Shown one piece after another: positions 1 through 64,000 of a stretch of 64,000 nt of DNA. The first letter of the stretch is position 1. The number at the start of each line of letters is the position of its first letter. A program made the position numbers and the translations under genes. Source of the stretch: Bacteroidia bacterium (GTDB lineage Bacteria > Bacteroidota > Ignavibacteria > SZUA-365); NCBI GenBank assembly GCA_027493955.1, contig JAOSJT010000001.1, positions 3,149,131-3,213,130 of the forward strand, written 5' to 3'. Under the pieces are notes generated by a model. It did no database searches. It had not been told where the DNA came from and worked only from the letters and a program-made list of their open reading frames with translations.

Positions 1-370
1 AGGGTATGAATCTCGGATCAGCGATATCGGCGGAGAAGGCTTGTTCCAGTTCTGCCACCCGGTCGTACGGCCGGGGGCGATGCATCTCTGACTCTGCTCT
101 TCCGGGAAAATCCCCGGGAAGCCCATAGAGATCGATCATCGTGGTGAAGTACACATCCCTGCCGGGGTTCTGCGTCAGGAAACGTACAATATCATTTTTC
201 ATCTGTACGTACTTTCGGATCCCGCCACGATGCACATGCTGCCTTTTCCGGGCGTTCGCGATCAGTACAGGATGAACCTGTATATCCCTGCGCAACAGGT
301 GCTCGTTCAGCGTGCTTCCAGCCCACGTCTGCTCGGTAGGACCTTCAGCAAAAAGATACAACCGTGACAT
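1..370 (-). CDS. DUF4276 family protein (TOPRIM-like), partial
   Basis: Partial at the left edge of the window; 123 N-terminal residues are visible. The N-terminus carries EGPTEQ (residues 9-14), an acidic motif resembling the first motif of TOPRIM-fold nucleases, and TMIDLYGLP near residues 77-85 followed by DFPG, which I recognise as typical of DUF4276. Its ATG overlaps the stop codon of the upstream AAA ATPase by one base (TGATG), so the two are translationally coupled. In the family, DUF4276 proteins are regularly encoded beside a RecF/OLD-like ATPase and are suspected to be the nuclease half of a two-gene OLD-like module. Function here is inferred; the C-terminal half lies outside the window. 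Confidence 0.8.
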   Translation of the reverse strand, partial: MSRLYLFAEGPTEQTWAGSTLNEHLLRRDIQVHPVLIANARKRQHVHRGGIRKYVQMKNDIVRFLTQNPGRDVYFTTMIDLYGLPGDFPGRAESEMHRPRPYDRVAELEQAFSADIADPRFIP

Positions 371-1473
371 CAGAAGGGGCCGCCGCCGAAGACGTTTTTC
401 TCCCACACGTCGCCGAGTGTGTATTCTTCAAGCCATGACTCCAATGCGTCGGGATCCGGTCTGGAGAAACGCGTACCGCGACTCACTTTCTGAACAATCA
501 CGATATCATTGCGGTCGAAGTGATCAAGTAAGCCGGGTGATTGTGTACTAATCATGACTTGCGTATTCATTGCGGCCTGCTTCATCACCGAAGCGATCAC
601 ATTCAACGCATACGGATGAAGGCCCAATTCTGGTTCGTCTACGATAATCAGATCCGGAGTTGAATCCACTGGCTGCAGAAAGAGTGTGATCAGGCAGATG
701 GATCTCAATGTTCCATCCGAGAGTTGATGAGGCCCAAACACCTGATCGGAGCCGGTTTCTTTCCAATTGAGGATGATGTCTTTCTTCTCGGTTCCTGCGG
801 GTTCCAGATCGAAATCGTCGAAGTATGGTGCGATCAATCGTATGTGCTTCACGATGCGATGGTACTGCTTCGGGTCGGCCTCGTTCTTCAATTTGTACAG
901 GACGGCGGCCAGGTTGCCCGCGTCCGGCATGAGAAAGCGCGAATCACCGATATAGCAATGCTGTCGGACACGCGCGGTTGACGAGGTGTCGTGGAAGTGA
1001 TATACACGACAGCGACTGAGAAGGTACCTGAATACTTTCGCCACCTCGTCGCCTTCCTCGGCAGCGTCTCCTATGCGTGTTTCAAGCTGGCCTGCCCCGA
1101 GTGATTTTTCAACGGGTCTGACCTGATCGGTTTTACGATACCGCAGGGTCTCGTCAGCGAATACCAGCGTATCCCCGGCCGCATGAAAGAGACGCATTGA
1201 ATACTCATCCTCCGCCCCATCCAGCTCGAATTTCAGCGTCGCCTCCAACTGCGGCGTCTGCTTTGGTCCGTACGAAAGAATGGTTTGCGCTCGCCCGGAA
1301 ACACCGATGTGTATCTGCAATCGTTGGGCCATCATCTCATTGAGAAAACGGAAAAACGCGATGAGATTACTTTTTCCCGCTCCGTTGGCACCAACGAGCA
1401 CATTCATACGACTGAGGCGCACCTCAGAGTCGCAGAGAGACTTGAATCCCTTGATGTGCAGGTGGGTTAGCAT
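370..1473 (-). CDS. AAA family ATPase (RecF/OLD-like, AAA_21)
   Basis: A complete 367-residue SMC/RecF-type ATPase. Walker A GANGAGKSN is at residues 28-36, the ABC-type signature LSDGTLR at 251-257, Walker B LIIVDEPE at 275-282 followed by LGLHP, and the switch segment ISTQSPGLL at 308-316. The C-terminal stretch YTLGDVWEKN resembles ATPases paired with DUF4276 proteins. The stop overlaps the start of the DUF4276 gene by one base. Such pairs are likely DNA-sensing or nuclease modules in defence against phage or plasmids; that role is inferred from OLD, AbiL and PARIS-like analogues, not shown by the sequence. The coding strand is that of the neighbouring sugar operon but a repeat-rich spacer separates them. 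Confidence 0.9.
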   Translation of the reverse strand: MLTHLHIKGFKSLCDSEVRLSRMNVLVGANGAGKSNLIAFFRFLNEMMAQRLQIHIGVSGRAQTILSYGPKQTPQLEATLKFELDGAEDEYSMRLFHAAGDTLVFADETLRYRKTDQVRPVEKSLGAGQLETRIGDAAEEGDEVAKVFRYLLSRCRVYHFHDTSSTARVRQHCYIGDSRFLMPDAGNLAAVLYKLKNEADPKQYHRIVKHIRLIAPYFDDFDLEPAGTEKKDIILNWKETGSDQVFGPHQLSDGTLRSICLITLFLQPVDSTPDLIIVDEPELGLHPYALNVIASVMKQAAMNTQVMISTQSPGLLDHFDRNDIVIVQKVSRGTRFSRPDPDALESWLEEYTLGDVWEKNVFGGGPF

Positions 1474-1517
1474 GTGGATTTACGATGGTGGATGGACGAT
1501 TGACGAATGACGATTGA

Positions 1518-1590
1518 CGATTTGCCTGCCCGCCGAAGCATCGTACGTGTTTGGCACGACCGTTGTTGGAAGAGGGCGAAGGCGGGACGA
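1518..1590. repeat. 73-bp direct repeat, copy A
   Basis: A 73-bp segment recurs at 1899-1971 in the same orientation with only a few substitutions. Each copy contains GCCTGCCCGCC near its start and GGCGGGACGA at its end, able to pair as a stem. The left side is preceded by short 7-nt units of the CGATTGA type. Together the two copies bracket a 67-codon ORF. Confidence 0.85.
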
Positions 1591-1654
1591 TTTACTCAGT
1601 GAAGTTAGGCCTGGCAGGGTGCTATTTGTGGAAATCCGGAGGCAGCGTTTCAGC

Positions 1655-1867
1655 TCATGCAACGTCTTTACCGTCGGTATTGTCCCCGGTATCGTCAAGC
1701 TTCCAGATATATGCGGGCTCGCCTCGTGCGCGGAGCAATGGTGCGGCGATGGTTTGAAGCTTGATGAGGATACGGACTTTCTCTTCAATCGGAAGCCTGG
1801 CCAGGGCGAGGCGTCGCTTCTCTTTCGCTGCAAGGATACGTTGCAGCTCCGGGTTCATTACTTTCAC
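1655..1867 (-). CDS. Small conserved-looking protein, possible partner of a nucleotidyltransferase
   Basis: A 67-70 residue protein. Start is either GTG at 1867 (GGGAG five bases upstream) or ATG at 1858 (AGGTG six bases upstream). The sequence is lysine/arginine/leucine rich and helical, with the segment LPIEEKVRILIKLQ. Similar short proteins are, to my recollection, encoded next to AbiEii-type nucleotidyltransferases, but here no such partner lies alongside. It sits exactly between the two copies of a 73-bp direct repeat, so it may be cargo of a small repeat-bounded element. No catalytic motif is visible; function unknown. Confidence 0.55.
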   Translation of the reverse strand: MKVMNPELQRILAAKEKRRLALARLPIEEKVRILIKLQTIAAPLLRARGEPAYIWKLDDTGDNTDGKDVA

Positions 1868-1898
1868 CTATGCTCCCGTAGTCGAAGGAGGAGATTTG

Positions 1899-2010
1899 CG
1901 ATTTGCCTGCCCGCCGAAGCATCGTACGTGTTTGGCACAACCTTTGTTGGAAGTGGGCGTAGGCGGGACGATTCACGATTCACGTTTAACGTTTAACGTT
2001 TAACGATTCT
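1899..2010. repeat. 73-bp direct repeat copy B plus heptamer array at the rmlA stop
   Basis: Positions 1899-1971 repeat 1518-1590. They run directly into 7-nt units (CGATTCA, CGTTTAA, CGATTAA types) up to 2010. On the coding strand of rmlA the array begins as CGTTAAACG, and the TAA inside its first unit (2000-2002) is the stop codon of rmlA. Confidence 0.85.
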
Positions 2011-2869
2011 CGATTAACGAAAGCAGATACTCGCCGTACGGATTATTGCGGTACACTGCTGCGAGTCTCCGCAACTCAGAATCATCTATCCATCCTTTGC
2101 GCCAGGCGATTTCCTCCGGACAGCCGACTTTCAATCCCTGGCGCTGCTCGATGGTTTCGATGAAGCTGGAGGCCTGGAGGAGGGACTCGTGTGTGCCGGT
2201 GTCGAGCCAGGCCATGCCGCGGCTGAAAACGGAAACGCGGAGGGTGCCTTCTGCGAGATAACGGTTGTTGAGATCGGTGATTTCGAGCTCGCCGCGGGGA
2301 GAGGGACGCTGCTGCTTCGCATAGCGGCTCGCATTGCCGTCGTAGAAATACAATCCGGGTACGGCGTAATGCGAACGGGGCTGTGCGGGTTTTTCTTCTA
2401 TCGAAATGGCCTTGCGGCGCTCATCGAACTCCACCACACCGTAGCGCTCGGGATCGCGCACGTAATACGCGAAGATGTTGCCGCCTTCGGTGAGCTCCGC
2501 CGCTTCGCGCACGATGTTCTCCAGATTGGCGCCGTAGAACAGATTGTCGCCCAGTATGAGACAGCTCGGCTCGCCCGCGATAAATTCTTCACCGATGATA
2601 AACGCCTGCGCCAATCCCTCGGGCCTGGGCTGCTCGGCGTATGCGAGCTGCATCCCCCACTGCGATCCGTCCCCCAGCAGCCGCCTGAACATGGGCAGGT
2701 CGTGCGGGGTGGAGATGATGAGGATTTCCTTTATCCCGGCCAACATCAACGTCGTCAGAGGATAGTAAATCATCGGCTTGTCGTATATCGGCAGCAGTTG
2801 CTTGGATACGACAAGCGTGAGCGGGTAGAGGCGGGTACCGGAGCCGCCGGCGAGGATGATGCCTTTCAA
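2000..2869 (-). CDS. rmlA: Glucose-1-phosphate thymidylyltransferase
   Basis: Cytoplasmic enzyme that joins dTTP and glucose-1-phosphate to make dTDP-glucose, the entry step to dTDP-deoxysugars of surface polysaccharide. The 289 residues match the family length. The nucleotide-binding loop [11 protein letters not shown] is at residues 8-18 and GDNLFYG lies near residue 108. The start is a TTG at 2867-2869 preceded by AGAGG four bases away; that AGAGG lies at the very edge of the inserted DUF559 cassette. It is the last gene of the operon, followed by an array that supplies its stop. rmlB, C and D are not in the window. Confidence 0.96.
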
Positions 2870-2874
2870 TGTAC

Positions 2875-2914
2875 CTCTGGCCTCACACCCGGCCTCACCC
2901 CCGGCCTCACCCCC
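2875..2914. repeat. Left arm of DUF559 cassette (12-mer array)
   Basis: Three units of about 12 bp of the form GGCCTCACCCCC, starting with CTCTGGCC at 2875. It is the outer part of a long inverted repeat whose partner ends with GGCCAGAG at 4867-4874. The IS4-type element is inserted in this arm, so it continues at 4289. Confidence 0.85.
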
Positions 2915-4288
2915 AAAGGCGCTAACTTAAGGAAAAATGGGAACCAGATCATTTGCTAGTACTCGCGCTTGCTGCATGCCTCTGCGGCGTGGCGCGTTGA
3001 AGAAATGTCGGAAGAGCGATTCGGCGTCCCGACACCAGTCCTGCGCCGAGACCCTCCCGAGAATACAAAAACGAATTCCATCAATCAAAGCTCGTTGAAT
3101 ACGCCAAATCGATGGATTACGTTCTGACAAGTCGATGCCCCCAAGGGGAAAAAGAGAGGAATTCCTCCGTCAAATCTTCCAGAATTAAAGCGGCGGGAAT
3201 TTCGCATAGAGGTAGCTGTGCGTAAGGGGAGGATCCTTTGTCGGGACCTCGCCAAGATTCAGGAGGCTTTTCAGACGCTTGAACGCCAACTCGATTTGCC
3301 ATCGGAACCGATAGAGTTCGAGCCCATCGAGCGCGCTCAACTCGTCGGCGGGGACGGACGTCAGCACCATAATGTACCTCGCCGCTTCAAGTGTTCGAGG
3401 GTCAATGGTTCTGCTCTTTCTCGATCGTTCGCGCAGGACCCGTTCACGCGCAGCCTTCGCGGCGGCTTCCGATTTCCGAATGACCAGCAATCGCGCGGGG
3501 ATTGCCGGGATGTTGTCTTTCGGTACCGCCTGCGTGCGGACAGCAAACTCCGTCGGTGTCGCGTCACTGATACTGCGGAGCGCTCTGAGGATGTCGAACG
3601 CGTCTCCCGCAATATCACATAACGGCACATTCTGCCAATTCAGTCGAATAAGAAAATCAGCCTTGGCGGAGATCACGGCATGGAACCCCGCGCGATGTGC
3701 ATAGCCACAATCACCGACAACGAGATCATGAGGGCAAAAGTGAAAGCGCTTGAGGCTTTCGCCGCCATGGACATCGGTCACTTCCACTGAATCAATCTTC
3801 AAATCCATCAGATTGAAGCCAAGGTGGACGCGCCAATCTGTTCCCATCGACCCGGTCGATTGATAGTGGTTGCATCCACCAGACGTAGATGTCGTGCGGC
3901 ATGGGCTAGCTGGGGTGGCGGCGCTCGTTCTGTTAACTTAAGAGCGAGTAAATGTCCGAGCCAGTCCGAGGCGAGACGCAGACGCTTCATCAAGGCGACA
4001 TCAGATATATGAGCAATGTCGATGACCTCGGCCCATGCGGCTGTTTGTCGGAGCGACATCTCGCAGAACCCATAGGCAAACGCTAGCCGTAGTAGGGTTG
4101 AAGCCTTATCAATAAGCCTTTTCCGGGTAATCGCCCCAAATTCCTTTGCCGTCCGCTCCAGCACATCATCAGGGGGAAAGAAGGAAAGAAGATGGGCCCA
4201 CTCGTATTCAAGTTGACTCTTGGCATCCATGCGGTAAAGGTACAAAACCGCACGGAAAAAGTCAAGCTCTTAAGTTAGCGCCTATGGG
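2912..4288 (-). mobile_element. IS4-family insertion sequence, decayed
   Basis: About 1.38 kb. The 14-bp end GGCGCTAACTTAAG (2918-2931) is matched perfectly in inverted orientation at 4269-4282, and the match extends to 20 bp with one mismatch (2912-2931 and 4269-4288). CCTCACC (2905-2911) recurs at 4289-4295 and could be a target duplication, but the host DNA is itself a repeat of that sequence, so this is not decisive. The element lies within the left inverted-repeat arm of the DUF559 cassette. Its transposase is frameshifted, so it should be immobile by itself. Confidence 0.9.
2927..4245 (-). pseudogene. IS4-family transposase, frameshifted
   Basis: A roughly 440-codon transposase read in three frames: 4245 to about 3830, then to about 3190, then to about 3117, then to 2927. 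The DDE motifs are recognisable: VDATTIN (first Asp), VVGDCGYA (second Asp), and YRFRWQIELAFKRLKSL (Glu of the Y-2-R-3-E-6-K signature of the IS4 family). The break near 3195 is explained by loss of one A in a short A run; the other two are likewise single-base changes. The C-terminal part (ERNPSIWRIQRALIDG) is intact in its own frame. It is inactive as it stands, unless the breaks are assembly errors. Confidence 0.88.
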
Positions 4289-4326
4289 CCTCACCCCCGG
4301 CCCCCTCTCCGCAAGCGGAGAGGGGG
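4289..4326. repeat. 38-bp terminal inverted repeat, left copy
   Basis: These 38 bp are the exact reverse complement of 4782-4819. Each copy contains an internal perfect palindrome centred on CCGCAAGCGG (left) or CCGCTTGCGG (right) flanked by CTCT/AGAG and G/C runs, so each can also fold as a hairpin. Together they bracket the DUF559 gene. Confidence 0.95.
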
Positions 4327-4399
4327 AGGGGGAGAATTTTGACTTTTGTTGTTACTGGTCAAAGGTGATATTCGTTGTGTCATACGAATGGGAGAATGT

Positions 4400-4984
4400 A
4401 TGCCTTCAAAATTTCTGGTCCAGGCTGCGTCAATACGGTGCAGGGAATTGCGTCAAAGACAGACGAACGCGGAAATCCATATGTGGGATCTTTTGAGAAA
4501 TCGTAAGTGCCACGGCGTCAAATTCTATCGCCAGCGTGCGATATTTTACGATGTCGGCGGCAGACAATCATTCTATATAGCGGATTTTTACTCACATGAA
4601 CTCAACCTGATCATCGAACTGGATGGTCCCATACACGATGACACACGGTATTATGACAGCATACGAGACGACACTCTGGAGAATCTCGGCTTTCGTGTCC
4701 TCAGATTTCCCAATCACATCGCACTTCATCAAACAGACATCATACTCAACGCAATCAAACAACTCACACAATCCGATTCCTCCCCCTCTCCGCTTGCGGA
4801 GAGGGGGCCGGGGGTGAGGCGGGGGGGTGAGGCCGGGGGTGAGGCCGGGGGTGAGGACGGGGGTGAGGCCAGAGCTAAGAGACTTCCACCACTCCAATCT
4901 CATTCAATCGATACCGCATTCCCGTCCTTCCGCACTCGGCCATTCCGTCGGCATCGAATTCCAAACGCTCGCCGGCTTCGCTGA
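4400..4984 (+). CDS. DUF559 domain protein (endonuclease-like), tail encoded by repeat
   Basis: Start at ATG 4400, with GGGAG five bases upstream. Residues 10 to about 125 form a DUF559 domain, related to the Vsr/restriction-endonuclease fold: WDLLRNRKCHGVKFYRQ, FYIADFY, LIIELDG (acidic residues of the PD-(D/E)xK-like core) and RVLRFPN are all seen. After IKQLTQSD the frame enters the right inverted repeat and reads Pro/Gly/Arg-rich residues, then runs antisense into the acyltransferase gene to 4984. The last 70 residues are therefore repeat-derived and probably not functional. The gene is antisense to the surrounding sugar operon. Confidence 0.85.
   Translation: MPSKFLVQAASIRCRELRQRQTNAEIHMWDLLRNRKCHGVKFYRQRAIFYDVGGRQSFYIADFYSHELNLIIELDGPIHDDTRYYDSIRDDTLENLGFRVLRFPNHIALHQTDIILNAIKQLTQSDSSPSPLAERGPGVRRGGEAGGEAGGEDGGEARAKRLPPLQSHSIDTAFPSFRTRPFRRHRIPNARRLR
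4782..4874. repeat. Right inverted repeat arm of DUF559 cassette
   Basis: 4782-4819 is a perfect 38-bp inverted copy of 4289-4326. It continues as four or five 12-bp units of the GGGGGTGAGGCC type, ending in GGCCAGAG at 4867-4874, the mirror of the CTCTGGCC outer edge at 2875. The arm ends directly against the stop codon (4875-4877) of the acyltransferase. Confidence 0.92.
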
Positions 4985-5453
4985 CCCAGCCGATGATTTT
5001 TGCGGGGCTGCCGACGACGAGGGCGTAGTCGGGGACGTCGCGGGTGACGACGGCGCCGGCACCGACGAAGGCGTGGCGTCCGATGCGGTGTCCGCACACG
5101 ATGGTGCAATTGGCGCCAAGGGAAGCGCCTTCGCAGACGCGGGTTTCAAGATAAAATTCGCTGCCCACCTGCGGATATTTGCAACGCGGATTGATCACGT
5201 TGGTGAACACCATGGAAGGTCCGCAGAATACATAATCCTCGAGTATGACGCCTTCATAAATCGATACGTTGTTCTGCACCTTGCAATAATCCCCGATGCG
5301 CACATTGTTGCCCACGTTGACGTTCTGTCCGAACACGCAGTTCTTCCCTATTCTCGCCCCGGATTGTATATGCGAGAAATGCCATATTTTCGTGCCGTCA
5401 CCGATGAGGACGTCGGAGTCGATGAAGGCGGAGGGGTGGATGTGGGTGGACAT
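4875..5453 (-). CDS. Sugar N/O-acetyltransferase, left-handed beta-helix (WbpD/WlbB/FdtC-like)
   Basis: 192 residues of hexapeptide repeats ([LIV]-G-x4 rhythm: VLIGDGTKI, ARIGKNC, VRIGDYC, ASLGANC, HRIGRHAFVGAGAVV), the fold of trimeric acetyl-CoA acyltransferases. The N-terminal HPSAFIDSDVLIGDGTKIWH and the segment GPSMVFTNVINPR resemble the 3-amino-sugar N-acetyltransferases WbpD/WlbB and FdtC. With the DegT aminotransferase upstream this suggests making a 3-acetamido sugar nucleotide; whether UDP- or dTDP-linked cannot be told. A short C-terminal extension contains one Cys. Start is ATG at 5453. It is transcribed with the sugar operon. Confidence 0.9.
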   Translation of the reverse strand: MSTHIHPSAFIDSDVLIGDGTKIWHFSHIQSGARIGKNCVFGQNVNVGNNVRIGDYCKVQNNVSIYEGVILEDYVFCGPSMVFTNVINPRCKYPQVGSEFYLETRVCEGASLGANCTIVCGHRIGRHAFVGAGAVVTRDVPDYALVVGSPAKIIGWVSEAGERLEFDADGMAECGRTGMRYRLNEIGVVEVS

Positions 5454-5486
5454 TATTGGGATGGGGAAATAAACGTGGGAGAGAGA

Positions 5487-5640
5487 GTTAAACGTTAAAC
5501 GTTAAACGTTAAACGAGAAGAGGGTTAAACGTTAAAGGTTAAACGAGGGGAGGGTTAAAGGTTAAACGAGGGGAGGTGTCTTCTTTCGTTTAACTTTTAA
5601 CTTCTTTCGTTTAACTTTTAACGTTTAACCTCCCCTGTCA
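5487..5640. repeat. Inverted heptamer arrays (TTAAACG), left of S23 gene 1
   Basis: Units GTTAAAC/GTTAAAG run on the + strand to about 5570, followed after a short loop by the reverse-complement units CGTTTAA/CTTTTAA to about 5637. The flanks of both arms (GAGGGGAGG and CCTCCCC) also pair. A transcript of either strand could form a long AU-rich hairpin. Confidence 0.9.
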
Positions 5641-5737
5641 TTTGAATTTCCGGTCGTTCGTTTTGCATTTCCGTACATAGGAGTTAATCCGCATCTTGCG
5701 GTCGCATTATTTTTTCGACAGAACAAGGGAGTCTATC

Positions 5738-6115
5738 ATGTCTGAATTCATGCGTTCTCACAGAAAACTCGATGCCTGGAAAGCGGGAATCGATTTTGTT
5801 GTTGCTATCTACCGGGAGACTCAGGGCTTTCCGAAATCGGAGATGTACGGTCTAACGTCGCAATTACGGCGTGCTTCGGTATCTGTGCCGAGCAACATCG
5901 CGGAAGGCGCAGCTCGTGAGACGATAAAGGACAACTTGCGTTTTCTGACAATCGCCCGTTCTTCCTTAAGCGAAATTGAGACCGAGCTTTTCATCGCAAA
6001 GGAACTCGGCTACACAGAGAACCTGGAATCGCTTCTGCTTCAACTTGAGAAGGTCGCTTCACCGCTCAGCGGCATGATTCGCTATCTCAAAAGGAAGCTC
6101 GATGAGGAGCGTTAA
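5738..6115 (+). CDS. S23/IVS-type four-helix bundle protein 1
   Basis: 125 residues from ATG 5738, which has GGGAG eight bases upstream. Family signature: RKLDAWKAGIDFV near the start, YGLTSQLRRASVSVPSNIAEG in the middle, and SSLSEIETEL. These small basic helical bundles were first named from ORFs in intervening sequences of 23S rRNA; their biochemical role is not established. The gene is antisense to the sugar operon, and lies between two hairpins built of TTAAACG units. Its own stop codon is the TAA of the first CGTTAAACG unit of the right array. It looks like cargo of a repeat-bounded cassette placed between degT and the acyltransferase. Confidence 0.92.
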   Translation: MSEFMRSHRKLDAWKAGIDFVVAIYRETQGFPKSEMYGLTSQLRRASVSVPSNIAEGAARETIKDNLRFLTIARSSLSEIETELFIAKELGYTENLESLLLQLEKVASPLSGMIRYLKRKLDEER

Positions 6116-6200
6116 ACGTTAAAAGTTAAAAGTTAAACGAGGGGAGAGTTGGTCGGTACTATCCCTCGTTTAACGTTTAACGTTTAACCTTTAACTCCTT
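6111..6200. repeat. Inverted heptamer arrays (TTAAACG), right of S23 gene 1
   Basis: Units GTTAAAC/GTTAAAA at 6111-6139 face CGTTTAA units at 6166-6196 across a 20-30 nt loop. The innermost 13 bp, GTTAAACGAGGGA against TCCCTCGTTTAAC, pair perfectly. The array supplies the stop codons of both convergent flanking genes: S23 gene 1 and degT (6191-6193). Confidence 0.92.
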
Positions 6201-7348
6201 CCAACGAAATCGACAACGCAATTCACCACCTCCCCAATCATTTCCTCCGTCAATTCGGGGTAGACGGGGAGGGCGATGATGGTGTCGCAGACGGCGTCGG
6301 AGACGGGGAAGGCGTCGGCGCAACTGGGGAGGCCGGCGAAGCATTTCTGCTGATGGAAGGGCACGGGATAGTATACAGCGCATCCTATGCCGGCGGCGGT
6401 GAGGTGCTCCATCAAGCCGTCGCGATTCTGTACGCGTATGCAATACTGATTGTAGATGTGCGGATGCTGCAAGCCGGGCGCTTCGTATATGGAGGCAGGG
6501 AGCTTCACTTTACCGCTATCCACCACTCCGGCCTGAGTAAATAAAGCATTATATAACGCCGCGTTTTTCCGGCGGCCTTCATGCCAGCTGTTCAGATGCG
6601 GCAGTTTGACGTTGAGGACGGCAGCCTGGAGGGCGTCTATGCGGAAGTTGCCGCCGATCATGTCGTGATAGTAGCGCTTTTCGGCGCCGTGGACGCGGAG
6701 AAGCTCGATACGTTTCGCGAGGTCGGGGTCGTTGGTGGTGATGATGCCGCCGTCGCCGAAGGCACCGAGATTCTTGCTCGGGAAAAAGCTGAAGCAGCCC
6801 ACCGTGCCGATGCTGCCGACGCGGCGTCCGTCCTTGTACTGCGTACCGATGGCCTGCGCGGCGTCTTCGATCACGTACAGGTCATGCGCTTCGGCAAAGC
6901 CCATGATGGGATCCATATCGGCGGATTGTCCGAACAGATGCACCGGCACGATGGCCTTGATGTTGACGGAGGAGCGGTACTTTTCGAAAGCTTCGGCGGC
7001 GGCAAAGGGTGAAATATTATAGGTAAGTGGATCGATATCAACAAAAATCGGTGTGGCGCCGAGGCGGGAAACTACGCCGGCCGTAGCGAAAAAGGAGAAG
7101 GTCGGTACGATAACGCCGTCGCCGGGTCCGATACCGAGGGCCATCATGGCCAGCAGCAGCGCGTCCGTGCCGGAGGAGACGCCGATGGCGTGCGTGCTGC
7201 CGACATATTCGGCGATGTTTTTCTCGAGCGCGGTGACGTCGGGACCGAGAATGAAGTATTGTGAATCCGCAACACGGAGCAGGACCGGTTCGATTTCTTG
7301 TTTGATTTGCTGGTACTGGGCTTTAAGGTCGAGCAGGGGGACTTGCAT
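6191..7348 (-). CDS. DegT/DnrJ/EryC1/StrS sugar aminotransferase (WbpE/FdtB-like)
   Basis: PLP-dependent enzyme that transaminates a keto-sugar nucleotide, normally with glutamate as donor. 385 residues. PLP-site features are GTDALLLAM (about 60-68), EDAAQAIG (161-168) and FSFFPSKNLGAFGDGG, with catalytic Lys192. GIGPGDGVIVPTFSFFATA (72-90) is typical of the family. The next gene in the operon is a WbpD-like acetyltransferase, so the pair likely yields a 3-acetamido-3-deoxy sugar nucleotide. The stop TAA lies in the first repeat unit at 6191. The ATG at 7348 is preceded almost directly by pyrimidine-rich heptamers, with no Shine-Dalgarno. Confidence 0.94.
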   Translation of the reverse strand: MQVPLLDLKAQYQQIKQEIEPVLLRVADSQYFILGPDVTALEKNIAEYVGSTHAIGVSSGTDALLLAMMALGIGPGDGVIVPTFSFFATAGVVSRLGATPIFVDIDPLTYNISPFAAAEAFEKYRSSVNIKAIVPVHLFGQSADMDPIMGFAEAHDLYVIEDAAQAIGTQYKDGRRVGSIGTVGCFSFFPSKNLGAFGDGGIITTNDPDLAKRIELLRVHGAEKRYYHDMIGGNFRIDALQAAVLNVKLPHLNSWHEGRRKNAALYNALFTQAGVVDSGKVKLPASIYEAPGLQHPHIYNQYCIRVQNRDGLMEHLTAAGIGCAVYYPVPFHQQKCFAGLPSCADAFPVSDAVCDTIIALPVYPELTEEMIGEVVNCVVDFVGRS

Positions 7349-7349
7349 G

Positions 7350-7762
7350 GTGAAGGGTCAAGGGTAAAGGGTAAAGGGGGCGCTGTTTGCTATGTTCAAG
7401 CGGTTAGGCTGGACGATGGCGTTGCTTTCGAAATCTGGAGAATTGGTAAAGGGTAAAGGGTCGCTGTTTGCTACGCTCAAGCGGTTAGGCTGGACGATGG
7501 CGTTGCTTTCGAAATCTGGAGAATTGGTAAAGGGTAAAGGGTCGCTGTTTGCTACGCTCAAGCGGTTAGGCTGGACGATGGCGTTGCTTTCGAAATCTGG
7601 AGAATTGGTAAAGGGTAAAGGGTGAAGGGTAAAGGGTCGCTGTTTGCTATGTTCAAGCGGTTAGGCTGGACGATGGCGTTGCTTTCGAAATCTGGAGAAC
7701 TGGTAAAGGGTAAAGGGTGAAGGGTAAAGGGTCGCTGTTTGCTATGTTCAAGCGGTTAGGCT
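7350..7762. repeat. Heptamer array with 81/95-bp higher-order tandem repeat
   Basis: GGTAAAG/GGTGAAG heptamers alternate with a unique segment starting GCTGTTTGCT. The segment recurs at 7382, 7463, 7544, 7639 and 7734, giving periods of 81, 81, 95 and 95 bp; the 14-bp difference is exactly two extra heptamers. The outer 26 bp (7369-7394) recur inverted at 8301-8326 with three mismatches, so this is the left arm of an inverted repeat around S23 gene 2. Confidence 0.93.
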
Positions 7763-7768
7763 CAATGA

Positions 7769-8173
7769 CTAGCCATTTCTTGGTAATCTGTATGGTTTTC
7801 GGTCGTCCCGTATCTTCCTTCTGACAGAATTAATAAGTCCTGACAGTACGCGGGATTCATGATCAAGCAGAGCGTCAATTTCATCCGTATTCTCTATATA
7901 GTGTTGCCGTTCCGCAATCTTGACTTCCGTTTCAAGCTCACTTAAAGATCCGCGTGAAATAGTGTAGTATCGAAGAGTCTCCTTGAACGAATCCTTAGCC
8001 GAGCCTTCTGCGATGTTCGTCGGTATCGAAATTGCTGCTCTGCGCATCTGCGAGCTCAGAACAAACAACTCGTCCTTTGGGAACTTCCTTGTCATAGCAT
8101 AGACAGCATCAACTACATCCATACCTATTATCCATGCATCCAGGTTTTCGTGTGCTCTCTTGAATTTTCCCAT
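7769..8173 (-). CDS. S23/IVS-type four-helix bundle protein 2
   Basis: 134 residues from ATG 8173. Family signature: HENLDAWIIGMDVV, FVLSSQMRRAAISIPTNIAEG and RGSLSELETEV. About the same length as S23 gene 1 but clearly diverged from it, so it is a separate family member and not a recent copy. It lies on the operon strand between gmd and degT. Left and right it is bracketed by GGTAAAG arrays in opposite orientation, with a 26-bp arm match (7369-7394 against 8301-8326). The last residues before the TAG stop are not typical of the family and may come from junction DNA. Confidence 0.92.
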   Translation of the reverse strand: MGKFKRAHENLDAWIIGMDVVDAVYAMTRKFPKDELFVLSSQMRRAAISIPTNIAEGSAKDSFKETLRYYTISRGSLSELETEVKIAERQHYIENTDEIDALLDHESRVLSGLINSVRRKIRDDRKPYRLPRNG

Positions 8174-8300
8174 TGTAACCCCTATTTGGAAATTGTAGAA
8201 AAAAATAAGGAGTGTGAAACACTACAACGTATGTCCCCATCCCTTTCGTATATTCTCCAGACCTCGCAAATCACACCCAGGCTGACTCGGTCCATCTGAA

Positions 8301-8375
8301 CAAAACAAACTGCGCCCCCTTTACCCTTTACCCTTCACCCTTTACCAAAGCCCTTTACCCTTTACCCTTTACCAT
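8301..8375. repeat. Right inverted arm of S23 cassette 2
   Basis: 8301-8326 is the inverted partner of 7369-7394 (23 of 26 identical). It continues as CCCTTTA/CCCTTCA heptamers to 8373. On the coding strand of gmd these read GGGTAAAGG, and the TAA of one unit (8362-8364) is the gmd stop codon. Confidence 0.9.
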
Positions 8376-9333
8376 TCCCCATGTCCGCATCGACCATCAT
8401 TCGGACGAGTTCCTCGAATTTGACCTCGGGAGTCCAGGCGAGTTCGGTTTTGGCGCGGGAGGGATCGCCGAGGAGAATTTCCACTTCGGCGGGGCGGTAG
8501 AAGAGCGGATCGATTACGACGTAGTCTTCGTAATTCAAGCCGACATGCTCGAAGGCGACGCGGCAGAAATCGCGCACGCTGTGCGTTTCGCCGGTTGCAA
8601 TGACGTAATCTTTCGGGTGCTCCTGCTGCAGAATAAGCCACATGGCTTCGGCGTATTCTTTGGCATAGCCCCAGTCGCGTTTGGCGTCGAGATTGCCGAG
8701 ACGGAGCTCCTTCGCCTCTCCCCTTTTGATGCGCGCCACGGTGCTGGTAATTTTGCGTGTAACGAATTCGAAACCGCGGCGGGGCGACTCGTGATTATAT
8801 AATATACCGCTGGCGGCCTTGATGCCGTAGGCCTCGCGATAATTGCGCGTGAGATCGAAGCCCGCTACCTTGGTGATACCGTAGGCCGAACGCGGATGAA
8901 AGGGGGTGTCCTCATTCTGCGGCACTTCGCGCACCTTGCCGAACATCTCGCTGGATCCCGCGAAATAGAATCTGCACTCCGGCGCGTTTTCCTTGATGGA
9001 CGACAGCAGATAATGCGTGCCGTTGATATTCGTATTGAAAGTGGAAAACTCATCCTCGAAACTGTAGCTCACGAAGCTTTGCGCTGCCAGGTGATAGCAT
9101 TCGTCCGGCATGATATCGCGCACGACTTTGAACAGCGACGGATAGCTTTCGAGAGAGGCGGGATGGAGTTGTATATCATTGATCAGATGCTTCACCCGTC
9201 CGAGACGCTGCTCGGGAGCTTCGATAGCGACTCTCCTCACTACACCATGGACTTCATAACCTTTGGATAGAAGGAGTTCGGCCAAGTAAGAACCATCTTG
9301 GCCAGTTATGCCGGTAATGAGGGCTTTTTTCAA
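8362..9333 (-). CDS. gmd: GDP-mannose 4,6-dehydratase
   Basis: Converts GDP-D-mannose to GDP-4-keto-6-deoxy-mannose, precursor of GDP-fucose, rhamnose or perosamine. 323 residues, an extended short-chain dehydrogenase. The NAD(P) loop GITGQDGSYL is at 8-17, GSSEMFG at 126-132, and the catalytic Tyr151-x3-Lys155 pair lies in SAYGITK. LYNHESPRRGFEFVTRKI is diagnostic of Gmd. The start appears to be TTG at 9331-9333; no ATG or Shine-Dalgarno precedes it because pyrimidine-rich heptamers begin about ten bases upstream. The last two or three residues (GKG) and the stop are encoded by the repeat array. No fcl/rmd partner is present in the window. Confidence 0.96.
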   Translation of the reverse strand: MKKALITGITGQDGSYLAELLLSKGYEVHGVVRRVAIEAPEQRLGRVKHLINDIQLHPASLESYPSLFKVVRDIMPDECYHLAAQSFVSYSFEDEFSTFNTNINGTHYLLSSIKENAPECRFYFAGSSEMFGKVREVPQNEDTPFHPRSAYGITKVAGFDLTRNYREAYGIKAASGILYNHESPRRGFEFVTRKITSTVARIKRGEAKELRLGNLDAKRDWGYAKEYAEAMWLILQQEHPKDYVIATGETHSVRDFCRVAFEHVGLNYEDYVVIDPLFYRPAEVEILLGDPSRAKTELAWTPEVKFEELVRMMVDADMGNGKG

Positions 9334-9339
9334 AGATGG

Positions 9340-9366
9340 TGAAAAGGTGAAAAGGTGAAAAGGTAA
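9340..9366. repeat. Left arm of S23 cassette 3 (GGTGAAAA units)
   Basis: Three to four units of GGTGAAAA on the + strand just upstream of gmd. They face CCTTTTCACC units at 9912-9970, so the broken S23 gene 3 is bracketed by inverted arrays of a third unit type. Confidence 0.85.
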
Positions 9367-9389
9367 GAGGGAAGGGGTTTGGCTTTGTC

Positions 9390-9781
9390 TTACTTCTTCC
9401 CCAGTCGGGTGTTGTCTAATTGCGACCAGACGTGCTTCATTAGTCCATCTAGCAGATATGACGCTCGGGTGAGTAGTGGGAATACCTCAGATTCCTTCGA
9501 GATATACCCCTGACGTAATGCCAATTCCAACTCGGTATCCATTTCGCTCAATGAACCTCTTGAAATACCGAGGAAGCGATAATACTCACGTTTTGATGGT
9601 CTTGCCGCCCTTCTGCTATGTTCGTTGGAACCGAAACTGACGCATCCCGAAGTTGCGCGCTCAATCCGTATAATTCATACCGCGGGAATTTCCTCAACTC
9701 CTCCGCGACTTTTATCGCGAGGTCCATAGCGACTTTCCAAGCATCCAGTCGCCTATGCGACCATTCAAATTGCTGTTGCAT
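9390..9781 (-). pseudogene. S23/IVS-type four-helix bundle protein 3, frameshifted
   Basis: The N-terminal half reads from ATG 9781: HRRLDAWKVAMDLAIKV, YGLSAQLRDASVSVPTNIAEG. Near 9592-9612 the frame breaks: removing one G from GGGCGGC and one A from AAAA restores the family sequence KREYYRFLGISRGSLSEMDTE in another frame, which runs to a TAA at 9390-9392. At least one indel is needed, most simply two single-base insertions. The gene lies between nusG-like and gmd on the operon strand. It is a decayed third member of the same cassette family. Confidence 0.88.
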
Positions 9782-9907
9782 AGCTGATCCCTGTCTTTTT
9801 ACGAATGAGTGGATTTTCCCCTTCCCTCATTCAACACCCTATGAATGTACTTGATGGCGATCACCTATGCGAGTCAAATAATTCCACCCTGTCTCCGATA
9901 CACCCGT

Positions 9908-9970
9908 TCCCCTTTTCACCTTCTCCTCTCCCACCTTTTCACCTTTTCACCTTCTCCCCCTTTCACCTCC
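9908..9970. repeat. Right arm of S23 cassette 3 (TTTTCACC units)
   Basis: CCTTTTCACC and CCCTTTCACC units, inverted with respect to 9340-9366. The TGA inside one unit on the minus strand (GGTGAAA) is the stop codon of the NusG-like gene. Confidence 0.88.
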
Positions 9971-10465
9971 TCCCCCAACCACTTCAATCTCCGCCAAATC
10001 CACCTCGACGACCACGCTTTGGCGGATGCCTTCGACGAAGACGGCGACTTTGGAGGAGCCGCGGTATTGGGTGAGTTCGCCGCGGAGGCCGGTGAGGGGT
10101 CCGTGAATGACTTTGACGGGGGTGCCTTCGGGGAGGCGTTCGGGCAGCACGTCGAGCTTGCGGGGTCCTTCGACGGCGATGCGGATGCTTTCGATGATCG
10201 CGGGGCGGACTTCGACCAGAACGCCGGAGAAGTGGATGTACTTCAGGACACCATAAATATCGAGGGCTTTGATGCGCTGCCGCTCATCCACCCGCACGAA
10301 AATGTAGCCGTTAAACAGCGGAACGATGACGCGTTTTTTTCTGTCGGACCACTGTCGCACTTCTTCCCGCAGAGGGAGAAAACTCTCAATACCAAGCTCG
10401 AGAAGCTGCTGGTGGATTTTCTTCTCGAAGCGGGGACGGACGTAGAGAATTCTCCACTTGACCAC
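9947..10465 (-). CDS. NusG-family transcription antiterminator (RfaH/UpxY-like)
   Basis: 172 residues if started at GTG 10465. The NGN domain is clear: KWRILYVRPRFEKKIH, IESFLPLREEVRQWSDRKK, VPLFNGYIFVRVD; it is followed by a KOW-type C-terminal domain (EGTPVKVIHGPLTGLRGEL). A specialised NusG paralogue at the head of a polysaccharide operon matches RfaH/UpxY proteins, which let RNA polymerase read through long operons. The frame stays open upstream through a CAGAA-type repeat tract to 10735, but that part reads as short Val/Ser repeats and is unlikely to be translated. Both the start region and the stop lie in repeats. Confidence 0.88.
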   Translation of the reverse strand: MVKWRILYVRPRFEKKIHQQLLELGIESFLPLREEVRQWSDRKKRVIVPLFNGYIFVRVDERQRIKALDIYGVLKYIHFSGVLVEVRPAIIESIRIAVEGPRKLDVLPERLPEGTPVKVIHGPLTGLRGELTQYRGSSKVAVFVEGIRQSVVVEVDLAEIEVVGGGGERGRR

Positions 10466-10700
10466 AGAAACCACAGAAACCACAGAATTAACAGAAACCA
10501 CAGAATTAACAGAAACCACAGAATTAACAGAAACCACAGAATGAGCAGAAATGCCAGAAATTGTTAATCGGGAATCGTTAATCGTTAATCGGGAATCGTT
10601 AATCGTTAATCGGGAATCGGCACTGCGTAATACTTTCGAGAAGCGTTCTGTTTTTTTCTGTGTGTTCTGTTTCTTCTGTGGTCTGCGTTTGCTGCAATCG
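10461..10700. repeat. CAGAA/TTCTG hairpin element, copy 1
   Basis: ACCACAGAA and TTAACAGAA 9-mers (10461-10555) are followed by CGTTAAT/CGGGAAT heptamers, a short core reading GGCACTGCGTAATAC (about 10620), and then TTCTGTG-type units to about 10690 that are the reverse complement of the first tract. The whole can fold as one long hairpin. Related copies lie at 11600-11770 and in the 205-bp tandem repeat that follows. Confidence 0.85.
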
Positions 10701-10735
10701 TGAGTGCCACATTCGCAGAAAGGGATGCTGTACAT

Positions 10736-10956
10736 CTCGCTTTTCTACATCACCACTTCAGCACAAACTGTAGTGAGAGCTCCTCTTACTCCCTCTCTCT
10801 TCCAAGAGAGGGGGTCGGGGGGGTGAGTTGGGAATTATCGCACAGTACTTGCCAAAAGCTCCTGCTCACCATCCCACCTGCTGGCATCAACTGACTCTCC
10901 TCGTCGCGGCGAGTCGCCGACCTTCCGTCTTCGACGCTCCCTGTCCCTGCGCGGTA
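10736..10956. other. Intergenic, with a degenerate G/C hairpin
   Basis: No gene recognised. Near 10789-10830 CCCTCTCT pairs with AGAGAGGG across a short loop, followed by GGGGGGGTGAG. This resembles a solo, degenerate copy of the DUF559 cassette repeat. Confidence 0.6.
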
Positions 10957-11400
10957 TCAACAGATGGCCAGGTTCTCCGCATCGGCCAGATCCTGAGCTC
11001 TTCCTGTAGCCCGCTTATTGGCTATAAGATGGGGCAGATCGATGAACGGGACTTCAAGACCGTTGATAACCGTTACAATCTTCCGGGCATAGCACTCGTC
11101 GAAATCGACTCCTTTGAGCTGTGTGAGCATATCGATTCGGTTGGGGGGCTGCCCAAGCTGTATTACCTGCTCTGCATTCAGAAAATCCGCTTCAACGATA
11201 TCGAGATCGCCGAAGCCAAAGTCACTGAGAGCCAGAAGTATACGCTTTGCGTTGTCGGTATCAGGGCGCATCCAGATATCAAGATCTTTCGTGTACCTCG
11301 GATGACCGTGAAACGCAACCGCGTACCCTCCGACGATGAGAAAGCGGACCTCACGCCCGACAAGGCATTGAACGAAATCTTTGAAGTCACCCGTCAGCAA
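10957..11400 (-). CDS. Nucleotidyltransferase-fold protein (AbiEii/MNT-like)
   Basis: 147 residues with the minimal nucleotidyltransferase core: LIVGGYAVAFHG (22-32) and the metal-binding pair Asp39-x-Asp41 in TKDLDIW, with a third acidic site plausible in NRIDMLT. Such proteins act as toxins or antitoxins by adding nucleotides to RNA or AMP to protein. It overlaps the small upstream gene (11394-11600) by seven bases, which implies translational coupling and a two-gene module. The pair lies between two copies of the CAGAA/TTCTG hairpin element, so it may be mobile cargo. Which partner is the toxin is not visible. Confidence 0.85.
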   Translation of the reverse strand: MLTGDFKDFVQCLVGREVRFLIVGGYAVAFHGHPRYTKDLDIWMRPDTDNAKRILLALSDFGFGDLDIVEADFLNAEQVIQLGQPPNRIDMLTQLKGVDFDECYARKIVTVINGLEVPFIDLPHLIANKRATGRAQDLADAENLAIC

Positions 11401-11600
11401 GCACTGCTCGTATCACGTTCATCCATTTTGCGGACAACACACACATACTCGAAGCCGGGATTATCCGGGTATTTCCAGGAATTGTATTCCGTCCTGATAT
11501 CTTCGAGGGCCTGCAGACGCTCCTGCCCGGTACGCGTGCGCCAATAGTCACTTTCGCGGGGTTGGGATGCGATCGGATATTTTCGAATTGTCTTGATCAC
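11394..11600 (-). CDS. Small protein paired with nucleotidyltransferase
   Basis: 68 residues. The segment SDYWRTRTGQERLQALEDIR followed by WKY, then FEYVCVVRK matches short proteins I have seen encoded directly upstream of nucleotidyltransferase-fold genes. It overlaps the next gene by seven bases. No catalytic motif is seen; a role as antitoxin or substrate partner is inferred from the gene order. Confidence 0.75.
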   Translation of the reverse strand: MIKTIRKYPIASQPRESDYWRTRTGQERLQALEDIRTEYNSWKYPDNPGFEYVCVVRKMDERDTSSAC

Positions 11601-12310
11601 GAAACGCAGAATTCGCAGAATAAACAGAATGCGCAGAATCGTTAATCGGGAATCGTTAATCGTTAATCGGGAATCGTTAATCGGGAATCGTTAATCGGGA
11701 ATCGGCACTGCGTAATACTTTCGAGAAGCGTTCTGCTTGTTCTGTTTTTTCTGCGTGTTCTGCGTTCTGTTTTTTCTGTGGTCTGTATAGCTCCGCCAAT
11801 TCAGTCCCATTTTCGGGGACCGATTGGGAGTGCAACGCACTCTGCGGAACGACCACATGCCGTGATCTTATTTTGTTACCCGGGCATTGACCGGGACCAC
11901 AGAATTCACAGAAAACGCAGAATCGTTAAGCGGGAATCGGCACGGTGTAATACCTTCGAGAAGCGTTCTGCTTGTTCTGTTTTTTCTGCGCCTTCTGCGT
12001 TCCAATTCAGTCCCATTTTTGAGACCGATTGGGAGTGCAACGCACTCTGGGGAACGACCACATGCCGTGATCTTATTTTGTTACCCGGGCATTGACCGGG
12101 ACTACAGAATTCACAGAAAACGCAGAATCGTTAATCGGGAATCGGCACGGTGTAAAACCTTCGAGAAGCGTTCTGCTTGTTCTGTTTTTTCTGCGCCTTC
12201 TGCGTTCCAATTCAGTCCCATTTTCGGGGACCGATTGGAAGTGCAACGCACTCTGCGGAACGACCACATGCCGTGATCTTATTTTATTACCCGGGCATTA
12301 ACCGAGACCA
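11601..12310. repeat. 205-bp tandem repeat with CAGAA/TTCTG hairpins
   Basis: A unit of about 205 bp is repeated: CGGGCATT landmarks fall at 11881, 12086 and 12292 (spacing 205 and 206). Each unit has ACAGAA-rich DNA, a GGGAATCGGCAC core, TTCTG-rich DNA able to pair with the first tract, then a unique segment with TTCAGTCCCATTTT and a short GGGAGTGCAACGCACTCT stem. The first unit is partial. Long open frames across it are by-products of the period. Confidence 0.9.
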
Positions 12311-12786
12311 CAGAATTCACAGAAAGCGCAGAATCGTTAAGCGTTAAATGTTAAACGTTAAAGGTTAAAGGTTAATCTGTCCGCCGGAGGCGTAAGGGAT
12401 CTGGAAGCGAAAACGCGGAATGCTTTCGAGAAGTCTTCTGCGTCTTCTGTCTTTTCTGCGCCTTCTGCGGTTGCGTTCTGTCTTTTCTGTATTTTTCTGC
12501 GGTTTCTGTGGTTATACGAAGGCGTGCCGCAAAGCGGCACGTCGGTGGTGTAGCGCAGGCCCGGCACGGCGCGTTTCAGCGCAAGCGTTCCGTTCGTGCG
12601 GCAGGCAGCGATACGATCTATTTCGGCGAAGGACATATCATCGCCGGGAAACACGGATTCGGGATTTGCTACTATCTTGACGGACCCAAGGGCCATGGGA
12701 TCTCACTCTAACGTGGCGGTTTCCGGAAGGTATCCGGGCGTGCCGGTCATTGTTTCGATGTCATTAAAAAGTACGGAATTTTTCGG
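12310..12786. other. Repeat remnant and unassigned intergenic DNA
   Basis: 12310-12375 holds TTAAACG/TTAAAGG heptamers, 12430-12512 TTCTG-type units, i.e. a diverged further copy of the hairpin element. 12520-12786 contains short open frames on both strands (a 112-codon one on the minus strand, 12358-12696) that I could not match to any family; I make no gene call. Confidence 0.55.
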
Positions 12787-13362
12787 TCAATCACCACTCT
12801 GCAGGCGAAGAATCTCGTCTCGAATTTTTGCCGCGTCCTCGTAATCCTCGTTGTTTATGGCATCGTCGAGCCGGGACTGCAACTCCGCCAGGCGCTGTTC
12901 ACGCGGAGCCAGAACCGTGTCCGCCGTTGCGTCGTGGGTGTCGTGATGCTCCTCGCCTTCGGGGACAAAGCCGGCTTCATCCAGCACTTCCTCCGCGACA
13001 AACACGGGTATGCCGAAGCGCACGGCGAGGGCGATGGCATCGCTGGGACGGGCGTCCACCTCGTCCATCGCCGTATTGTCCAGCGACAGCCGGGCATAGA
13101 ACGTCCCCTCGCGCAGCTCGGTGATGGTGACTTCGGTAATGGCAAAGCCGAGCGTTTCGATCACGTCCTTGAACAGATCATGCGTCATGGGCCGGGGCGG
13201 TTTGATGCCCTCGATTTCCAGAGCGATGGCCTGCGCCTCGAAGGCCCCGATAATGATGGGCAAGCGGCGCTGTCCGTCCGTCTCGCGCAGGATGAGCGCA
13301 TACGCTCCCCCGCTGGAGGAGGAGGTGGAGAGACCGAGGATGTCGACTTTAATTTTTGACAT
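12787..13362 (-). CDS. Bifunctional nuclease family protein (DUF151) with UVR motif
   Basis: 191 residues. Residues 1 to about 130 are a BFN/DUF151 domain (LRETDGQRRLPIIIGAFEA, RPSDAIALAVRFGIPVFV), known from small nucleases active on DNA and RNA. Residues about 155-190 form a UvrB/UvrC interaction motif (RLDDAINNEDYEDAAKIRDE), the arrangement usual in Bacteroidota and Chlorobiota homologues. The start ATG is at 13362. It is likely cytoplasmic. It stands alone, with repeats on both sides. Confidence 0.93.
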   Translation of the reverse strand: MSKIKVDILGLSTSSSSGGAYALILRETDGQRRLPIIIGAFEAQAIALEIEGIKPPRPMTHDLFKDVIETLGFAITEVTITELREGTFYARLSLDNTAMDEVDARPSDAIALAVRFGIPVFVAEEVLDEAGFVPEGEEHHDTHDATADTVLAPREQRLAELQSRLDDAINNEDYEDAAKIRDEILRLQSGD

Positions 13363-13421
13363 TTGCGGGGTCTGTTAAAATCAGCTACTTACAGTCGTGT
13401 TTGACTGCTTTTGTCAGAAAT

Positions 13422-13645
13422 GTGGTAAAGGGTAAAGGGAAGGGTAAAGAGTGAAGAGTAAAGGGTAAAGGGGGCTAAGTAATGCTGTACATGGGTGGCC
13501 CGCTCTGCTCGTTCTGACTTCTGCTGCACAAGCAGCTTGCTGCCTGCCAGTAAACACGCAATCGCGCGGTGCTCGTATACATTACTGATCTTCACTCTTT
13601 ACTCTTTACTCTTCACTCTTTACTCTTTACTCTCCGCTACTCTAC
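13422..13645. repeat. Inverted heptamer arrays without cargo
   Basis: GGTAAAG/AGTGAAG units at 13422-13472 face CTTTACT/CTTCACT units at 13591-13636. The loop of about 118 nt has no plausible gene. The right arm lies directly downstream of the etfA stop, and on the etfA strand reads AGTAAAG. Confidence 0.88.
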
Positions 13646-14619
13646 AATTTTCCAAGTTCTTCCGTCAACGCCGGGATGACCTCGAACACGTCGCCGACGA
13701 TGCCGTAGTCCGCGACCTGGAAAATGGGAGCGTCCTTATCCTTATTGATTGCCACAATACATTTGGAAGACGACATACCGGCGAGATGCTGGATGGCGCC
13801 GGAGATGCCGCAGGCCACGTAGAGATTGGGAGACACGGTTTTGCCGGTCTGTCCCACCTGCTCGCCGTGGGGTCGCCAGCCGGCATCCACCACTGCGCGC
13901 GAGGCACCGGTGGCGGCACCGCCTGTGACTCTGCCCAGCGCGGCGGCAAGACCTTCGATGAGCGGCCAATGCTCGGGTCCCTGCAAGCCGCGTCCGCCGG
14001 AAACGATGACGGTGGCTTCGGACACATCCAGTTTGCCGGAAGCGATACTGGTGCCGGTGGCTTTGGTCGCGAAGTCGGCGTCGGTGAAATCCACCGCGAG
14101 AGTTTCGACTGTCGCTGCCGCACCATCGGGTTGTCCGGCGGTAAACACATTGGGACGCAGGGAGAACACTTTTTTCGCCGTCGTGACACGGACCTTTTCC
14201 AGCGCCTTGCCGGCATAGATCGGACGCGTGGCGATGACGTCGCCGCTATCCACATCGAGCGCGGTGACATCCGGCACGACGGCGCCGTCGAGGCGCACGG
14301 CGAGGCGGGGCGCAAGGTCCTTGCCCATGGAGGTGGCGGGAAGAATGACGATATCGGCGTTCTCTTTTGCTGCGGCGGTGGTGACTGCCGTGGCATAGGC
14401 GGCGCTGGAGTAGAGCGCGAGCCGTTCGTCCGCAACGTGCAGCACTTTGGTCGCGCCGTAGCCGCCGAGCGAAGCGGCCGCTTCGGCGCTGCCGCCGATG
14501 AGCATGCCGGTGACGGATGCGCCGAGTTGCCCGGCCAGCTTCGCAGCCGCGCGCACGGCTTCGAAGGAGGCTTTCTTTACGGTATTGTCGCGTTGTTCAG
14601 CGATGACGAGGATATTCAT
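13642..14619 (-). CDS. etfA: Electron transfer flavoprotein alpha subunit
   Basis: 325 residues. Accepts electrons from acyl-CoA and other flavin dehydrogenases with EtfB and passes them to the quinone pool through ETF:quinone oxidoreductase. The C-terminal third holds the FAD-binding segment: [12 protein letters not shown], then [35 protein letters not shown] and IVAINKD. The N-terminus [12 protein letters not shown] is standard. It follows etfB on the same strand; the two are separated by about 320 bp of inverted repeats, which is unusual because etfBA is normally tight. Confidence 0.97.
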
Positions 14620-14664
14620 GGTTGGCTATGTGTATTTGTATGTATTGAGATTCGTAGGGTACGG

Positions 14665-14936
14665 GAAAATGGTGAAAGGGTGAAAAGGTGAAAAGGTGAA
14701 AGGGTGAAAGGGTGAAAGGGTGAAAGGGTGAAAGGGTGAAAAGGTGAAAGGGTGAAAGGGTGAAAGGGTGAAAAGGTGAAAGGGTGAAAGGGTGAAAGGG
14801 TAAGACGTGCCTTGGTCTGAACTGGTGGGTTGCTGACAATTCATTGCAGGTTGAAGCGACACACCTTTTTTCCTTTTCACCTTTTTTCCTTTTCACCTTT
14901 TTTCCTTTTCACCTTTTTTCCTTTTCACCTTTTTTC
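14665..14936. repeat. Inverted heptamer/octamer arrays between etfB and etfA
   Basis: GGTGAAA and AGGTGAAA units on the + strand (about 14670-14800) face TTTTCACC and CCTTTTTTCC units (about 14872-14936). The 70-nt loop has no gene. The etfB stop TGA at 14938-14940 directly abuts the right arm. Confidence 0.9.
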
Positions 14937-14937
14937 C

Positions 14938-15687
14938 TCAAATCACTTTGGCCTCTTCGTGCAGCAGTCGCACGAGTTCCTTGACGGCGTCGGGACCTTC
15001 GCCCACGATGCGGCCGGCGGATTTGATGGCGGGCTTGCTCATGGACACGGTTTCGACGCGGTTCTGATACGCTGCGGGCACGACTTCATCAATGGGCTTG
15101 CGTTTGGCGGCCATGATGCCCTGCAGTTTGGGATAACGGGGATCGTTGAGTCCTTTCTGCGCGGAGATGACGGCGGGCAGTTTGGACGTGACGGTTTCCT
15201 GTCCGCCCTCGATATCGCGTTCGGCGGTGAAACTGCCATCTTCCGCTATGTCGAGTTTGGCGACCACGGACACGGAGGGCATGCCGAGCATTTCGCCGAG
15301 CAGGCCGGCCATTTGCCAGCTGTCGTAATCAATGGACTGACGTCCGCAGAACACGACATCGGGATTTTTGTCCGCGAGCGCATCCGCGATGGCGCGGGCT
15401 ATGCCGAAAGAATCGCGTTGATCGTCGGTTTTGATGTGCAGGCCCTTATCGGCGCCCATGGCGAGGGCTTTGCGCATGGTTTCTTTCACGGCTTCGGGAC
15501 CGACACAGACGACGGTCACTTCGCCGCCGCGGGCTTCTTTGAGCTGCAAGCCGGCTTCGACGGCGTACTCATCGTAGGGATTGAGAATGAATGTGACGCC
15601 GTTGGGATCAATATGCTTGCCATCGCTGCCGACCATCACCTTGGTGGTGGTATCGGGCACATGGCTCACGCAAACGTAAATATTCAT
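14938..15687 (-). CDS. etfB: Electron transfer flavoprotein beta subunit
   Basis: 249 residues, usual length. Partner of EtfA, carrying the AMP-binding site. NIYVCVSHVPDT at the start, DPNGVTFILNPYDEYAVEAGL (about 26-46), and DVVFCGRQSIDYDSWQMAGLLGE in the middle are family hallmarks. It is upstream of etfA on the same strand, so the two probably share a transcript that must cross the inverted arrays at 14665-14936. Confidence 0.97.
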   Translation of the reverse strand: MNIYVCVSHVPDTTTKVMVGSDGKHIDPNGVTFILNPYDEYAVEAGLQLKEARGGEVTVVCVGPEAVKETMRKALAMGADKGLHIKTDDQRDSFGIARAIADALADKNPDVVFCGRQSIDYDSWQMAGLLGEMLGMPSVSVVAKLDIAEDGSFTAERDIEGGQETVTSKLPAVISAQKGLNDPRYPKLQGIMAAKRKPIDEVVPAAYQNRVETVSMSKPAIKSAGRIVGEGPDAVKELVRLLHEEAKVI

Positions 15688-15756
15688 TGTGTTTCTGATT
15701 GAAATTGAAGTTTGTCCTGATCCTTTAATATACCGGCTGAGGGGAAAACTGCAAAA

Positions 15757-16100
15757 CGCGGTGACGCGGATTGGGGTGACGCGGATTGGGGTGACGCGGA
15801 TTGGGGTGACGCGGATTTACGCGGATCGAGGCGGATTTACGCGGATCATCTAAGTGACGCGGATTTGGGTGACGCGGATTGGGGTGACGCGGATCGGCGC
15901 GGATTAAGGCGGATCTACGCGGAAGGAATTATTTCGATGCTCGTAGCGAAAATCTGTGGGATGTTTTTCGAAAAAGCACCCGTGAAAATCCGTGCCGATC
16001 CGTGTGATCCGAGTACCTATCCCATACCTCAGAACTGTCGGCACACTCCCCAGAACGATCTATTCGTGACGATCCGTGTCCCTAGTCCCATGCGAGAATA
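15757..16100. repeat. Inverted CGCGGAT / ATCCGTG arrays
   Basis: GGTGACGCGGATTG 14-mers (two heptamers each) and CGCGGATC units occupy 15757-15925. After about 60 nt, ATCCGTG/GATCCG units at 15985-16080 form the inverse arm. No gene is seen in the loop. It fills the space between the glycosyltransferase stop and etfB start. Confidence 0.85.
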
Positions 16101-16119
16101 CGTGTCATTCGCGAATGGA

Positions 16120-16851
16120 TCATTTTTTCAGATCGCGATACGCCCCGGCCCAGAATTTGCGGCGGACGCGGAGGAGGCCTTTGATGTCGTCTATGGCGGT
16201 TTTGACGATTTTCACGCGTGTATCGAGATCCTCGATCCACTTTACAGGGACGTCATAGATTCTGTAGCCGCATTTCTCGCCGATGATGAGCAGCTCGGAA
16301 TCGAAGAACCAGACATTGTCTTCGATTTCCGGGAGAAGCACATCCACCACCTGACGTGTCACCGCCTTGAAACCGCATTGCGCGTCGGAGAAACGGGTAA
16401 AGAACATGGCCTTGACCATGAGGTTGTAGCTTCGGGAGATGAACTCCCGCTTGACGCTGCGCACGGTGTTTGCGCCCTTCATCAGGCGGGAGCCGGTGCC
16501 GATGTCAAATCCCTCGTGCGCGAGGGCGTGAATCATGGGAGGAAAAGATTCGAGATTCGTGGACAGGTCAACGTCCATGTAGCTCACGATATCCGCATCG
16601 CAACCGGTCCACGAGCGTTTGAGCGCGCGGCCGCGGCCTTTTTGTTCGAGGCGGAGATAGCGGACACGGTCATAATCGCGGACGAGAGATTCGGACACCA
16701 TGGGTGTCCGGTCTATGGAGGCATTGTCGGCGATTTCTATGCTCCAGTCGTATCCGTCCATGTGCTCACTCAGGAAGGAATGCAGCATGGGAATGCTGAC
16801 GGGAAGAGCTTTCTCTTCGTTGTACACGGGGATGGTGACGAGCAGCTTCAT
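16120..16851 (-). CDS. Family 2 glycosyltransferase (dolichyl-phosphate hexose synthase-like)
   Basis: 243 residues from ATG 16851, chosen because MKLLVTIPVYNEE is the canonical family N-terminus; upstream in-frame codons read repeat DNA. GT-A fold: ADNASIDRT (nucleotide sugar site), YMDVDLSTN (DxD metal motif), GTGSRL, CGFKAVTR, and WFFDSELLI (the E/D base region). The pattern matches ALG5/DPM1-like enzymes that transfer a sugar to a polyprenyl phosphate at the inner membrane face. No transmembrane segments are evident. It may serve glycan or glycoprotein synthesis; substrate unknown. Confidence 0.92.
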   Translation of the reverse strand: MKLLVTIPVYNEEKALPVSIPMLHSFLSEHMDGYDWSIEIADNASIDRTPMVSESLVRDYDRVRYLRLEQKGRGRALKRSWTGCDADIVSYMDVDLSTNLESFPPMIHALAHEGFDIGTGSRLMKGANTVRSVKREFISRSYNLMVKAMFFTRFSDAQCGFKAVTRQVVDVLLPEIEDNVWFFDSELLIIGEKCGYRIYDVPVKWIEDLDTRVKIVKTAIDDIKGLLRVRRKFWAGAYRDLKK

Positions 16852-17237
16852 GAGCGTCCGATCGAAATGACACAAGCAACTCCTGTAAACTAGCATCGGG
16901 GGGAGGTAATTCCAAGGCGCCCCCCCTTCCCCCCGATGCATCGGAGGGATAGAGGAGGGTTCGGCCCTTCGGGCCGGGGAGGAGTAATTCAGATATTTGC
17001 GTTTTTTCGGTGTCGCCGGAACGCCTGACGGACTGTTGCGGTAGGGGGAACATGGCTATGTGGGGGGTGTTTTTTACGATTTTGGCCGTTTCTGGGGCAT
17101 AGGCGGGGAATCCGGGAAGGTCTCGGCGGGAAAACGGCGCCGAGCTTGCATCGCATTGCCGTGTATCCGTACCTTAAAGAATCTTCGAAACCTTCGGAGA
17201 GCTTTTGTTCACGTTGTACCCTGGCACATGGAGGCCT
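16852..17237. other. Intergenic with hairpin
   Basis: No gene recognised. GCATCGGGGGGA (16893-16904) pairs perfectly with TCCCCCCGATGC (16928-16939). GGCCCTTCGGGCC (16973-16985) is a second palindrome of a kind also found at 18073 and around 28470-28640. The region lies between divergent genes, so promoters for both should be here, but none could be fixed. Confidence 0.7.
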
Positions 17238-17975
17238 ATGAATCGACGAACCTTAAAATTCCTGCTCCTGCTGACAATAGCGATAGTCATCGTTTTAGCA
17301 CCTTCGACCATGAGCGGTGCCGTCAGCAACACACACGCCGTCAAGCAAAACTCCCCCAAAACCCGCGCCGCGAAAAAATCCCTTGCACGCAAACATGCCG
17401 CTCTGGCCGTGCTTCGTGAGTACCTGCCCAACTACGCAGATATTCTCGAAGCGAAGAGTGTTCGTTTCGAGGATATTTATTATCGCGGCAGCTCCATCGT
17501 CCCCGTCCCCGCCCCCTTCGACGCCACCTCCCCTTTCGTCAATCCCATGCTTCGGCTCGAACTGCTTCAGTCCATCGAGGACTGGCTCGGTACGCGCTAT
17601 CGCTACGGCGGACGTTCGCGCGGCGGTGTGGATTGCTCGGGATTCGTGTGTCAGATGGTGGATGAGACGCTCGGACGCCGGATCGGGAATTCCTCCAGCG
17701 CACAATCGAAAGAGTTCGCTCCCATATTTTCTGTTGACAGCCTGCAGTTCGGGGACCTGATGTTTTTCTCCGGGACCCGCCGTACCGCCAAGCGCATCGG
17801 GCATGTCGGCATTTACCTCGGGAACGGCGTATTCGCACATTCGTCCACATCCATCGGCGTCACCTTCAACCACATCACGGACGGCTATTACGCCCGCCGC
17901 TTCCGCTGGGGCGGCCGCTTCTCGTCCGCCGTCGTGGCTGATGCCGATAAGAGTGGTGTGTACGTCAGCCCCTGA
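17238..17975 (+). CDS. NlpC/P60 family cell-wall hydrolase, secreted
   Basis: 245 residues from ATG 17238 (GGAGG three bases upstream). Residues 1-28 form a signal peptide (basic start, LLLLTIAIVIVLAP core). The C-terminal NlpC/P60 domain begins near 110: RYRYGGRSRGGVDCSGFV gives catalytic Cys133, GHVGIYLG gives His189, and His201 in FAHSS is the likely third residue. The family cleaves D-Glu-meso-DAP bonds of peptidoglycan stem peptides in the periplasm. The N-terminal 80 residues of the mature part match no domain that I recognise. A strong terminator follows. Confidence 0.93.
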   Translation: MNRRTLKFLLLLTIAIVIVLAPSTMSGAVSNTHAVKQNSPKTRAAKKSLARKHAALAVLREYLPNYADILEAKSVRFEDIYYRGSSIVPVPAPFDATSPFVNPMLRLELLQSIEDWLGTRYRYGGRSRGGVDCSGFVCQMVDETLGRRIGNSSSAQSKEFAPIFSVDSLQFGDLMFFSGTRRTAKRIGHVGIYLGNGVFAHSSTSIGVTFNHITDGYYARRFRWGGRFSSAVVADADKSGVYVSP

Positions 17976-17995
17976 CCGATTTTCCTGTGACCAAA

Positions 17996-18026
17996 CGAAA
18001 ACGGCGGACTACGGTTCGCCGTTTTC
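17996..18026 (+). terminator. Rho-independent terminator
   Basis: GAAAACGGCG pairs with CGCCGTTTTC across a ten-base loop, ending in TTTTC, 20 bases after the NlpC/P60 stop. It could work in both directions. Confidence 0.85.
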
Positions 18027-18038
18027 ATAATACGGGGA

Positions 18039-18310
18039 GGGTTAAACGTTAAACGTTAAACGAAATTGTGAGCCCGAAGGGCGACACTTTTTCAATCCCC
18101 GCACGTAAAGTGTGGGGTTCTCGCAAGCGCAACCTCTCCTCCCAAGCTCAGCCAGAGGCTGACGACACTTCGTGGTGAAAGGTGAAAAGTGAAAGGAGGA
18201 GTTAGAGGTTGGAAGACACATGATCTCTCGTCAATCCGCAGGGAATACGAGGATACCAACCTATTTGTCGTTTAACGTTTAACTTTTAACGTTTAACTGT
18301 TTGCGTTTAA
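18039..18310. repeat. Inverted TTAAACG arrays between convergent genes
   Basis: GTTAAAC units (18039-18062) face CGTTTAA/CTTTTAA units (18269-18298). The 200-nt loop has a GCCCGAAGGGC palindrome and no plausible ORF. The right array gives the stop codon of the fatty acid hydroxylase (18293-18295). Confidence 0.88.
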
Positions 18311-18958
18311 CTCATCATTTGAAGATTCGGAGACGCGGGAGCGTTCGCGGAGCATGCTGGTGCGGAAGACGTGATCCCACATCGGGGAACTGACACCGAA
18401 GCCGCGGTCAGGTTGCTGGAAGTGATGCCGCATGTGCAGCTCGCGCAACGTGCCGAACAGTTTTCCCTTTATCGGAAAATGATGCACGGCGTAATGGGTG
18501 ATATCGTAGAACAGATACCCGATGAAGAAGCCGGCACTGAAGGGGAATACCGACGGATCACCAAGAGCGACGTAGAAGAGAAGGAAAAACAGCCCACCCA
18601 GCGGGAGACTGACGGAGGGAACCATCACGAGGCGCAGGGGGTCGCTGGGGTAGTCGTGATGCACCCCATGAAACATCCAGTGAAATTTGCGGCCCCAGTC
18701 GGTCCGCGGCTCATAGTGAAAGACAAAGCGGTGCAGGACGTACTCCGTCAGAGTCCAGATAAACAGCCCGGCGAGAAGCAGACCGATGTGCTGCGGTATG
18801 GTGAAGCTGCCGCGAAGGACACCGAGCGCAACGAAGGAAATCACGATAGGGACAAAGAACCACAGTGGTACGGACCAATGGGTACGCGAAAAAAACTCCA
18901 TGACGCCGTTGTCGAACATGCGGGGGGTTTCGCGCTTATTGGAAACGTAGAGCTTCAT
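18293..18958 (-). CDS. Sterol desaturase/fatty acid hydroxylase superfamily membrane enzyme
   Basis: 221 residues. The di-iron histidine clusters are all seen: HRFVFH, HGVHHDYP, HYAVHH and HMRHHF. Four hydrophobic segments (about 30-50, 57-73, 112-135, 140-155) place it in the inner membrane. The compact size and the motif set match the Scs7-like 2-hydroxylases of fatty acids found in Bacteroidota, which make hydroxy fatty acids for lipid A or sphingolipids. The exact substrate is unknown. The last residues and the stop codon come from the TTAAACG array. Confidence 0.9.
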   Translation of the reverse strand: MKLYVSNKRETPRMFDNGVMEFFSRTHWSVPLWFFVPIVISFVALGVLRGSFTIPQHIGLLLAGLFIWTLTEYVLHRFVFHYEPRTDWGRKFHWMFHGVHHDYPSDPLRLVMVPSVSLPLGGLFFLLFYVALGDPSVFPFSAGFFIGYLFYDITHYAVHHFPIKGKLFGTLRELHMRHHFQQPDRGFGVSSPMWDHVFRTSMLRERSRVSESSNDELNANS

Positions 18959-19077
18959 GTGCTGTGCAATGTTGTGAGCAGACCATTCCTAAACATACGG
19001 ACTGAGGAGGAAAGTTCAATGCTCGCAGGGCATCGGGAGAGAACGCGCAGACAACGATTTCGCTTGCGGAAATCTGC

Positions 19078-20820
19078 CTAGCGTAGAAGGATAAACGTCC
19101 TCATTGCGGCTGAACCATCGGTCGTCCGCAGCACGCAGGTGTACATTCCCGGCGGCAGACCTGCCGCGGTGAAGCGCGTCTGATGTACCCCGGACTGCTG
19201 CTCGGAATTGACGAGCGTTGCGACAAGTCGTCCCATCGCATCGAATACCTGGAGCCGCGCATGCCCCGCGGAAGGGAGTTCGTAGCGGAGTGTTACGACA
19301 TCGCTGGCGGGATTGGGGTGTATTTCCCTGAGGACGGCACGATCGCGCACGGTGGGAATTTCTCTGAAGGTTGAAACAGGCGGGGATGAAACGATGAACT
19401 GCCCCATCATACCATGGTCTTCATGCGTAAGCAGGTGACAATGGTACATGTAGGGAAACGTATTGTCGTGATGGGTCTCGAACTTCGTGATGAAGCGGAC
19501 GACGCCGTTGCCGGGCGGCACGAGCACGACATCCTTTCTACCGGCGAGGCCGGGAGGGGGCGACACGCCGTTGATGCTGAGTATGCAAAACTGCACATCA
19601 TGTATATGGAAGGGGTGGGCAATGGGAGTCATGTTGCGCAATTCCCAAACCTCCACATTCTCAAATGGGATATATTCGTTGATGATGTCCGGATCGAAAT
19701 GGACATCATTGATCATGAAGGGTCCTTCGATTGCCCGTGGCCCCATTATCGAAGACATGAAGGTAAATGTGCGCGTGGTGTCGGCGCTCGAGGCAGGCCA
19801 TGGAGCATGTGGAACGAGGGACGTTGGCAGCGAGGTAATCGCTTCCGCGTTTGCATCGCCGATGCGAAACTCGAGCACCGATCTGTTCCTGCCATTCAGC
19901 GGATTCGCCGTGTAGCCGGGAATGGTCTGCCCCGGCCCCATACCGGGTTGTGCCGCGCCGTAAATACCGGAGGGGATTTCCGAACCGAAATTCATCAGAA
20001 GAACATTCTGACCGCGTTGATTCGAGAAGTCGACGAGGATTTCCGCCCGCTCGCCGGGAGAGAGCATAAGCCGGGTCATGCGGACAGGCGTCGAGAGAAG
20101 ACCGCCGTCCGAAGCGATCTGATGGAAGGGCCGGTTATCCGAAAGTCCGAAGAGGTAGGTGCGTTCCGAGGATCCGTTGAGCAAGCGAAAACGCACGATC
20201 TGTGCCGGAACATCGAGATAGGGTTTGATGGTTGCATTCACCATCAGAGTCGAATCGTGAGCGGTATGCATGGCGATCTGTCCGCTTCCATCGAAATCTC
20301 TGCTTTGCACGACGAGAGGAAAATCATCGACGCCGTATCGCCGCGGGAGTTGCAGACGCGCTTCCGCGCTGTCGCGCACAATGATCAGGCCCGAAATACC
20401 CAGTGAAACGTGCTCGTTGGTTCTATGATGCGGATGCGGATGGTACCAGTAGGTCGAAGCCCAGTCCAATACAGTAAATCGCGGATTCCAGGTCGCACCG
20501 GGTGCTATGGTGCTGTGCGGACCGCCGTCGTTGCGCGCGGCGACATGCAGACCATGCCAATGCAACGTCGTCGTATCGGAGAGTTGATTGATGACACGGA
20601 GACTCACGTCGTCGTATTTGTTGAGTAACAGCGTCGGGCCAAGCACATCGCCATTCACTCCCATTGTCCGAGTCCGGATGCCGGGGAAGAACTCCGTCGC
20701 ACCTTCGCGCAGCACCAATTCGTACTCGGGCCCGGAGAGCGTGTCCGGTATACGCAGGGGTTGTTGCGCGACCGCGAGTGCGGAAGCAAAAAACAGCAGC
20801 AGTGTCAGTGTGAGCTTCAT
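19078..20820 (-). CDS. Multicopper oxidase with type IX secretion sorting domain
   Basis: 580 residues from ATG 20820, chosen because a signal peptide follows (LTLLLFFASALAVAQ). Three cupredoxin domains carry all copper motifs: HWHG (87-90), YHPHPHH (126-132), HPFHIHD, and HCHLLTHEDHGM with the type 1 ligands. Oxidises metals or phenolics with reduction of O2 to water. The last 80 residues form a por/T9SS type A sorting domain (IHPNPASDVVTLRYELP, VFDAMGRLV, LPPGMYTCVL), so it should be exported and anchored or released at the cell surface. Longer, 62-codon N-terminal extension in the same frame was rejected because it precedes the signal peptide. Confidence 0.95.
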   Translation of the reverse strand: MKLTLTLLLFFASALAVAQQPLRIPDTLSGPEYELVLREGATEFFPGIRTRTMGVNGDVLGPTLLLNKYDDVSLRVINQLSDTTTLHWHGLHVAARNDGGPHSTIAPGATWNPRFTVLDWASTYWYHPHPHHRTNEHVSLGISGLIIVRDSAEARLQLPRRYGVDDFPLVVQSRDFDGSGQIAMHTAHDSTLMVNATIKPYLDVPAQIVRFRLLNGSSERTYLFGLSDNRPFHQIASDGGLLSTPVRMTRLMLSPGERAEILVDFSNQRGQNVLLMNFGSEIPSGIYGAAQPGMGPGQTIPGYTANPLNGRNRSVLEFRIGDANAEAITSLPTSLVPHAPWPASSADTTRTFTFMSSIMGPRAIEGPFMINDVHFDPDIINEYIPFENVEVWELRNMTPIAHPFHIHDVQFCILSINGVSPPPGLAGRKDVVLVPPGNGVVRFITKFETHHDNTFPYMYHCHLLTHEDHGMMGQFIVSSPPVSTFREIPTVRDRAVLREIHPNPASDVVTLRYELPSAGHARLQVFDAMGRLVATLVNSEQQSGVHQTRFTAAGLPPGMYTCVLRTTDGSAAMRTFILLR

Positions 20821-21105
20821 GGTAGTGAGAATCTCTATGTGAAGCCCGGAAGTGCCGGGCGGTGCATTTGTGGAATCATATATGATGCAGGAAAGCGGCA
20901 TTCGGTGCAAATCGTCGCGTCGCACGCGGCTTCTCAAGACAGCAGGGCTCGCATCGCATGCGGCCGACAGCGGCAGCGAACATCTTCGCCATGCATCCGA
21001 TGTCAACCGTACGCCGCTTCCCGGGAGTGTGGTTATCGGATTTGTTCCGCAATGCGTATCTTTGAGAGTCTATCGATTTTCTCACTGCTTCTCGAGGAAT
21101 ACATT

Positions 21106-22152
21106 ATGAACATTGGGGTGCTCACGGGCGGCGGCGACTGTCCCGGACTCAATCCTGTTATTCGCGGCATCGTGCGCGCGTCTCTCAAGCTGGGTCATTC
21201 CGTCACCGGTTTCCGGCACGGATGGAAAGGGATAGTGGAAGGCATCACCATGCCTCTGGGGCGCGATGCGGTCAGCGGTATTCTGCACCGCGGCGGTACC
21301 ATACTCGGCACCTCGCGCACCAATCCCTATAAGCTCGAGAACGGGGAGCAGCGCATTCTCGACACTATCGCGAAGGAAAACATCGACGCGCTCATTCCCA
21401 TCGGGGGCGAGGACACGCTCGGCGTCGCCGTGAAACTGCACAAAGCCGGCGTCAAACTCGTGGGCGTACCGAAGACCATTGACAACGATTTGCCGGGCAC
21501 GGACTTCACCTTCGGTTTCGACACGGCGGTGAACATCGCCATGGAGGCCATTGACCGCCTGCACAGCACAGCCGAGAGCCACAGCCGCGTACTGGTAGTG
21601 GAAGTGATGGGACGTCACGCGGGATGGATTACCTGGTACGCGGGCATCGCCGGCGGCGGCGACGTGATTCTTGTGCCCGAGCATCCCTTCAGCGTGGAGG
21701 ATGTGTGCGCGAGCATCAAGCGGCGTCATGAAAACGGAAAGAATTTCAGCATCGTAGTGGTGTCGGAAGGTGCGAAAGTCGCCACGGACAGCGAGCGCGA
21801 CGAGGACGGCAGCTATGTGATCGCCAGCATGAAAAAAGACGCGTTCGGTCATGTAATGTTGGGCGGCGTCGCGAAAGTGCTGGCCGATGAAATCGAGAAT
21901 CGCCTCGGCTTCGAGACACGTCACACCGTGCTCGGCCATATTCAGCGCGGCGGCTCGCCGTCCGCGTTCGACCGTGTACTCGGCACGCGCTACGGTGTAC
22001 GCGCGGCGGAACTGGTGCACGAAGGGCGCTTCGGACGCATGGTGGCCTTGCAGGGGACGAAGATCGTGGACATTGACATCACACAGATTGCCACGGGCAT
22101 CAAGGAACTCGATCCCGACCTGTACAAAGTAGCCGAATATTTTCAGGATTGA
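21106..22152 (+). CDS. pfkA: 6-phosphofructokinase, probably PPi-dependent or mixed type
   Basis: 348 residues from ATG 21106 (GAGGA eight bases upstream). Phosphorylates fructose-6-phosphate. LTGGGDCPGLNPVIR at the N-terminus, PKTIDNDLPGTDFTFGFDTA in the active site (catalytic Asp in TIDND) and EVMGRHAGW, HIQRGGSPSAFDR follow the family. The donor site reads GGEDTLG and PKTIDND: Asp and Lys at these two positions are the pattern of PPi-using or mixed-substrate enzymes (GGEG/PGTID in ATP enzymes). So a reversible PPi-PFK is likely. Donor preference is an inference. Confidence 0.93.
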   Translation: MNIGVLTGGGDCPGLNPVIRGIVRASLKLGHSVTGFRHGWKGIVEGITMPLGRDAVSGILHRGGTILGTSRTNPYKLENGEQRILDTIAKENIDALIPIGGEDTLGVAVKLHKAGVKLVGVPKTIDNDLPGTDFTFGFDTAVNIAMEAIDRLHSTAESHSRVLVVEVMGRHAGWITWYAGIAGGGDVILVPEHPFSVEDVCASIKRRHENGKNFSIVVVSEGAKVATDSERDEDGSYVIASMKKDAFGHVMLGGVAKVLADEIENRLGFETRHTVLGHIQRGGSPSAFDRVLGTRYGVRAAELVHEGRFGRMVALQGTKIVDIDITQIATGIKELDPDLYKVAEYFQD

Positions 22153-22278
22153 CGTTTACCGCCTGCGACGACGCGGCGCTCCGCTGTGTGCTGGTAGCGC
22201 CGGAGTCGCGGGATATACGTTGTTCTCCCATGCCGGAGTTTCGGCACGCCAGCAATCTCCATCACAGCGGAACACGCC

Positions 22279-24246
22279 ATGATCGCTTTACAGACGTTGC
22301 GCGATGCGATCGCGCAAGAGGAATATCAGAACATCGGCACGGAGTACCGCATCCCGGCACTCTGGCTGCACGCAGGTGATACAGAACAGGAACGTGTGCG
22401 GGTCGTCAAAGCCATCCCGTTCTTCCTGGAAGGCATTGACGCGATACTGTCGTTGCCGGACGCCTCCCCTGTACGGCAGGCCTCGGGCGGCGAATGGACG
22501 AAGGGCGCCGTGGTATACAACATGTTCACGCGTCTCACGACCGCCTGGGATCATGACGGCGACGGCAACGTCGGGATCGAGGATCTACCGGGCGGGTTGC
22601 GCGAAACGGGGACGTTTCTCAAAAGCATCGCGATGCTCCCGCACATCAGGAGTCTGGGCTGCAATACCATTCATCTCCTGCCCATCACGGCCATCGGGAA
22701 AGACGGCAACAAGGGGACGCTCGGATCGCCGTACGCGATACGGAATCCCTACGAGCTGGATCAGCGACTGGCTGAGCCCTTTCACGGACTCGGAGCGGAG
22801 GCGGAGTTTGCCGCGTTCGTCGAAGCGGCGCATCGCCTGGGCATGCGTGTGGTGATGGAGTTCGTGTTCCGCACCGCCTCGAAAGACAGCGACTGGATTC
22901 CCGAGCATCCGAACTGGTTTTACTGGATAGACGAAGCCATTCCGGATCGCGACGGGGGCGCCGGGCATGAGGATGGCTACGGCAATCCGCGCTTCAGCAG
23001 CGAAGAGCTGAACGTGATCAACTTGCGCGTGAAGCGCAACGACACCAGCAGTCTGCCGCCACCGGGCATGGCGTACAGGCAAATGTTCCGCAGCGCTCCG
23101 GAGGAAGTCGTCAAGGAAGGCGACCGCTACATCGGCATACTCGGCGACGGCACACGTGTGCGCATACCGGGGGCTTTCGCGGACTGGCCACCGGACGACG
23201 TGCAGCCGCCCTGGAACGACGTGACCTATCTCAAGCTCTTCGATCATCCGGGCTTCAATTACATCGCCTACAACACGATTCGCATTTACGATTCCCGGCT
23301 GGCGACGGTGGAACATGAAAACCGGGGCTTGTGGAACAACATCATCAACATCATTCCGCATTTTCAGAAAAATTTCGGGATTGACGGCGTGATGATTGAC
23401 ATGGGCCATGCGCTTCCCAAGAGACTCAAACAGAGCATGGTGGAGCGGGCCAGGAAAATCGATCCGGACTTCGCGTTCTGGGAAGAGAACTTCGCCATCT
23501 CCGTCAAAAGCCGTCAGGAGGGATACAACGCCACCGTCGGCTACTTGTGGAGCGACGAGCATATCCCGGCCAAGCTGCGCGAATTTCTGCACATGCTTCA
23601 ATCGCAGGACGTACCGGTGCCCTTCTTCGCAACGCCGGAGACGCACAACACCCCGCGGGCGGCCACGCGTCCGGGCGGTCTGCATTTTTCACGCCTGGTG
23701 ACGGCGGTGAACGCGTTTCTCCCGGCGGTACCGTTCATCCATCAGGGCTTCGAGCTGGGCGAGACCTTCCCGGTGAACACCGGCCTCGGCTTCACGCCCG
23801 AGGACATCGCCGCGTTGCCGTCGCATACACTGCCGCTGTTCTCCCAATCCGCATTGTGCTGGGACAACGGCGGGCAGATCAGCGATTACATCGCACGTGT
23901 GATGACGCTACGCGAAGCATGGAGCGACGTGATCGTCAATCCCTCGGCGCGCAGCATACAGGTGCTGGAGTGCGGCAATCCCTCACTGCTGTGCTTCCTG
24001 CGGATGTCGCCGGCGCGCGACAGGACACTTGCCATAGTCGCGAACATGGATGTGCATGCCGGTGCGCATGTCGCCCTTTCCCTCGATACAGATTTTACGG
24101 TATTGAAAGACGAGCTCTCCGGCGCAGAAAGTACGCGCGGGGACGGAGGGTTCCATTTCGATCTCGCGCCCGGGCAAGTCCTGGTATTCGAACTGCGTAA
24201 GCCCCACACGCAGATCGAGGAATTTCCGGTGGAGGGACACGGATAG
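22279..24246 (+). CDS. GH13 alpha-amylase family protein
   Basis: 655 residues. A (beta/alpha)8 GH13 barrel is seen from about residue 75: LGCNTIHLLPIT, RLGMRVVMEFVFRT, FGIDGVMIDMGHALP (nucleophile Asp in region II) and AFWEENF (acid/base Glu in region III). Region IV, normally FVDNHD, reads ATPETHNTPRA, so the transition-state Asp is replaced by Asn. NPNWFYWIDE-like HPNWFYW and the barrel insertion resemble maltosyltransferase-type members. It may act on starch/glycogen or alpha-glucans in the cytoplasm (no signal peptide). It follows pfkA on the same strand, 126 bp on. Confidence 0.88.
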   Translation: MIALQTLRDAIAQEEYQNIGTEYRIPALWLHAGDTEQERVRVVKAIPFFLEGIDAILSLPDASPVRQASGGEWTKGAVVYNMFTRLTTAWDHDGDGNVGIEDLPGGLRETGTFLKSIAMLPHIRSLGCNTIHLLPITAIGKDGNKGTLGSPYAIRNPYELDQRLAEPFHGLGAEAEFAAFVEAAHRLGMRVVMEFVFRTASKDSDWIPEHPNWFYWIDEAIPDRDGGAGHEDGYGNPRFSSEELNVINLRVKRNDTSSLPPPGMAYRQMFRSAPEEVVKEGDRYIGILGDGTRVRIPGAFADWPPDDVQPPWNDVTYLKLFDHPGFNYIAYNTIRIYDSRLATVEHENRGLWNNIINIIPHFQKNFGIDGVMIDMGHALPKRLKQSMVERARKIDPDFAFWEENFAISVKSRQEGYNATVGYLWSDEHIPAKLREFLHMLQSQDVPVPFFATPETHNTPRAATRPGGLHFSRLVTAVNAFLPAVPFIHQGFELGETFPVNTGLGFTPEDIAALPSHTLPLFSQSALCWDNGGQISDYIARVMTLREAWSDVIVNPSARSIQVLECGNPSLLCFLRMSPARDRTLAIVANMDVHAGAHVALSLDTDFTVLKDELSGAESTRGDGGFHFDLAPGQVLVFELRKPHTQIEEFPVEGHG

Positions 24247-24307
24247 CATGAATCCTGCGGCCAGGCGATGATCTTTTTTACATAACGGGTATCAGTATCG
24301 GATACAA

Positions 24308-24342
24308 CACAGCGGGCGCTCCTTTCGGCAGCGCCCGCTGTG
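24308..24342. terminator. Strong hairpin between convergent genes
   Basis: A perfect 13-bp stem (CACAGCGGGCGCT against AGCGCCCGCTGTG) with a nine-base loop lies 60 bp after the GH13 stop and about 95 bp after the norZ stop on the other strand. There is no T run, so termination is inferred from strength and place. Confidence 0.65.
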
Positions 24343-24437
24343 TGAAGCCGGCAAAGGAATGCCGGGACGGTATATCCCTCCCTCTGCCGTATGCACCCCG
24401 GAAATATCCGGCGGAGAGAGAGGGCTCCGGGTGTACG

Positions 24438-26786
24438 TCAGTCCTGTAATTCGGACACGACACCCACGGGTTTTTCATTTTTCCGCAGCACATCCGCAAA
24501 GGTCATGCCGCCCATGTCTTCGCGCGGCTGTCGCGGATTGCGCCACATCTTGTAGATGGCAAGCACCAGCGGGAGCACGCCTGCGACGATGAACACCGTG
24601 TCGGGAAGCATGCGCAGCCACAACAGCGTGTGCACCACGGGCTGATAGTAGAAATCAATAGTGCGCACGAACCAGTAGCCGTTTTCTATGCCCTGAAAGA
24701 GCTGCATAAAACCGACGGGCAGCAGGGTGATGAGAATCATACCCATCAAGCCGCCATTGAGACCCCAGAACGAGTACTTCAGCAGTTTGTCCGCTTTCTC
24801 ATTGGATATGGTGCGCATGCTGAAAAGCATCAGCGCGATGCCGAGCATGCCGTACACACCCATGAGCGCGCCGTGTGCATGTGCCGAGGTGAGGAAGCTG
24901 CCATGCGAGAAGAAATTGACGGAAGGGAGATTGATCAGGAAGCCCAGAACGCCGGCACCGAAGAGATTCCAGAACGCCACGGCCACGAGGAACATGAACG
25001 CCCACTTGTACGGGAATTCCTCACCGCCGCGTTTCATGTAGCGGTAGTGTTCGTAGGCCTCGACGACCAGCAGCGTGAGGGGAATGACTTCCATCGCCGA
25101 GAACACGGAACCCAGCGCAAGCCACATTTCGGATACACCTATCCAGTAGTAATGATGTCCCGTGCCGATGATGCCGCTGCCCAGAAGAATCGTGAGCTGG
25201 AAGTACAGCGCGCGGAGCGTGGAGCGTTTGGTCACCAGGCCCATGTTCACCATAAGGAAGCCGATGACCACCACGGCGAACACTTCGAACATGCCTTCCA
25301 CCCAGAGGTGAATCACCCACCAGCGCCAGAAATCGGCCATGGTGATATGCGAACCGGGGCTCATGAAGAACGCGAATCCGTAGAACAGCGGTATGGAAAT
25401 GGTGGCGTAGAGCAGCAGATGCGTGAGTCCGCCCTTGTCGCTTTCTTTCCGCAGCGCGGGTTTGATGCCGCGATACACGATGACCAGCCACAGAGTGAGA
25501 CCGACGACCAGGATGACCTGCCAGAAGCGGCCGAGGTCGATATACTCCCAGCCCTGATGGCCGAAGAGGAACCAGTTGTCGCCGAAATCGCCGCGAACAC
25601 CGAGGTATTCGCCCGCGAGGCTTCCGCCCACGAGCGCCACCAGAGCGACGAACAGCGCGTTGATCAGCAGCTTCTGATGCTTCGGTTCGCTGCCGCTGAT
25701 CATCGGCGCCAGAAACATCCCCATGGCCATCCACGCGGTGGCTATCCAGAATATTGCGAGCTGCAGATGCCAGGTGCGTGCGATGTTGAACGGCAGTATC
25801 GCCGCCATATCAAAGCCGTAGAATTTGTTGCCCTCGATGTAGGTATGGGCCATATAGCCGCCGAGCACGGTTTGCAGGAGAAAGAGCAGCGTCACGACCA
25901 CGAAGTACTTCCCCACCGCACGCTGTCCCGGCGTGAGCATGAGGCGGTTCATGTTGAAGGCGGGAAAGCTGCTGAAGGCTTCCTCCGATTCGAGCCGGTA
26001 TTTCTTCCACACGAAGAGCAGCACCGCGGTCATGAAAATGAGCAACGTGACGCTTACCCCGCTCCACACGAAGGAGTTGGCGGATTGCTGATTTCCCGCA
26101 TCGGCGTCGAAGGGCCAGTTGTTGGAATAGCTGCTCGTTGTTTCCGGCCGTATGGCAGTGGAGAGCCAGGACGTCCAGTAGAAAAAGTCTGCCATGTGCT
26201 GGGCCTGATCGCCCGCCATGAACCATCCCTGCGTCGTTTCGCGAGTGCGGATAATCGCATTGGCCTGCAAACCCGCGCGGTCATCGGCTTTCGAAAACAT
26301 CTCACGATAATGCGCGCGTACGGCTTCCAACGCCGCCGCTTGACCGTCGGTGAGCACAATGCGATCCGTTGCGGCATCGTAGCCATTGTGCTTGAGTTCG
26401 CGTTTTACCTGCGCCGCGATCGCGTCCTGCAGTGCGATGTCGAGAGCGGCATATTCTTTGCCATGGAGAGTGTGCGCATAATGGTCGCGCATGGTGGTGG
26501 TAGTGATATGCAGAGATTGCGCGGTGAAATCCGGTCCGAGATAGGACCCGTGGCCCATGGTGCTGCCGTACTGCATCAGCCCGTGGCTCTGGTACACGGC
26601 CTGTCCGGCCATGATAGCCTGATAGGTGGTGAGGACGTTGCCGTTGTTGTCCACAATTTCGGCCGGGCGCGGGGCGGCGTCTTCATAGACCCAATAGCCG
26701 CCGATGAGCAGAACGGTAAAGCCGAAGAGCATGGTCAGGAGCAGAACGTGCTTCCAAATGCCGGAGCGAGGTTCTTCGTGTTTCAT
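24438..26786 (-). CDS. norZ: Quinol-dependent nitric oxide reductase
   Basis: 782 residues, the single-chain qNOR length. Reduces two NO to N2O using quinol at the inner membrane. N-terminal transmembrane helix (HVLLLTMLFGFTVLLIGGYWVY) precedes a periplasmic cytochrome c-like fold without heme motif (GNVLTTYQAIMAGQAVYQSHGLMQYGS), then 12 or so helices of the heme-copper oxidase type. Heme and FeB ligands fall in HLWVEGMFEV, GTGHHYYWIG and the SAHAHGALMG helix. Glu residues of the NOR family (WVEGMFE) are present. Lies downstream of the RIC gene on the same strand (51 bp apart); both likely respond to the Crp/Fnr regulator encoded divergently. Confidence 0.96.
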   Translation of the reverse strand: MKHEEPRSGIWKHVLLLTMLFGFTVLLIGGYWVYEDAAPRPAEIVDNNGNVLTTYQAIMAGQAVYQSHGLMQYGSTMGHGSYLGPDFTAQSLHITTTTMRDHYAHTLHGKEYAALDIALQDAIAAQVKRELKHNGYDAATDRIVLTDGQAAALEAVRAHYREMFSKADDRAGLQANAIIRTRETTQGWFMAGDQAQHMADFFYWTSWLSTAIRPETTSSYSNNWPFDADAGNQQSANSFVWSGVSVTLLIFMTAVLLFVWKKYRLESEEAFSSFPAFNMNRLMLTPGQRAVGKYFVVVTLLFLLQTVLGGYMAHTYIEGNKFYGFDMAAILPFNIARTWHLQLAIFWIATAWMAMGMFLAPMISGSEPKHQKLLINALFVALVALVGGSLAGEYLGVRGDFGDNWFLFGHQGWEYIDLGRFWQVILVVGLTLWLVIVYRGIKPALRKESDKGGLTHLLLYATISIPLFYGFAFFMSPGSHITMADFWRWWVIHLWVEGMFEVFAVVVIGFLMVNMGLVTKRSTLRALYFQLTILLGSGIIGTGHHYYWIGVSEMWLALGSVFSAMEVIPLTLLVVEAYEHYRYMKRGGEEFPYKWAFMFLVAVAFWNLFGAGVLGFLINLPSVNFFSHGSFLTSAHAHGALMGVYGMLGIALMLFSMRTISNEKADKLLKYSFWGLNGGLMGMILITLLPVGFMQLFQGIENGYWFVRTIDFYYQPVVHTLLWLRMLPDTVFIVAGVLPLVLAIYKMWRNPRQPREDMGGMTFADVLRKNEKPVGVVSELQD

Positions 26787-26837
26787 ATCGGAATTCCTTT
26801 GAAGTGCTTCAGAGTGTTGAGGTGGAGTGTGCGTGGA

Positions 26838-27557
26838 TCAATGGATCGCGAACAGTGCTTCCTCCATCGCGATGGCGCGGGGATGGAGCACGTTGTTCTC
26901 GAGGTGAATGTGCATGTGCAGATCCTGTTCGAACTCACGCAGTTCGTTGTAGAGCAGTGTAAAGGTGGTGCAGGCATCGGGAGGAATTTCCAGACCGTTG
27001 GTCAACGCATGGATGCGTTCGTAGGCGCGGCCGACGTTTTCGTGTTCCGCTTCCATGACCGAGATGGGGCCCATGACGGATCCGAGTCCACCGCCGGTGT
27101 TCGGCATATCGCCGCGCTCGATGGCGGCGAGACGCTTGATGTAAGGGAAAAGGATTTGCTCCTCCTTGACCATGTGCGATTCCAGTTCCGCACGCACGGC
27201 GCGGAAAATCCCTTCGACCTCGATGGTTTCGGGATGCGATTCACCGTGACGGTAGGCCACTTTTGCCGCATGTTCGCTGATGGGCTGCAGCATCGTGCGT
27301 ACGTACTGATGATGCGTATTCACGATGTAGTCAATGAGGAATTCGACGGACCAGGCGGTCACATCGGGCGATCCGTTGCGGGGAAGATTCGCAACCTCAT
27401 CGAGAATCGCGCCGGCATCGAGACCCCGCTGGGCGCAGGCTTCGGCAAGGGGAATTTTTCCGCCGCAGCAGTAGTCAATCCCGTACGATTCGAACACCAG
27501 GGCTGCCTGTGTATTTTCGCGAACGATGTCGCCGACGGTTTGCGCTGTTGTATTCAT
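26838..27557 (-). CDS. Iron-sulfur cluster repair di-iron protein (RIC/ScdA/YtfE)
   Basis: 239 residues from ATG 27557. The N-terminal ScdA domain has the YGIDYCCGG motif (Cys30-Cys31) and the C-terminal part is a hemerythrin-like bundle with His/Glu ligands (HHQYVRTMLQ, HMVKEEQILFPY, EAEHENVG, LHMHIHLENNVLHPRA). RIC proteins restore Fe-S clusters damaged by nitric oxide, in the cytoplasm. It precedes norZ and faces the Crp/Fnr gene, a classic nitrosative stress arrangement. A candidate operator lies 69 bp upstream of its start. Confidence 0.95.
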   Translation of the reverse strand: MNTTAQTVGDIVRENTQAALVFESYGIDYCCGGKIPLAEACAQRGLDAGAILDEVANLPRNGSPDVTAWSVEFLIDYIVNTHHQYVRTMLQPISEHAAKVAYRHGESHPETIEVEGIFRAVRAELESHMVKEEQILFPYIKRLAAIERGDMPNTGGGLGSVMGPISVMEAEHENVGRAYERIHALTNGLEIPPDACTTFTLLYNELREFEQDLHMHIHLENNVLHPRAIAMEEALFAIH

Positions 27558-27625
27558 GTCACATCTCCTGTGCTGATTGGTGATTGCTCCTGCATGCAAT
27601 CTAGACACCAGTTGCCGGGAGAAAT

Positions 27626-27639
27626 TTGACACAGATCAG
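27626..27639. promoter_or_regulatory. Candidate FNR/DNR-type operator
   Basis: TTGAC-ACAG-ATCAG matches 8 of 10 fixed positions of the FNR/DNR consensus TTGAT-N4-ATCAA. It lies in the divergent space between the RIC and Crp/Fnr genes, 69 bp upstream of the RIC ATG. Binding is inferred. Confidence 0.6.
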
Positions 27640-27763
27640 ATTTTGGAGGATTTGTATTTTTTTATGCCATCCGGCGCTACAACTGCCTTCGCACGACCAG
27701 GCGCAGGCCCTGTCCCGCTCCTGCGGGTGGTCACATATCGTTCGAATTCTGCTATTTTACCCT

Positions 27764-28450
27764 ATGAACGACGACACCCTACTCGATATCGTCAGAACCA
27801 TTCCGCTCTTTTCCGAGCTCGATCTCGACGACCTCATCGTCCTGATGGAATCGTGCACGCTGAAGGATGTGAAAAAGGGGACGCTGCTGTTCGAGGAGGG
27901 CGCGCCGTACAGGGGGATGTACGTAGTGATCGAGGGATCGGTAAAGGTGTTCCGCATGACCGCCGAGGGAAAGGAAACGGTGTTGCATCTGCTTTTCCCG
28001 ACGCAGACGCTGGCGGAAATCCCCATGTTTGCCGGCAGCGGCTATCCGGCGCATGCGGAGACTCTGGAGGATTCCCGTCTGTGCTTCGTGGAGAAGGATG
28101 GCTTCCTGGCGCTGATCAACCGGGATCCGGAACTCGCACTGAAGATGCTTGCGGGTCTGTCCAAACGCCTGCGCGCCCTTGCCTCGCAACTGGAAGATCT
28201 GACGGCGCTCGATGTGCGTACGCGCCTGTTGCGGTATATCGTGGACGAGCATTCCCGGCAGTCGCACTCCGTGCTGATATCGCATATCCGACTGCCGGTA
28301 TCCAAGTCCGTGCTCGCGGCAACGCTGGGTATGTCGCTGGAAACTCTGTCCCGTACCTTCCGCAAGCTCGAGGACGAAGGACTGATACACATCAAGGGGA
28401 AGATCGTCGCTTTCGACGACGCGCAGCGCCTGCGGGATGCATTGCGGTAG
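27764..28450 (+). CDS. Crp/Fnr family regulator (DNR/NNR-like)
   Basis: 228 residues from ATG 27764. Cyclic-nucleotide-binding-like beta barrel at about 10-120 (IPLFSELDLDDLIVLMES, GTLLFEEGAPYRGMYVVIEG, EIPMFAGSGYPAHAETLED) and a winged helix at about 155-225 (LAATLGMSLETLSRTFRKLEDEG recognition helix). It has no N-terminal Cys cluster, so it is not an oxygen-sensing FNR; DNR/NNR-type regulators bind heme and respond to NO. Its position opposite RIC and norZ supports control of NO detoxification. Self-regulation is possible. Confidence 0.92.
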   Translation: MNDDTLLDIVRTIPLFSELDLDDLIVLMESCTLKDVKKGTLLFEEGAPYRGMYVVIEGSVKVFRMTAEGKETVLHLLFPTQTLAEIPMFAGSGYPAHAETLEDSRLCFVEKDGFLALINRDPELALKMLAGLSKRLRALASQLEDLTALDVRTRLLRYIVDEHSRQSHSVLISHIRLPVSKSVLAATLGMSLETLSRTFRKLEDEGLIHIKGKIVAFDDAQRLRDALR

Positions 28451-28454
28451 GAGG

Positions 28455-28700
28455 CGTTAAAGGAGGTGTCGCCCTTCGGGCTGAAGCCCGGGGTCAGAGG
28501 CCCCGGGCTGAAGCCCGGGGTCAGAGGAGGTGTCGCCCTTCGGGCTCGGGATCCCTTTACTCTTTACCCTTCACCCTTCACCCTTCACCTCTCCAGTGGC
28601 GCCCTTCGGGCTCTTCACCCTTCACCTCTACAGTGTCGTCCTGCGGGCTCAAGGCGTCGTTTAACTTTTAACGTTTCACGTTTAACTCTTCACTTTTCGC
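28455..28700. repeat. GCCCTTCGGGC palindromes and heptamers
   Basis: Several GTCGCCCTTCGGGCT units (a perfect inner palindrome) alternate with CCCGGGCTTCAGCCCGGGG-like blocks, CCCTTCA/CTTTACC heptamers and, next to the DUF2461 stop, GTTTAAC/GTTTCAC heptamers. This array mixes three unit types. Confidence 0.82.
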
Positions 28701-28709
28701 ACTACCCCT

Positions 28710-29417
28710 CTACCCGTTCTTGAGGAGGTAGCGGATAAAGGGAGTCATGGCGGTGAAATGCTCGACGAGTATATCGGCAAAGCCGCCGTCGTCGAGTGAT
28801 TTGCCCGGAAGTTCGGCCCATGCGAGGAATTGTTTGCGCATGAGGAGATCGGCGGCAGGGTGATCCTTATCGAATCCCTGGGGGACGCGGGTGAGAGATT
28901 CACCCGTCAATCCGCCAAACAATCGTGCGAATTTTTTATCTGCAAGAATGGCGCGGAACTCGTCGGGATTCGCGGCGATTGCGGGCCGCAGCTTTTTGAG
29001 CTGGTCGCCGGACGGTGCGTACAAGCCGCCGCCCACGCCGACCTCGCCGGGCATGATGTGGAAATAATATGCGGCGTCCACTTTTCTGTCGTAGCCGCGC
29101 AGGGTAAAGGCGGCGGCGGTGTTTGTTTTGTACGGCGATTTGTCCGCGCTGAAGCGCACATCACGGTTGATGCGGTACAGCGCTTTCCTGGGATCGATCT
29201 CGATATCGCTGTCCACGGCACGAAGACGATTTGCCAGGTCGTCGAGGAGACTGAGCATGGGCTCCCGTACGCTCTCTTCATAGCGTTTCTTGTTTTCGAG
29301 AAACCATTCGCGGGTATTATTCGCCTTCAATTCCTTGAAAAAGCGCAACATGTCCTTGGGAAATCCCGCGAACGGCGGTTGTACATGCTCATCGAACGGA
29401 TTGATTTTCTTTGCCAT
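28710..29417 (-). CDS. DUF2461 / TIGR02453 family protein
   Basis: 235 residues, typical length. Recognised from PFAGFPKDMLRFFKELKANN near the start, REWFLENKKRYEESVREPM, and the segment YRINRDVRFSADKSPYKTNTAAAF in the middle. PEVGVGGGLYAP-like GEVGVGGGLYAPSGDQL is also diagnostic. The family is widespread in bacteria and some fungi, but its function is unknown. Gene stands alone, with a heptamer array near its 3' end. Confidence 0.93.
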   Translation of the reverse strand: MAKKINPFDEHVQPPFAGFPKDMLRFFKELKANNTREWFLENKKRYEESVREPMLSLLDDLANRLRAVDSDIEIDPRKALYRINRDVRFSADKSPYKTNTAAAFTLRGYDRKVDAAYYFHIMPGEVGVGGGLYAPSGDQLKKLRPAIAANPDEFRAILADKKFARLFGGLTGESLTRVPQGFDKDHPAADLLMRKQFLAWAELPGKSLDDGGFADILVEHFTAMTPFIRYLLKNG

Positions 29418-29715
29418 GGAAGCTCCTCGGTGCGGTGGAAAAGTGGAAAGTAGTATTCCGGTGGGATTCGGCCAAATATGGTATTGCCTGATGGGATCTT
29501 CGCTGCGTCAGAGAACCATGCGGATGACATCGCGCAATGTGGAACGATGATCACTGTGATGGCTGGTACTTGAGCGAGTTTCGGCTTCGCTCAACTGTAG
29601 CCGAAGGGCGGTCCCTTCGGCAGTGGTCGGGCGGCCCTTCGACTACGCTCAGGGACCGCCGGAACTACCCTCATGAACCGTCGGAACTACGCTCAGGGAC
29701 CAATGCGAGCAGATA
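29418..29715. repeat. Intergenic with CTACGCTCAGGGAC repeats
   Basis: No gene. Between 29585 and 29705 the motif TTCGACTACGCTCAGGGACC (and shorter variants) occurs two to three times in a row. Related copies are seen at 63208-63275. Its origin is unknown. Confidence 0.7.
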
Positions 29716-30552
29716 TCATCCACGAATTGGACCGCTACCCTCGGCGAAGGGCTGCCGGGAGAAGCGGGCATTGAAGCGTCGGTGAAGATTCTTATCCTCG
29801 TGGGGATCTTCATCGGCGGCAAGGTCGGCAGCAGTGTAGCAGGAAAACACGTCGAACACACGAACCCGTCGGTTCTCGTGCCAGAGCTCGAACGCGATGC
29901 GCCAGGTGCGGCGGGCCAGAACGTAACGGTGGTCGTCGGCATCGCCAAGCGCTTTGATGCGTTTGCGCTTGGACCGCACCGGATTGACCTCAAGCTGGAG
30001 CGTGATAAAGGGACGCAAGTCTATGCCGCCTTCCTGCCGCAGCCAATCGAGACGTTCGCGTGCAGACGGTGTGATCTCGATGGTGTACGACTCTTCGTCG
30101 TTACGCACCCAGCCTGTCGAGGCGTCCGGGAAAGCGTCGGCATACGGTAAATAGGGCTTGATATCCAGCACAGGCGTACCGTCGAGAAGATCACATTCCG
30201 CGAGACGGAGTTCGAGCCCGTCCACCGACAGAAGGCGCACACAGCTGAGTCCGATCGGATTCGGACGATAGGGTGCGCGGGTGGCGAACACCCCAACCTT
30301 ATCGCGTCTGTGACGCGGGACGTTTACGCGCGGTTTCCAGCCTGTGTTCAGGTGAAAGACATAGAGCACCCACACACGTTCGACACCGAGGAGATCGCCG
30401 ACCGCCTGCTCAAAATTATGACCGGGCAACAGCCGCAGTACCGCTTCACACGCGGACGACAGCACCCCCTGACGCGGCGCATCGTAGCGTGCCAGCGCGT
30501 CGGACGTGATGTAGCCGATCGGTGTAAAGCTGTACGTTTCCTGCGTGTTCAT
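29716..30552 (-). CDS. trmO: tRNA (N6-threonylcarbamoyladenosine(37)-N6)-methyltransferase
   Basis: 278 residues from ATG 30552. TrmO/TsaA-type beta-barrel that methylates t6A37 in some tRNAs using SAM. Seen: SFTPIGYI at the start, DAPRQG, HLNTGWKPRVNVPRHR, GVFATRAPYRPNPIGLS (the signature), and LDGTPVLDIKPYLPYAD. The C-terminal part (170-278) is longer than in E. coli TrmO and includes SARERLDWLRQEGG and a Glu/Arg-rich region. The last residues may be affected by the CTACGCTCAGGG repeat next to the stop. Confidence 0.93.
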   Translation of the reverse strand: MNTQETYSFTPIGYITSDALARYDAPRQGVLSSACEAVLRLLPGHNFEQAVGDLLGVERVWVLYVFHLNTGWKPRVNVPRHRRDKVGVFATRAPYRPNPIGLSCVRLLSVDGLELRLAECDLLDGTPVLDIKPYLPYADAFPDASTGWVRNDEESYTIEITPSARERLDWLRQEGGIDLRPFITLQLEVNPVRSKRKRIKALGDADDHRYVLARRTWRIAFELWHENRRVRVFDVFSCYTAADLAADEDPHEDKNLHRRFNARFSRQPFAEGSGPIRG

Positions 30553-30756
30553 ACTAACAACATAGGAAAATGCGTGCTGTGCCGCGCGATACCTCTGACA
30601 AGAATCGCGGCAGCGTGCCGTCGGGATGAGCGGGCGCTTTCCGTCCGCGTCTCGTAAATCATGCGCTTTCTTCCTAAATTCAGGAAAGGAAATCCGGCCG
30701 GGAGCTGTGCGGCGGCCGTTGAACACAGCACAGGGGTGCTATTACCGGAGAATGTC

Positions 30757-33700
30757 ATGACGACCACTGGTCGCTTTGAATCGACCGCGCTGCGGGTCAA
30801 TCTCGAGAAAACGCGGACCGAGGAGCTCACGCTCCCCGGTGAGCATCAGTTTCTCGTGGACGCCGCCGCGTCGCATTATGGCATTCAGCGGCGGCTCGTG
30901 CAGTTTCTCGCGGAGCTGCACCATCGCTTCCCGAATCGCGAGGTGCTTATCGAAGGCCTCCGGCAGATCGCGTTACAAGATCTATGGTTTTATGCCGGAC
31001 ATGACGATGCGCCCGCGCTGCTCCGCACCCTGCTTTCCCTTTTTCGCGAACAGCTCGCCGAGGAATATCCCCTTCCGCTACAGAAACGGAGTTTACAGAC
31101 GCTGCTCGAATTTCTTGAGCATCTCCGCGAGCGTGAGGATCATGACCGCTTTCTTGGTGATATAGAAGCAGGTCTGGCGCTCATACGAGAAATGCTGGAA
31201 GGGAACGAGAAACTGCACGTAGCGGCATCGGGGTTGCTGCGCGCTCTGCTTCGTCACTTACCCGGGGATGCAAGATTCCGCCCGGGCCTGTCCGATCTGC
31301 TCAAGCGCTCACTGGAGTTGTCGCTCGATTACTGGAGCAATCAGACCGATGTCGAACGCTGGCTGACGGAGCGCTCAACCCTGTTCCCCGGCAATTATGA
31401 TCACATCATTGATTTTGCCGGACAGCCGTTTTTCCAACGCGAGCGCGCCGTGCTGCGCAACGCGCGGGAGTGGGATGATCTTGTGCGCGTGGCGGACTTC
31501 AACGCCACGGCCGACCGTATCGTCGCGGCGTCGGAATTGTTTGCGTCGCCCCTCGAACGCCTGTCCTGGCTGTTCATCGTCATCCATCAGGAGAGCATGG
31601 ACGGCATGCGCGAGCAGTTGCTGCGGGACATCAACCGCGCGCTGAAGCTGCTGCGCGACGCCTGTAGCGAGGACGAGCTGCTGGTGTTTTTCGGCAAACT
31701 CTTCACGATGTTCGGGGAGTTGCGGAACAGGCATATGTCCAGCATACTCGACTGCGTGCTCACGCTCGGCCGCGAAGTGCATGCAACGGAATCGCAGCGA
31801 CTGATAGACGCGTTCATCGAGCATCTGGTGGATTTCGGCTTTGTCACCCCGAAACTCTCCGGGGTCACGGACGAATGGCAGGTGAGCGTCGACCGCAATC
31901 ACATCAAGAACATTCGCGTGTGGCTTGCGCTTATCCAGTTGCATCCTGCGTCGTGGCGCCATCTGCTTTCGGCCCTGCTGATCAATCTGAAGCTCGGCGG
32001 CGTGTTCATTTCCGATACGGATCTGTTTCAGCGCGACGTGACCGCACTGCTGAATGCCGACATCGGTCCCGTGTACTACCTCGTCAAACAGCTCGCGATG
32101 CTGTTTCCCGTGTACTTCAACGAGATCGGCGCCGAAGGCGAGTTGCGCGACACCAGTACGGTGATTGACGAGCTGTCGCAGCGCCACGACCGCCTCATTC
32201 ATTTTCTCAGAAAGCAGGTACACGCCGAGAGCAACAACCTCCATATCAAGCTCACAGACGGCATTCTGCGGTATTGGTTCGATGGCGACAGCGAGGCGCT
32301 GCTCCCGTATCTCCCGCTGGACGTGGCCGAGGGACTGGAAGCGGAGGGGCACTGGTACGACGATGTTCACCACACCGTACGCACGCTGTGCGCCACCCTG
32401 CAGCTCCCGCCCGAACTTCTCTCGACCATACCCCTCCGCCGTATCGAGGCGCTGTTGGATGCCATGACCGAGGTGCCGAGCATGCACCGCGCCCGTGTGC
32501 GGCATCTCGTGCGCATCAAGCAATTGCTGACGGAGAAGTACACCATAGACGTGCATGACATCGTGCCGCACATGGAGAAACTGGCGGTATTCCGACGTCA
32601 CGATATTGACGAACTCGAACGTCTGCTTGCGTCCGGTGACGCGATGAAGGCCCTGACCTTTGTGCTCGACGCCATTCGTCGCCTGCGGAATGTGATTCTC
32701 GATGCAGAGCAGACGACCGGTATCGAAGACATCTACTACAAACGCCATATCGCGGCGGGTATCCCTTCGATGTACGGGCGCTATCTGGAGCCAAAATTCC
32801 AGGCCATGGGTCTCACCTTCCGCTTCGAGGCGCTGGCCTCGCAGCTGATCGAAAAGCTCATCGCGGAAACGAATCTCCGATACATCACCGCGCCGACGCT
32901 CAAACGTATCGCGCTCATCCTTTCGGCACTCACCGAAAGTCTCGAGATCGAGGGTCTCTCCGATGTCGGTTTCACGAGCACGCTGGAGATGTTCCGCTAC
33001 AGTCTCACGACGTGGACGTTCACCATCGGGCAGTTCATGAATCTGTTCCAGTTCATGGCCTCGAACGTCACCGGTATCATCACGGAAAACTTCATTCAGC
33101 CGCATGACGCCATGCTGACACGCCTCGTGCGTGCGATGCACCAGGACATTCAGGTACAGCAGCTTCATGCCCTCTCCGAGCAGTTCTATCGGGATCTGAT
33201 TGCCGGCAGTTTCCCGGTGCCGCAGCTGGACAATTTCATCAGTTCCGTGGTGGCGTCGCTGAACGAGATGATGCGGCATCTGCCTTCGGATGCGGCGCAA
33301 AGCGCCCTGACCTACGAACCGCGGCTCATCACCACGCGCTTGTATCAGCAGAACAGCGATATAGACAATCCGGTGTTTCTCGGGGCCAAGGGATACTATC
33401 TCAAGAAAATGACGCAATTCGGCTTTCCTGTTCCGCCCGGCTTTGTGCTGACCACGGAGCTGTTCCGCCGGAGGACCATGCTGACGCGTCACCCGGATAT
33501 GAGTGCGGAAGTGGATGCGATAATCATGGATCGCGTGCACGATCTGGAATTGATCACCGGCAGGGGCTATGGTGATCCGGACAATCCGTTACTGCTTTCC
33601 GTCCGTTCCGGGGCCGCGATTTCCATACCCGGAGCCATGAACACCTTTCTGAATGTGGGATTGAACGACAGCATTGTCGAGCGATTGAGCACGAAGCATA

Positions 33701-34851
33701 ATTACGGGTGGACCTCGTGGGATTGTTACCGCCGCTTCCTTCAGGGTTGGGGCATGGCCTACGGCATTGACCGGGATTCCTTTGACGGCATCATGATGCG
33801 TTTCAAGGAGGAGTATGGCGTTACACAGAAAATCATGTTCACTCCGGCGCAGATGCGGCATATCGCCTTCACCTACAAGGATGTGCTGCAAGAGCATGGT
33901 GTGCGCATCGAGGAGGATCCGTTCCGCCAGTTGATCCAGGCCATTCTCTCGGTGCTCGATTCCTGGTACACGGACCGTGCAAAGGTGTATCGCAGCAAAT
34001 TGAGTATCGCCGAGGATTGGGGCACGGCGGTGGTCGTGCAGCAGATGGTACTGGGAAATCTGAACTACGACTCCGGGACCGGCGTCTTGTTCACCAGGGA
34101 TCCATTCTCCCGCGAACCCGGCATACACCTCTACGGCGACTTCACCATCTGCAGTCAGGGTGAGGATATCGTGGGCGGGCTGGTGCATGTGCTTCCCATT
34201 TCCGAGCAACAGCGCAAGCGCTCCAATACCCCGCAGGAGTTGTCGCTCGAGAGAAACTTCCCGGAGATATTCGCGAAGCTGCACACGTACGCCCGGGAAC
34301 TCGTGTACGACCGCGGTTTCGGACATCAGGAGATAGAATTCACCTTCGAGACGAAACAAGCGGAAGATCTGTACATATTGCAGACACGCGATCACTCTGT
34401 GTTGCACGAAAGCGAAATGCCGGTGTTCGACAGTCCCCCGGGCACCTTGCACCCTGCGGGCACCGGGCTCGGCATCGGCGGCGGCGCAATGGTCGGGATC
34501 GTCTGTTTCGATATGTCGGATCTCGAGGAGCAGCGACATGTGCATCCCGAAGAGCACATGATACTGGTGCGGCCGGACACCGTTCCGGACGACATCGGCA
34601 TGATCTTCGAATGCGATGGCTTGCTGACCGCCCGCGGTGGTGCCGCTTCGCACGCGGCGGTGACAGCGGTACGCTTGCGCAAGACCTGCGTGGTGGACTG
34701 CCGTGATCTGATCGTCGACGAGACGAAAAAAACCTGTTCGATTGGTCCGCATCGCTGGGCCGCCGGCGATTCCATCGCAATTGATGGACGGCTCGGCTTT
34801 ATTTTTACGGGGACGCACCCCATTTGCTATGAAAAAATCCAATTTCCCTGA
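30757..34851 (+). CDS. Giant PEP/pyruvate-phosphate dikinase-like protein, no PEP barrel
   Basis: 1364 residues from ATG 30757 (GGAG seven bases upstream). Residues 1 to about 865 are helical with no domain I recognise. From about 870 a PPDK/PEP-synthase ATP-grasp follows: LGAKGYYLKKMTQFGFPVPPG, SVRSGAAISIPGAMNTFLN, NLNYDSGTGVLFTRDP. It ends with the swivelling phosphohistidine domain: GLLTARGGAASHAAV, catalytic His at about 1299. The C-terminal TIM barrel that binds PEP/pyruvate is absent; the protein stops about 65 residues after the His. So it may phosphorylate another partner. Next gene is GAPDH, 12 bp on, in one operon. Confidence 0.88.
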   Translation: MTTTGRFESTALRVNLEKTRTEELTLPGEHQFLVDAAASHYGIQRRLVQFLAELHHRFPNREVLIEGLRQIALQDLWFYAGHDDAPALLRTLLSLFREQLAEEYPLPLQKRSLQTLLEFLEHLREREDHDRFLGDIEAGLALIREMLEGNEKLHVAASGLLRALLRHLPGDARFRPGLSDLLKRSLELSLDYWSNQTDVERWLTERSTLFPGNYDHIIDFAGQPFFQRERAVLRNAREWDDLVRVADFNATADRIVAASELFASPLERLSWLFIVIHQESMDGMREQLLRDINRALKLLRDACSEDELLVFFGKLFTMFGELRNRHMSSILDCVLTLGREVHATESQRLIDAFIEHLVDFGFVTPKLSGVTDEWQVSVDRNHIKNIRVWLALIQLHPASWRHLLSALLINLKLGGVFISDTDLFQRDVTALLNADIGPVYYLVKQLAMLFPVYFNEIGAEGELRDTSTVIDELSQRHDRLIHFLRKQVHAESNNLHIKLTDGILRYWFDGDSEALLPYLPLDVAEGLEAEGHWYDDVHHTVRTLCATLQLPPELLSTIPLRRIEALLDAMTEVPSMHRARVRHLVRIKQLLTEKYTIDVHDIVPHMEKLAVFRRHDIDELERLLASGDAMKALTFVLDAIRRLRNVILDAEQTTGIEDIYYKRHIAAGIPSMYGRYLEPKFQAMGLTFRFEALASQLIEKLIAETNLRYITAPTLKRIALILSALTESLEIEGLSDVGFTSTLEMFRYSLTTWTFTIGQFMNLFQFMASNVTGIITENFIQPHDAMLTRLVRAMHQDIQVQQLHALSEQFYRDLIAGSFPVPQLDNFISSVVASLNEMMRHLPSDAAQSALTYEPRLITTRLYQQNSDIDNPVFLGAKGYYLKKMTQFGFPVPPGFVLTTELFRRRTMLTRHPDMSAEVDAIIMDRVHDLELITGRGYGDPDNPLLLSVRSGAAISIPGAMNTFLNVGLNDSIVERLSTKHNYGWTSWDCYRRFLQGWGMAYGIDRDSFDGIMMRFKEEYGVTQKIMFTPAQMRHIAFTYKDVLQEHGVRIEEDPFRQLIQAILSVLDSWYTDRAKVYRSKLSIAEDWGTAVVVQQMVLGNLNYDSGTGVLFTRDPFSREPGIHLYGDFTICSQGEDIVGGLVHVLPISEQQRKRSNTPQELSLERNFPEIFAKLHTYARELVYDRGFGHQEIEFTFETKQAEDLYILQTRDHSVLHESEMPVFDSPPGTLHPAGTGLGIGGGAMVGIVCFDMSDLEEQRHVHPEEHMILVRPDTVPDDIGMIFECDGLLTARGGAASHAAVTAVRLRKTCVVDCRDLIVDETKKTCSIGPHRWAAGDSIAIDGRLGFIFTGTHPICYEKIQFP

Positions 34852-34863
34852 CAGGAGGTCAGT

Positions 34864-36117
34864 ATGAGCAGCGATGTCCGCCGCGGGAATCTTCTCGGCA
34901 TCAACGGTCTCGGCCGCATCGGCAAAATGCTGTTGTGGTTTTTTGTGCACAACAAGCACTTTGACGGCATCGTCATCAACACGGGTCGTGAAGTGGGTCG
35001 CTCCCTCGAGGATCTCGCGCATCAAATCGGGGCCGACTCCACGTACGGACCGATGGAGATGTTCCTCTTCGGCCTCTCCGGCAAACGGGACATACGCATC
35101 GTCGACGAGCAGAGCGGTGTAATGGAAATCCACGGCCTGCCGATTACGGTATTGCGCAACGCACGGAATCCGAAGGACATCGACTGGAAGGGCATGGGCG
35201 TGCAGGTCGTCATTGACTGCACCGGCGTCTACCTCGATCCCACCATCCCGATGGACGACGCGAAGGGCAGCATACGCGGCCACCTCGCCGGCGGCGCACG
35301 CGTAGTGCTGGCGAGCGCGCCGTTCAAGATCAAAGACAAGGCGGCAAGCATGCCCGACGACAGCGCGATGATGATTTACGGCATCAATCACACGAACTTC
35401 GACACGCGCAAACATGCCCTGATTTCAGCGGCATCCTGCACCACCACGGGACTGGCGCACATGATGAAGCCTCTGCTCGAAAACGAGGAAACATCGCGCA
35501 TCCTTACCGCGTCGCTTTCGACCATTCACGCGGCGACGAACACGCAGAGCGTTCTCGACGCAGTGCCCAAGTCCGGTGCGTCCGACCTGCGCAAGACGCG
35601 TTCGGTGTTCAACAACATCATTCTCTCCTCCACCGGGGCAGCGAAGGCACTGGAACTCGTTCTCCCCGAGATCAAGCGCGTCGGCTTCATGGCGGATTCC
35701 GTCCGCATTCCGACCACAACGGTGTCGCTTATCAATCTCAACCTCACGTTTCACTCGCCGTTGAACGACAAAGGGGTGCCGACCATCAACCGCGCATTTC
35801 TGAACAATCTCTACAAGCAGGCGGCGGCCGGTGCGCAGAAGGATTTGCTCGTTTTCAGCGAGAAGCAAAACGTGTCGGCCGACCTGCTGGGTGTCCCGGC
35901 AGCGGTGGTGATCGAGGGCTTCGACACGCATACCCGGACGGGATTCATTGATTTGCCGACAGACATTCTCCGCACTTCCGGCGTACAGAGCGATCAACCG
36001 ATTCAGGTACCCGTGACGCACGCCAAGCTGTTCGGCTGGTATGACAATGAGTTCGGGAGTTATGTGACGTCGCTGGGCAAGCTGGCCATGTATGTAGATC
36101 GCACGCTTGCCAGCTAA
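34864..36117 (+). CDS. gap: Glyceraldehyde-3-phosphate dehydrogenase, long variant
   Basis: 417 residues, some 80 longer than the usual enzyme. AGGAGG lies five bases before the ATG. NAD(P) loop INGLGRIGK is at 13-21. The catalytic Cys192 lies in SAASCTTTGLA (SNASCTTNCLAP in the classic enzyme) and His222 in STIHAAT. WYDNEFGSYVT near the end is a clear family signature. The substitutions around the Cys and the extra insertions (about 60-100) mark a divergent clade. Oxidises glyceraldehyde-3-phosphate in glycolysis or the reverse. Cotranscribed with the PPDK-like gene. Its stop TAA overlaps an ACCACAG array. Confidence 0.94.
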   Translation: MSSDVRRGNLLGINGLGRIGKMLLWFFVHNKHFDGIVINTGREVGRSLEDLAHQIGADSTYGPMEMFLFGLSGKRDIRIVDEQSGVMEIHGLPITVLRNARNPKDIDWKGMGVQVVIDCTGVYLDPTIPMDDAKGSIRGHLAGGARVVLASAPFKIKDKAASMPDDSAMMIYGINHTNFDTRKHALISAASCTTTGLAHMMKPLLENEETSRILTASLSTIHAATNTQSVLDAVPKSGASDLRKTRSVFNNIILSSTGAAKALELVLPEIKRVGFMADSVRIPTTTVSLINLNLTFHSPLNDKGVPTINRAFLNNLYKQAAAGAQKDLLVFSEKQNVSADLLGVPAAVVIEGFDTHTRTGFIDLPTDILRTSGVQSDQPIQVPVTHAKLFGWYDNEFGSYVTSLGKLAMYVDRTLAS

Positions 36118-36423
36118 CCACAGACCACAGACCACAGACCACAGACCACAGACCACAGAAAGAACAGAAAGAACAGAAAGAACAGAAAGAACAGAAAGAA
36201 CAGAAAAGGACAGAAGGAAGAAATTCGAATACCGATGATGAGGCGGGAGAAGCAGGGCTGGAGGGGGTCGGGCGAGCTGTTGATTGTGTGTGGCAGCGCA
36301 ATAGGCCTGGGCGATATCGTGCTGTTGTTTTGGCTCGACGGCGACGATCTGTTTCCGGCACACTGTTCCGGCACACGCATTTCGATTCAGCTCCGTCCAT
36401 CTGTATGAAAGCGAGGAAGTGAG
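36113..36423. repeat. ACCACAG heptamers and AGAACAGAA 9-mers, then unassigned DNA
   Basis: ACCACAG is repeated about six times from 36116, then AGAACAGAA about six times to 36210. 36216-36423 shows no recognisable gene. Confidence 0.85.
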
Positions 36424-36984
36424 ATGAATCCCATACTTGAGGCAGCGCAGGAAATCTGCGATTTCATTCACACGGAGGGTTGGCGATGCTGTATTATCGG
36501 CGGGCTTGCGATACAGCATTGGGGAGAGGCACGAACAACACTTGATGTTAATATTACCGTGCTCTCGGGTATCGGAATGGAGGAACAGTACGCCAACGCG
36601 CTCCATGCTCGCTTTGAGGCCCGGATCGATAGTGCGCTTGAATTCGCTGTGGCCAACCGTGTCTTGCTGCTCCGAAGCAGCAACGGTATTGATATCGATA
36701 TAGCATTGGGCGCTCTGCCATTCGAGGAGGAAATGATGGACAGACTGGTCAACGTGGAATTCGCTCCCGGCATACATCTTCCTTGCTGCACAGCAGAGGA
36801 CCTCTTTATCATGAAAATGTTTTCTGACCGAAGAAAGGACAGATTGGACGCCGAGAGCATCGTCATACGCACTGCGTCCCTTGACACCGGATATATTTAT
36901 CGCCAACTTGAGCAGATATTTCTTATCGCGGACTCCCCAGATCTCTTACGGCAGGCGGAACAACTGCTCGGAGATTCGGCATGA
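36424..36984 (+). CDS. Nucleotidyltransferase-fold protein with altered active site
   Basis: 186 residues. The fold is recognised by CCIIGGLAIQHWGE (22-35) and RTTLDVNITV. The metal-binding pair should be Asp-x-Asp; here it is Asp41-Val42-Asn43, so one ligand is changed and catalysis may be impaired. LFIMKMFSDRRKDRLDAESI resembles AbiEii/DUF1814-type members. Its stop codon overlaps the start of the next small gene by four bases (ATGA). A toxin-antitoxin-like or accessory module is likely. It lies directly after the repeat array that follows gap. Confidence 0.83.
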   Translation: MNPILEAAQEICDFIHTEGWRCCIIGGLAIQHWGEARTTLDVNITVLSGIGMEEQYANALHARFEARIDSALEFAVANRVLLLRSSNGIDIDIALGALPFEEEMMDRLVNVEFAPGIHLPCCTAEDLFIMKMFSDRRKDRLDAESIVIRTASLDTGYIYRQLEQIFLIADSPDLLRQAEQLLGDSA

Positions 36985-37217
36985 AGCAGTTGAGTCTTGA
37001 GCAGCAGCGCGAACTTGTGCGTATTCGCCGGCGGGGCGAAGAAGAAGCGGCCCGGCTTCGCAGGGAGCGGCTGCACGGTATGCCGTACAATTGGGAACAG
37101 GTCGTCGCGTTGCTGGATCTGGGCCTGTTGGCAAAGCTCCCGTCCAGAAGCAGCAGCGGTCTCGTCGAAATGCAGAGGCGCCTGTGGAAAGCGTATGGCC
37201 GGAGCATCGACGACTGA
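36981..37217 (+). CDS. Small protein coupled to nucleotidyltransferase
   Basis: 78 residues, overlapping the upstream nucleotidyltransferase by four bases. Very basic and helical (EQQRELVRIRRRGEEEAARLRRERL), with YNWEQVVALLDLG and a C-terminal RLWKAYGR. No catalytic motif. The overlap and the parallel with 10957-11600 suggest a two-gene module, but gene order is reversed here. Confidence 0.75.
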   Translation: MKQLSLEQQRELVRIRRRGEEEAARLRRERLHGMPYNWEQVVALLDLGLLAKLPSRSSSGLVEMQRRLWKAYGRSIDD

Positions 37218-37338
37218 ATTACGAGCGGATGTTTTCATCTCATTTTCCCCTTCGCCGTACAATGTGTAAATTAGAGGCTGGGCGCAGTGTTACGCGCTGT
37301 ATGAACACGAAGGAGCTGCCGTCGGGCAGTACAGCACT

Positions 37339-38916
37339 ATGAGTCTTGCCGAAAGGATTGTATCACGGGGGGATATCCCGCGCGATTACCGGTTTGAGGA
37401 AACGCACATCACCGAGGTTCTGGCGGGCGGCCGCATTGCCTGGAAGGGCGAGACGGTTCCGTCGCAATCGCCCGTCCCCCTGCGGCGCAACGACGGTCTG
37501 GCGGCCTACGCCCTTCCGGGAAGCTTCCCGGCATGCGACGAGGAGCACGCCATGCTGGCCCTCGATGCCGCGCTGGAGGCCTGGGACGAGGGAGACGGAA
37601 TATGGCCCTCGATGTCCATGGAAGGCCGCGCCATGGTACTCCATGCGTTATTGGAACGCATCCGTCCTTTGCGCGAGCGTATTGCTTCCCATATCATGTG
37701 GGGCGTCGGCAAGGCCTGGACAGAAGCGCTCAACGAGTTCGACCGGACGCTGGAGTATGCGGCGGATACCATCCGCAGCGGTATGGAACTGCAGCAGCGC
37801 ATGCGCACGGATCAATCGCTGCAGCAGGTCACCGGTCGCGCTGAGCTTCAGCCCATCGGTGTGGCGCTGTGCGTCGGGCCATATAATTATCCCTTCTACG
37901 AAACACTCACCAACGTCATTCCCGCCTTACTCACGGGAAATACCGTTATCGTAAAAGCCCCGACACGAGGAGAATTACTCTACGCCCCCCTCCTCCCCAT
38001 TTTCGACAAACTGCTTCCGCAAGGAGCCTTGAACATGGTGTTCGGGGACGGCGAAATGCTGCTGCCTCCGTTGATGCGCAGCGGAAAAATCGACGTGTTT
38101 GCCTTTATCGGCACGAGTCGTGTCGCGGACGCGCTCATCGCGGAGCATCCCTGTCCGCATCGCCTGCATTCCATACTCGGGCTCGAGGCCAAGAACATGG
38201 CCATGGTATTGCCCGACGCACCGATGGAGCATACGGTTGCCGAAATCGTCAAAGGCGCACTCGCATTCAACGGACAACGGTGCGCGGCGCTCAAGCTCAT
38301 CGCCGTGCATGAAAGCATCGAAGCGGAATTTCTCGAACAATTGCGTGCGGCGGTTTCACCGCTCCTGCCCGGCATGCCGTGGGAAAACAGCCGTGTGACG
38401 CCGGTGATCAGCGCGGATCACGCTGAATATCTGGAGCGCATGCTCGAGGAAGCGGTGCATTTCGGCGCACGTATCGTGAACGAAGACCGACCCGAGCCGG
38501 TGATGACCCTGTATCCTCCCGCTCTGCTCGCGGACGTCACGGCGGATATGCGCATTGCACAGGAAGAACAATTCGGTCCCATCATTCCGGTGATGCGGAT
38601 CACTTCGGCAGACGAAGCGGTCTCCATGCTCAAGTCCTCCCGATACGGACAGCAACTCAGCGTGTTCTCCTCCTCCGCGACGGCGCTGCGCGAGGTGACG
38701 CGTACCGTGGCCCGCTACGTGGGACGCATCAACGTCAACGGCAAATGTCAACGGGGACCGGATCACTTTCCCTTCACCGGCAGACGCGACTCGGCGCTGG
38801 CCACAGTTTCAATAGAAGATGCCTTGCTCCGTTTCTCTGTCGCGACGGTCACAGCGGTACCGGAGACGGAGGACAATCTTCGGATCTGGCAGGAGATGAT
38901 GGAGGAGGAAGGGTAG
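37339..38916 (+). CDS. gapN: Non-phosphorylating glyceraldehyde-3-phosphate dehydrogenase (GapN-type ALDH)
   Basis: 525 residues of the aldehyde dehydrogenase superfamily. Catalytic Cys315 in AFNGQRCAALK, general base Glu283 in LGLEAKN, cofactor segment ALCVGPYNYPFYETLTNVIP. INVNGKCQRGPDHFPFTGRRDSA near the C-terminus is typical of plant-type GapN enzymes that oxidise G3P directly to 3-phosphoglycerate with NADP, bypassing ATP formation. Alternative: other semialdehyde dehydrogenase, but the QRGPDxFPF motif favours GapN. No good Shine-Dalgarno before the ATG. Third glycolytic gene in the window. Confidence 0.87.
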   Translation: MSLAERIVSRGDIPRDYRFEETHITEVLAGGRIAWKGETVPSQSPVPLRRNDGLAAYALPGSFPACDEEHAMLALDAALEAWDEGDGIWPSMSMEGRAMVLHALLERIRPLRERIASHIMWGVGKAWTEALNEFDRTLEYAADTIRSGMELQQRMRTDQSLQQVTGRAELQPIGVALCVGPYNYPFYETLTNVIPALLTGNTVIVKAPTRGELLYAPLLPIFDKLLPQGALNMVFGDGEMLLPPLMRSGKIDVFAFIGTSRVADALIAEHPCPHRLHSILGLEAKNMAMVLPDAPMEHTVAEIVKGALAFNGQRCAALKLIAVHESIEAEFLEQLRAAVSPLLPGMPWENSRVTPVISADHAEYLERMLEEAVHFGARIVNEDRPEPVMTLYPPALLADVTADMRIAQEEQFGPIIPVMRITSADEAVSMLKSSRYGQQLSVFSSSATALREVTRTVARYVGRINVNGKCQRGPDHFPFTGRRDSALATVSIEDALLRFSVATVTAVPETEDNLRIWQEMMEEEG

Positions 38917-39039
38917 GCTGGTGAAGGAAGCCCCTGTTCCGGAAGGGGTGTCGACGGTACATCCCTGGTACAGGTGTCCGGTGGTCAGCAGGACCAAGGA
39001 TTCGGGAGCGCGTTGAATGATACGAGGCGATGGGCCGCG

Positions 39040-39423
39040 CTATAATCCCAAATGTTGCTGGATCTGGGAGATGAAGAGACCGGGATTGATGGGCTTCGCG
39101 ATATGATCGGTGAAGCCATGACGCAGAAGACGGTCGCGGTCGCCCGGATTCGCGAGGGCGGTTACGGCAATGACGTGCAGGCTCTGTCCATGCGGGAGCG
39201 TGCGGATGAAGGACAGAACTTCTTCTCCGTGCATGCCGGGCAGCATGATATCACAGAGGACGACGAGCGGCTCATTTTCCCGCAGCCATTCGCAGGCGGT
39301 CTCTCCCGTATCGAACGTAGCGACCTCGTAGCCCGCTTTTCTGAGAATTATCGAGAGCAGCTTGGTGATCGAGCCGATATCCTCGATCACGACGATAGTG
39401 TTCGATTTTTTGTTGACGCTCAT
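39040..39423 (-). CDS. Single-domain response regulator
   Basis: 127 residues, one receiver domain and no output. TIVVIEDIGS holds the acidic pocket (ED rather than DD), VLCDIMLPGMHG the phosphoacceptor Asp, AVTALA the Thr, and HIAKPIN the Lys. It probably works like CheY, or as a phosphorelay carrier; no kinase lies next to it. Confidence 0.93.
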   Translation of the reverse strand: MSVNKKSNTIVVIEDIGSITKLLSIILRKAGYEVATFDTGETACEWLRENEPLVVLCDIMLPGMHGEEVLSFIRTLPHGQSLHVIAVTALANPGDRDRLLRHGFTDHIAKPINPGLFISQIQQHLGL

Positions 39424-39730
39424 GAATAGTGGTCTGTCGTTGTGTGACTCTGTATGGATTCCGGTGGACGTGCTTCGCGCGAGAGTTCCGGTAGGTTCAA
39501 CAACTGCCGCGAGCGGGATACCCCGACTGGCGGTTCACGGTGCGCCCGTCGCAAGGTTTTCATCGAGCGCATCCTTCGCCGGCCTGCGAAGAGGGTGAGT
39601 CTGCCGCAGCTGCCTGTGGAACAATGACATCGGCAAGGTACAGAAATCGCCGAAACGAAGGAAACCATGAGCCGTGCTTCAGAGAAATCCGAAGCGGAGG
39701 CTGTGGGTGGCACAATGTACACAGATGCGC
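39424..39730. other. Intergenic
   Basis: Some 300 bp between the response regulator start and the chaperone-like gene stop. I see no gene, repeat or clear promoter here. Confidence 0.6.
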
Positions 39731-40540
39731 TCATGGAAGTCGGAACTCTACGGTATAGTTTTTCGGAAGCACCAGCAGGGCCGCATCCCCGAGATCCGGA
39801 CGCTCGGCATCGAAATTGAGCGTGGCCTTGTACACACCCGGCGGCATGGTTTTACCGGGAATGTCGAAGCGCTTGCTTCCCGTTTCGTACACGGAAATCG
39901 GCATTTTCTCCTTGAACAGCTCCTTCCCTTTGGCGTTGCGCACAACCAACGCGAGATTCCCGTGATAGGCGGAATTCCCGAGCTGCTGCAACTCGAAGTT
40001 CAGCCGCACGGTCTCCCCGTCCCGAATGATCTTGGTCCCCGCGAGCTGCACATCCGCATAGGTATCGCCTTTGCGATAGGCCAGGGGAATTTCGGCGACT
40101 ACCGGTCGTTCCACCGTGGATCCCCCCTCCCCATTCCGTACGATAACGCGCCCCCAGTATTCTCCGTCTTTGAGGCCGGCCGGCGGGGCGGCCGTGATTT
40201 CGACGGTTGCGGATTGCCCGCGCTCGAGCTCCAGTGCGGACGGCTGACAGCGCACCCATGCGGCGCAGGACTTCGCCTGCCTTGAAGACTCCGGCGTGTC
40301 CGTGGCCGCAGGCGTCATTCCGTCAAACCCATAAATCACCGACAAATGCAGCGCAGCAGTTTGCGTTGATGCGGATGTGAATGTCACCTGCAGAGACTGT
40401 CTGCCATCATGGAGGTACACCGAAGCCGGGCTGATGCGTACACTCTCCTGCGCAAACCCGGTGGCGCGGGAGAGCAGCAACAGCATACACATGGCAAGCT
40501 GCGTGAACAGGCGGGTACTTGAGGTAGTGAAAGACGGCAT
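39731..40540 (-). CDS. Secreted Ig-like, pilus-chaperone-like protein
   Basis: 269 residues from ATG 40540, chosen because a signal peptide follows (LFTQLAMCMLLLLSRATGFAQ). Mature part starts with VRISPASVYLHDGRQSLQVTFTS, the beta-strand pattern of PapD-like/fimbrial chaperone N-domains (also seen in molecular-chaperone-like surface proteins). GEYWGRVIVRN and VYETGSKRFDIPGKTMPPGVYKATL suggest a second Ig-like domain. No usher or pilin is seen nearby. Likely periplasmic. Confidence 0.75.
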   Translation of the reverse strand: MPSFTTSSTRLFTQLAMCMLLLLSRATGFAQESVRISPASVYLHDGRQSLQVTFTSASTQTAALHLSVIYGFDGMTPAATDTPESSRQAKSCAAWVRCQPSALELERGQSATVEITAAPPAGLKDGEYWGRVIVRNGEGGSTVERPVVAEIPLAYRKGDTYADVQLAGTKIIRDGETVRLNFELQQLGNSAYHGNLALVVRNAKGKELFKEKMPISVYETGSKRFDIPGKTMPPGVYKATLNFDAERPDLGDAALLVLPKNYTVEFRLP

Positions 40541-40656
40541 GGGAACCCATACTGGGTGATCAATCAACAACATCGGATCGGCACAACGGAACGACGCGGC
40601 TTTTGCCTCATGTGTTCCGTTTCTGTACGGGAAGCTCTGCTCCGCGAGCGGGGCAA

Positions 40657-41031
40657 TCAGGACAGGTACTGCATCATGAGTGCGCGAAGCTGTGTCCATT
40701 GAAACGGCTTCGAGACATAATCGTCGCACCCCGCATCGAGACTGCGTTTGCGATCTTCCGGAAACGCATGCGCCGTCAGAGCGATGATGGGGACGCGCGG
40801 GTCCTTCGCCGCCACACGGATGCGTCTGGTGATCTGCAGCCCATCATCCCCGTTGCGGAGTGAAAGGTCCATAAGAATGAGATCGATTTTCTGGTTCATG
40901 ATGATGTCCCAGACCTGTTCACTCGTCGCGGCTATGGACACGTCGAATTCTTTCGACAGAAGTATGCTCATGTACTTCTGGCTTTGTTCATCGTCTTCAA
41001 CGACCAGTACGGATTTCCTTTCATCCGCCAT
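40657..41031 (-). CDS. Single-domain response regulator
   Basis: 124 residues from ATG 41031 (GGAG upstream); ATG 41052 is an alternative. Receiver domain only: SVLVVEDDEQSQ acidic pair, LILMDLSLRNGDDG phosphoacceptor, IALTAHA Thr, and DYVSKPF Lys. Similar to receiver units of hybrid kinase systems. It stands near the PAS/GAF sensor but with alr in between. Confidence 0.93.
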   Translation of the reverse strand: MADERKSVLVVEDDEQSQKYMSILLSKEFDVSIAATSEQVWDIIMNQKIDLILMDLSLRNGDDGLQITRRIRVAAKDPRVPIIALTAHAFPEDRKRSLDAGCDDYVSKPFQWTQLRALMMQYLS

Positions 41032-41233
41032 ACATTTCTCCACCTGATTCATTCGCGGTGTCGGGAGTAACAGTGCAATATATCATGACAATAGATAAGA
41101 AACGAACTATTCGATCTTGTCATCGGACAACGGCCGGGGACAAGCAGAGGCTTGCTGCATCGTCGGCCACCGTCCGGCACCGTGCGACCTCGCATCGGCC
41201 ACAGTATGCATACCGGGCCGCCGGGCCGCTGTT

Positions 41234-42388
41234 CTAAAGCACGGAAGACCGCACGTACTCTCTCGGTACGCGGGTATTGATCATGGTGAGCACTTCATAG
41301 GGTATCGTGCCGCACAGTGCCGCCAGGTCCTCCACCGTAATGCGCGCGTCACCCTGCGTACCGATCAAAACCACCTCATCGCCATTGTAGGCGGAATCCT
41401 GCCCGATATCCACCATGCACTGATCCATGGAAATGCGGCCGACAATCGGGTAGTGCCGCCCGTGAATGAGCACGGAACCGGCGTTCGAGAGACTGCGGGC
41501 GTACCCGTCGCCATAGCCCACCGGGAGCGTCACGACGCGCGTATCAGCCGGAGCCGTCCACGTATGGTCGTAGCCGATGGAGGTTCCGCCGCGGACGACT
41601 TTGAAATACACGACGCGCGTTTTCATGGAAAGCACGGGACGAAGTTCGACGCTGCGTTGCACATCCTCTCCGGGATACACTCCATAGAGCATGATGCCCG
41701 GACGCACCATATCGAGCCAGGAAGCGGGGTGCTGCAGTACAGCCCCGGAATTGGCGATATGGCGGGTGGGCATGGGGTGTCCGTGTTTGGGGAAATATTC
41801 GATCGTCTCGAGAAAGAGCTCGAGCTGACGCTGCGTATAGGTAAAATCCGCATCGTGCGACGAAGCGAAATGCGAGAACACGCCCGTAATTTCGCAATGT
41901 CGCGCCCGCAGCGCCGCTTCGAACAACTGCGGGGCGTGCTCGGCCCGGATGCCGATGCGTCCCATGCCGGTATCGATCTTGAGCTGTACGCGCGCCGTGC
42001 GGCCCATGCTGCGCGCGGTTTCGTCTATCTGCTGCAGTTTATAGACGGATGATGCGGTGATGTCCAGGTCGTATTCGAGAAAATGCGCGATCTGGTTTCC
42101 GATGATGCCGCCAAGCACGAGGATTGGACTCGCGATCCCCGCGCGGCGGAGAGTGATGCCTTCCTCCAGGAACGCTACGCCCAGCGCATCCGCTCCGCAG
42201 GCGAGAAGTTCCTGTGATGTACGTATCAGCCCGTGGCCGTAGGCATTCGCTTTGACCGTCGCCATGATGCGCGACGTCCCCACCCGTTCGCGTACGCGCT
42301 GAACATTCCACTGCAGCGCGTCGATATCCACCTGTATGACGGTAGGACGCAGCGCAATGGCCTGGTCATTGAAAACGGATTCGATCAC
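41234..42388 (-). CDS. alr: Alanine racemase
   Basis: 384 residues. Makes D-alanine for peptidoglycan with PLP. PLP Lys46 is in MATVKANAYGHG; the second catalytic Tyr lies in SIGYDHTW; PVGYGDGYAR, GRISMDQCMVDIG and GDEVVLIG are family features. Cytoplasmic. It begins 16 bp downstream of the PAS/GAF gene stop, so the two may be cotranscribed. Confidence 0.97.
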   Translation of the reverse strand: MIESVFNDQAIALRPTVIQVDIDALQWNVQRVRERVGTSRIMATVKANAYGHGLIRTSQELLACGADALGVAFLEEGITLRRAGIASPILVLGGIIGNQIAHFLEYDLDITASSVYKLQQIDETARSMGRTARVQLKIDTGMGRIGIRAEHAPQLFEAALRARHCEITGVFSHFASSHDADFTYTQRQLELFLETIEYFPKHGHPMPTRHIANSGAVLQHPASWLDMVRPGIMLYGVYPGEDVQRSVELRPVLSMKTRVVYFKVVRGGTSIGYDHTWTAPADTRVVTLPVGYGDGYARSLSNAGSVLIHGRHYPIVGRISMDQCMVDIGQDSAYNGDEVVLIGTQGDARITVEDLAALCGTIPYEVLTMINTRVPREYVRSSVL

Positions 42389-42403
42389 GCGGTTACTCCC
42401 GCA

Positions 42404-44593
42404 TCACGTCGCCGGCTGCGTGAAGAGCCACACTTGCTGCGCGTCGTCCGTCACATCAAAAAACAGGGTGACGTTCACGTCGCGGCCTTCGGCGTTTGTG
42501 TGGGAAAAACGTATGGCCGATTCCTTTTCCGACAACACCGTGTCCAGCAGGATCTGTGTCGCTTCATTGGCGGGAAACACCTGACGCGCAGGATTTCCGA
42601 CTTCACCCTCGAGACACAGCAACTCGACAGCACCGGGACTCAGAATCTCGGTACGACCCTCGTTGAGGAATCGCTGTATGCGGGTACCGAGCTTGCTTCG
42701 CGGACCGAATTTCGGATAGGTCACGGAGACCACGCCGCATTCGTGTGGCGGCGCCTGCGTCACGCCGCCGAGAACGGCGCTCTCGCTCTGTGTCGGTATG
42801 GCAGCCGCCCCTTCGTGCTTCCAGGCAAGGTAGAGGAATTGCTCGTCGCCGTCCTTTTCCGAATGCGGCGTGAGCGACCACGACCACAGCGTCTGCTGAC
42901 CCTGCCAATCCGTGAACACATCGTGCGACCGCGTAACCAGATCTCCGGCTTCCACTGCTTCGACAAGACGGTCGTACAAATCCCGATGGTAGAGTGAATA
43001 GATGAAATCGCTCAGGAGTTGACCTTCGACGCCGCGCGACCGAAAAGGTTCGTCGAGTATCTCGGAAAACGTATCATTGACGCTGACGCAGCGGAACGGC
43101 TCGCGTGCGTCGAACACCGCCACGGCAACCGCCAAGCTGGTCTGATACGCCTCCAGCAGACGCTGTTGCATGGCGGCTTCCGCGATGCGCGACTCGGCGT
43201 CCTTTATTCGACGGCGCTGTCCGATACCAAAGGCCAGAATGCGCACGATTTCCCTGAGCCTCTCGTACTCGGGTCCTATAAAATGGTTTTTGTCTCTGGC
43301 ATACAACACCAGCACTCCCAACTCAGCGCCTTCGTACATCAATGGCAGCGCGGCGAGGGACTGAAAATGTGTTTTCTCGTTTTGGGCTTTCCAGGTCGCG
43401 GAATCCGGATCCGCCAGGATATCGGCTACAGTGACCGGTTGACCGGTTTTCAGGGCTTTGCCGATAGGACCACGGCCGAAGGGGCTGTCATCGTAGCGAA
43501 TCTTGATTTTCCGTAAGTAGTCATGGTCCTTCCCGGCGCTGGCTGACGGGTTGACGCGCATATCATTCTCCCCTGTCACTCCGCGCCAGACGAGGGGATA
43601 CCCCAGATGCTTCACAAGAATCTCGCACACCGTACGCTCAAGATCATATTCGGAATTGGCTGTGAGCGTTGCGTTCACCACCTCGGCCTGCACCTTCATA
43701 AGCGCAATTTCACGTTTCATGGCATCGTTGCGCTCGGCGCTGTCCTCGAAGAGCCGGAAACAGCCAACCGCGCCGAAGAGATCGCCATTCTGCTCGAACA
43801 ACGGCGACGCGTTGATGGTGATGAAACGTTTCGAGCCATCCGGCTGCAGCATGCCGATTTTTCGATTCAGCACCGGATGCTCTTCCACGAGGGCGATCAT
43901 GAGCGGGTGGCTCGAAACGGTGAGCGGCTGACCATCGGCATCGATGAAGCGCCAGCGCGGATCTATACAGGAACGGGACGAGAGATCCGCCTTCGTCATG
44001 CCCAGAAGGCGATCCGCAATCTGATTGCTTTCCACGATGGTGCCGCGCGTATCGACAATCAGGACCCCGTCGAAGGTGGTCTGCTGCAGTACCTGATCCC
44101 GGGATTTCACCGTTGAGACGTTCCCCCCCTCGGTTTCCACACCGGAGCTGCTCCGGCTGACGCAGAGGATATAGTTCTTGCCGCGCCAGGCGATGTAATT
44201 GGCGCTGATTGTTTTTGCGCGACCGACCCCGGCGGCATCGAGGAATTCGGTTTCGAACACATCCGGGATACGCTGCTGCTTGAGTTGCGATACGCGATGC
44301 AGCCAGGTTGCGCGCGTGTTTCGCGTATCGATGCGCGAAAGCGTCATGGACAACATGGTCGAAAGCGAATATCCAAGATCACGGAGCAGCGAATCGTTTG
44401 CATACACGAAACGTCCCGTTTCGGTTACGACAAACAATTCATCTCCTTCCTGTCCGCGCACCATGTCAAACAGCTCGTCTTCGTCGAATTGGCCATTGCT
44501 CTCGATTGCGACGGTACTTTCGGCGGGCTGTTCACGCAAACGTTTGAGCTCTTCAATCAGCTCGGCCTTGGTCATTTTTGAAAAATCACTCAT
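42404..44593 (-). CDS. Multi-PAS/GAF sensor protein lacking an output domain
   Basis: 729 residues. Starts with a short coiled helix (MTKAELIEELKRLRE), then a PAS domain (about 50-145, LFVVTETGRFVYANDSLLRDLGYS), a second PAS (about 170-290, DGVLIVDTRGTIVESNQIADRLLG), a GAF (about 310-460, NEKTHFQSLAALPLMYEG) and a third PAS-like domain (about 480-590). The last 130 residues look like a degenerate sensor-type domain; no H-box, no ATPase motif, no GGDEF, EAL or HTH is seen. It must signal through a partner, or the output is unrecognised. Confidence 0.85.
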   Translation of the reverse strand: MSDFSKMTKAELIEELKRLREQPAESTVAIESNGQFDEDELFDMVRGQEGDELFVVTETGRFVYANDSLLRDLGYSLSTMLSMTLSRIDTRNTRATWLHRVSQLKQQRIPDVFETEFLDAAGVGRAKTISANYIAWRGKNYILCVSRSSSGVETEGGNVSTVKSRDQVLQQTTFDGVLIVDTRGTIVESNQIADRLLGMTKADLSSRSCIDPRWRFIDADGQPLTVSSHPLMIALVEEHPVLNRKIGMLQPDGSKRFITINASPLFEQNGDLFGAVGCFRLFEDSAERNDAMKREIALMKVQAEVVNATLTANSEYDLERTVCEILVKHLGYPLVWRGVTGENDMRVNPSASAGKDHDYLRKIKIRYDDSPFGRGPIGKALKTGQPVTVADILADPDSATWKAQNEKTHFQSLAALPLMYEGAELGVLVLYARDKNHFIGPEYERLREIVRILAFGIGQRRRIKDAESRIAEAAMQQRLLEAYQTSLAVAVAVFDAREPFRCVSVNDTFSEILDEPFRSRGVEGQLLSDFIYSLYHRDLYDRLVEAVEAGDLVTRSHDVFTDWQGQQTLWSWSLTPHSEKDGDEQFLYLAWKHEGAAAIPTQSESAVLGGVTQAPPHECGVVSVTYPKFGPRSKLGTRIQRFLNEGRTEILSPGAVELLCLEGEVGNPARQVFPANEATQILLDTVLSEKESAIRFSHTNAEGRDVNVTLFFDVTDDAQQVWLFTQPAT

Positions 44594-44680
44594 GGGGTTT
44601 CCTGCATCCTCATTCGATGGATGTCTATGGATGAAAAATTGTACATACGCCGGCTTCTGCCGTCGTTGACCTGCGGCGCA

Positions 44681-46306
44681 TCAGCGCAGAATGGTAAGAA
44701 TACGGCCTTTGACCACTGTCGCGGTGGTATGACTCCGCATTCCCGACACGATGACGCGGCACAGATAGGTGCCGGGATTGAGAGCGGCGGCAGACCAGTT
44801 CAGAGAGTGCTGTCCCTGCTGCAGCGCACCACGAAACACCGTCGCCACGCGTGTTCCGATGAGATCGTACACGGCCGCATCCACAACCGCGTGTTCGTCC
44901 AGCGTCAGATACACCGTGCCGTTCGAGCCGTCACCGCCGATGAGGGGATTGGGCCAGAGATCCAGCTTGACGCCGCGTTCCGCCACGGGGAGAGCCTCCG
45001 CATGAACCGGACCGCTCTCGATGAGGCAGGTATGGATGGAAAGGCGCCCCTGGTCGAGCTTCGTCCAAATCGGGCGTATGCGTCCGTTGTACGCGGCGAT
45101 ACCGTTGTAATCGCCGAAGAACACCATCGGCGAGGGGAGAAACGCGGCCTGGCTGATACGCTCGTTGCTGAACGTCCGCCCCCCGTCGGTGGAACGCGCG
45201 AGATAGACATCGGTGGAATCGGATGCGTAATTCCTGCGATCATAGAACACCACCACGAGCTCGCCCGTGACGGGATCCACAGCGGCCCAGGTGAAAAACT
45301 GCTCCTTGCCGTTGCCTATGGCATCGTCGTTGACGCGAACCGGACCGCGCCAGGTTTCACCCTTGTCCGAAGAAGCCAGGATGAACACATCCGTATCCCC
45401 GTTGCGCTGATCCACCCAGTTGATGTACACCATTCCCCGGTAAGCCGACGGAGAAATGTCGGTGATGGTGACAGGCAGCCCATTCGAGCGGTTGATGCCC
45501 GAAATCTCGATGTCCCAGCCACCCGGCTGATCGGATATGACGCGGTCGCTGCCCCAGGTGACGCCACCGTCGAAGGAGCGGTCGAAGTAGAGACCTTGCG
45601 GGCCGGACCAGCAGAGATACACTTCACCATCCGGACCTACGGCGGGCACAGCCCCTTCCACCGTATTGTCGCTGTCGATGGCATCGCCGCCGCGGTCGCT
45701 CACGCGCACGAAAGGTTCGAAGCTCTCGCCGCGATTGGTGGAACGGGCAAAGACGATGACGCTGCTGTCGCCGGGTTCCGCGCTGCCGTATTTCGTGAAA
45801 TCCGTCCAGGCCGCGTAGATATTTCCGCCATGGGGGCCGTCGCTCATATCGGCGACGATCCACTCCTTATCCTGCAGGCTGGACTCGTAGAAGCTTCCCG
45901 GTTTCGCGTTCGGAGAGCTTGGCCCGAACAGCTTCACACCGGGCGACCAGGTTCTGCCGCCGTCGTCGCTGTAGCGCACGACAATGGCATCCCACCCGTA
46001 GACCAGATTGGCGATATACGCCCGGCCGGTGTTGTCGAACGTGACGCTGGGATCGCCCCAGGTACCGTTGGGAAGCTGCTGTTGCGTCCAGGTTTCACCC
46101 CCGTCGAAGGAGTAATAGTAATACCGCAGATTCGAACCGGCGATGATATTATCCGGATTCAGGGGGTTTATGGCGATGGAGACTTCCTCGGGATTGCTGC
46201 CGGGTTTATCCATACGGACATTGCGCGGCTGCGCCTGAACCGCGGAGGCCAGACCGAGAGTGAATAGCGCAAATGCCGCCACTCTGAGAGGAAGACTTAC
46301 TGTCAT
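44681..46306 (-). CDS. Secreted BNR/sialidase-like protein with T9SS sorting domain
   Basis: 541 residues. Signal peptide 1-25 (LPLRVAAFALFTLGLASAVQA). The body has repeated Asp-box motifs (SFDGGETW, SDDGGRTW, SFDGGVTW, SSDKGETW, STDGGRTF), the six-bladed propeller of sialidase-like and photosystem assembly-like proteins. The arginine triad of real sialidases is not clear, so no enzyme claim. The last 80 residues are a type IX sorting domain (LWPNPLIGGDGSNGTVY, VYDLIGTRVATVF, LNPGTYLCRV). Surface-exposed. Confidence 0.9.
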   Translation of the reverse strand: MTVSLPLRVAAFALFTLGLASAVQAQPRNVRMDKPGSNPEEVSIAINPLNPDNIIAGSNLRYYYYSFDGGETWTQQQLPNGTWGDPSVTFDNTGRAYIANLVYGWDAIVVRYSDDGGRTWSPGVKLFGPSSPNAKPGSFYESSLQDKEWIVADMSDGPHGGNIYAAWTDFTKYGSAEPGDSSVIVFARSTNRGESFEPFVRVSDRGGDAIDSDNTVEGAVPAVGPDGEVYLCWSGPQGLYFDRSFDGGVTWGSDRVISDQPGGWDIEISGINRSNGLPVTITDISPSAYRGMVYINWVDQRNGDTDVFILASSDKGETWRGPVRVNDDAIGNGKEQFFTWAAVDPVTGELVVVFYDRRNYASDSTDVYLARSTDGGRTFSNERISQAAFLPSPMVFFGDYNGIAAYNGRIRPIWTKLDQGRLSIHTCLIESGPVHAEALPVAERGVKLDLWPNPLIGGDGSNGTVYLTLDEHAVVDAAVYDLIGTRVATVFRGALQQGQHSLNWSAAALNPGTYLCRVIVSGMRSHTTATVVKGRILTILR

Positions 46307-46422
46307 TGTCAGATTCCCGTAAAAACAGCCGGTTACATCTGTAGATTGTATCGCACTCCGCGGAAGCCGGCACGCGGGTGCGCAGTCAAGACCAAAGAAC
46401 GGGAGAACGTCGGATTGCCCAG

Positions 46423-47100
46423 TCAGACGCTGCTGTGCAGATGCTGAAAGATGGTCAGCGTAAAATACACTCCGAATCCGATGATCACAAGGGCAGTAAT
46501 TGATGACGCCTTGCGGATGAAGGAATCAGATATGGCGTGGCGCCTGCTGCGCATGAAGAGGATCAGGGCAAGGAACCACATCATGCTTCCCGCTCCGACA
46601 GCGAGAGAGAACAACACCTTGTGACCGGTGTCATCCACCAGAAGCCCGTGCGCGGTGATGAAGCTGAGCACGGCCACCCAGGAGAAGAACAACGTGGGAT
46701 TGGCGATGGTCATGGACGCCCCGATGGCGATGTCACCGAACTTGGACGAGAGCTTGCGCAATCTGGGCGGCGTGGCCGGATTGCCTTCAATCGGCTCGTC
46801 TTCCGCTACGCCTTTGCGGTCGAAGAGAATCATTTTCAGGCCGTAGCCGATCAGGAAAACGGAAAAAACAATTTGCACCACCGGATTCTGCAGATAGGCA
46901 TGCAGAAAGGAGATCAGGCCCATGGTGATGACGAGGCAGTAGAAGATATCCGTTCCCACGGCGCCGATACTGACAAGCAGCCCCTTGCGGGCTTCGCCTT
47001 TCAGTGCCGAATGAGCGATGTACAGCGATGTCGGCCCGAGCGGAACGGTGATCACAATACCGACCACGATTCCGGTGATAATCGTCATTAGGGCTTGCAT
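46423..47100 (-). CDS. LysE/RhtB family exporter
   Basis: 225 residues from ATG 47100. Six hydrophobic helices with the family motif GIVITVPLGPTSLYIAHSAL (about 12-30) and GDIAIGASMTIANPTLFFSW in the second half. Exports amino acids or their derivatives across the inner membrane; substrate unknown. The upstream in-frame stretch lacks membrane character and was left out. Confidence 0.9.
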   Translation of the reverse strand: MQALMTIITGIVVGIVITVPLGPTSLYIAHSALKGEARKGLLVSIGAVGTDIFYCLVITMGLISFLHAYLQNPVVQIVFSVFLIGYGLKMILFDRKGVAEDEPIEGNPATPPRLRKLSSKFGDIAIGASMTIANPTLFFSWVAVLSFITAHGLLVDDTGHKVLFSLAVGAGSMMWFLALILFMRSRRHAISDSFIRKASSITALVIIGFGVYFTLTIFQHLHSSV

Positions 47101-47339
47101 GCGGTAAAAACGGCTCTGATAGGCTTGTCGGTAGTGCTCAAACAAAAAAGCTACGAAAAAGCCGGGCTCCGTCAAAACGCCGTTGGGCTGGCTGAACACT
47201 GGTTGAACACCAAAGGGAGAGCTTCGATTTTGGAGTCACTCTGTCCTATCTGCTGGAATTCGAGGTGCCCCGTGCTATCTGAATTTCTGGGCACTCGTAT
47301 TCGTGATCAGCGATGCGAAGACGTTCCGGGATAAAAACA

Positions 47340-47361
47340 GGCGGCTCCATGAGAAGCCGCC
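47340..47361 (-). terminator. Rho-independent terminator
   Basis: GGCGGCT and AGCCGCC form the stem; on the minus strand it is followed by TGTTTTTAT. It lies 30 bp after the glutathione peroxidase stop. Confidence 0.85.
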
Positions 47362-47390
47362 CGCCGGTCGTTGAATATGTGACGTCCGGA

Positions 47391-47954
47391 TTACTGCGCA
47401 AGGACTTCTTCGATTTTACCGGTAACGGCGTCGTCGAGGGGATTGACTTTGGTTTCGAAACGGGCGACGACGTTGCCGTCCCTGTCCACAAGAAACTTGG
47501 TGAAATTCCATTTGATGTCGCCGTTGAAGCCGCTCTCCTTCGTGAGCCAGCGGTACAGCGGATGCATGTCGTCGCCCTTGACGGAGATTTTCGCGAACAT
47601 GTCGAAGGTGACGTTGTACGTCGTCGAGCAGAATTCCTTGATCTCTTCATTGCTGCCGGGTTCCTGCGCGCCGAAGTTGTTCGCCGGGAAGGCGAGCACG
47701 CGGAAACCACGCTCGGCGTAACGGGTGAACAGTTCCTGCATGCCCTTGTACTGCGGTGTGTATCCGCATTTCGAGGCCACGTTGACGATAAGCAGCACTT
47801 CACCCTCGTAGTGATTGAGCGCTTTCTCTTCACCGTCGATGGTCGTCATGGTAAAATGATGTACGTTCATGTCCGAAGCGGGAGCGTCGTCGTCCTGCGC
47901 CCGACAGGCGGTGGTGACGCCGATGATGAGCAGAAGCAAGAGAAACGTCTTCAT
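47391..47954 (-). CDS. Glutathione peroxidase family lipoprotein
   Basis: 187 residues. Lipoprotein-like signal (LLLLLIIGVTTAC, Cys17). The peroxidatic Cys63 lies in NVASKCGYT, Gln in FPANNFGAQEPGS and Trp in KWNFTKFLV complete the catalytic triad, with a second Cys in IKEFCS that likely resolves via thioredoxin. Reduces peroxides in the periplasm or at a membrane. Confidence 0.95.
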   Translation of the reverse strand: MKTFLLLLLIIGVTTACRAQDDDAPASDMNVHHFTMTTIDGEEKALNHYEGEVLLIVNVASKCGYTPQYKGMQELFTRYAERGFRVLAFPANNFGAQEPGSNEEIKEFCSTTYNVTFDMFAKISVKGDDMHPLYRWLTKESGFNGDIKWNFTKFLVDRDGNVVARFETKVNPLDDAVTGKIEEVLAQ

Positions 47955-47977
47955 GGGATTGTCCTGAAAGGTATGTT

Positions 47978-48574
47978 CTACAATTGGTGTTTGCTTTCGT
48001 TGTTGTGATTTCCGGGCGCAGCGGCGCGGCCGCGGGACTTGTGTACGACGGCTCGATACACCTCGAGCATGGGATGCGACCAGCCGTGGGCTATCGCGTC
48101 GAGAACATCTTCATAAAAACGCAGGGTGCGGTCGCGTCCGCGTGAGAACACACCCCACAGCGCTTCGCCCTGCTGCCTTTCCGCCTCGAGAATGGAGGAC
48201 AGATTGTGAATCTTGTCCGCGCAGCACACGGCCTTGCCCTGCGGGGATGCTCCGCGTACGCCTTCAATATACGCGCTTTTTCTGGCCTCCCAGCGCAGCG
48301 CTTTGTTCTCCGTCACTTCCATGACGATGCGGTATACTTCGTCTCCGAAGTCGGCGGCAAGTTCCTCGGCCGTGTAGGCGGTGTCTTCGATGGAATCGTG
48401 CAGCAACGCGGCGATGATGACGTCTTCATCGAAGTCATGCGCGGCCACGATGCAGGCCACATGCACGAGATGTGTGGTGTACGGCAACGTGGGATCGGAC
48501 TTCCGGCGCTGTCCTTCGTGCAAACGAAAAGCGGTGCGCAGAGCCTGTTCCAACCGCGGAGAATAGGTTTTCAT
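47978..48574 (-). CDS. HD domain protein (SpoT/MESH1-like)
   Basis: 198 residues. HD phosphohydrolase motifs: YTTHLVHVA, ALLHDSIEDTAYT (HD pair) and CCADKIHNL. The pattern is that of the ppGpp hydrolase domain of SpoT and of small MESH1-like proteins. No synthetase domain. It overlaps the NUDIX gene by four bases, the tail of a three-gene operon with mscS and the NUDIX gene. Confidence 0.9.
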   Translation of the reverse strand: MKTYSPRLEQALRTAFRLHEGQRRKSDPTLPYTTHLVHVACIVAAHDFDEDVIIAALLHDSIEDTAYTAEELAADFGDEVYRIVMEVTENKALRWEARKSAYIEGVRGASPQGKAVCCADKIHNLSSILEAERQQGEALWGVFSRGRDRTLRFYEDVLDAIAHGWSHPMLEVYRAVVHKSRGRAAAPGNHNNESKHQL

Positions 48575-49131
48575 AGGTCGCTTTCAATGTTCAACACACC
48601 CAACTTCAGTGCCGCCAGGGTCAGACCCGTCACGGTTTTTCCGTCGGTGATGCGTCCGTCGCCGCACATGCGCATTGCCTCGGCCAATGGTGTGCGCAGC
48701 AGGGCGATGCTTTCCTCACCCTGTTCCAGCGCCTGCGCGCCGTCCGTGAGTCCTGTGGCCATGAACAAATGCAGGGTCTCGCTGCAGAAGCCCGGCGTGG
48801 TGAGCATGGAGACGAGCGGCAGCATCTCGGCTGCGGTGTAGCCGGTTTCCTCGCGCAGTTCTCTTACGGCGCAGTGCATAGGATCTTCGCCGGGCGAGAG
48901 CTTGCCCGCGGGCAGTTCGATGATTTCGCGATTGACGGGATAGCGGAACTGGCGGATCAGCAGCACATCGGGACCCGGCAAAATGGGGACGATGACCGCG
49001 CCGCCGTCGTGCCGCACCACTTCGCGTATGCTTTCGTAGCCGCTGGCATGGCGCACCGTATCGCGCTCGATGGTGAAGACGCGGCCCTCGAAAAGGCGTT
49101 CATGCGTCAGGATGGTGAATTCGTCAGCCAT
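48571..49131 (-). CDS. NUDIX hydrolase, ADP-ribose pyrophosphatase-like
   Basis: 186 residues. The NUDIX box GKLSPGEDPMHCAVRELREE-TGY matches G-x5-E-x7-REUxEE; IELPAG precedes it. Similar to NudF/ADP-ribose pyrophosphatases. Cytoplasmic housecleaning role. Overlaps mscS by eight bases and the HD gene by four. Confidence 0.94.
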   Translation of the reverse strand: MADEFTILTHERLFEGRVFTIERDTVRHASGYESIREVVRHDGGAVIVPILPGPDVLLIRQFRYPVNREIIELPAGKLSPGEDPMHCAVRELREETGYTAAEMLPLVSMLTTPGFCSETLHLFMATGLTDGAQALEQGEESIALLRTPLAEAMRMCGDGRITDGKTVTGLTLAALKLGVLNIESDL

Positions 49132-50254
49132 TCCCGCCTCCGTTGCCGGAAGAACCGCTGTCGGAGCTGCGCGGCGGTTGTTGCGCGAAATGCACCACGC
49201 GTTGCGGGAAAGGGATCTCTATGCCGTGTTCACGCAGCGTGTTGTAGATAACAAGCATCAGGTCGCTGCGGCGGCGGGGGATGTTGTTCGGATTGCGGAT
49301 GCGGCAGAGAAGGGTCGCGTTCACGGAGGAATCCGCCATGGCCTCGATACGGACCTCCGCATGCTCTTTGTCCACAATGTCCTCTTCACGACGGATGCGC
49401 TCGAGGATGATCGCCCGCATGGCGTCGAGATCGGTGCCGTACGCCACGCCGAATTTCACGTCGAAGCGCACCACGTCGTTGGGATAGGAAAAATTCTTGA
49501 TCTGGCTTTTAACGATTTCCGCGTTCGGGGTGATGATCATTACCTGATTGTCGTCTATCACCTTGGTGGAGCGGATACCGACTTCCGTGACATTGCCGAT
49601 GGTGCCGTCCGGCAGACGGATGCGGTCGCCCACGCGAAAGGGCCGGTCCAGCATGAGCACAAAACCGGCGATCATGTTGGCCAGCGTCTCCTGCGCGGCC
49701 AGCGCGATAGCCAGCGAGCCCACACCCAGCGACACCACCAGCGTGCTGATGTTCTGTCCGAAATGATCGAGAATGATGATCACCGCGACGAAGAGAATGA
49801 GCACCTTGAGCACGCGGTTGACCAGCGGGGCCAGTTCGTCGTCGAGATGCGTCTGGGTTCTGACGGCGACCGCATGGAGGTACCAGCGAATGACCGTATC
49901 GAACAGACGCGCGACGACGAGCGCAAGGTACAGCACGAGCACGATGAACAGCGCTTCCGTGAGCATCACCGCCATACGGTGGATCAGCGGCGGATCGCGG
50001 CGTATGCTGAGGAGCGCTTCGGTAAAGGCCCAATACGCGCTGCCCAGCAGCAGGAGTCCGGTAACATGCCTGGCCGCTTCGTTGAGCAGCATGTCATCGA
50101 GTTGCGAGCGGGATTTTTTTGCTATCTTTCCCGAGAACAGGAGGAGCAGTTTTTTCAGCAGCGCTCCTGCGAGCCAGGCCGTAATGATGATCACGCCGGT
50201 GCTCAGCAGCACGGCGGTATCGTTGTCGCCCAGAAGAAATTCGAAAAAATTCAT
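49124..50254 (-). CDS. Mechanosensitive channel, MscS family
   Basis: 376 residues. Four to five transmembrane helices, then the pore helix and MscS core: ALAAQETLANMIAGFVLMLDRPFRVGDRIRL, with GNVTEVGIRSTKVI and VPN-like TPNAEIV. The C-terminal beta domain follows. Opens on osmotic downshock at the inner membrane. First gene of the mscS-NUDIX-HD operon. Confidence 0.95.
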   Translation of the reverse strand: MNFFEFLLGDNDTAVLLSTGVIIITAWLAGALLKKLLLLFSGKIAKKSRSQLDDMLLNEAARHVTGLLLLGSAYWAFTEALLSIRRDPPLIHRMAVMLTEALFIVLVLYLALVVARLFDTVIRWYLHAVAVRTQTHLDDELAPLVNRVLKVLILFVAVIIILDHFGQNISTLVVSLGVGSLAIALAAQETLANMIAGFVLMLDRPFRVGDRIRLPDGTIGNVTEVGIRSTKVIDDNQVMIITPNAEIVKSQIKNFSYPNDVVRFDVKFGVAYGTDLDAMRAIILERIRREEDIVDKEHAEVRIEAMADSSVNATLLCRIRNPNNIPRRRSDLMLVIYNTLREHGIEIPFPQRVVHFAQQPPRSSDSGSSGNGGGNG

Positions 50255-50312
50255 GTGTTGTTTGCCGCTGTGAGATCGCGGTTAATATAGGAAAAAATCA
50301 ACTGCGCCTTCG

Positions 50313-51431
50313 ATGATGGACCTTGCCTCCATTACGCGACCGACTCTGCTGCTCGACGAACGCGTCTGCCGTGCGAATATCGCCTTCATGCGCGATCGCG
50401 CTGCGGAAGCGGGGGTGCGCTTCCGGCCGCATATGAAAACCGCGCAATCACGGCTGATCGGGCGTTGGTTCCGCGAGGCCGGTGTGAGCGGCATCACCGT
50501 CTCCTCCGTGGGCATGGCGCGTTATTTCGCCGATGACGGCTGGGATGACATCACCATCGCCTTCCCGTTCAACCTGCGTGAAAGCGACGCGCTCGACGCC
50601 TTCGCCGCAGAAGTACAACTCCACCTCCTGATCGAATCCACCGAAACGGCGAACGTTCTCGGCGGCACCGTGCGCCGGGATGTGAACGTCTGGATAAAGC
50701 TCGACAGCGGCTACGGCAGAACGGGCATTCCGCACGACGATGACGCCGCCCTCGACGCTGTGATTTCCGCAATCCGGCACTTCCCGCGTCTGCATCTGCG
50801 CGGACTGCTGACGCATGCGGGCATGACGTACACCGCCGGCAATGCGGATGAGGTGCGCGTGTTGTTCGAACAGTCGCGCGCCCGCCTCGTCGGTGCGGCA
50901 CAACGGCACGGCAATCTACTGTGCTCTGCCGGCGACACGCCCGGGTGCACGCTGGCAGCGAGCTTTGAGGGCCTTGCGGAGATCAGACCCGGCAACATGA
51001 CGTTTTACGACCTCATGCAGGCAAAGCGGGGAGTGTGCGGCATCCACGACATCGCGGTGGCCGCCGCCTGTCCCGTCGTTGCCGTGCATGAAAAGCGCGG
51101 CGAGGCCGTGCTGTACGGCGGCGCGGTATATTTGTCGAAAGAGAGCATCCCCGGCGACGATGGCTATCCGATCTACGGTCTGCTCTGCGAGTTGACGCCC
51201 GAGGGCTGGAGCGAGCCCATCGACGGCGGCTGGTTATGCGGCATGTCGCAGGAGCATGGTATTGCGCGACTCCCCGCACCGATACTGCACCGACTCAAAC
51301 CAGGAGATCTCCTCGCTGTGCTCCCGGTGCACTCCTGCCTTACCGCCGACGCTTTCGGCGGCTATCTGAACCTGGACGGAGAGAGGGTCGACCATTACGC
51401 GGCACACATTCACTTCCCGCACGTAATCTGA
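50313..51431 (+). CDS. D-threonine aldolase/D-serine dehydratase-like PLP enzyme
   Basis: 372 residues, alanine-racemase fold (type III PLP). The N-terminal RPHMKTAQS holds the PLP Lys; KLDSGYGRTGI and GLLTHAGMTY are typical; the C-terminal PVHSCLTAD has the His and Cys that bind zinc in D-serine dehydratases and D-threonine aldolases. It likely cleaves or dehydrates a D-hydroxy amino acid. Followed by a dipeptidase and beta-lactamase on the same strand, 10 and 12 bp apart: an operon around D-amino acids or cell wall. Confidence 0.92.
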   Translation: MMDLASITRPTLLLDERVCRANIAFMRDRAAEAGVRFRPHMKTAQSRLIGRWFREAGVSGITVSSVGMARYFADDGWDDITIAFPFNLRESDALDAFAAEVQLHLLIESTETANVLGGTVRRDVNVWIKLDSGYGRTGIPHDDDAALDAVISAIRHFPRLHLRGLLTHAGMTYTAGNADEVRVLFEQSRARLVGAAQRHGNLLCSAGDTPGCTLAASFEGLAEIRPGNMTFYDLMQAKRGVCGIHDIAVAAACPVVAVHEKRGEAVLYGGAVYLSKESIPGDDGYPIYGLLCELTPEGWSEPIDGGWLCGMSQEHGIARLPAPILHRLKPGDLLAVLPVHSCLTADAFGGYLNLDGERVDHYAAHIHFPHVI

Positions 51432-51441
51432 GGACGACGCA

Positions 51442-52485
51442 ATGCACATTTCGGATACCATCGCTTCCCTGCTCTCCCGCGTTCCCGTCATCGACGTGCA
51501 CTCCGATTATGCGATTCAGCTGTATCGCGAAATGCGCGACGGCAGACCTGACGCACTCGCCGCGCTGCATCTTCCGATGCTGCGGGAGGGGGGGATTTCC
51601 ATGGAGGTACATACGGTTGGCGGCGATTTCGATATAGGGGAACTGGATCTGTGGGATTACGAGCTGGTGAAACGCATAAGCGGATCGCTGCTGGAAAGCA
51701 TTGCGGCGAGTCCTGATCTCTTTCGACTGATCCTGACCGCCGAAGACGTGCGCGGCATGCAACAGCGGGGCGCTCTCGGCCTCATGATGGCTCTTGAAGG
51801 TGTGCGCTGTCTGGAGCAGTCGACGGATCGTTTGCACGAGCTGCATGCGCTCGGTCTGCGTTCCGTCATTTTCACGCACAATCATCGCAATGGCGCCGCC
51901 GACGGCTGCAGCGAACCGGAGCCGCGCGGACTCAGCGCGTTCGGACGCACGCTCGTCGAGGAGTTGCGTTCGCTCCGCATGGTGCTGGATCTCGTGCATC
52001 TTTCGGTGCCGTCGTTCTGGGACGCGCTGGGACGGTGGAATGCCCCGGTGATGGTTTCGCATTCCAATGCCCGGGCTCTCTGTCCGCACGCGCGCAATCT
52101 GGACGATGAGCAGATACGCGCCGTCGGAGAAAGCGGCGGCGTGATCGGACTCAATTTCCTTTCGTTGTTCATTGATGAAAACCGCAGCCGTGCTGATCTG
52201 GACCGCCTGGCCGACCATGCCGTGCATATCGCGGGCATTGCCGGGGCCGAAGCGCTTGCGTTGGGCCCGGACTTCGCAGATTATTACATGGACGCGATGG
52301 ACGCGTGGATACGCCGCGACAATCTTCCGGCGGATCTCATGGCCTTCGTGAAGGGTGCGGAGGATGTGCGCGGCGTCCCGGCCTTTCTCGAGACCCTGTA
52401 CAACCGCGGTTTTACTCTTGAAGAAATCGAGCGTATCGCCGGCCGCAACGCGCTGCGCGTGTATGAGAACTGTTTTACACCTTAA
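51442..52485 (+). CDS. Membrane dipeptidase (renal dipeptidase family)
   Basis: 347 residues. Zinc ligands: VIDVHSDYA (normally DGHND; here HSD), ALEGVRCL (bridging Glu), DLVHLS and VSHSNAR. GLNFLSLFI and LGPDFADYY match the C-terminal metal/substrate region (usually GSDFDG). Hydrolyses dipeptides, often with a C-terminal D-residue, and some act on beta-lactams. No signal peptide is evident. Middle gene in an operon with a D-amino-acid enzyme and a class D beta-lactamase. Confidence 0.92.
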   Translation: MHISDTIASLLSRVPVIDVHSDYAIQLYREMRDGRPDALAALHLPMLREGGISMEVHTVGGDFDIGELDLWDYELVKRISGSLLESIAASPDLFRLILTAEDVRGMQQRGALGLMMALEGVRCLEQSTDRLHELHALGLRSVIFTHNHRNGAADGCSEPEPRGLSAFGRTLVEELRSLRMVLDLVHLSVPSFWDALGRWNAPVMVSHSNARALCPHARNLDDEQIRAVGESGGVIGLNFLSLFIDENRSRADLDRLADHAVHIAGIAGAEALALGPDFADYYMDAMDAWIRRDNLPADLMAFVKGAEDVRGVPAFLETLYNRGFTLEEIERIAGRNALRVYENCFTP

Positions 52486-52497
52486 CCGGATTGTTGA

Positions 52498-53298
52498 ATG
52501 AAATACGTTGTTGCTCCTCTCCTGTTGTTCCTGCTCCTGGTATATCCCGCCACGGCGCAGGATGACGCTACCCGCCTCCGCGAGGTGTTCCGCTCCTTCG
52601 GCTACGACGGCACGTTTATTCTTTCGCCCCTCGAGGGCGAGGCTATGGTGCGCGTGAATCCGGAGCGTTGCGGTCAAGCGGTGATCCCAGCATCCACGTT
52701 CAAGATACCGAACTCCTGCATTGCGCTCGAGACCGGCGTCATCAACGGCATACATGACACCTTGCGATGGGATGGCAAGAGGAAGAGCTTTCGCTCGTGG
52801 GAGGAGGACATGGATATGTCCATGGCCTTTCAGCGGTCCTGCGTCTGGTTTTACCAGGAGCTCGCGCGGCGCATCGGGTCACGGACGATGGGCCAGTGGC
52901 TGGACCGGCTCGATTATGGAAACCGGAGCATCGGAGGAGGCATCGACCGTTTCTGGCTGGACGGGAAGATGCGCATTTCTCCGGACCAGCAGATCGCCTT
53001 TTTACGAAAGTTGTTCACCGATGCTCTGCCATTCAAACCCGAGGTCATGCGGCAGGTACGCGACCTGATGGTGCTGGAGCGCGGCGAGCATCACATCCTG
53101 TATGGAAAGACCGGTTGGGGCATTATTGACAATGTCCACTACGGTTGGCTCGTCGGCGCGGTGGATGTCAAAGGCGGGCTATGGGTGTACGCAACCTTGC
53201 TGGTGAAACACAATGCGGACGCATCAACGTTTCCGCAGGCGCGGTATGACGTGACCCGCGCATTGTTACGCGAGGCCAGGTTGTTACCGCGCGAATGA
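52498..53298 (+). CDS. Class D (OXA-type) beta-lactamase
   Basis: 266 residues with a signal peptide (1-20). All class D motifs: Ser66-x-x-Lys69 in ASTFKIPNS, Ser114-x-Val116 in RSCVWFY, Tyr140-Gly-Asn in LDYGN, Lys204-Thr-Gly in YGKTGW, and the FW pair near 152. The Lys69 would be carboxylated. It should hydrolyse penicillins in the periplasm. No mobile element flanks it; it is embedded in a three-gene operon of like codon use, so it is probably intrinsic. Confidence 0.96.
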   Translation: MKYVVAPLLLFLLLVYPATAQDDATRLREVFRSFGYDGTFILSPLEGEAMVRVNPERCGQAVIPASTFKIPNSCIALETGVINGIHDTLRWDGKRKSFRSWEEDMDMSMAFQRSCVWFYQELARRIGSRTMGQWLDRLDYGNRSIGGGIDRFWLDGKMRISPDQQIAFLRKLFTDALPFKPEVMRQVRDLMVLERGEHHILYGKTGWGIIDNVHYGWLVGAVDVKGGLWVYATLLVKHNADASTFPQARYDVTRALLREARLLPRE

Positions 53299-53355
53299 CG
53301 CACGCGGATCCGTCGCGAGCCACGATACACTTCGGTTCCGGGACTTGCGGCGAGG

Positions 53356-53709
53356 TTAAAAATTTCCCTTGAATCCCTTCGCCTTGAAATAGGAGGCCAC
53401 TGTCTCGCGATGGTCGCCTTGAATTTCAATGGTATCGTTTTTTACCGTACCGCCCGAGCCGCAGCGCGTTTTCAGCTCGCGCGCGAATTGCTCGAGGTCG
53501 GCGGTGGTATGGAAAAAGCCCTTCACGACTGTGACCCCTTTGCCTTTACGGCCTTTCTTCTCGAGTTGTATCAGCAGCTTTGCGAGGCGCAGGGCCCGGT
53601 CAGTCTTCGCTTCAGGTATTGTGTCCGGAGATTCTTGCGGAGCTTCGTAAGCACCCTCCGAAAAAAGTTTACCGAGGTCCGCCAGATCACCGAGAGTGTG
53701 TTTCGCCAT
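53356..53709 (-). CDS. SUI1/YciH family translation factor
   Basis: 117 residues from ATG 53709. The eIF1/SUI1 fold is at residues 45-117: KKGRKGKGVTVVKGF, LKTRCGSGGTVKND and EIQGDHRETVASYF. Bacterial YciH resembles eIF1 and affects start-codon fidelity. The N-terminal 40 residues are variable. The upstream open frame to 53844 was not used. Confidence 0.94.
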   Translation of the reverse strand: MAKHTLGDLADLGKLFSEGAYEAPQESPDTIPEAKTDRALRLAKLLIQLEKKGRKGKGVTVVKGFFHTTADLEQFARELKTRCGSGGTVKNDTIEIQGDHRETVASYFKAKGFKGNF

Positions 53710-54072
53710 TGTCCTTATCCATGCCTTGTCCTGCAGCAAGGTAGCATTTTCGTCAGGGAATCGCGAGCGCGGGCGGCGGTGGATGCGATGCGGTATTCCT
53801 GCACGCTCACGGCATCGGCTTCGTGCAGCGGGTACTGCGGACACAAATCTCTCACCTTTTTTATGCTAACAGAATCCTGACACAGGTATAGCGGTATCCT
53901 TACAGGTCGCTAACATAGCTGTGCCATATTACCGTACCCTCCCAAAAGAGCGAAAAGGTGAGGGGTGGTGTTCAATCAGTGTTTCCTTCCTCTACGCGGC
54001 CCCCACCTCCGCACACCGCCCCTCAATTTTTACCCCTCCCTTTGTCAACGCTATTGCGTAATTTCCGGATGT

Positions 54073-56850
54073 ATGCGGGTCAGAACACGTACACTCCACA
54101 CACTCATCGCCTGTATTGCGTTGATGAGCTCCGGTGCCGCGCAGCAGCATCCGTTCACGCGTTACGGCACATCGGATGGACTCGTCCAAAATTACATCAC
54201 CGGTATCACACAGGATCACCGCGGCTTTCTGTGGATAGCGACGGGCGACGCCGGATTGTCGCGTTTCGACGGCCGCGAGTTTGTATCCTTCGACGCACAC
54301 AATGCCGCCGTACCGGGCGTCGTGACGGCGCTGACCACGGATGGGGGTAATCACCTGTTCGTGGCGGGGCCCGACGGCGTGCGCTGTCTCCGTCTGGGTA
54401 TGGACATGAACGATCAGGCGGACTCGGCATTGAACAGATACCTGCGTCCCGTGCGGGGACCGATTCGGGAAATGTACATGCGCCCGAACCGCGAATTGTA
54501 CATCGGCGGTGACGACTACGCATGGCTTTTCCGTCTGCGGGATTCCACGCTTCGCCTGACACCGGTATCGCCGCTCCGGTACAGCTATCTCACGCAGGAC
54601 TATCCCGGCACCGAGGTCCGCGGAATGAGCAGAGACTGCCGCAAGCGCATCTGGCTGGCCACGGACAGAGGTCTCATCATGCATGACGACGCGGGGGGAG
54701 TGCGCTACGGCAATTCCAACGGACTTGGGAATGAGAACGTGCTCAGTGTGTTTTGCGACAATGAGGGAAACATCTGGGCCGGCACGGTGGATGGCTTGTT
54801 CCGGTTCACGCCGGACCGCATCATCAATTATCTCCCCGGAAAGGAGCTTGACGCGCGAGCGCGCGGCGTGTGGAGCGTGCTGTCCACCCGCGAGCATGTG
54901 CTGTGGATCGGCACAATTGGCGGGGGTCTGACGCGGCTGTTCAGCGGAGAGAGCCGCACCTTCAGCGTCAGAGACGGTCTTCCGTCCGATGACGTCTCCG
55001 CGCTGCTGGAACTCCCCGACGGCGGCATACTCGTGGGAACGAGCAATGGTCTGGCCCATGTCCGCGGCGACAGAATTGCCTCCATGGATGCGCTGATTCC
55101 CCTGCCGGATCACCGTGTGGAGGCAATGTATCGCAGCAGCGACGGCAGATACTGGATAGCGACGCATAGCGGCCTCGCGGTCTGGAACGGCGAGCAGACC
55201 AGAGTGTACACCAGGAATGATGGCTTGCCCAGTGATCGTATCAGTTCCATTGCGGAGGATCCCTTCGGCTTCATGTGGATAGGGACGCATTCCGGCGTGG
55301 CACGTATCAACCTGCGGAGCGGCAATGTGCTGGCGGTCCGGAGCGTCGGCAGTGTCCATGTCGTATGCCTGTATGTCGATGCACAGGATCGCGTATGGAT
55401 AGGGACGGTCGGCGCTGGTATTATTTGTCACGATAACAACAGCAGTCAGATCAGCCAGATCAGTCGCGAAGACGGCTTGGCGGGGAACACCGTGTATTTC
55501 ATAAGCGCCGATGCACACGGGTCGCTCTACTTCGGTACCAACAACGGAATCAGCGTGCTGCCGGCCGCTTCCATCGACTACCTCGTGAATGATGGCACGA
55601 TGCGATACGGCGGCGGCATAGATCCGGCCATCGTGAAATCCATACTGCGCTCGCAGGCGCTGCATACACTGAACACACGCACCGGTCTCGCCGGGGACGA
55701 AATGAATTCCGGGGCCGTGTTTCGCGACACCAACGGCCGCATGTGGTTCGGTGCCATGGGAGGTCTCTCCTGCTTTCAGCCGCAGAAACCACCCAGATTG
55801 ACAAGCTGGAGCTACCCTGACTGCCGCGAAGCAGCCGCGTCGCGCGTCGCGCAACGCATCTGGATAGTCGAAGTGCAGATCAACGATACGCTCAGCGACC
55901 GGCGAGGAAGCATCACACTCGGGCCCAACGATCGCGTGCTCCGCGTCCGCGTTCTGACGCCCGCCTTTCGCAATCCGGGGAGTGTGCGTTTCCTGTACAA
56001 ACTCGAGGGCCTCGATTACACCTGGCACTCATCCAGTGACGGAGAGATACTCTTCACGGCGATACCGTCTGGCGACTACCGTCTGCTGCTCCGCGCGAAC
56101 GTCGGTGAAGGACACTGGACGCCGGAGCATGTACTGTTGACGCTTTCCGTCAAGCCGCCTTTCTCCGAAACAGTCTGGTTCTGGCTTCTGCTCCTGCTGC
56201 TCGCAAGCGGCCTGGGCGCGGGGATGATGCACTGGCGTTCCCGCAAACAGCTGGAGATGGAAAGGATGCGCATCCGCATTGCATCCGATCTGCACGACGA
56301 CATCGGCGCATCGCTCGGTACCATCTCGTTGCTGAGCGATCTCGAAAAGAGGCGCGGGGATGCCGACACCAGTGGAAATCTGAGCACCATCGGAATCCTT
56401 GCGCGACGCTGTGTGCAGGACATGAGCGACATCGTGTGGTCGGTGAATCCCGCACACGACAGCATGGCGGGTTTTGCCGAACGCCTGCGTGCGACAGCCG
56501 ATGAACTCTCGAACGCCAGCGGCATCCCTGTCTCAACGGAAACGATGGGAATCCGACCTGATATCCGTCTCGATGCATCCGCACGTCGCGCGCTCATGTT
56601 GATCGCGAAGGAAGCGCTGTACAACGCGGTGCGCCATTCCGGGGCAAAGCACATCGCCGTCACTGTGAAAAAACAGCGGCAGCATTGGACTCTCAGCGTG
56701 ACCGACGACGGGCATGGCTTCGATCCCGCTGCGCAACGGTCAGGGAATGGCTTACGCAATATCGAACGGCGCGCACATGCCGTCGGATGGGAATTCGCGA
56801 TCGCATCTTCTCCTGTCGGTACAACATTGACTCTGCATTTCGTACTCTAA
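54073..56850 (+). CDS. Two-component regulator propeller sensor histidine kinase
   Basis: 925 residues from ATG 54073. Signal peptide (LHTLIACIALMSSGAAQ), then two seven-bladed regulator-propeller arrays (about 30-620; blades marked by GLLWIAT-like GFLWIATGDAG, NIWAGTVDGL, LWIGTIGGGLTRL, FMWIGTHSG), a Y_Y_Y domain (about 640-695), one transmembrane helix (VWFWLLLLLLASGLGAGM), HisKA_3 with phosphoacceptor His741 in SDLHDDIGAS, and HATPase_c (ALYNAVRHSG, DDGHGFD, GNGLRNIERRA). A HisKA_3 kinase should phosphorylate a LuxR-type regulator; none is adjacent. Signal likely an extracellular glycan or other ligand. The gene lies 13 bp before the class V aminotransferase. Confidence 0.94.
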   Translation: MRVRTRTLHTLIACIALMSSGAAQQHPFTRYGTSDGLVQNYITGITQDHRGFLWIATGDAGLSRFDGREFVSFDAHNAAVPGVVTALTTDGGNHLFVAGPDGVRCLRLGMDMNDQADSALNRYLRPVRGPIREMYMRPNRELYIGGDDYAWLFRLRDSTLRLTPVSPLRYSYLTQDYPGTEVRGMSRDCRKRIWLATDRGLIMHDDAGGVRYGNSNGLGNENVLSVFCDNEGNIWAGTVDGLFRFTPDRIINYLPGKELDARARGVWSVLSTREHVLWIGTIGGGLTRLFSGESRTFSVRDGLPSDDVSALLELPDGGILVGTSNGLAHVRGDRIASMDALIPLPDHRVEAMYRSSDGRYWIATHSGLAVWNGEQTRVYTRNDGLPSDRISSIAEDPFGFMWIGTHSGVARINLRSGNVLAVRSVGSVHVVCLYVDAQDRVWIGTVGAGIICHDNNSSQISQISREDGLAGNTVYFISADAHGSLYFGTNNGISVLPAASIDYLVNDGTMRYGGGIDPAIVKSILRSQALHTLNTRTGLAGDEMNSGAVFRDTNGRMWFGAMGGLSCFQPQKPPRLTSWSYPDCREAAASRVAQRIWIVEVQINDTLSDRRGSITLGPNDRVLRVRVLTPAFRNPGSVRFLYKLEGLDYTWHSSSDGEILFTAIPSGDYRLLLRANVGEGHWTPEHVLLTLSVKPPFSETVWFWLLLLLLASGLGAGMMHWRSRKQLEMERMRIRIASDLHDDIGASLGTISLLSDLEKRRGDADTSGNLSTIGILARRCVQDMSDIVWSVNPAHDSMAGFAERLRATADELSNASGIPVSTETMGIRPDIRLDASARRALMLIAKEALYNAVRHSGAKHIAVTVKKQRQHWTLSVTDDGHGFDPAAQRSGNGLRNIERRAHAVGWEFAIASSPVGTTLTLHFVL

Positions 56851-56863
56851 TACCGGAATTCCT

Positions 56864-57991
56864 ATGACACTCGACTCCATCCGCGAACACTTTCCGTATC
56901 TGAAATCCGGACGCATCTACTTGAATCATGCGGCGACATCCCCCTGGTCTTCCACCATGGAGCAGGAAGTCCTGCGTTTCATTGATCTGCGCGCCCGCGG
57001 CGATATAGAGATCTATCCTGAAACGATGCACATCATTACCGAAACCCGCGCATGGGTGGCGGAAATGATCGGCTGCGACGCAGGGGATCTCAGCTTCGCG
57101 CTGAATACCTCCGAGGGACTGAACATCCTTGCCGCGGGGCTCGACTGGAAGCACGGAGATCATATCGTCCTCGTGGATCAGGAATTCCCCGCGAACATTT
57201 ATCCCTTTCTGAATCTCCGGCGTCATGGTGTTGACGTCAGTATAGTGGCGCAACGGAACGGCAGCGTCGCACTCGAGGACATCGAGGCCGCGATGACAGC
57301 GCGTACGCGCCTCGTCGCGGTGAGCTGGGTACAGTTTCTTTCCGGCTCCGTCATCGATCTGGCGCAGCTCCGGGCGCTGTGCGAGCGCCGGGGCGCCCTG
57401 CTGAGCGTGGACGCGATTCAGGGTATCGGAGCGATACGTCTCGATCTTCGGACGACACCGGTGGACTTTCTCTCGGCCGGCGTACAGAAATGGCAGATGG
57501 GTCCGCAGGGTGTGGGCATCGTGTACACTTCGGCGCGGGTACGGGACATGCTTCAGCAGGCGGTTGTGGGATGGATCAACGTCAAAAACGCCTGGGATTT
57601 CTTCGACTACACGCTCGACCTGCTGGATGACGCACGCCGATACGAAAGCGGGACGTACAACTCCATCGGCATCACCGGATATCGCGGCGCGTTGCGCTTG
57701 TTCCGTGAGGTCGGACATCATCGGGTGGAAGAACTGGTGCGGGCCAACGCGACGCATGCCTGGCAACGCGCCAGGGAAATGGGTCTCGGGCTCATCACGC
57801 CGGAGGAGCCATCACGGCGCGCAGGCATTGTCACCTTCCGGCTTCCGGACGCGGATCGCATACAGCAGCAACTTCAGCAGCGCGGGATCACCGTATCCGC
57901 CCGCGTCGGACACCTCCGCGTATCGCCGCATTTTTATAACACCACGGAGGAAATAGACGCATGCTTCGACGCGATCACTGCGTTGATGTGA
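56864..57991 (+). CDS. Class V aminotransferase (cysteine desulfurase-like)
   Basis: 375 residues. PLP-binding: SFALNTSEGLNILAAGL, VSWVQFLSGSVIDLAQL, LSVDAIQGIGAI (Asp), and AGVQKWQMGPQG with PLP Lys209. YLNHAATSPW at the start is family-typical. The catalytic Cys loop of SufS/IscS is not seen, so it may be an isopenicillin epimerase-like or selenocysteine-lyase-like member. Begins 13 bp after the histidine kinase gene. Confidence 0.9.
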   Translation: MTLDSIREHFPYLKSGRIYLNHAATSPWSSTMEQEVLRFIDLRARGDIEIYPETMHIITETRAWVAEMIGCDAGDLSFALNTSEGLNILAAGLDWKHGDHIVLVDQEFPANIYPFLNLRRHGVDVSIVAQRNGSVALEDIEAAMTARTRLVAVSWVQFLSGSVIDLAQLRALCERRGALLSVDAIQGIGAIRLDLRTTPVDFLSAGVQKWQMGPQGVGIVYTSARVRDMLQQAVVGWINVKNAWDFFDYTLDLLDDARRYESGTYNSIGITGYRGALRLFREVGHHRVEELVRANATHAWQRAREMGLGLITPEEPSRRAGIVTFRLPDADRIQQQLQQRGITVSARVGHLRVSPHFYNTTEEIDACFDAITALM

Positions 57992-58233
57992 CGCACCGGT
58001 CGCAAAGGGAAATGGGTCCGCGGATATCACGGATTGAAGCGGATTCTCGTGGAGGAAGGGTTGAGGGAGATGTAGCAAAAGATTTCCGGTATCAGGCCCC
58101 GAACAGTTCCTCCGTGCATATCCACATTCCATCCCTGAAATCTGTGCACCAACGCGGAGCGGATCACCACGATATGTATGGATTGTCACGGATTGATTTT
58201 TCGAGACGTTACCCGCGATCGGTCATCCGGCTC
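57992..58233. repeat. Diverged CGCGGAT-type repeats
   Basis: CGCGGAT, CACGGATTG, GCGGATTC and ACGCGGAGCGGATC elements at 58018-58060 and 58150-58200 recall the array at 15757-15925, in weaker form. No gene is recognised. Confidence 0.6.
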
Positions 58234-59433
58234 TCACACAGGCTTGGCGGATGTGAGCACGTATAGCGGAATTTCTGCCGGACATCCGATGCGATACGGA
58301 AACCAGTGTCCGGCCCCCGCCGAAACGAACAACTTCGCGCCATCCTTTTCATACAGACCCCACATATATTTCTCCGGATTGAGTGCGTACAGCACGCTGC
58401 GACCGTTGAAGCCGATTTGTCCGCCGTGCGTGTGGCCGGCGAGCGTCAATTCCACGCCCCGTTTCGCGGCGGCATCGAACGCCATCGGGCGATGCGTCAT
58501 CAGCACTCTGAACGCGCCATCGCCCGCATCGCGCAACGCCGCGTCAATCGAGCGCTCAAAGAACTGCGCGGGCATGCGGCGCATGGACTTCGGATCGTCA
58601 ATACCTGCGATGTGCAGGCGTGCGTTTCCGACGGTGAGTTCCGTGCCGCTGTTGAACAACAGTGGAATCGGACCTCGTTCGTACGCGCGCAGTATTTCCT
58701 GAATCCCGCGAAAGTATTCGTGATTGCCGAGCGTTGCATAGCTGCCGTATGTGGAGGGAATCTGGGCCGCGATACGGAGGGCGTCGAGGTACGTAGCGGC
58801 CTCGTCGGAGAAATCGCCGGTGATGAGCACCAGATCGGGCTTCATCGCGGCTGCGTCACGCGCCATGTCCTCCAAATCCTCCAAGCCGATGAAAAAGCCA
58901 ATATGGACATCCGATATATGCAGGATACGTAAACCTTCCAGCTCCAGGGGCAGAGAGGGATACGGCAATGGTACCACCGGGAAGCGTGGCGGAAGATACC
59001 CGTTCGCCAATCCCTTCGCTCCGGCGGAGATGGCAAGAGCGGGAAACACCGCCGCCGTGGTCGTCAGCAGACGCCGACGGCCCGCGAGGACCGGCTCTTC
59101 TTTCATCCGCTTGTGCGTCACCCAATGCCGTACTCTGTCCGCAACGTGCAACAATCCGGAGAAGGGCAGAGAAAGCATCAATGCCACCCCGAGCACGAAA
59201 ATCGCCGCCGCCGCAGTGGCTCCGACTGCGACTATCAGTTCCACCCCGCTCAATATGCCGAGCGTCCAAACCAGCACGCTGATACTGCCCGCGACAGGTA
59301 CACCCCATGACAACCGCCGCACCCACAGGTGCGCCCACCAGTCGCGGTGCAGCGCACGCAACAAGAAAATCTCGATGAGACTCAGGAGTGCGATCGTGAT
59401 GGTGGTGAAGATAACCGGGAAAAAAGGACGCAT
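58234..59433 (-). CDS. Membrane-anchored metallophosphoesterase (YkuE/YaeI-like)
   Basis: 399 residues from ATG 59433. Three to four transmembrane helices lie in the first 110 residues, followed by a twin-arginine-like GRRRLLTTTAAVF. Catalytic motifs of calcineurin-like phosphoesterases: HISDVHIG, LITGDFSDE, LGNHEYF, LMTHRP and LAGHTHGGQ, binding two metals. YkuE-type enzymes face the outside and may cleave UDP-2,3-diacylglucosamine or other lipids. ATG at 59463 is possible. Confidence 0.93.
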   Translation of the reverse strand: MRPFFPVIFTTITIALLSLIEIFLLRALHRDWWAHLWVRRLSWGVPVAGSISVLVWTLGILSGVELIVAVGATAAAAIFVLGVALMLSLPFSGLLHVADRVRHWVTHKRMKEEPVLAGRRRLLTTTAAVFPALAISAGAKGLANGYLPPRFPVVPLPYPSLPLELEGLRILHISDVHIGFFIGLEDLEDMARDAAAMKPDLVLITGDFSDEAATYLDALRIAAQIPSTYGSYATLGNHEYFRGIQEILRAYERGPIPLLFNSGTELTVGNARLHIAGIDDPKSMRRMPAQFFERSIDAALRDAGDGAFRVLMTHRPMAFDAAAKRGVELTLAGHTHGGQIGFNGRSVLYALNPEKYMWGLYEKDGAKLFVSAGAGHWFPYRIGCPAEIPLYVLTSAKPV

Positions 59434-59602
59434 CGGAACTGCTCTTCCAAACCGATAGTACAAAAGAAATGGCCCGAAATACGGGAAAAAGGCGTATTTT
59501 TCACAAAAGAGCGGCGTAGTTCTTGATTGGCACCTCTCTTATCACTACCATTGCAAGTGCCCCAAAGCTACGCCCTTCGACCACAGCTTAACGAGAGATA
59601 AC

Positions 59603-60619
59603 ATGAAACAATTCCTTTCCCTCCTCGCTCTGCTTGTTCTCATCCTCGTGCTCCTGCCTGCGCGCACTGTTGCGCAGAAAACCTACGTGTACGCGGCGCT
59701 GACGGACGAAGGCAACATCGCGAAAATTGATCCGGCCATCAATAAACTCATTCAGCGTATTCAGGTTGGTCGTGAGCCCGTCTCCGTTGCACTCAATGCG
59801 GACAAAAGCCGCCTCTACGTCAGCAACACCGGCGATATCACCGTGTCCATCGTGGACCTCAAGGACGATCGCGTCGCGCAGGTGCTTCGTCTGCCGGTCA
59901 ACCGCCGCGGGATTTATTCCGGCGTGCTGATACGCAACTGGGAAGGCACGCGCATCTACGTTGCCGAACGGTCCGAAACGCCCGACACCGACGTGCGCGT
60001 GTATGTCATCGATACGCAGAAGGAACTCGTCATCGGTCAGTTCGAGGCGGGGAAAAACATCACCGCGCTCGCCGTCACCGGTGACGGTACGAAAATATAC
60101 GTCACGAATGCCGGCAGCGGAATCGGTGTGTTCGACGCCCAGACGTATCAGCGCGTTGCGACCATTCCGGCTGTGGACGGTTTCGCGGGCACACTGACCG
60201 GCGTGGCCTGTAGTCCCACTGCCAACCTCGCCTATGCGTCCTACGGACCGGCAAACAAAATTCAGATCATCGACACCGGCAGCGACAAGCAGACGAGCGT
60301 TCTCGACATGCCCAAGTACCACACCGGGTCGCAGAAGGACATCATTTTCAGTCCCGACGGCCGCTATGCCTTCGTGATCAATCACAAGAATGTGTTCAAG
60401 GATATTGACGGTATCAACGTCATCGACGCCGCCAAGAACGAAGTCATCAAAATCTTCAACTCGGGCGAAGTGATGAAAGGGCTTGCAGTGACAGAGGATA
60501 ACAAGATCGCCTATATCGCGTCGAAGGACCTCAAGTGGTACTCCCTCGTCACCCTCGAGCATATCCGGTCCATCTCCCTGCGCACCACCCTCGGCGGCAT
60601 TGCTGTCGTCAGCAGATGA
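59603..60619 (+). CDS. Secreted YncE/YVTN-type beta-propeller protein
   Basis: 338 residues. Signal peptide (LSLLALLVLILVLLPARTVAQ). YVTN-like repeats: RLYVSNTGDITVSIVDL, RIYVAERSE, KIYVTNAGSGIGVFD, and YAFVINHKN mark the blades of a seven-bladed propeller. These proteins bind DNA, cell wall or other ligands in the periplasm; specific role unknown. A terminator-like hairpin follows. Confidence 0.93.
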   Translation: MKQFLSLLALLVLILVLLPARTVAQKTYVYAALTDEGNIAKIDPAINKLIQRIQVGREPVSVALNADKSRLYVSNTGDITVSIVDLKDDRVAQVLRLPVNRRGIYSGVLIRNWEGTRIYVAERSETPDTDVRVYVIDTQKELVIGQFEAGKNITALAVTGDGTKIYVTNAGSGIGVFDAQTYQRVATIPAVDGFAGTLTGVACSPTANLAYASYGPANKIQIIDTGSDKQTSVLDMPKYHTGSQKDIIFSPDGRYAFVINHKNVFKDIDGINVIDAAKNEVIKIFNSGEVMKGLAVTEDNKIAYIASKDLKWYSLVTLEHIRSISLRTTLGGIAVVSR

Positions 60620-60671
60620 TTGCTTCGTAGAATCAGCGCACCCCCGGGTACGCTGGAACCGACCATGGATT

Positions 60672-60710
60672 TCGCGATCGCGGCATGCATAACAGCTGCC
60701 TCGATCGCGA
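60672..60710 (+). terminator. Hairpin terminator
   Basis: TCGCGATCG pairs with CGATCGCGA over a 21-base loop, followed by TTTCATTTT, 50 bp after the propeller gene stop. Confidence 0.7.
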
Positions 60711-61061
60711 TTTCATTTTATCCGCCGGGTGCGCGCAAGCTCCTGTTGTATGCGGTGAAGGACTGATCCTTTTTTTATTTCGTTGCGATGCATCGGAAAG
60801 CGAAAATGGGTGCTTGTTTTCCATGAGCGCGAGGCACTCCCGTGCGCTTTGGGCCCTGCATGCTTGTCGGGGGGCATGAATTGCCCACCTGTGATGCAAA
60901 TGTGGAGCTTCATGGAACGCCCACCGTGATATTCAGGGAGTGGAAGCAACGCAAAGACGCAAGGGCGCAAAGACGCAGAGAAAGGATGCGATGCCTGGAA
61001 TCCTGCAATTTGTGCTGAATTCCTCCCTCACTCAGGCAATATTTGTGCTCTTGCATTGAAT
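60711..61061. other. Intergenic with orphan repeat unit
   Basis: No gene. A lone copy of the 37-bp unit is at about 60901-60926 (GTGGAGCTTCATGGAACG then CCCACC). 60955-60985 has GCAAAGACGCAAGGGCG-type low-complexity DNA. Confidence 0.75.
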
Positions 61062-61343
61062 GTGGGAGCTTCATGGAACGCCCACTTTTGCAGCATATGT
61101 GGGAGCTTCATGGAACGCCCACTTTTGCAGCACATGTGGGAGCTTCATGGAACGCCCACTTTTGCAGCACATGTGGGAGCTTCATGGAACGCCCACTTTC
61201 GCAGCACATGTGGGAGCTTCATGAAACGCCCACTTTTGCAGCGCATGTGGGAGCCTCATGAATCGCCCACTTTTGCAGCACATGTGGGAGCTTCATGAAA
61301 CGCCCACTTTTGCAACACAGTGGGAGCTTCATGGAACGCCCAC
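61062..61343. repeat. 37-bp hairpin repeat, array 1 (8 units)
   Basis: Units begin at 61062, 61099, 61136, 61173, 61210, 61247, 61284 and 61320, i.e. head to tail with a 37-bp period (last step 36). Each starts GTGGGAGCTTCATG and then GAACGCCCAC, so GTGGG pairs with CCCAC and TTC with GAA around an ATG loop. The linker is TTTTGCAGCACAT or close. Substitutions are few (GAA to AAA, CTT to CCT). No spacers, so not CRISPR. Confidence 0.97.
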
Positions 61344-61490
61344 TAGCACAGTTCATGGAGAATATCTACTGCAGCGGATCTTTCTCAGCGTACTGGAGGA
61401 TGTTGGAGGAGGTCAGCGAAAATGGGATTGCGATGTAGTACGGGACATGCTATGTTGAACTTTCATCATCGATATATAGGGAAACACTTC

Positions 61491-62156
61491 ATGATGATCT
61501 CAAGAACATATTCCACGCATCGCTGTATATGGCATGACTACTCCTCACCAGGCTGGTACTATCTCGAGTTTCGCACGCGTCTGGGCAGGGAAATCTTCGG
61601 CGACGGACAAGATCGGAATGCAGATCAGAACGAATGCCGTAGCATCGTGGAGACTGTCGCATCTACCCTACCTGATCGGTATCCTGAGGCTCGAGTCGAC
61701 ACCATTACAGTGTTACCCGCATCAGCGCATATCCTGCTGCAAGTGTTAACGCACCGTAACATCGGACATTGTCAGAATTTCGCCTCGTATGACGAATGGT
61801 GGAATCACAGACGAACGATGACGGTACCGTTGATCGCTGGTTATTTCGAGACGCATACCGGAATTTCGATCAATACAATCCATGATACGCCAGGAGAGCG
61901 GGTTTGGGAGAGACGGTTTGGTGATCGCATCCTAAAGGATGAGTATTCCGTGTCTCTTGTTAGAGATCTCATGCGTGGTGATCCAGACGGTAGGATAGCC
62001 GCGATGTGTTTTAAAAGTTATCGACGAGGCAAGAGCAACAAACCGACGTTGTGGTCTGAATTGCTTGATGCTCTCGTGCGAACAAGAATATGGATACCAC
62101 CTTTTACCTATGATCCGGATTTATTGGCATCGTATAAAGCCCCGCTAAAACCCTGA
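61491..62156 (+). CDS. Y1-transposase/RAYT-like protein, catalytic residues changed
   Basis: 221 residues from ATG 61491 (in-frame ATGs at 61422 and 61452 are possible). It aligns by eye with REP-associated tyrosine transposases (IS200/IS605 Y1 fold): WYYLEFRTRLGREIFGD matches the first strands; TVLPASAHILLQV stands for the usual MPNHVHLLV; GERVWERRFGDRILKDEYS stands for the VWQRSFHDHVIRDE type; then LVRDLMRGDP stands for YIxxNP. At the HUH motif the first His is Ser78 with only His80 kept, and the catalytic Tyr position of YIxxNP is not a Tyr. So it may bind repeat hairpins without transposing. Codon use is more AT-rich than its neighbours. It lies between two arrays of a hairpin repeat. Confidence 0.72.
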   Translation: MMISRTYSTHRCIWHDYSSPGWYYLEFRTRLGREIFGDGQDRNADQNECRSIVETVASTLPDRYPEARVDTITVLPASAHILLQVLTHRNIGHCQNFASYDEWWNHRRTMTVPLIAGYFETHTGISINTIHDTPGERVWERRFGDRILKDEYSVSLVRDLMRGDPDGRIAAMCFKSYRRGKSNKPTLWSELLDALVRTRIWIPPFTYDPDLLASYKAPLKP

Positions 62157-62473
62157 TGATGGCAGCGATTCCAATCATCGAGCGTTTTCCTGTTGACTAG
62201 CAGTCGGTTGCTCGGTGGTAGTACTGTACCTTTCCGCGATATGCATCAACCAGTTGTGTTGGCAACACCCTCGAGGTTTCGCTCCGATATGTTGCTCAGA
62301 TCGGGTGGGGATCACCGATCACTATCGTCAGAGTGCACCGTCCTCATTGTTATTATCTTTCAGGATACCCATCGTTTCCTCATGGGAGGGCGAGTCATGA
62401 AACTCCCATGTTCTTTTTTGTACCTACGTGGATGGTCACAGATGTGTGCGGAGTTTTGGCGGGCTCCATTACT
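62157..62473. other. Spacer with degenerate hairpin copy
   Basis: No gene recognised. At 62382-62410 ATGGGAG and CTCCCAT bracket a GAGTCATGAAA core, a diverged unit in which both stem arms have changed together. Confidence 0.7.
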
Positions 62474-63089
62474 ATCGGAGGTTCATGGAGCTCCCACTTT
62501 TGCAGCATATGTGGGAGCTTCATGGAACGCCCACTTTTGCAGCATATGTGGGAGCTTCATGGAACGCCCACTTTTACAGCACATGTGAGAGCTTCATGGA
62601 ACGCCCACTTTTGCAGCATATGTAGGAGCTTCATGGAACGCCCACTTTTACAGCACATGTGGGAGCTTCATGGAACGCCCACTTTCGCAGCACATGTGGG
62701 AGCTTCATGGAACGCCCACTTTTGCAGCATATGTGGGAGCTTCATGGAACGCCCACTTTTACAGCACATGTGGGAGCTTCATGGAACGCCCACTTTCGCA
62801 GCACATGTGGGAGCTTCATGGAACGCCCACTTTTGCAGCATATGTGGGAGCTTCATGGAACGCCCACTTTTACAGCACATGTGGGAGCTTCATGGAACGC
62901 CAACTTTTGCAGCATATGTGGGAGCTTCATGAAACGCCCACTTTTACAGCACATGTGGGAGCTTCATGGAACGCCCACTTTCGCAGCGGATGTGGGAGCT
63001 TCATGGAACGCCCACTTTCGCAGCACATGTGGGAGCTTCATGGAACGCCCACTTTTGCAGCATATGTGGGTGGTTCGTGATTCGCCCGG
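62474..63089. repeat. 37-bp hairpin repeat, array 2 (17 units)
   Basis: Seventeen units in register at 37 bp from 62474 to 63066 (starts 62511, 62548, 62585 and so on); the first and last are diverged. Units are separated by three linker types: A TTTTGCAGCATAT, B TTTTACAGCACAT, C TTTCGCAGCACAT. From 62511 the order is ABABCABCABABCCA, showing that two- and three-unit blocks were duplicated together. The same strand orientation as array 1. 37 is not divisible by three and no unit has a stop, so all three forward frames stay open. Confidence 0.97.
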
Positions 63090-63340
63090 ATCCCGCAGGA
63101 TACGTGCGCGGATGGACACGGATTGGGGCGGAGCTACGCGGGGCTCTTTGATGTAGGTGGTTTATGAATCATCCACTTTTTGTGCACCCGAACGGGCCCT
63201 GCGCGATTTCGGCTACGCTCAACGAATACCGAGAGACGCTCCCTGAGCGAGTTTTCGACTACGCTCAACCTCCGCCAAAGGGTGGTCACCGGACGGGCGG
63301 CTCCGCTCATGCTCTCCGAATTTTTCCGTACATTAGGATG
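63090..63340. other. Intergenic with solo repeat copy and CTACGCTCA repeats
   Basis: At 63155-63175 GTGGTTTATGAATCATCCAC is a solo, diverged 37-bp unit with a matching stem, followed by TTTTTGTGCAC. 63208-63275 holds TTCGACTACGCTCAACC-like repeats also seen near 29600. No gene. Confidence 0.7.
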
Positions 63341-64000
63341 ATGGATGCGATTGAAACACACCGTCTGCTCTCAACCGCACAGCGCGCCGCCCGCGAAGCC
63401 GGCCATGTCCTGCTCTCGCATCTCGGCCGCCTGCGCAGCATTGAAACCAAGAACGGACAGCAACTGAATCTGGTCACCGTAGCTGATCGCGAATCCGAGC
63501 AGCGGGTCATTGACGTTATCCGCGCGGAGTGGAGCGACCATGCCATTCTCGGTGAGGAAGGCGGGGCACACAGCGGCTCGGCGCCCTACACCTGGATTAT
63601 CGATCCGCTGGACGGCACAACGAATTTCACGCACGCGTTTCCCCTCTTCAGCGTGTCCATAGCAGTCGAACATCGCGGCGACATCGTCGCGGGAGTCGTG
63701 TACGATCCTGTTCGCGACGAGATGTTCCATGCCGTTCGCGGCGGAGGCGCATGGCTCAACGACTCGCGCTTGCAGGTATCGGAAACCGCGGATATCGGAC
63801 GCGCGATGCTCGTGACAGGCTTCCCGTACAATGTGCGGGAGAACCCGGATTACTGCCGCGAGCGCTTCATCGCCTTCCTCCAGGAGGCGCAGGCAGTGCG
63901 TCGGCTCGGAAGCGCGGCGCTCGACTGCGCCTGGGTGGCGGCGGGACGCCTCGACGGATTCTGGGAAGTGGCGCTGCAACCGTGGGACAAAGCGGCCGGT
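63341..64000 (+). CDS. suhB: Inositol-1-monophosphatase family protein, partial
   Basis: 220 residues seen; cut by the right edge of the window. Lithium-sensitive phosphatase fold: EEGG (metal ligand Glu), WIIDPLDGTTNFTH (metal motif with three Asp-region ligands) and the second motif QPWDKAAG at the very end. Dephosphorylates inositol-1-phosphate or related sugar phosphates in the cytoplasm. ATG at 63338 is an in-frame alternative start. Confidence 0.95.
   Translation, partial: MDAIETHRLLSTAQRAAREAGHVLLSHLGRLRSIETKNGQQLNLVTVADRESEQRVIDVIRAEWSDHAILGEEGGAHSGSAPYTWIIDPLDGTTNFTHAFPLFSVSIAVEHRGDIVAGVVYDPVRDEMFHAVRGGGAWLNDSRLQVSETADIGRAMLVTGFPYNVRENPDYCRERFIAFLQEAQAVRRLGSAALDCAWVAAGRLDGFWEVALQPWDKAAG

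Follow-up and report, generated by a model that had tools for sequence, protein, structure and literature searches.

Hairpins with inverted short-period arms in a SZUA-365 genome and their possible kinship with GxxExxY-type elements

In a 64,000-nucleotide stretch of a Bacteroidia genome (SZUA-365; the whole stretch analysed, here called the window), five hairpin units, H1 to H5, could be read from the sequence between a NusG-like gene and the gene for a bifunctional nuclease; in them, arms of 9-nt CAGAA units face TTCTG units and enclose a heptamer tract and a core (Table 1). Words of 7 and 9 nt both occur within a single unit, and a nucleotidyltransferase gene with a small partner lies between the first two hairpins. 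What kind of element are these hairpins, and does the gene pair belong to them? We consider it somewhat likelier than even, at roughly 55%, that they are MITE-like members of the GxxExxY element type that lack its gene, and that the nucleotidyltransferase pair is a passenger that entered separately.

Table 1 Features of the hairpin locus (positions in the window)
Feature	Position	Strand	Remarks
Hairpin H1	10461..10690	no strand	CAGAA arm of 11 9-nt units, heptamers CGTTAAT/CGGGAAT, core GGCACTGCGTAATACTTTCGAGAAGCG, TTCTG arm
H1 heptamer tract	10559..10620	+	read from sequence
AbiEii-like nucleotidyltransferase gene	10957..11400	-	probable passenger, not regular cargo
Small partner gene	11397..11603	-	overlaps nucleotidyltransferase gene; detected beside it in 11/29 relative loci
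Hairpin H2	11603..11783	no strand	direct repeat of H1, 81% over 181 columns
Host leader GCTCCGCCAATTCAGTCCCA and intergenic DNA after it	11790..11895	no strand	leader kept in six relatives
Hairpin H3	11896..12001	no strand	H5-like short left arm, H2-like core
Second leader-segment copy, from CCAATTCAGTCCC on	12002..12100	no strand	part of 205-bp tandem
Hairpin H4	12101..12206	no strand	tandem copy of H3
Third leader-segment copy	12207..12306	no strand	part of 205-bp tandem
Hairpin H5	12307..12513	no strand	shares its left arm with H3/H4; centre differs, TTCTG arm long, no core

The pattern CAGAA-N4-CAGAA-N4-CAGAA (one mismatch) occurs 27 times in the window (23 matches in 10465-12467, four near 36156), against a mean of 0.00 in 100 dinucleotide shuffles. 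Inverted arms of approximately 9-nt units reading inward are present here and are clear for H1 and H2. Compared with the highest value in 500 single-base shuffles (shuffle means 7.1-11.6), the local pairing score of the arms is 23 versus 22 for H1 and 25 versus 16 for H2; taken alone, H3 (13 versus 13), H4 (14 versus 14) and H5 (14 versus 15) do not exceed the best shuffle. The five copies claimed by the sequence-only reading are real as units, with the correction that the core is missing from H5: its pattern gives four matches at up to three mismatches. Three of the copies had also been described as a 205-bp tandem; the tandem exists (11796-12343, 2.7 copies) and contains two whole hairpins plus the left arm of H5. 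It is best read as host leader DNA that was triplicated locally together with a hairpin: the leader is found in 6/6 relatives, and its segment is tripled at this locus. H3 and H4 are mixed, matching H5 in the left arm and H2 in the core. The 205-bp unit was rejected as a dispersed repeat, its 43 genome matches covering only the TTCTG tract (query 153-196) outside the locus.

Core and arms have very different distributions. All matches to the core lie at this locus, and it is absent from 40/40 relatives searched, whereas the CAGAA arms have 148 overlapping period-9 matches genome-wide against one in the control. Copies found only here, with no fixed cargo, had been named in advance as the outcome that would count against the original proposal; that is what we find for the composite unit, because its core occurs only here, and not for the arms, which form a genome-wide family. 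The outer 28 nt of H1 (from 10460) recur unchanged at the outer end of a GxxExxY (PF13366) element in the same genome (L022), the only second site of this terminus among the own-genome stretches examined, and H1 alone of the hairpins shares it. MITEs are short elements with inverted ends and no transposase gene. H1 and H2 likewise have inverted ends without a transposase gene; unlike MITEs, the hairpins end in tandem arrays and are not dispersed as whole units, the core being confined to this locus. No target-site duplication was seen by eye. An origin from RAYT/REP elements was also rejected, since the 8 kb around the sole PF01797 (Y1) match contain a different repeat family, without any pair of period-9 CAGAA or TTCTG units.

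GxxExxY genes commonly sit between inverted arms. Across the class, their flanks have a median inverted score of 22 (27 loci) against 13 for 40 swapped pairs, 8 truncated loci of the 89 in the overall class comparison having been left out. In named genomes the median is 20.5 (76 loci, with 4 of 80 left out here and in the GxxExxY unit and mismatch counts below), and the controls reach 11 (134 shifted sites) and 13 (300 swapped flanks); 60/76 loci lie above the 95th percentile of the shifted sites, and only 35/76 exceed that of flanks swapped within the family (21). Arm units at 9-nt spacing number 107 inward and 37 outward, against 3.4 after shuffling; the lag profile of the arms gives an identity of only 0.35 at lag 9, the same as at lag 2. 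In one genome CACRGAG pairs give 21 matches and the control 0. A looser unit count (at least two C[AG]C[AT][AG]A[AG] per side, one mismatch) was discarded as a discriminator, finding 67/76 GxxExxY loci yet also 67/138 control sites. Some high-scoring loci, such as L237, are not built of short-period units.

The arm motif tracks the similarity of the GxxExxY protein across genera (Mantel rho 0.254, 0/500 permutations as high, 60 loci; 0.239 given GC), in a test that omits 16 loci with fewer than three recognizable units and removes same-genus pairs only, so that host phylogeny partly remains. Columns resembling an active site (E33, D73, E83, K85 and Q97) are invariant in 22 of these proteins; a fold search gave no PDB match at E ≤0.001, the best being a Bax1 endonuclease complex and SSO0001. 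At one operon position, after a permease gene, the loci compared hold a gene-bearing element (L269, L270, L273), a gene-less hairpin (L283), a single arm (L280, L282) or nothing (such as L272). The genome studied here has two PF13366 matches, both outside the window, and its hairpins are therefore at most a gene-less derivative of a GxxExxY element.

S23 genes show a parallel arrangement. Their class flanks have a median inverted score of 18 against 12 for the control (28 loci); with redrawn gene borders the signal is weaker, at 14 versus 11, and 11/26 loci exceed the swapped-flank 95th percentile (4 of 30 left out). The lag profile of S23 arms peaks at 7 and 14 (identity 0.45), but high-scoring swapped S23 flanks peak there too (0.41, 0.39), because heptamers occur on many flanks. 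A strict array scan found arrays at 5/30 S23 and 0/30 GxxExxY loci of the class and at 5/20 random own-genome stretches (a sixth being a run of N); it was given up for the inverted-flank score, genuine arms being short and degenerate. The remark that other arrays flank S23 genes is borne out: in this genome, hairpins or inverted arms of other motifs flank both S23 and GxxExxY genes. Within the hairpins themselves no S23 open reading frame was matched, the nearest being a broken S23 copy at 9489-9751. One of the S23 places tested in this genome, L107, gave a weak direct match only.

These observations are consistent with a small, intergenic element type whose ends would be inverted arrays of approximately 9-nt units reading inward, here NNNNCAGAA and elsewhere units such as CACAGAG, CGCAAAG, CACAAAG and CGCAGAG. 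In full members the arms would enclose a single small gene, for a GxxExxY PD-(D/E)XK nuclease, and a parallel type with arms of approximately 7 nt (here sometimes 8 nt) would carry S23, a four-helix-bundle protein. We infer that the hairpins derive from full members by gene loss, the direction from gene-bearing to gene-less being assumed, and that the nuclease recognizes the arms, most likely as palindromic DNA. At this locus the hairpins flank the conserved leader, and exchange between the neighbours H2 and H5 may have produced the mixed H3 and H4 and the leader-hairpin tandem. The mechanisms by which such arms would form, keep their complementarity and be mobilized are conjectural.

The strongest rival, which we nevertheless judge unlikely, holds that the hairpins form in place, an array growing by slippage and its inverted partner being copied by replication template switching, so that nothing moves and the neighbouring genes are incidental. 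Several observations suit it. Among 72 CAGAA arrays in 25 own-genome regions chosen for CAGAA matches, the better complement lies inward in 20 and outward in one, and most are one-armed, since 51 have a better complement in neither direction within 510 bp. Around a single S23 gene the arms match one another, although swapped flanks do not; by eye, the orthologous NusG-BFN gap of some relatives contains hairpins of other motifs, and inspection by eye showed no target-site duplication here or in the permease operon, the relatives being too diverged for this to weigh much. Formation in place leaves unexplained, however, why GxxExxY and S23 genes specifically sit between arms, why the arm motif tracks nuclease similarity, and the identical 28-nt terminus.

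It is less probable still that the hairpins act as RNA, whether their transcripts are cut by RNase III, as with the S23-bearing intervening sequence of 23S rRNA, or they work as a terminator or regulator in the gap between the NusG-like gene and the nuclease gene. The folds are stable, with z-scores of -5.55 for H2 (only -0.87 if ended early at 11747), -2.25 for H1, -2.03 for H3, -2.67 for H4 and -2.71 for the right part of H5, and the Coxiella burnetii intervening sequence, which RNase III excises, has a 28-bp terminal stem (PMC4990558). Against this, G.U-type mismatches are not favoured over A.C-type mismatches on the coding strand of GxxExxY arms (125 versus 153, 60 loci), the corresponding S23 counts are 32 versus 27, 27 versus 27 and 16 versus 21 at score cuts of 14, 16 and 18 (13, 12 and 8 loci), and no Rfam family reaches threshold in the window.

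The nucleotidyltransferase resembles a solved toxin (PDB 8an4, E 8.4e-7) and PADLOC AbiEii (E 0.0048); no family in Pfam (E 0.001) or NCBIfam (E 1) was matched. Judged by these similarities the pair may form a toxin-antitoxin-like module. That it is the proper cargo of an element bounded by the hairpins is very improbable and already mostly refuted: H1 and H2, as direct repeats, bracket the pair, and both the pair and the CAGAA hairpins are absent from the same gap in 6/6 family relatives, but flanking complementarity at 26 class relatives of the nucleotidyltransferase equals the swapped-flank control (median 12 versus 12.5), and the strict scan found short-period arrays within about 1.5 kb at only 2/29 relative loci. 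The pair is not the fixed cargo it had been taken for: flanks in its relatives stay at the level of the control, and those of S23 and GxxExxY genes lie above their own controls.

The STRR heptanucleotide repeats known from cyanobacteria are likewise short-period arrays. Other parallels come from published work. In the Coxiella burnetii intervening sequence, called selfish, GACAGAT heptamers precede the S23 open reading frame; it too is small, ends in inverted repeats and has short tandem units (heptamers) near its terminus, but lies in 23S rRNA and carries S23, whereas our hairpins are intergenic and gene-less with 9-nt arms (PMC4990558). Xanthomonas GGGAATC heptamers form tracts of period 7, and two genomes hold 70 and 75 of their convergent inverted pairs; the core heptamers here contain the same word. 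That paper discusses G-quadruplexes and its text mentions neither S23 nor a four-helix protein, and the heptamers here differ in being enclosed by 9-nt arms (PMC4692102). The TAACTGA repeats of Beggiatoaceae are also abundant short intergenic tandem arrays, with a mobile origin discussed and a regulatory role proposed, but nearly all are direct, one being inverted, and the paper's text has no S23 term (PMC4679880). Arrays of short period have thus been published, as have heptamers in convergent pairs and within an S23 intervening sequence; our literature search found no paper linking inverted short-period arms to GxxExxY.

We tentatively extend the proposal, at less than even odds, to the S23 and GxxExxY genes of many bacteria, which may be carried by minimal selfish elements of a single widespread class. 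Their ends would be inverted short-period arrays of changing motif (approximately 7 nt for S23, 9 nt for GxxExxY), complementary within each element and renewed in concert, the protein recognizing palindromic structure over any one sequence. On this view, rRNA intervening sequences would be elements of the S23 kind that had inserted into 23S rRNA, and hairpins without a gene, such as these, would be the non-autonomous kind. If this is true, intergenic short-period arrays, rRNA intervening sequences and PF05635 and PF13366, two common families of unclear role, would belong to one system, governed by the rule that arm period and motif go with the enclosed gene, and GxxExxY would gain a candidate function as a nuclease acting on arm palindromes.

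The 2.3-kb gap between the NusG-like gene and the bifunctional-nuclease (BFN) gene holds five hairpins, H1 to H5, in each of which NNNNCAGAA units form the left arm and TTCTG units the right arm. H1 to H4 have in common the core GGCACNGNGTAANACNTTCGAGAAGCG, which has four matches genome-wide. Long CGTTAAT/CGGGAAT heptamer tracts occur in H1 and H2, while H5 has the left arm of H3 and H4 and a different centre. A triple-CAGAA pattern matches 27 times in the window and never in 100 shuffles; across the genome it yields 148 overlapping matches, compared with one for the reversed control pattern. Arm pairing lies above all of 500 shuffles for H1 and H2, level with the best shuffle for H3 and H4, and one below it for H5. 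As RNA, H2 folds strongly (z -5.55) and the others moderately (z -2.0 to -2.7). The first observation of CAGAA/TTCTG hairpins in five copies is sound.

Positions in the window of the hairpin locus and other features
Feature	Position	Strand	Description
Two S23 genes	5485-6200; 7346-8383		Between GTTAAAC and GGTAAAG heptamer arms
Tandem of 81-95 bp	7363-7762		Carries one of these heptamer arms
8-nt-arm S23 element	9338-9973		Adjoins hairpin locus; broken S23 copy (matches 9489-9605, 9590-9751) flanked by GGTGAAAA units and, in inverted order, by CACCTTTT-like units
NusG-like gene	taken as 9947-10462	minus	Pfam NusG
H1	10461-10690		Hairpin
Nucleotidyltransferase gene	10957-11400	minus
Small partner gene	11397-11603	minus
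H2	11603-11783		Hairpin
Leader	11790-11815		Reads TGGGACTGAATTGGCGGAGC on the strand of the NusG-like gene
205-bp repeat	11796-12343		Starts with CCAATTCAGTCCCATTTT (11796, 12002, 12207)
H3	11896-12001		Hairpin
H4	12101-12206		Hairpin
H5	12307-12513		Hairpin
BFN gene	12787-13362	minus	Pfam BFN_dom + UVR
One-armed array	36117-36219		Seven-nt ACCACAG units run into nine-nt ACAGAAAGA units, joining periods 7 and 9 within one tract
37-bp tandem repeats	61060-61344; 62477-63070		7.7 and 16.1 copies; different repeat class

As an element unit, the 205-bp repeat is ruled out. The longer leader GCTCCGCCAATTCAGTCCCA has a single occurrence, at 11790, and GCTCCGCCAATTCA[GC]TC[CA]CA is present in the NusG-BFN gap of all six family relatives with matching gene order, so that the tandem is a host leader segment multiplied together with a hairpin. 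In the five-hairpin alignment, H3 and H4 match H5 in their left arms, H2 in the core and H5 again in the final units, a mixture that an exchange between H2 and H5 would be expected to produce. The leader, which is conserved in the six relatives and may resemble ops, may be a recruitment signal for the NusG-like protein.

The same gap spans about 396 to 1049 bp in relatives, compared with 2324 bp here. By eye, hairpins of other 9-nt words (CGAAG and CACGAAG types) are seen in two relatives (L100, L101) and less clearly in a third (L098), a single arm in L099, and no hairpin or arm in L102 and L103. Neither the nucleotidyltransferase nor its partner was found at any of the six loci, and two of these relatives (G003, G006) carry a nucleotidyltransferase relative elsewhere in the genome. 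Where the pair sits here, the L098 gap (genome G005) appears by eye to hold other coding-like DNA, and the site may therefore attract small gene modules.

Within this genome, the GxxExxY nuclease family (PF13366) has two matches and the S23 family (PF05635) seven. One GxxExxY gene (L022) has CAGAA arrays to its left and TTCTG arrays to its right, and this element, at its outer right end, shares 28 identical nt with H1 at its outer left end. This 28-mer is confined to these two places among the own-genome loci examined, as are its inner 23 nt among the genome-wide matches listed. When flanking repeats were compared at eight gene places, the second GxxExxY gene lay between two direct hairpin copies whose units read GCAGAG (430 columns, 79%), an S23 gene (in locus L106, which covers 4176000-4188000 of this genome) between two heptamer hairpins of 445 bp in direct repeat (445 columns, 97%) with more tandem copies behind, and the nucleotidyltransferase pair between direct repeats H1 and H2 (181 columns, 81%). 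Inverted arms occur at four more places, and the S23 locus L107 shows a weak direct match only. For 72 CAGAA arrays in 25 regions of the genome, the better complement lies inward for 20, outward for one and in neither direction within 510 bp for 51; these one-sided arrays count against a neat element. The sole Y1-transposase match of the genome (near 4215650) stands next to a separate array of REP-like repeats that do not resemble CAGAA.

Across 197 genomes of the class, S23 matches occur in 154, GxxExxY in 136 and the nucleotidyltransferase in 65. Inverted-flank complementarity was scored over the 300 bp either side of the gene match at the best-matching loci, with no random draw (30 S23, 30 GxxExxY and 29 nucleotidyltransferase loci returned, 8 truncated loci left out), against 40 swapped flank pairs per family. 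The median was 22 for GxxExxY (27 loci; 13 swapped) and 18 for S23 (28 loci; 12 swapped). With borders redrawn, a second S23 analysis gave a weaker result, 11 of 26 loci exceeding the swapped 95th percentile. Among arms scoring at least 16, period 7 was best at 16 of 21 S23 loci and period 9 or 10 at 17 of 24 GxxExxY loci. The class is probably Ignavibacteria, since a named record of that group (L263) has a left arm identical to the one at class locus L165.

The nucleotidyltransferase loci showed no such excess (median 12 at 26 loci versus 12.5 swapped), with 3 of 26 scoring at least 16. The sequence-only reading of the pair as cargo is thus not sound, and the pair is best seen as placed between H1 and H2 locally. 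The nucleotidyltransferase resembles the solved AbiEii-type toxin 8an4 (E 8.4e-7), presumably MenT1, and its small overlapping partner was found beside it at 11 of 29 relative loci.

The GxxExxY arms extend to named genomes. From 573 confirmed relatives the best 80 were retained. Most of them are Bacteroidota, with single records labelled Planctomycetota, Spartobacteria, Opitutaceae, Treponema, Anaerolineae, Rhizobium and Methylobacter, and 76 loci were scored, with a median of 20.5 versus 11 at 134 shifted sites and 13 for 300 swapped flanks. The 95th percentile was 15 at shifted sites, passed by 60 of the 76 loci, and 21 for swapped flanks, passed by 35; the latter value is raised by the consensus common to the arms of this family. 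No arms are seen at the loci from Methylobacter and Spartobacteria (scores 10 and 11). A spacing of 9 between arm units was counted 107 times inward, 37 outward and 3.4 in shuffles; among inward units it ranked second, after an overlap effect at 2. Arm words track nuclease similarity across genera (rho 0.254, none of 500 permutations as high; 0.239 given GC; 60 loci).

A site downstream of a permease gene presents several states among 20 of 30 loci that keep one of two expected next genes. Three (L269, L270, L273) have arm-GxxExxY-arm in 487-509 bp of intergenic DNA; in L283 arms of the same kind form a hairpin without a gene (103 bp), the counterpart of H1 to H5; L280 and L282, the latter with CAGAT units, have one arm; and 14 show no arms by eye (for example L272, 45 bp). 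This is the series expected from gene loss out of an element, the direction from gene-bearing to gene-less being assumed.

In the GxxExxY alignment, E33, D73, E83, K85 and Q97 are invariant in 22 sequences, a pattern that we take to be that of a PD-(D/E)XK nuclease. The top structural matches of the predicted model (mean pLDDT 87), none reaching E 0.001, are a Bax1 endonuclease complex, SSO0001 (presumably a Cas4), an Argonaute-associated Cas4-family protein and an alkaline exonuclease. On these grounds, we propose that the nuclease would act on arm DNA. Since the two S23 arms of one element match each other and swapped flanks stay near background, a fixed end sequence would fit less well than recognition of a palindromic structure or the use of one arm as template for its partner. 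No selection for RNA pairing was seen in coding-strand G.U-type versus A.C-type mismatches (GxxExxY, 125 versus 153; S23, 32 versus 27 or less).

In the accessible parts of earlier publications, the Coxiella intervening sequence is described with a terminal stem, GACAGAT heptamers before an S23 ORF and RNase III excision (PMC4990558), and Xanthomonas GGGAATC heptamers with 70 and 75 convergent pairs, their function left open there (PMC4692102); TAACTGA repeats appear in PMC4679880. GxxExxY is named in the accessible parts of PMC8934634, beside a reverse transcriptase, and PMC12085832, in a virus table, with no mention of arms; those of PMC8700078, PMC11448079, PMC5524665 and PMC11637426 hold nothing on GxxExxY arms. 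No publication tying GxxExxY to such arms was found in a search that most subscription journals lie outside, so that absence is not proven. Of wider interest is the pattern itself, in which gene families lie between complementary short-period arms that also occur as gene-less copies.
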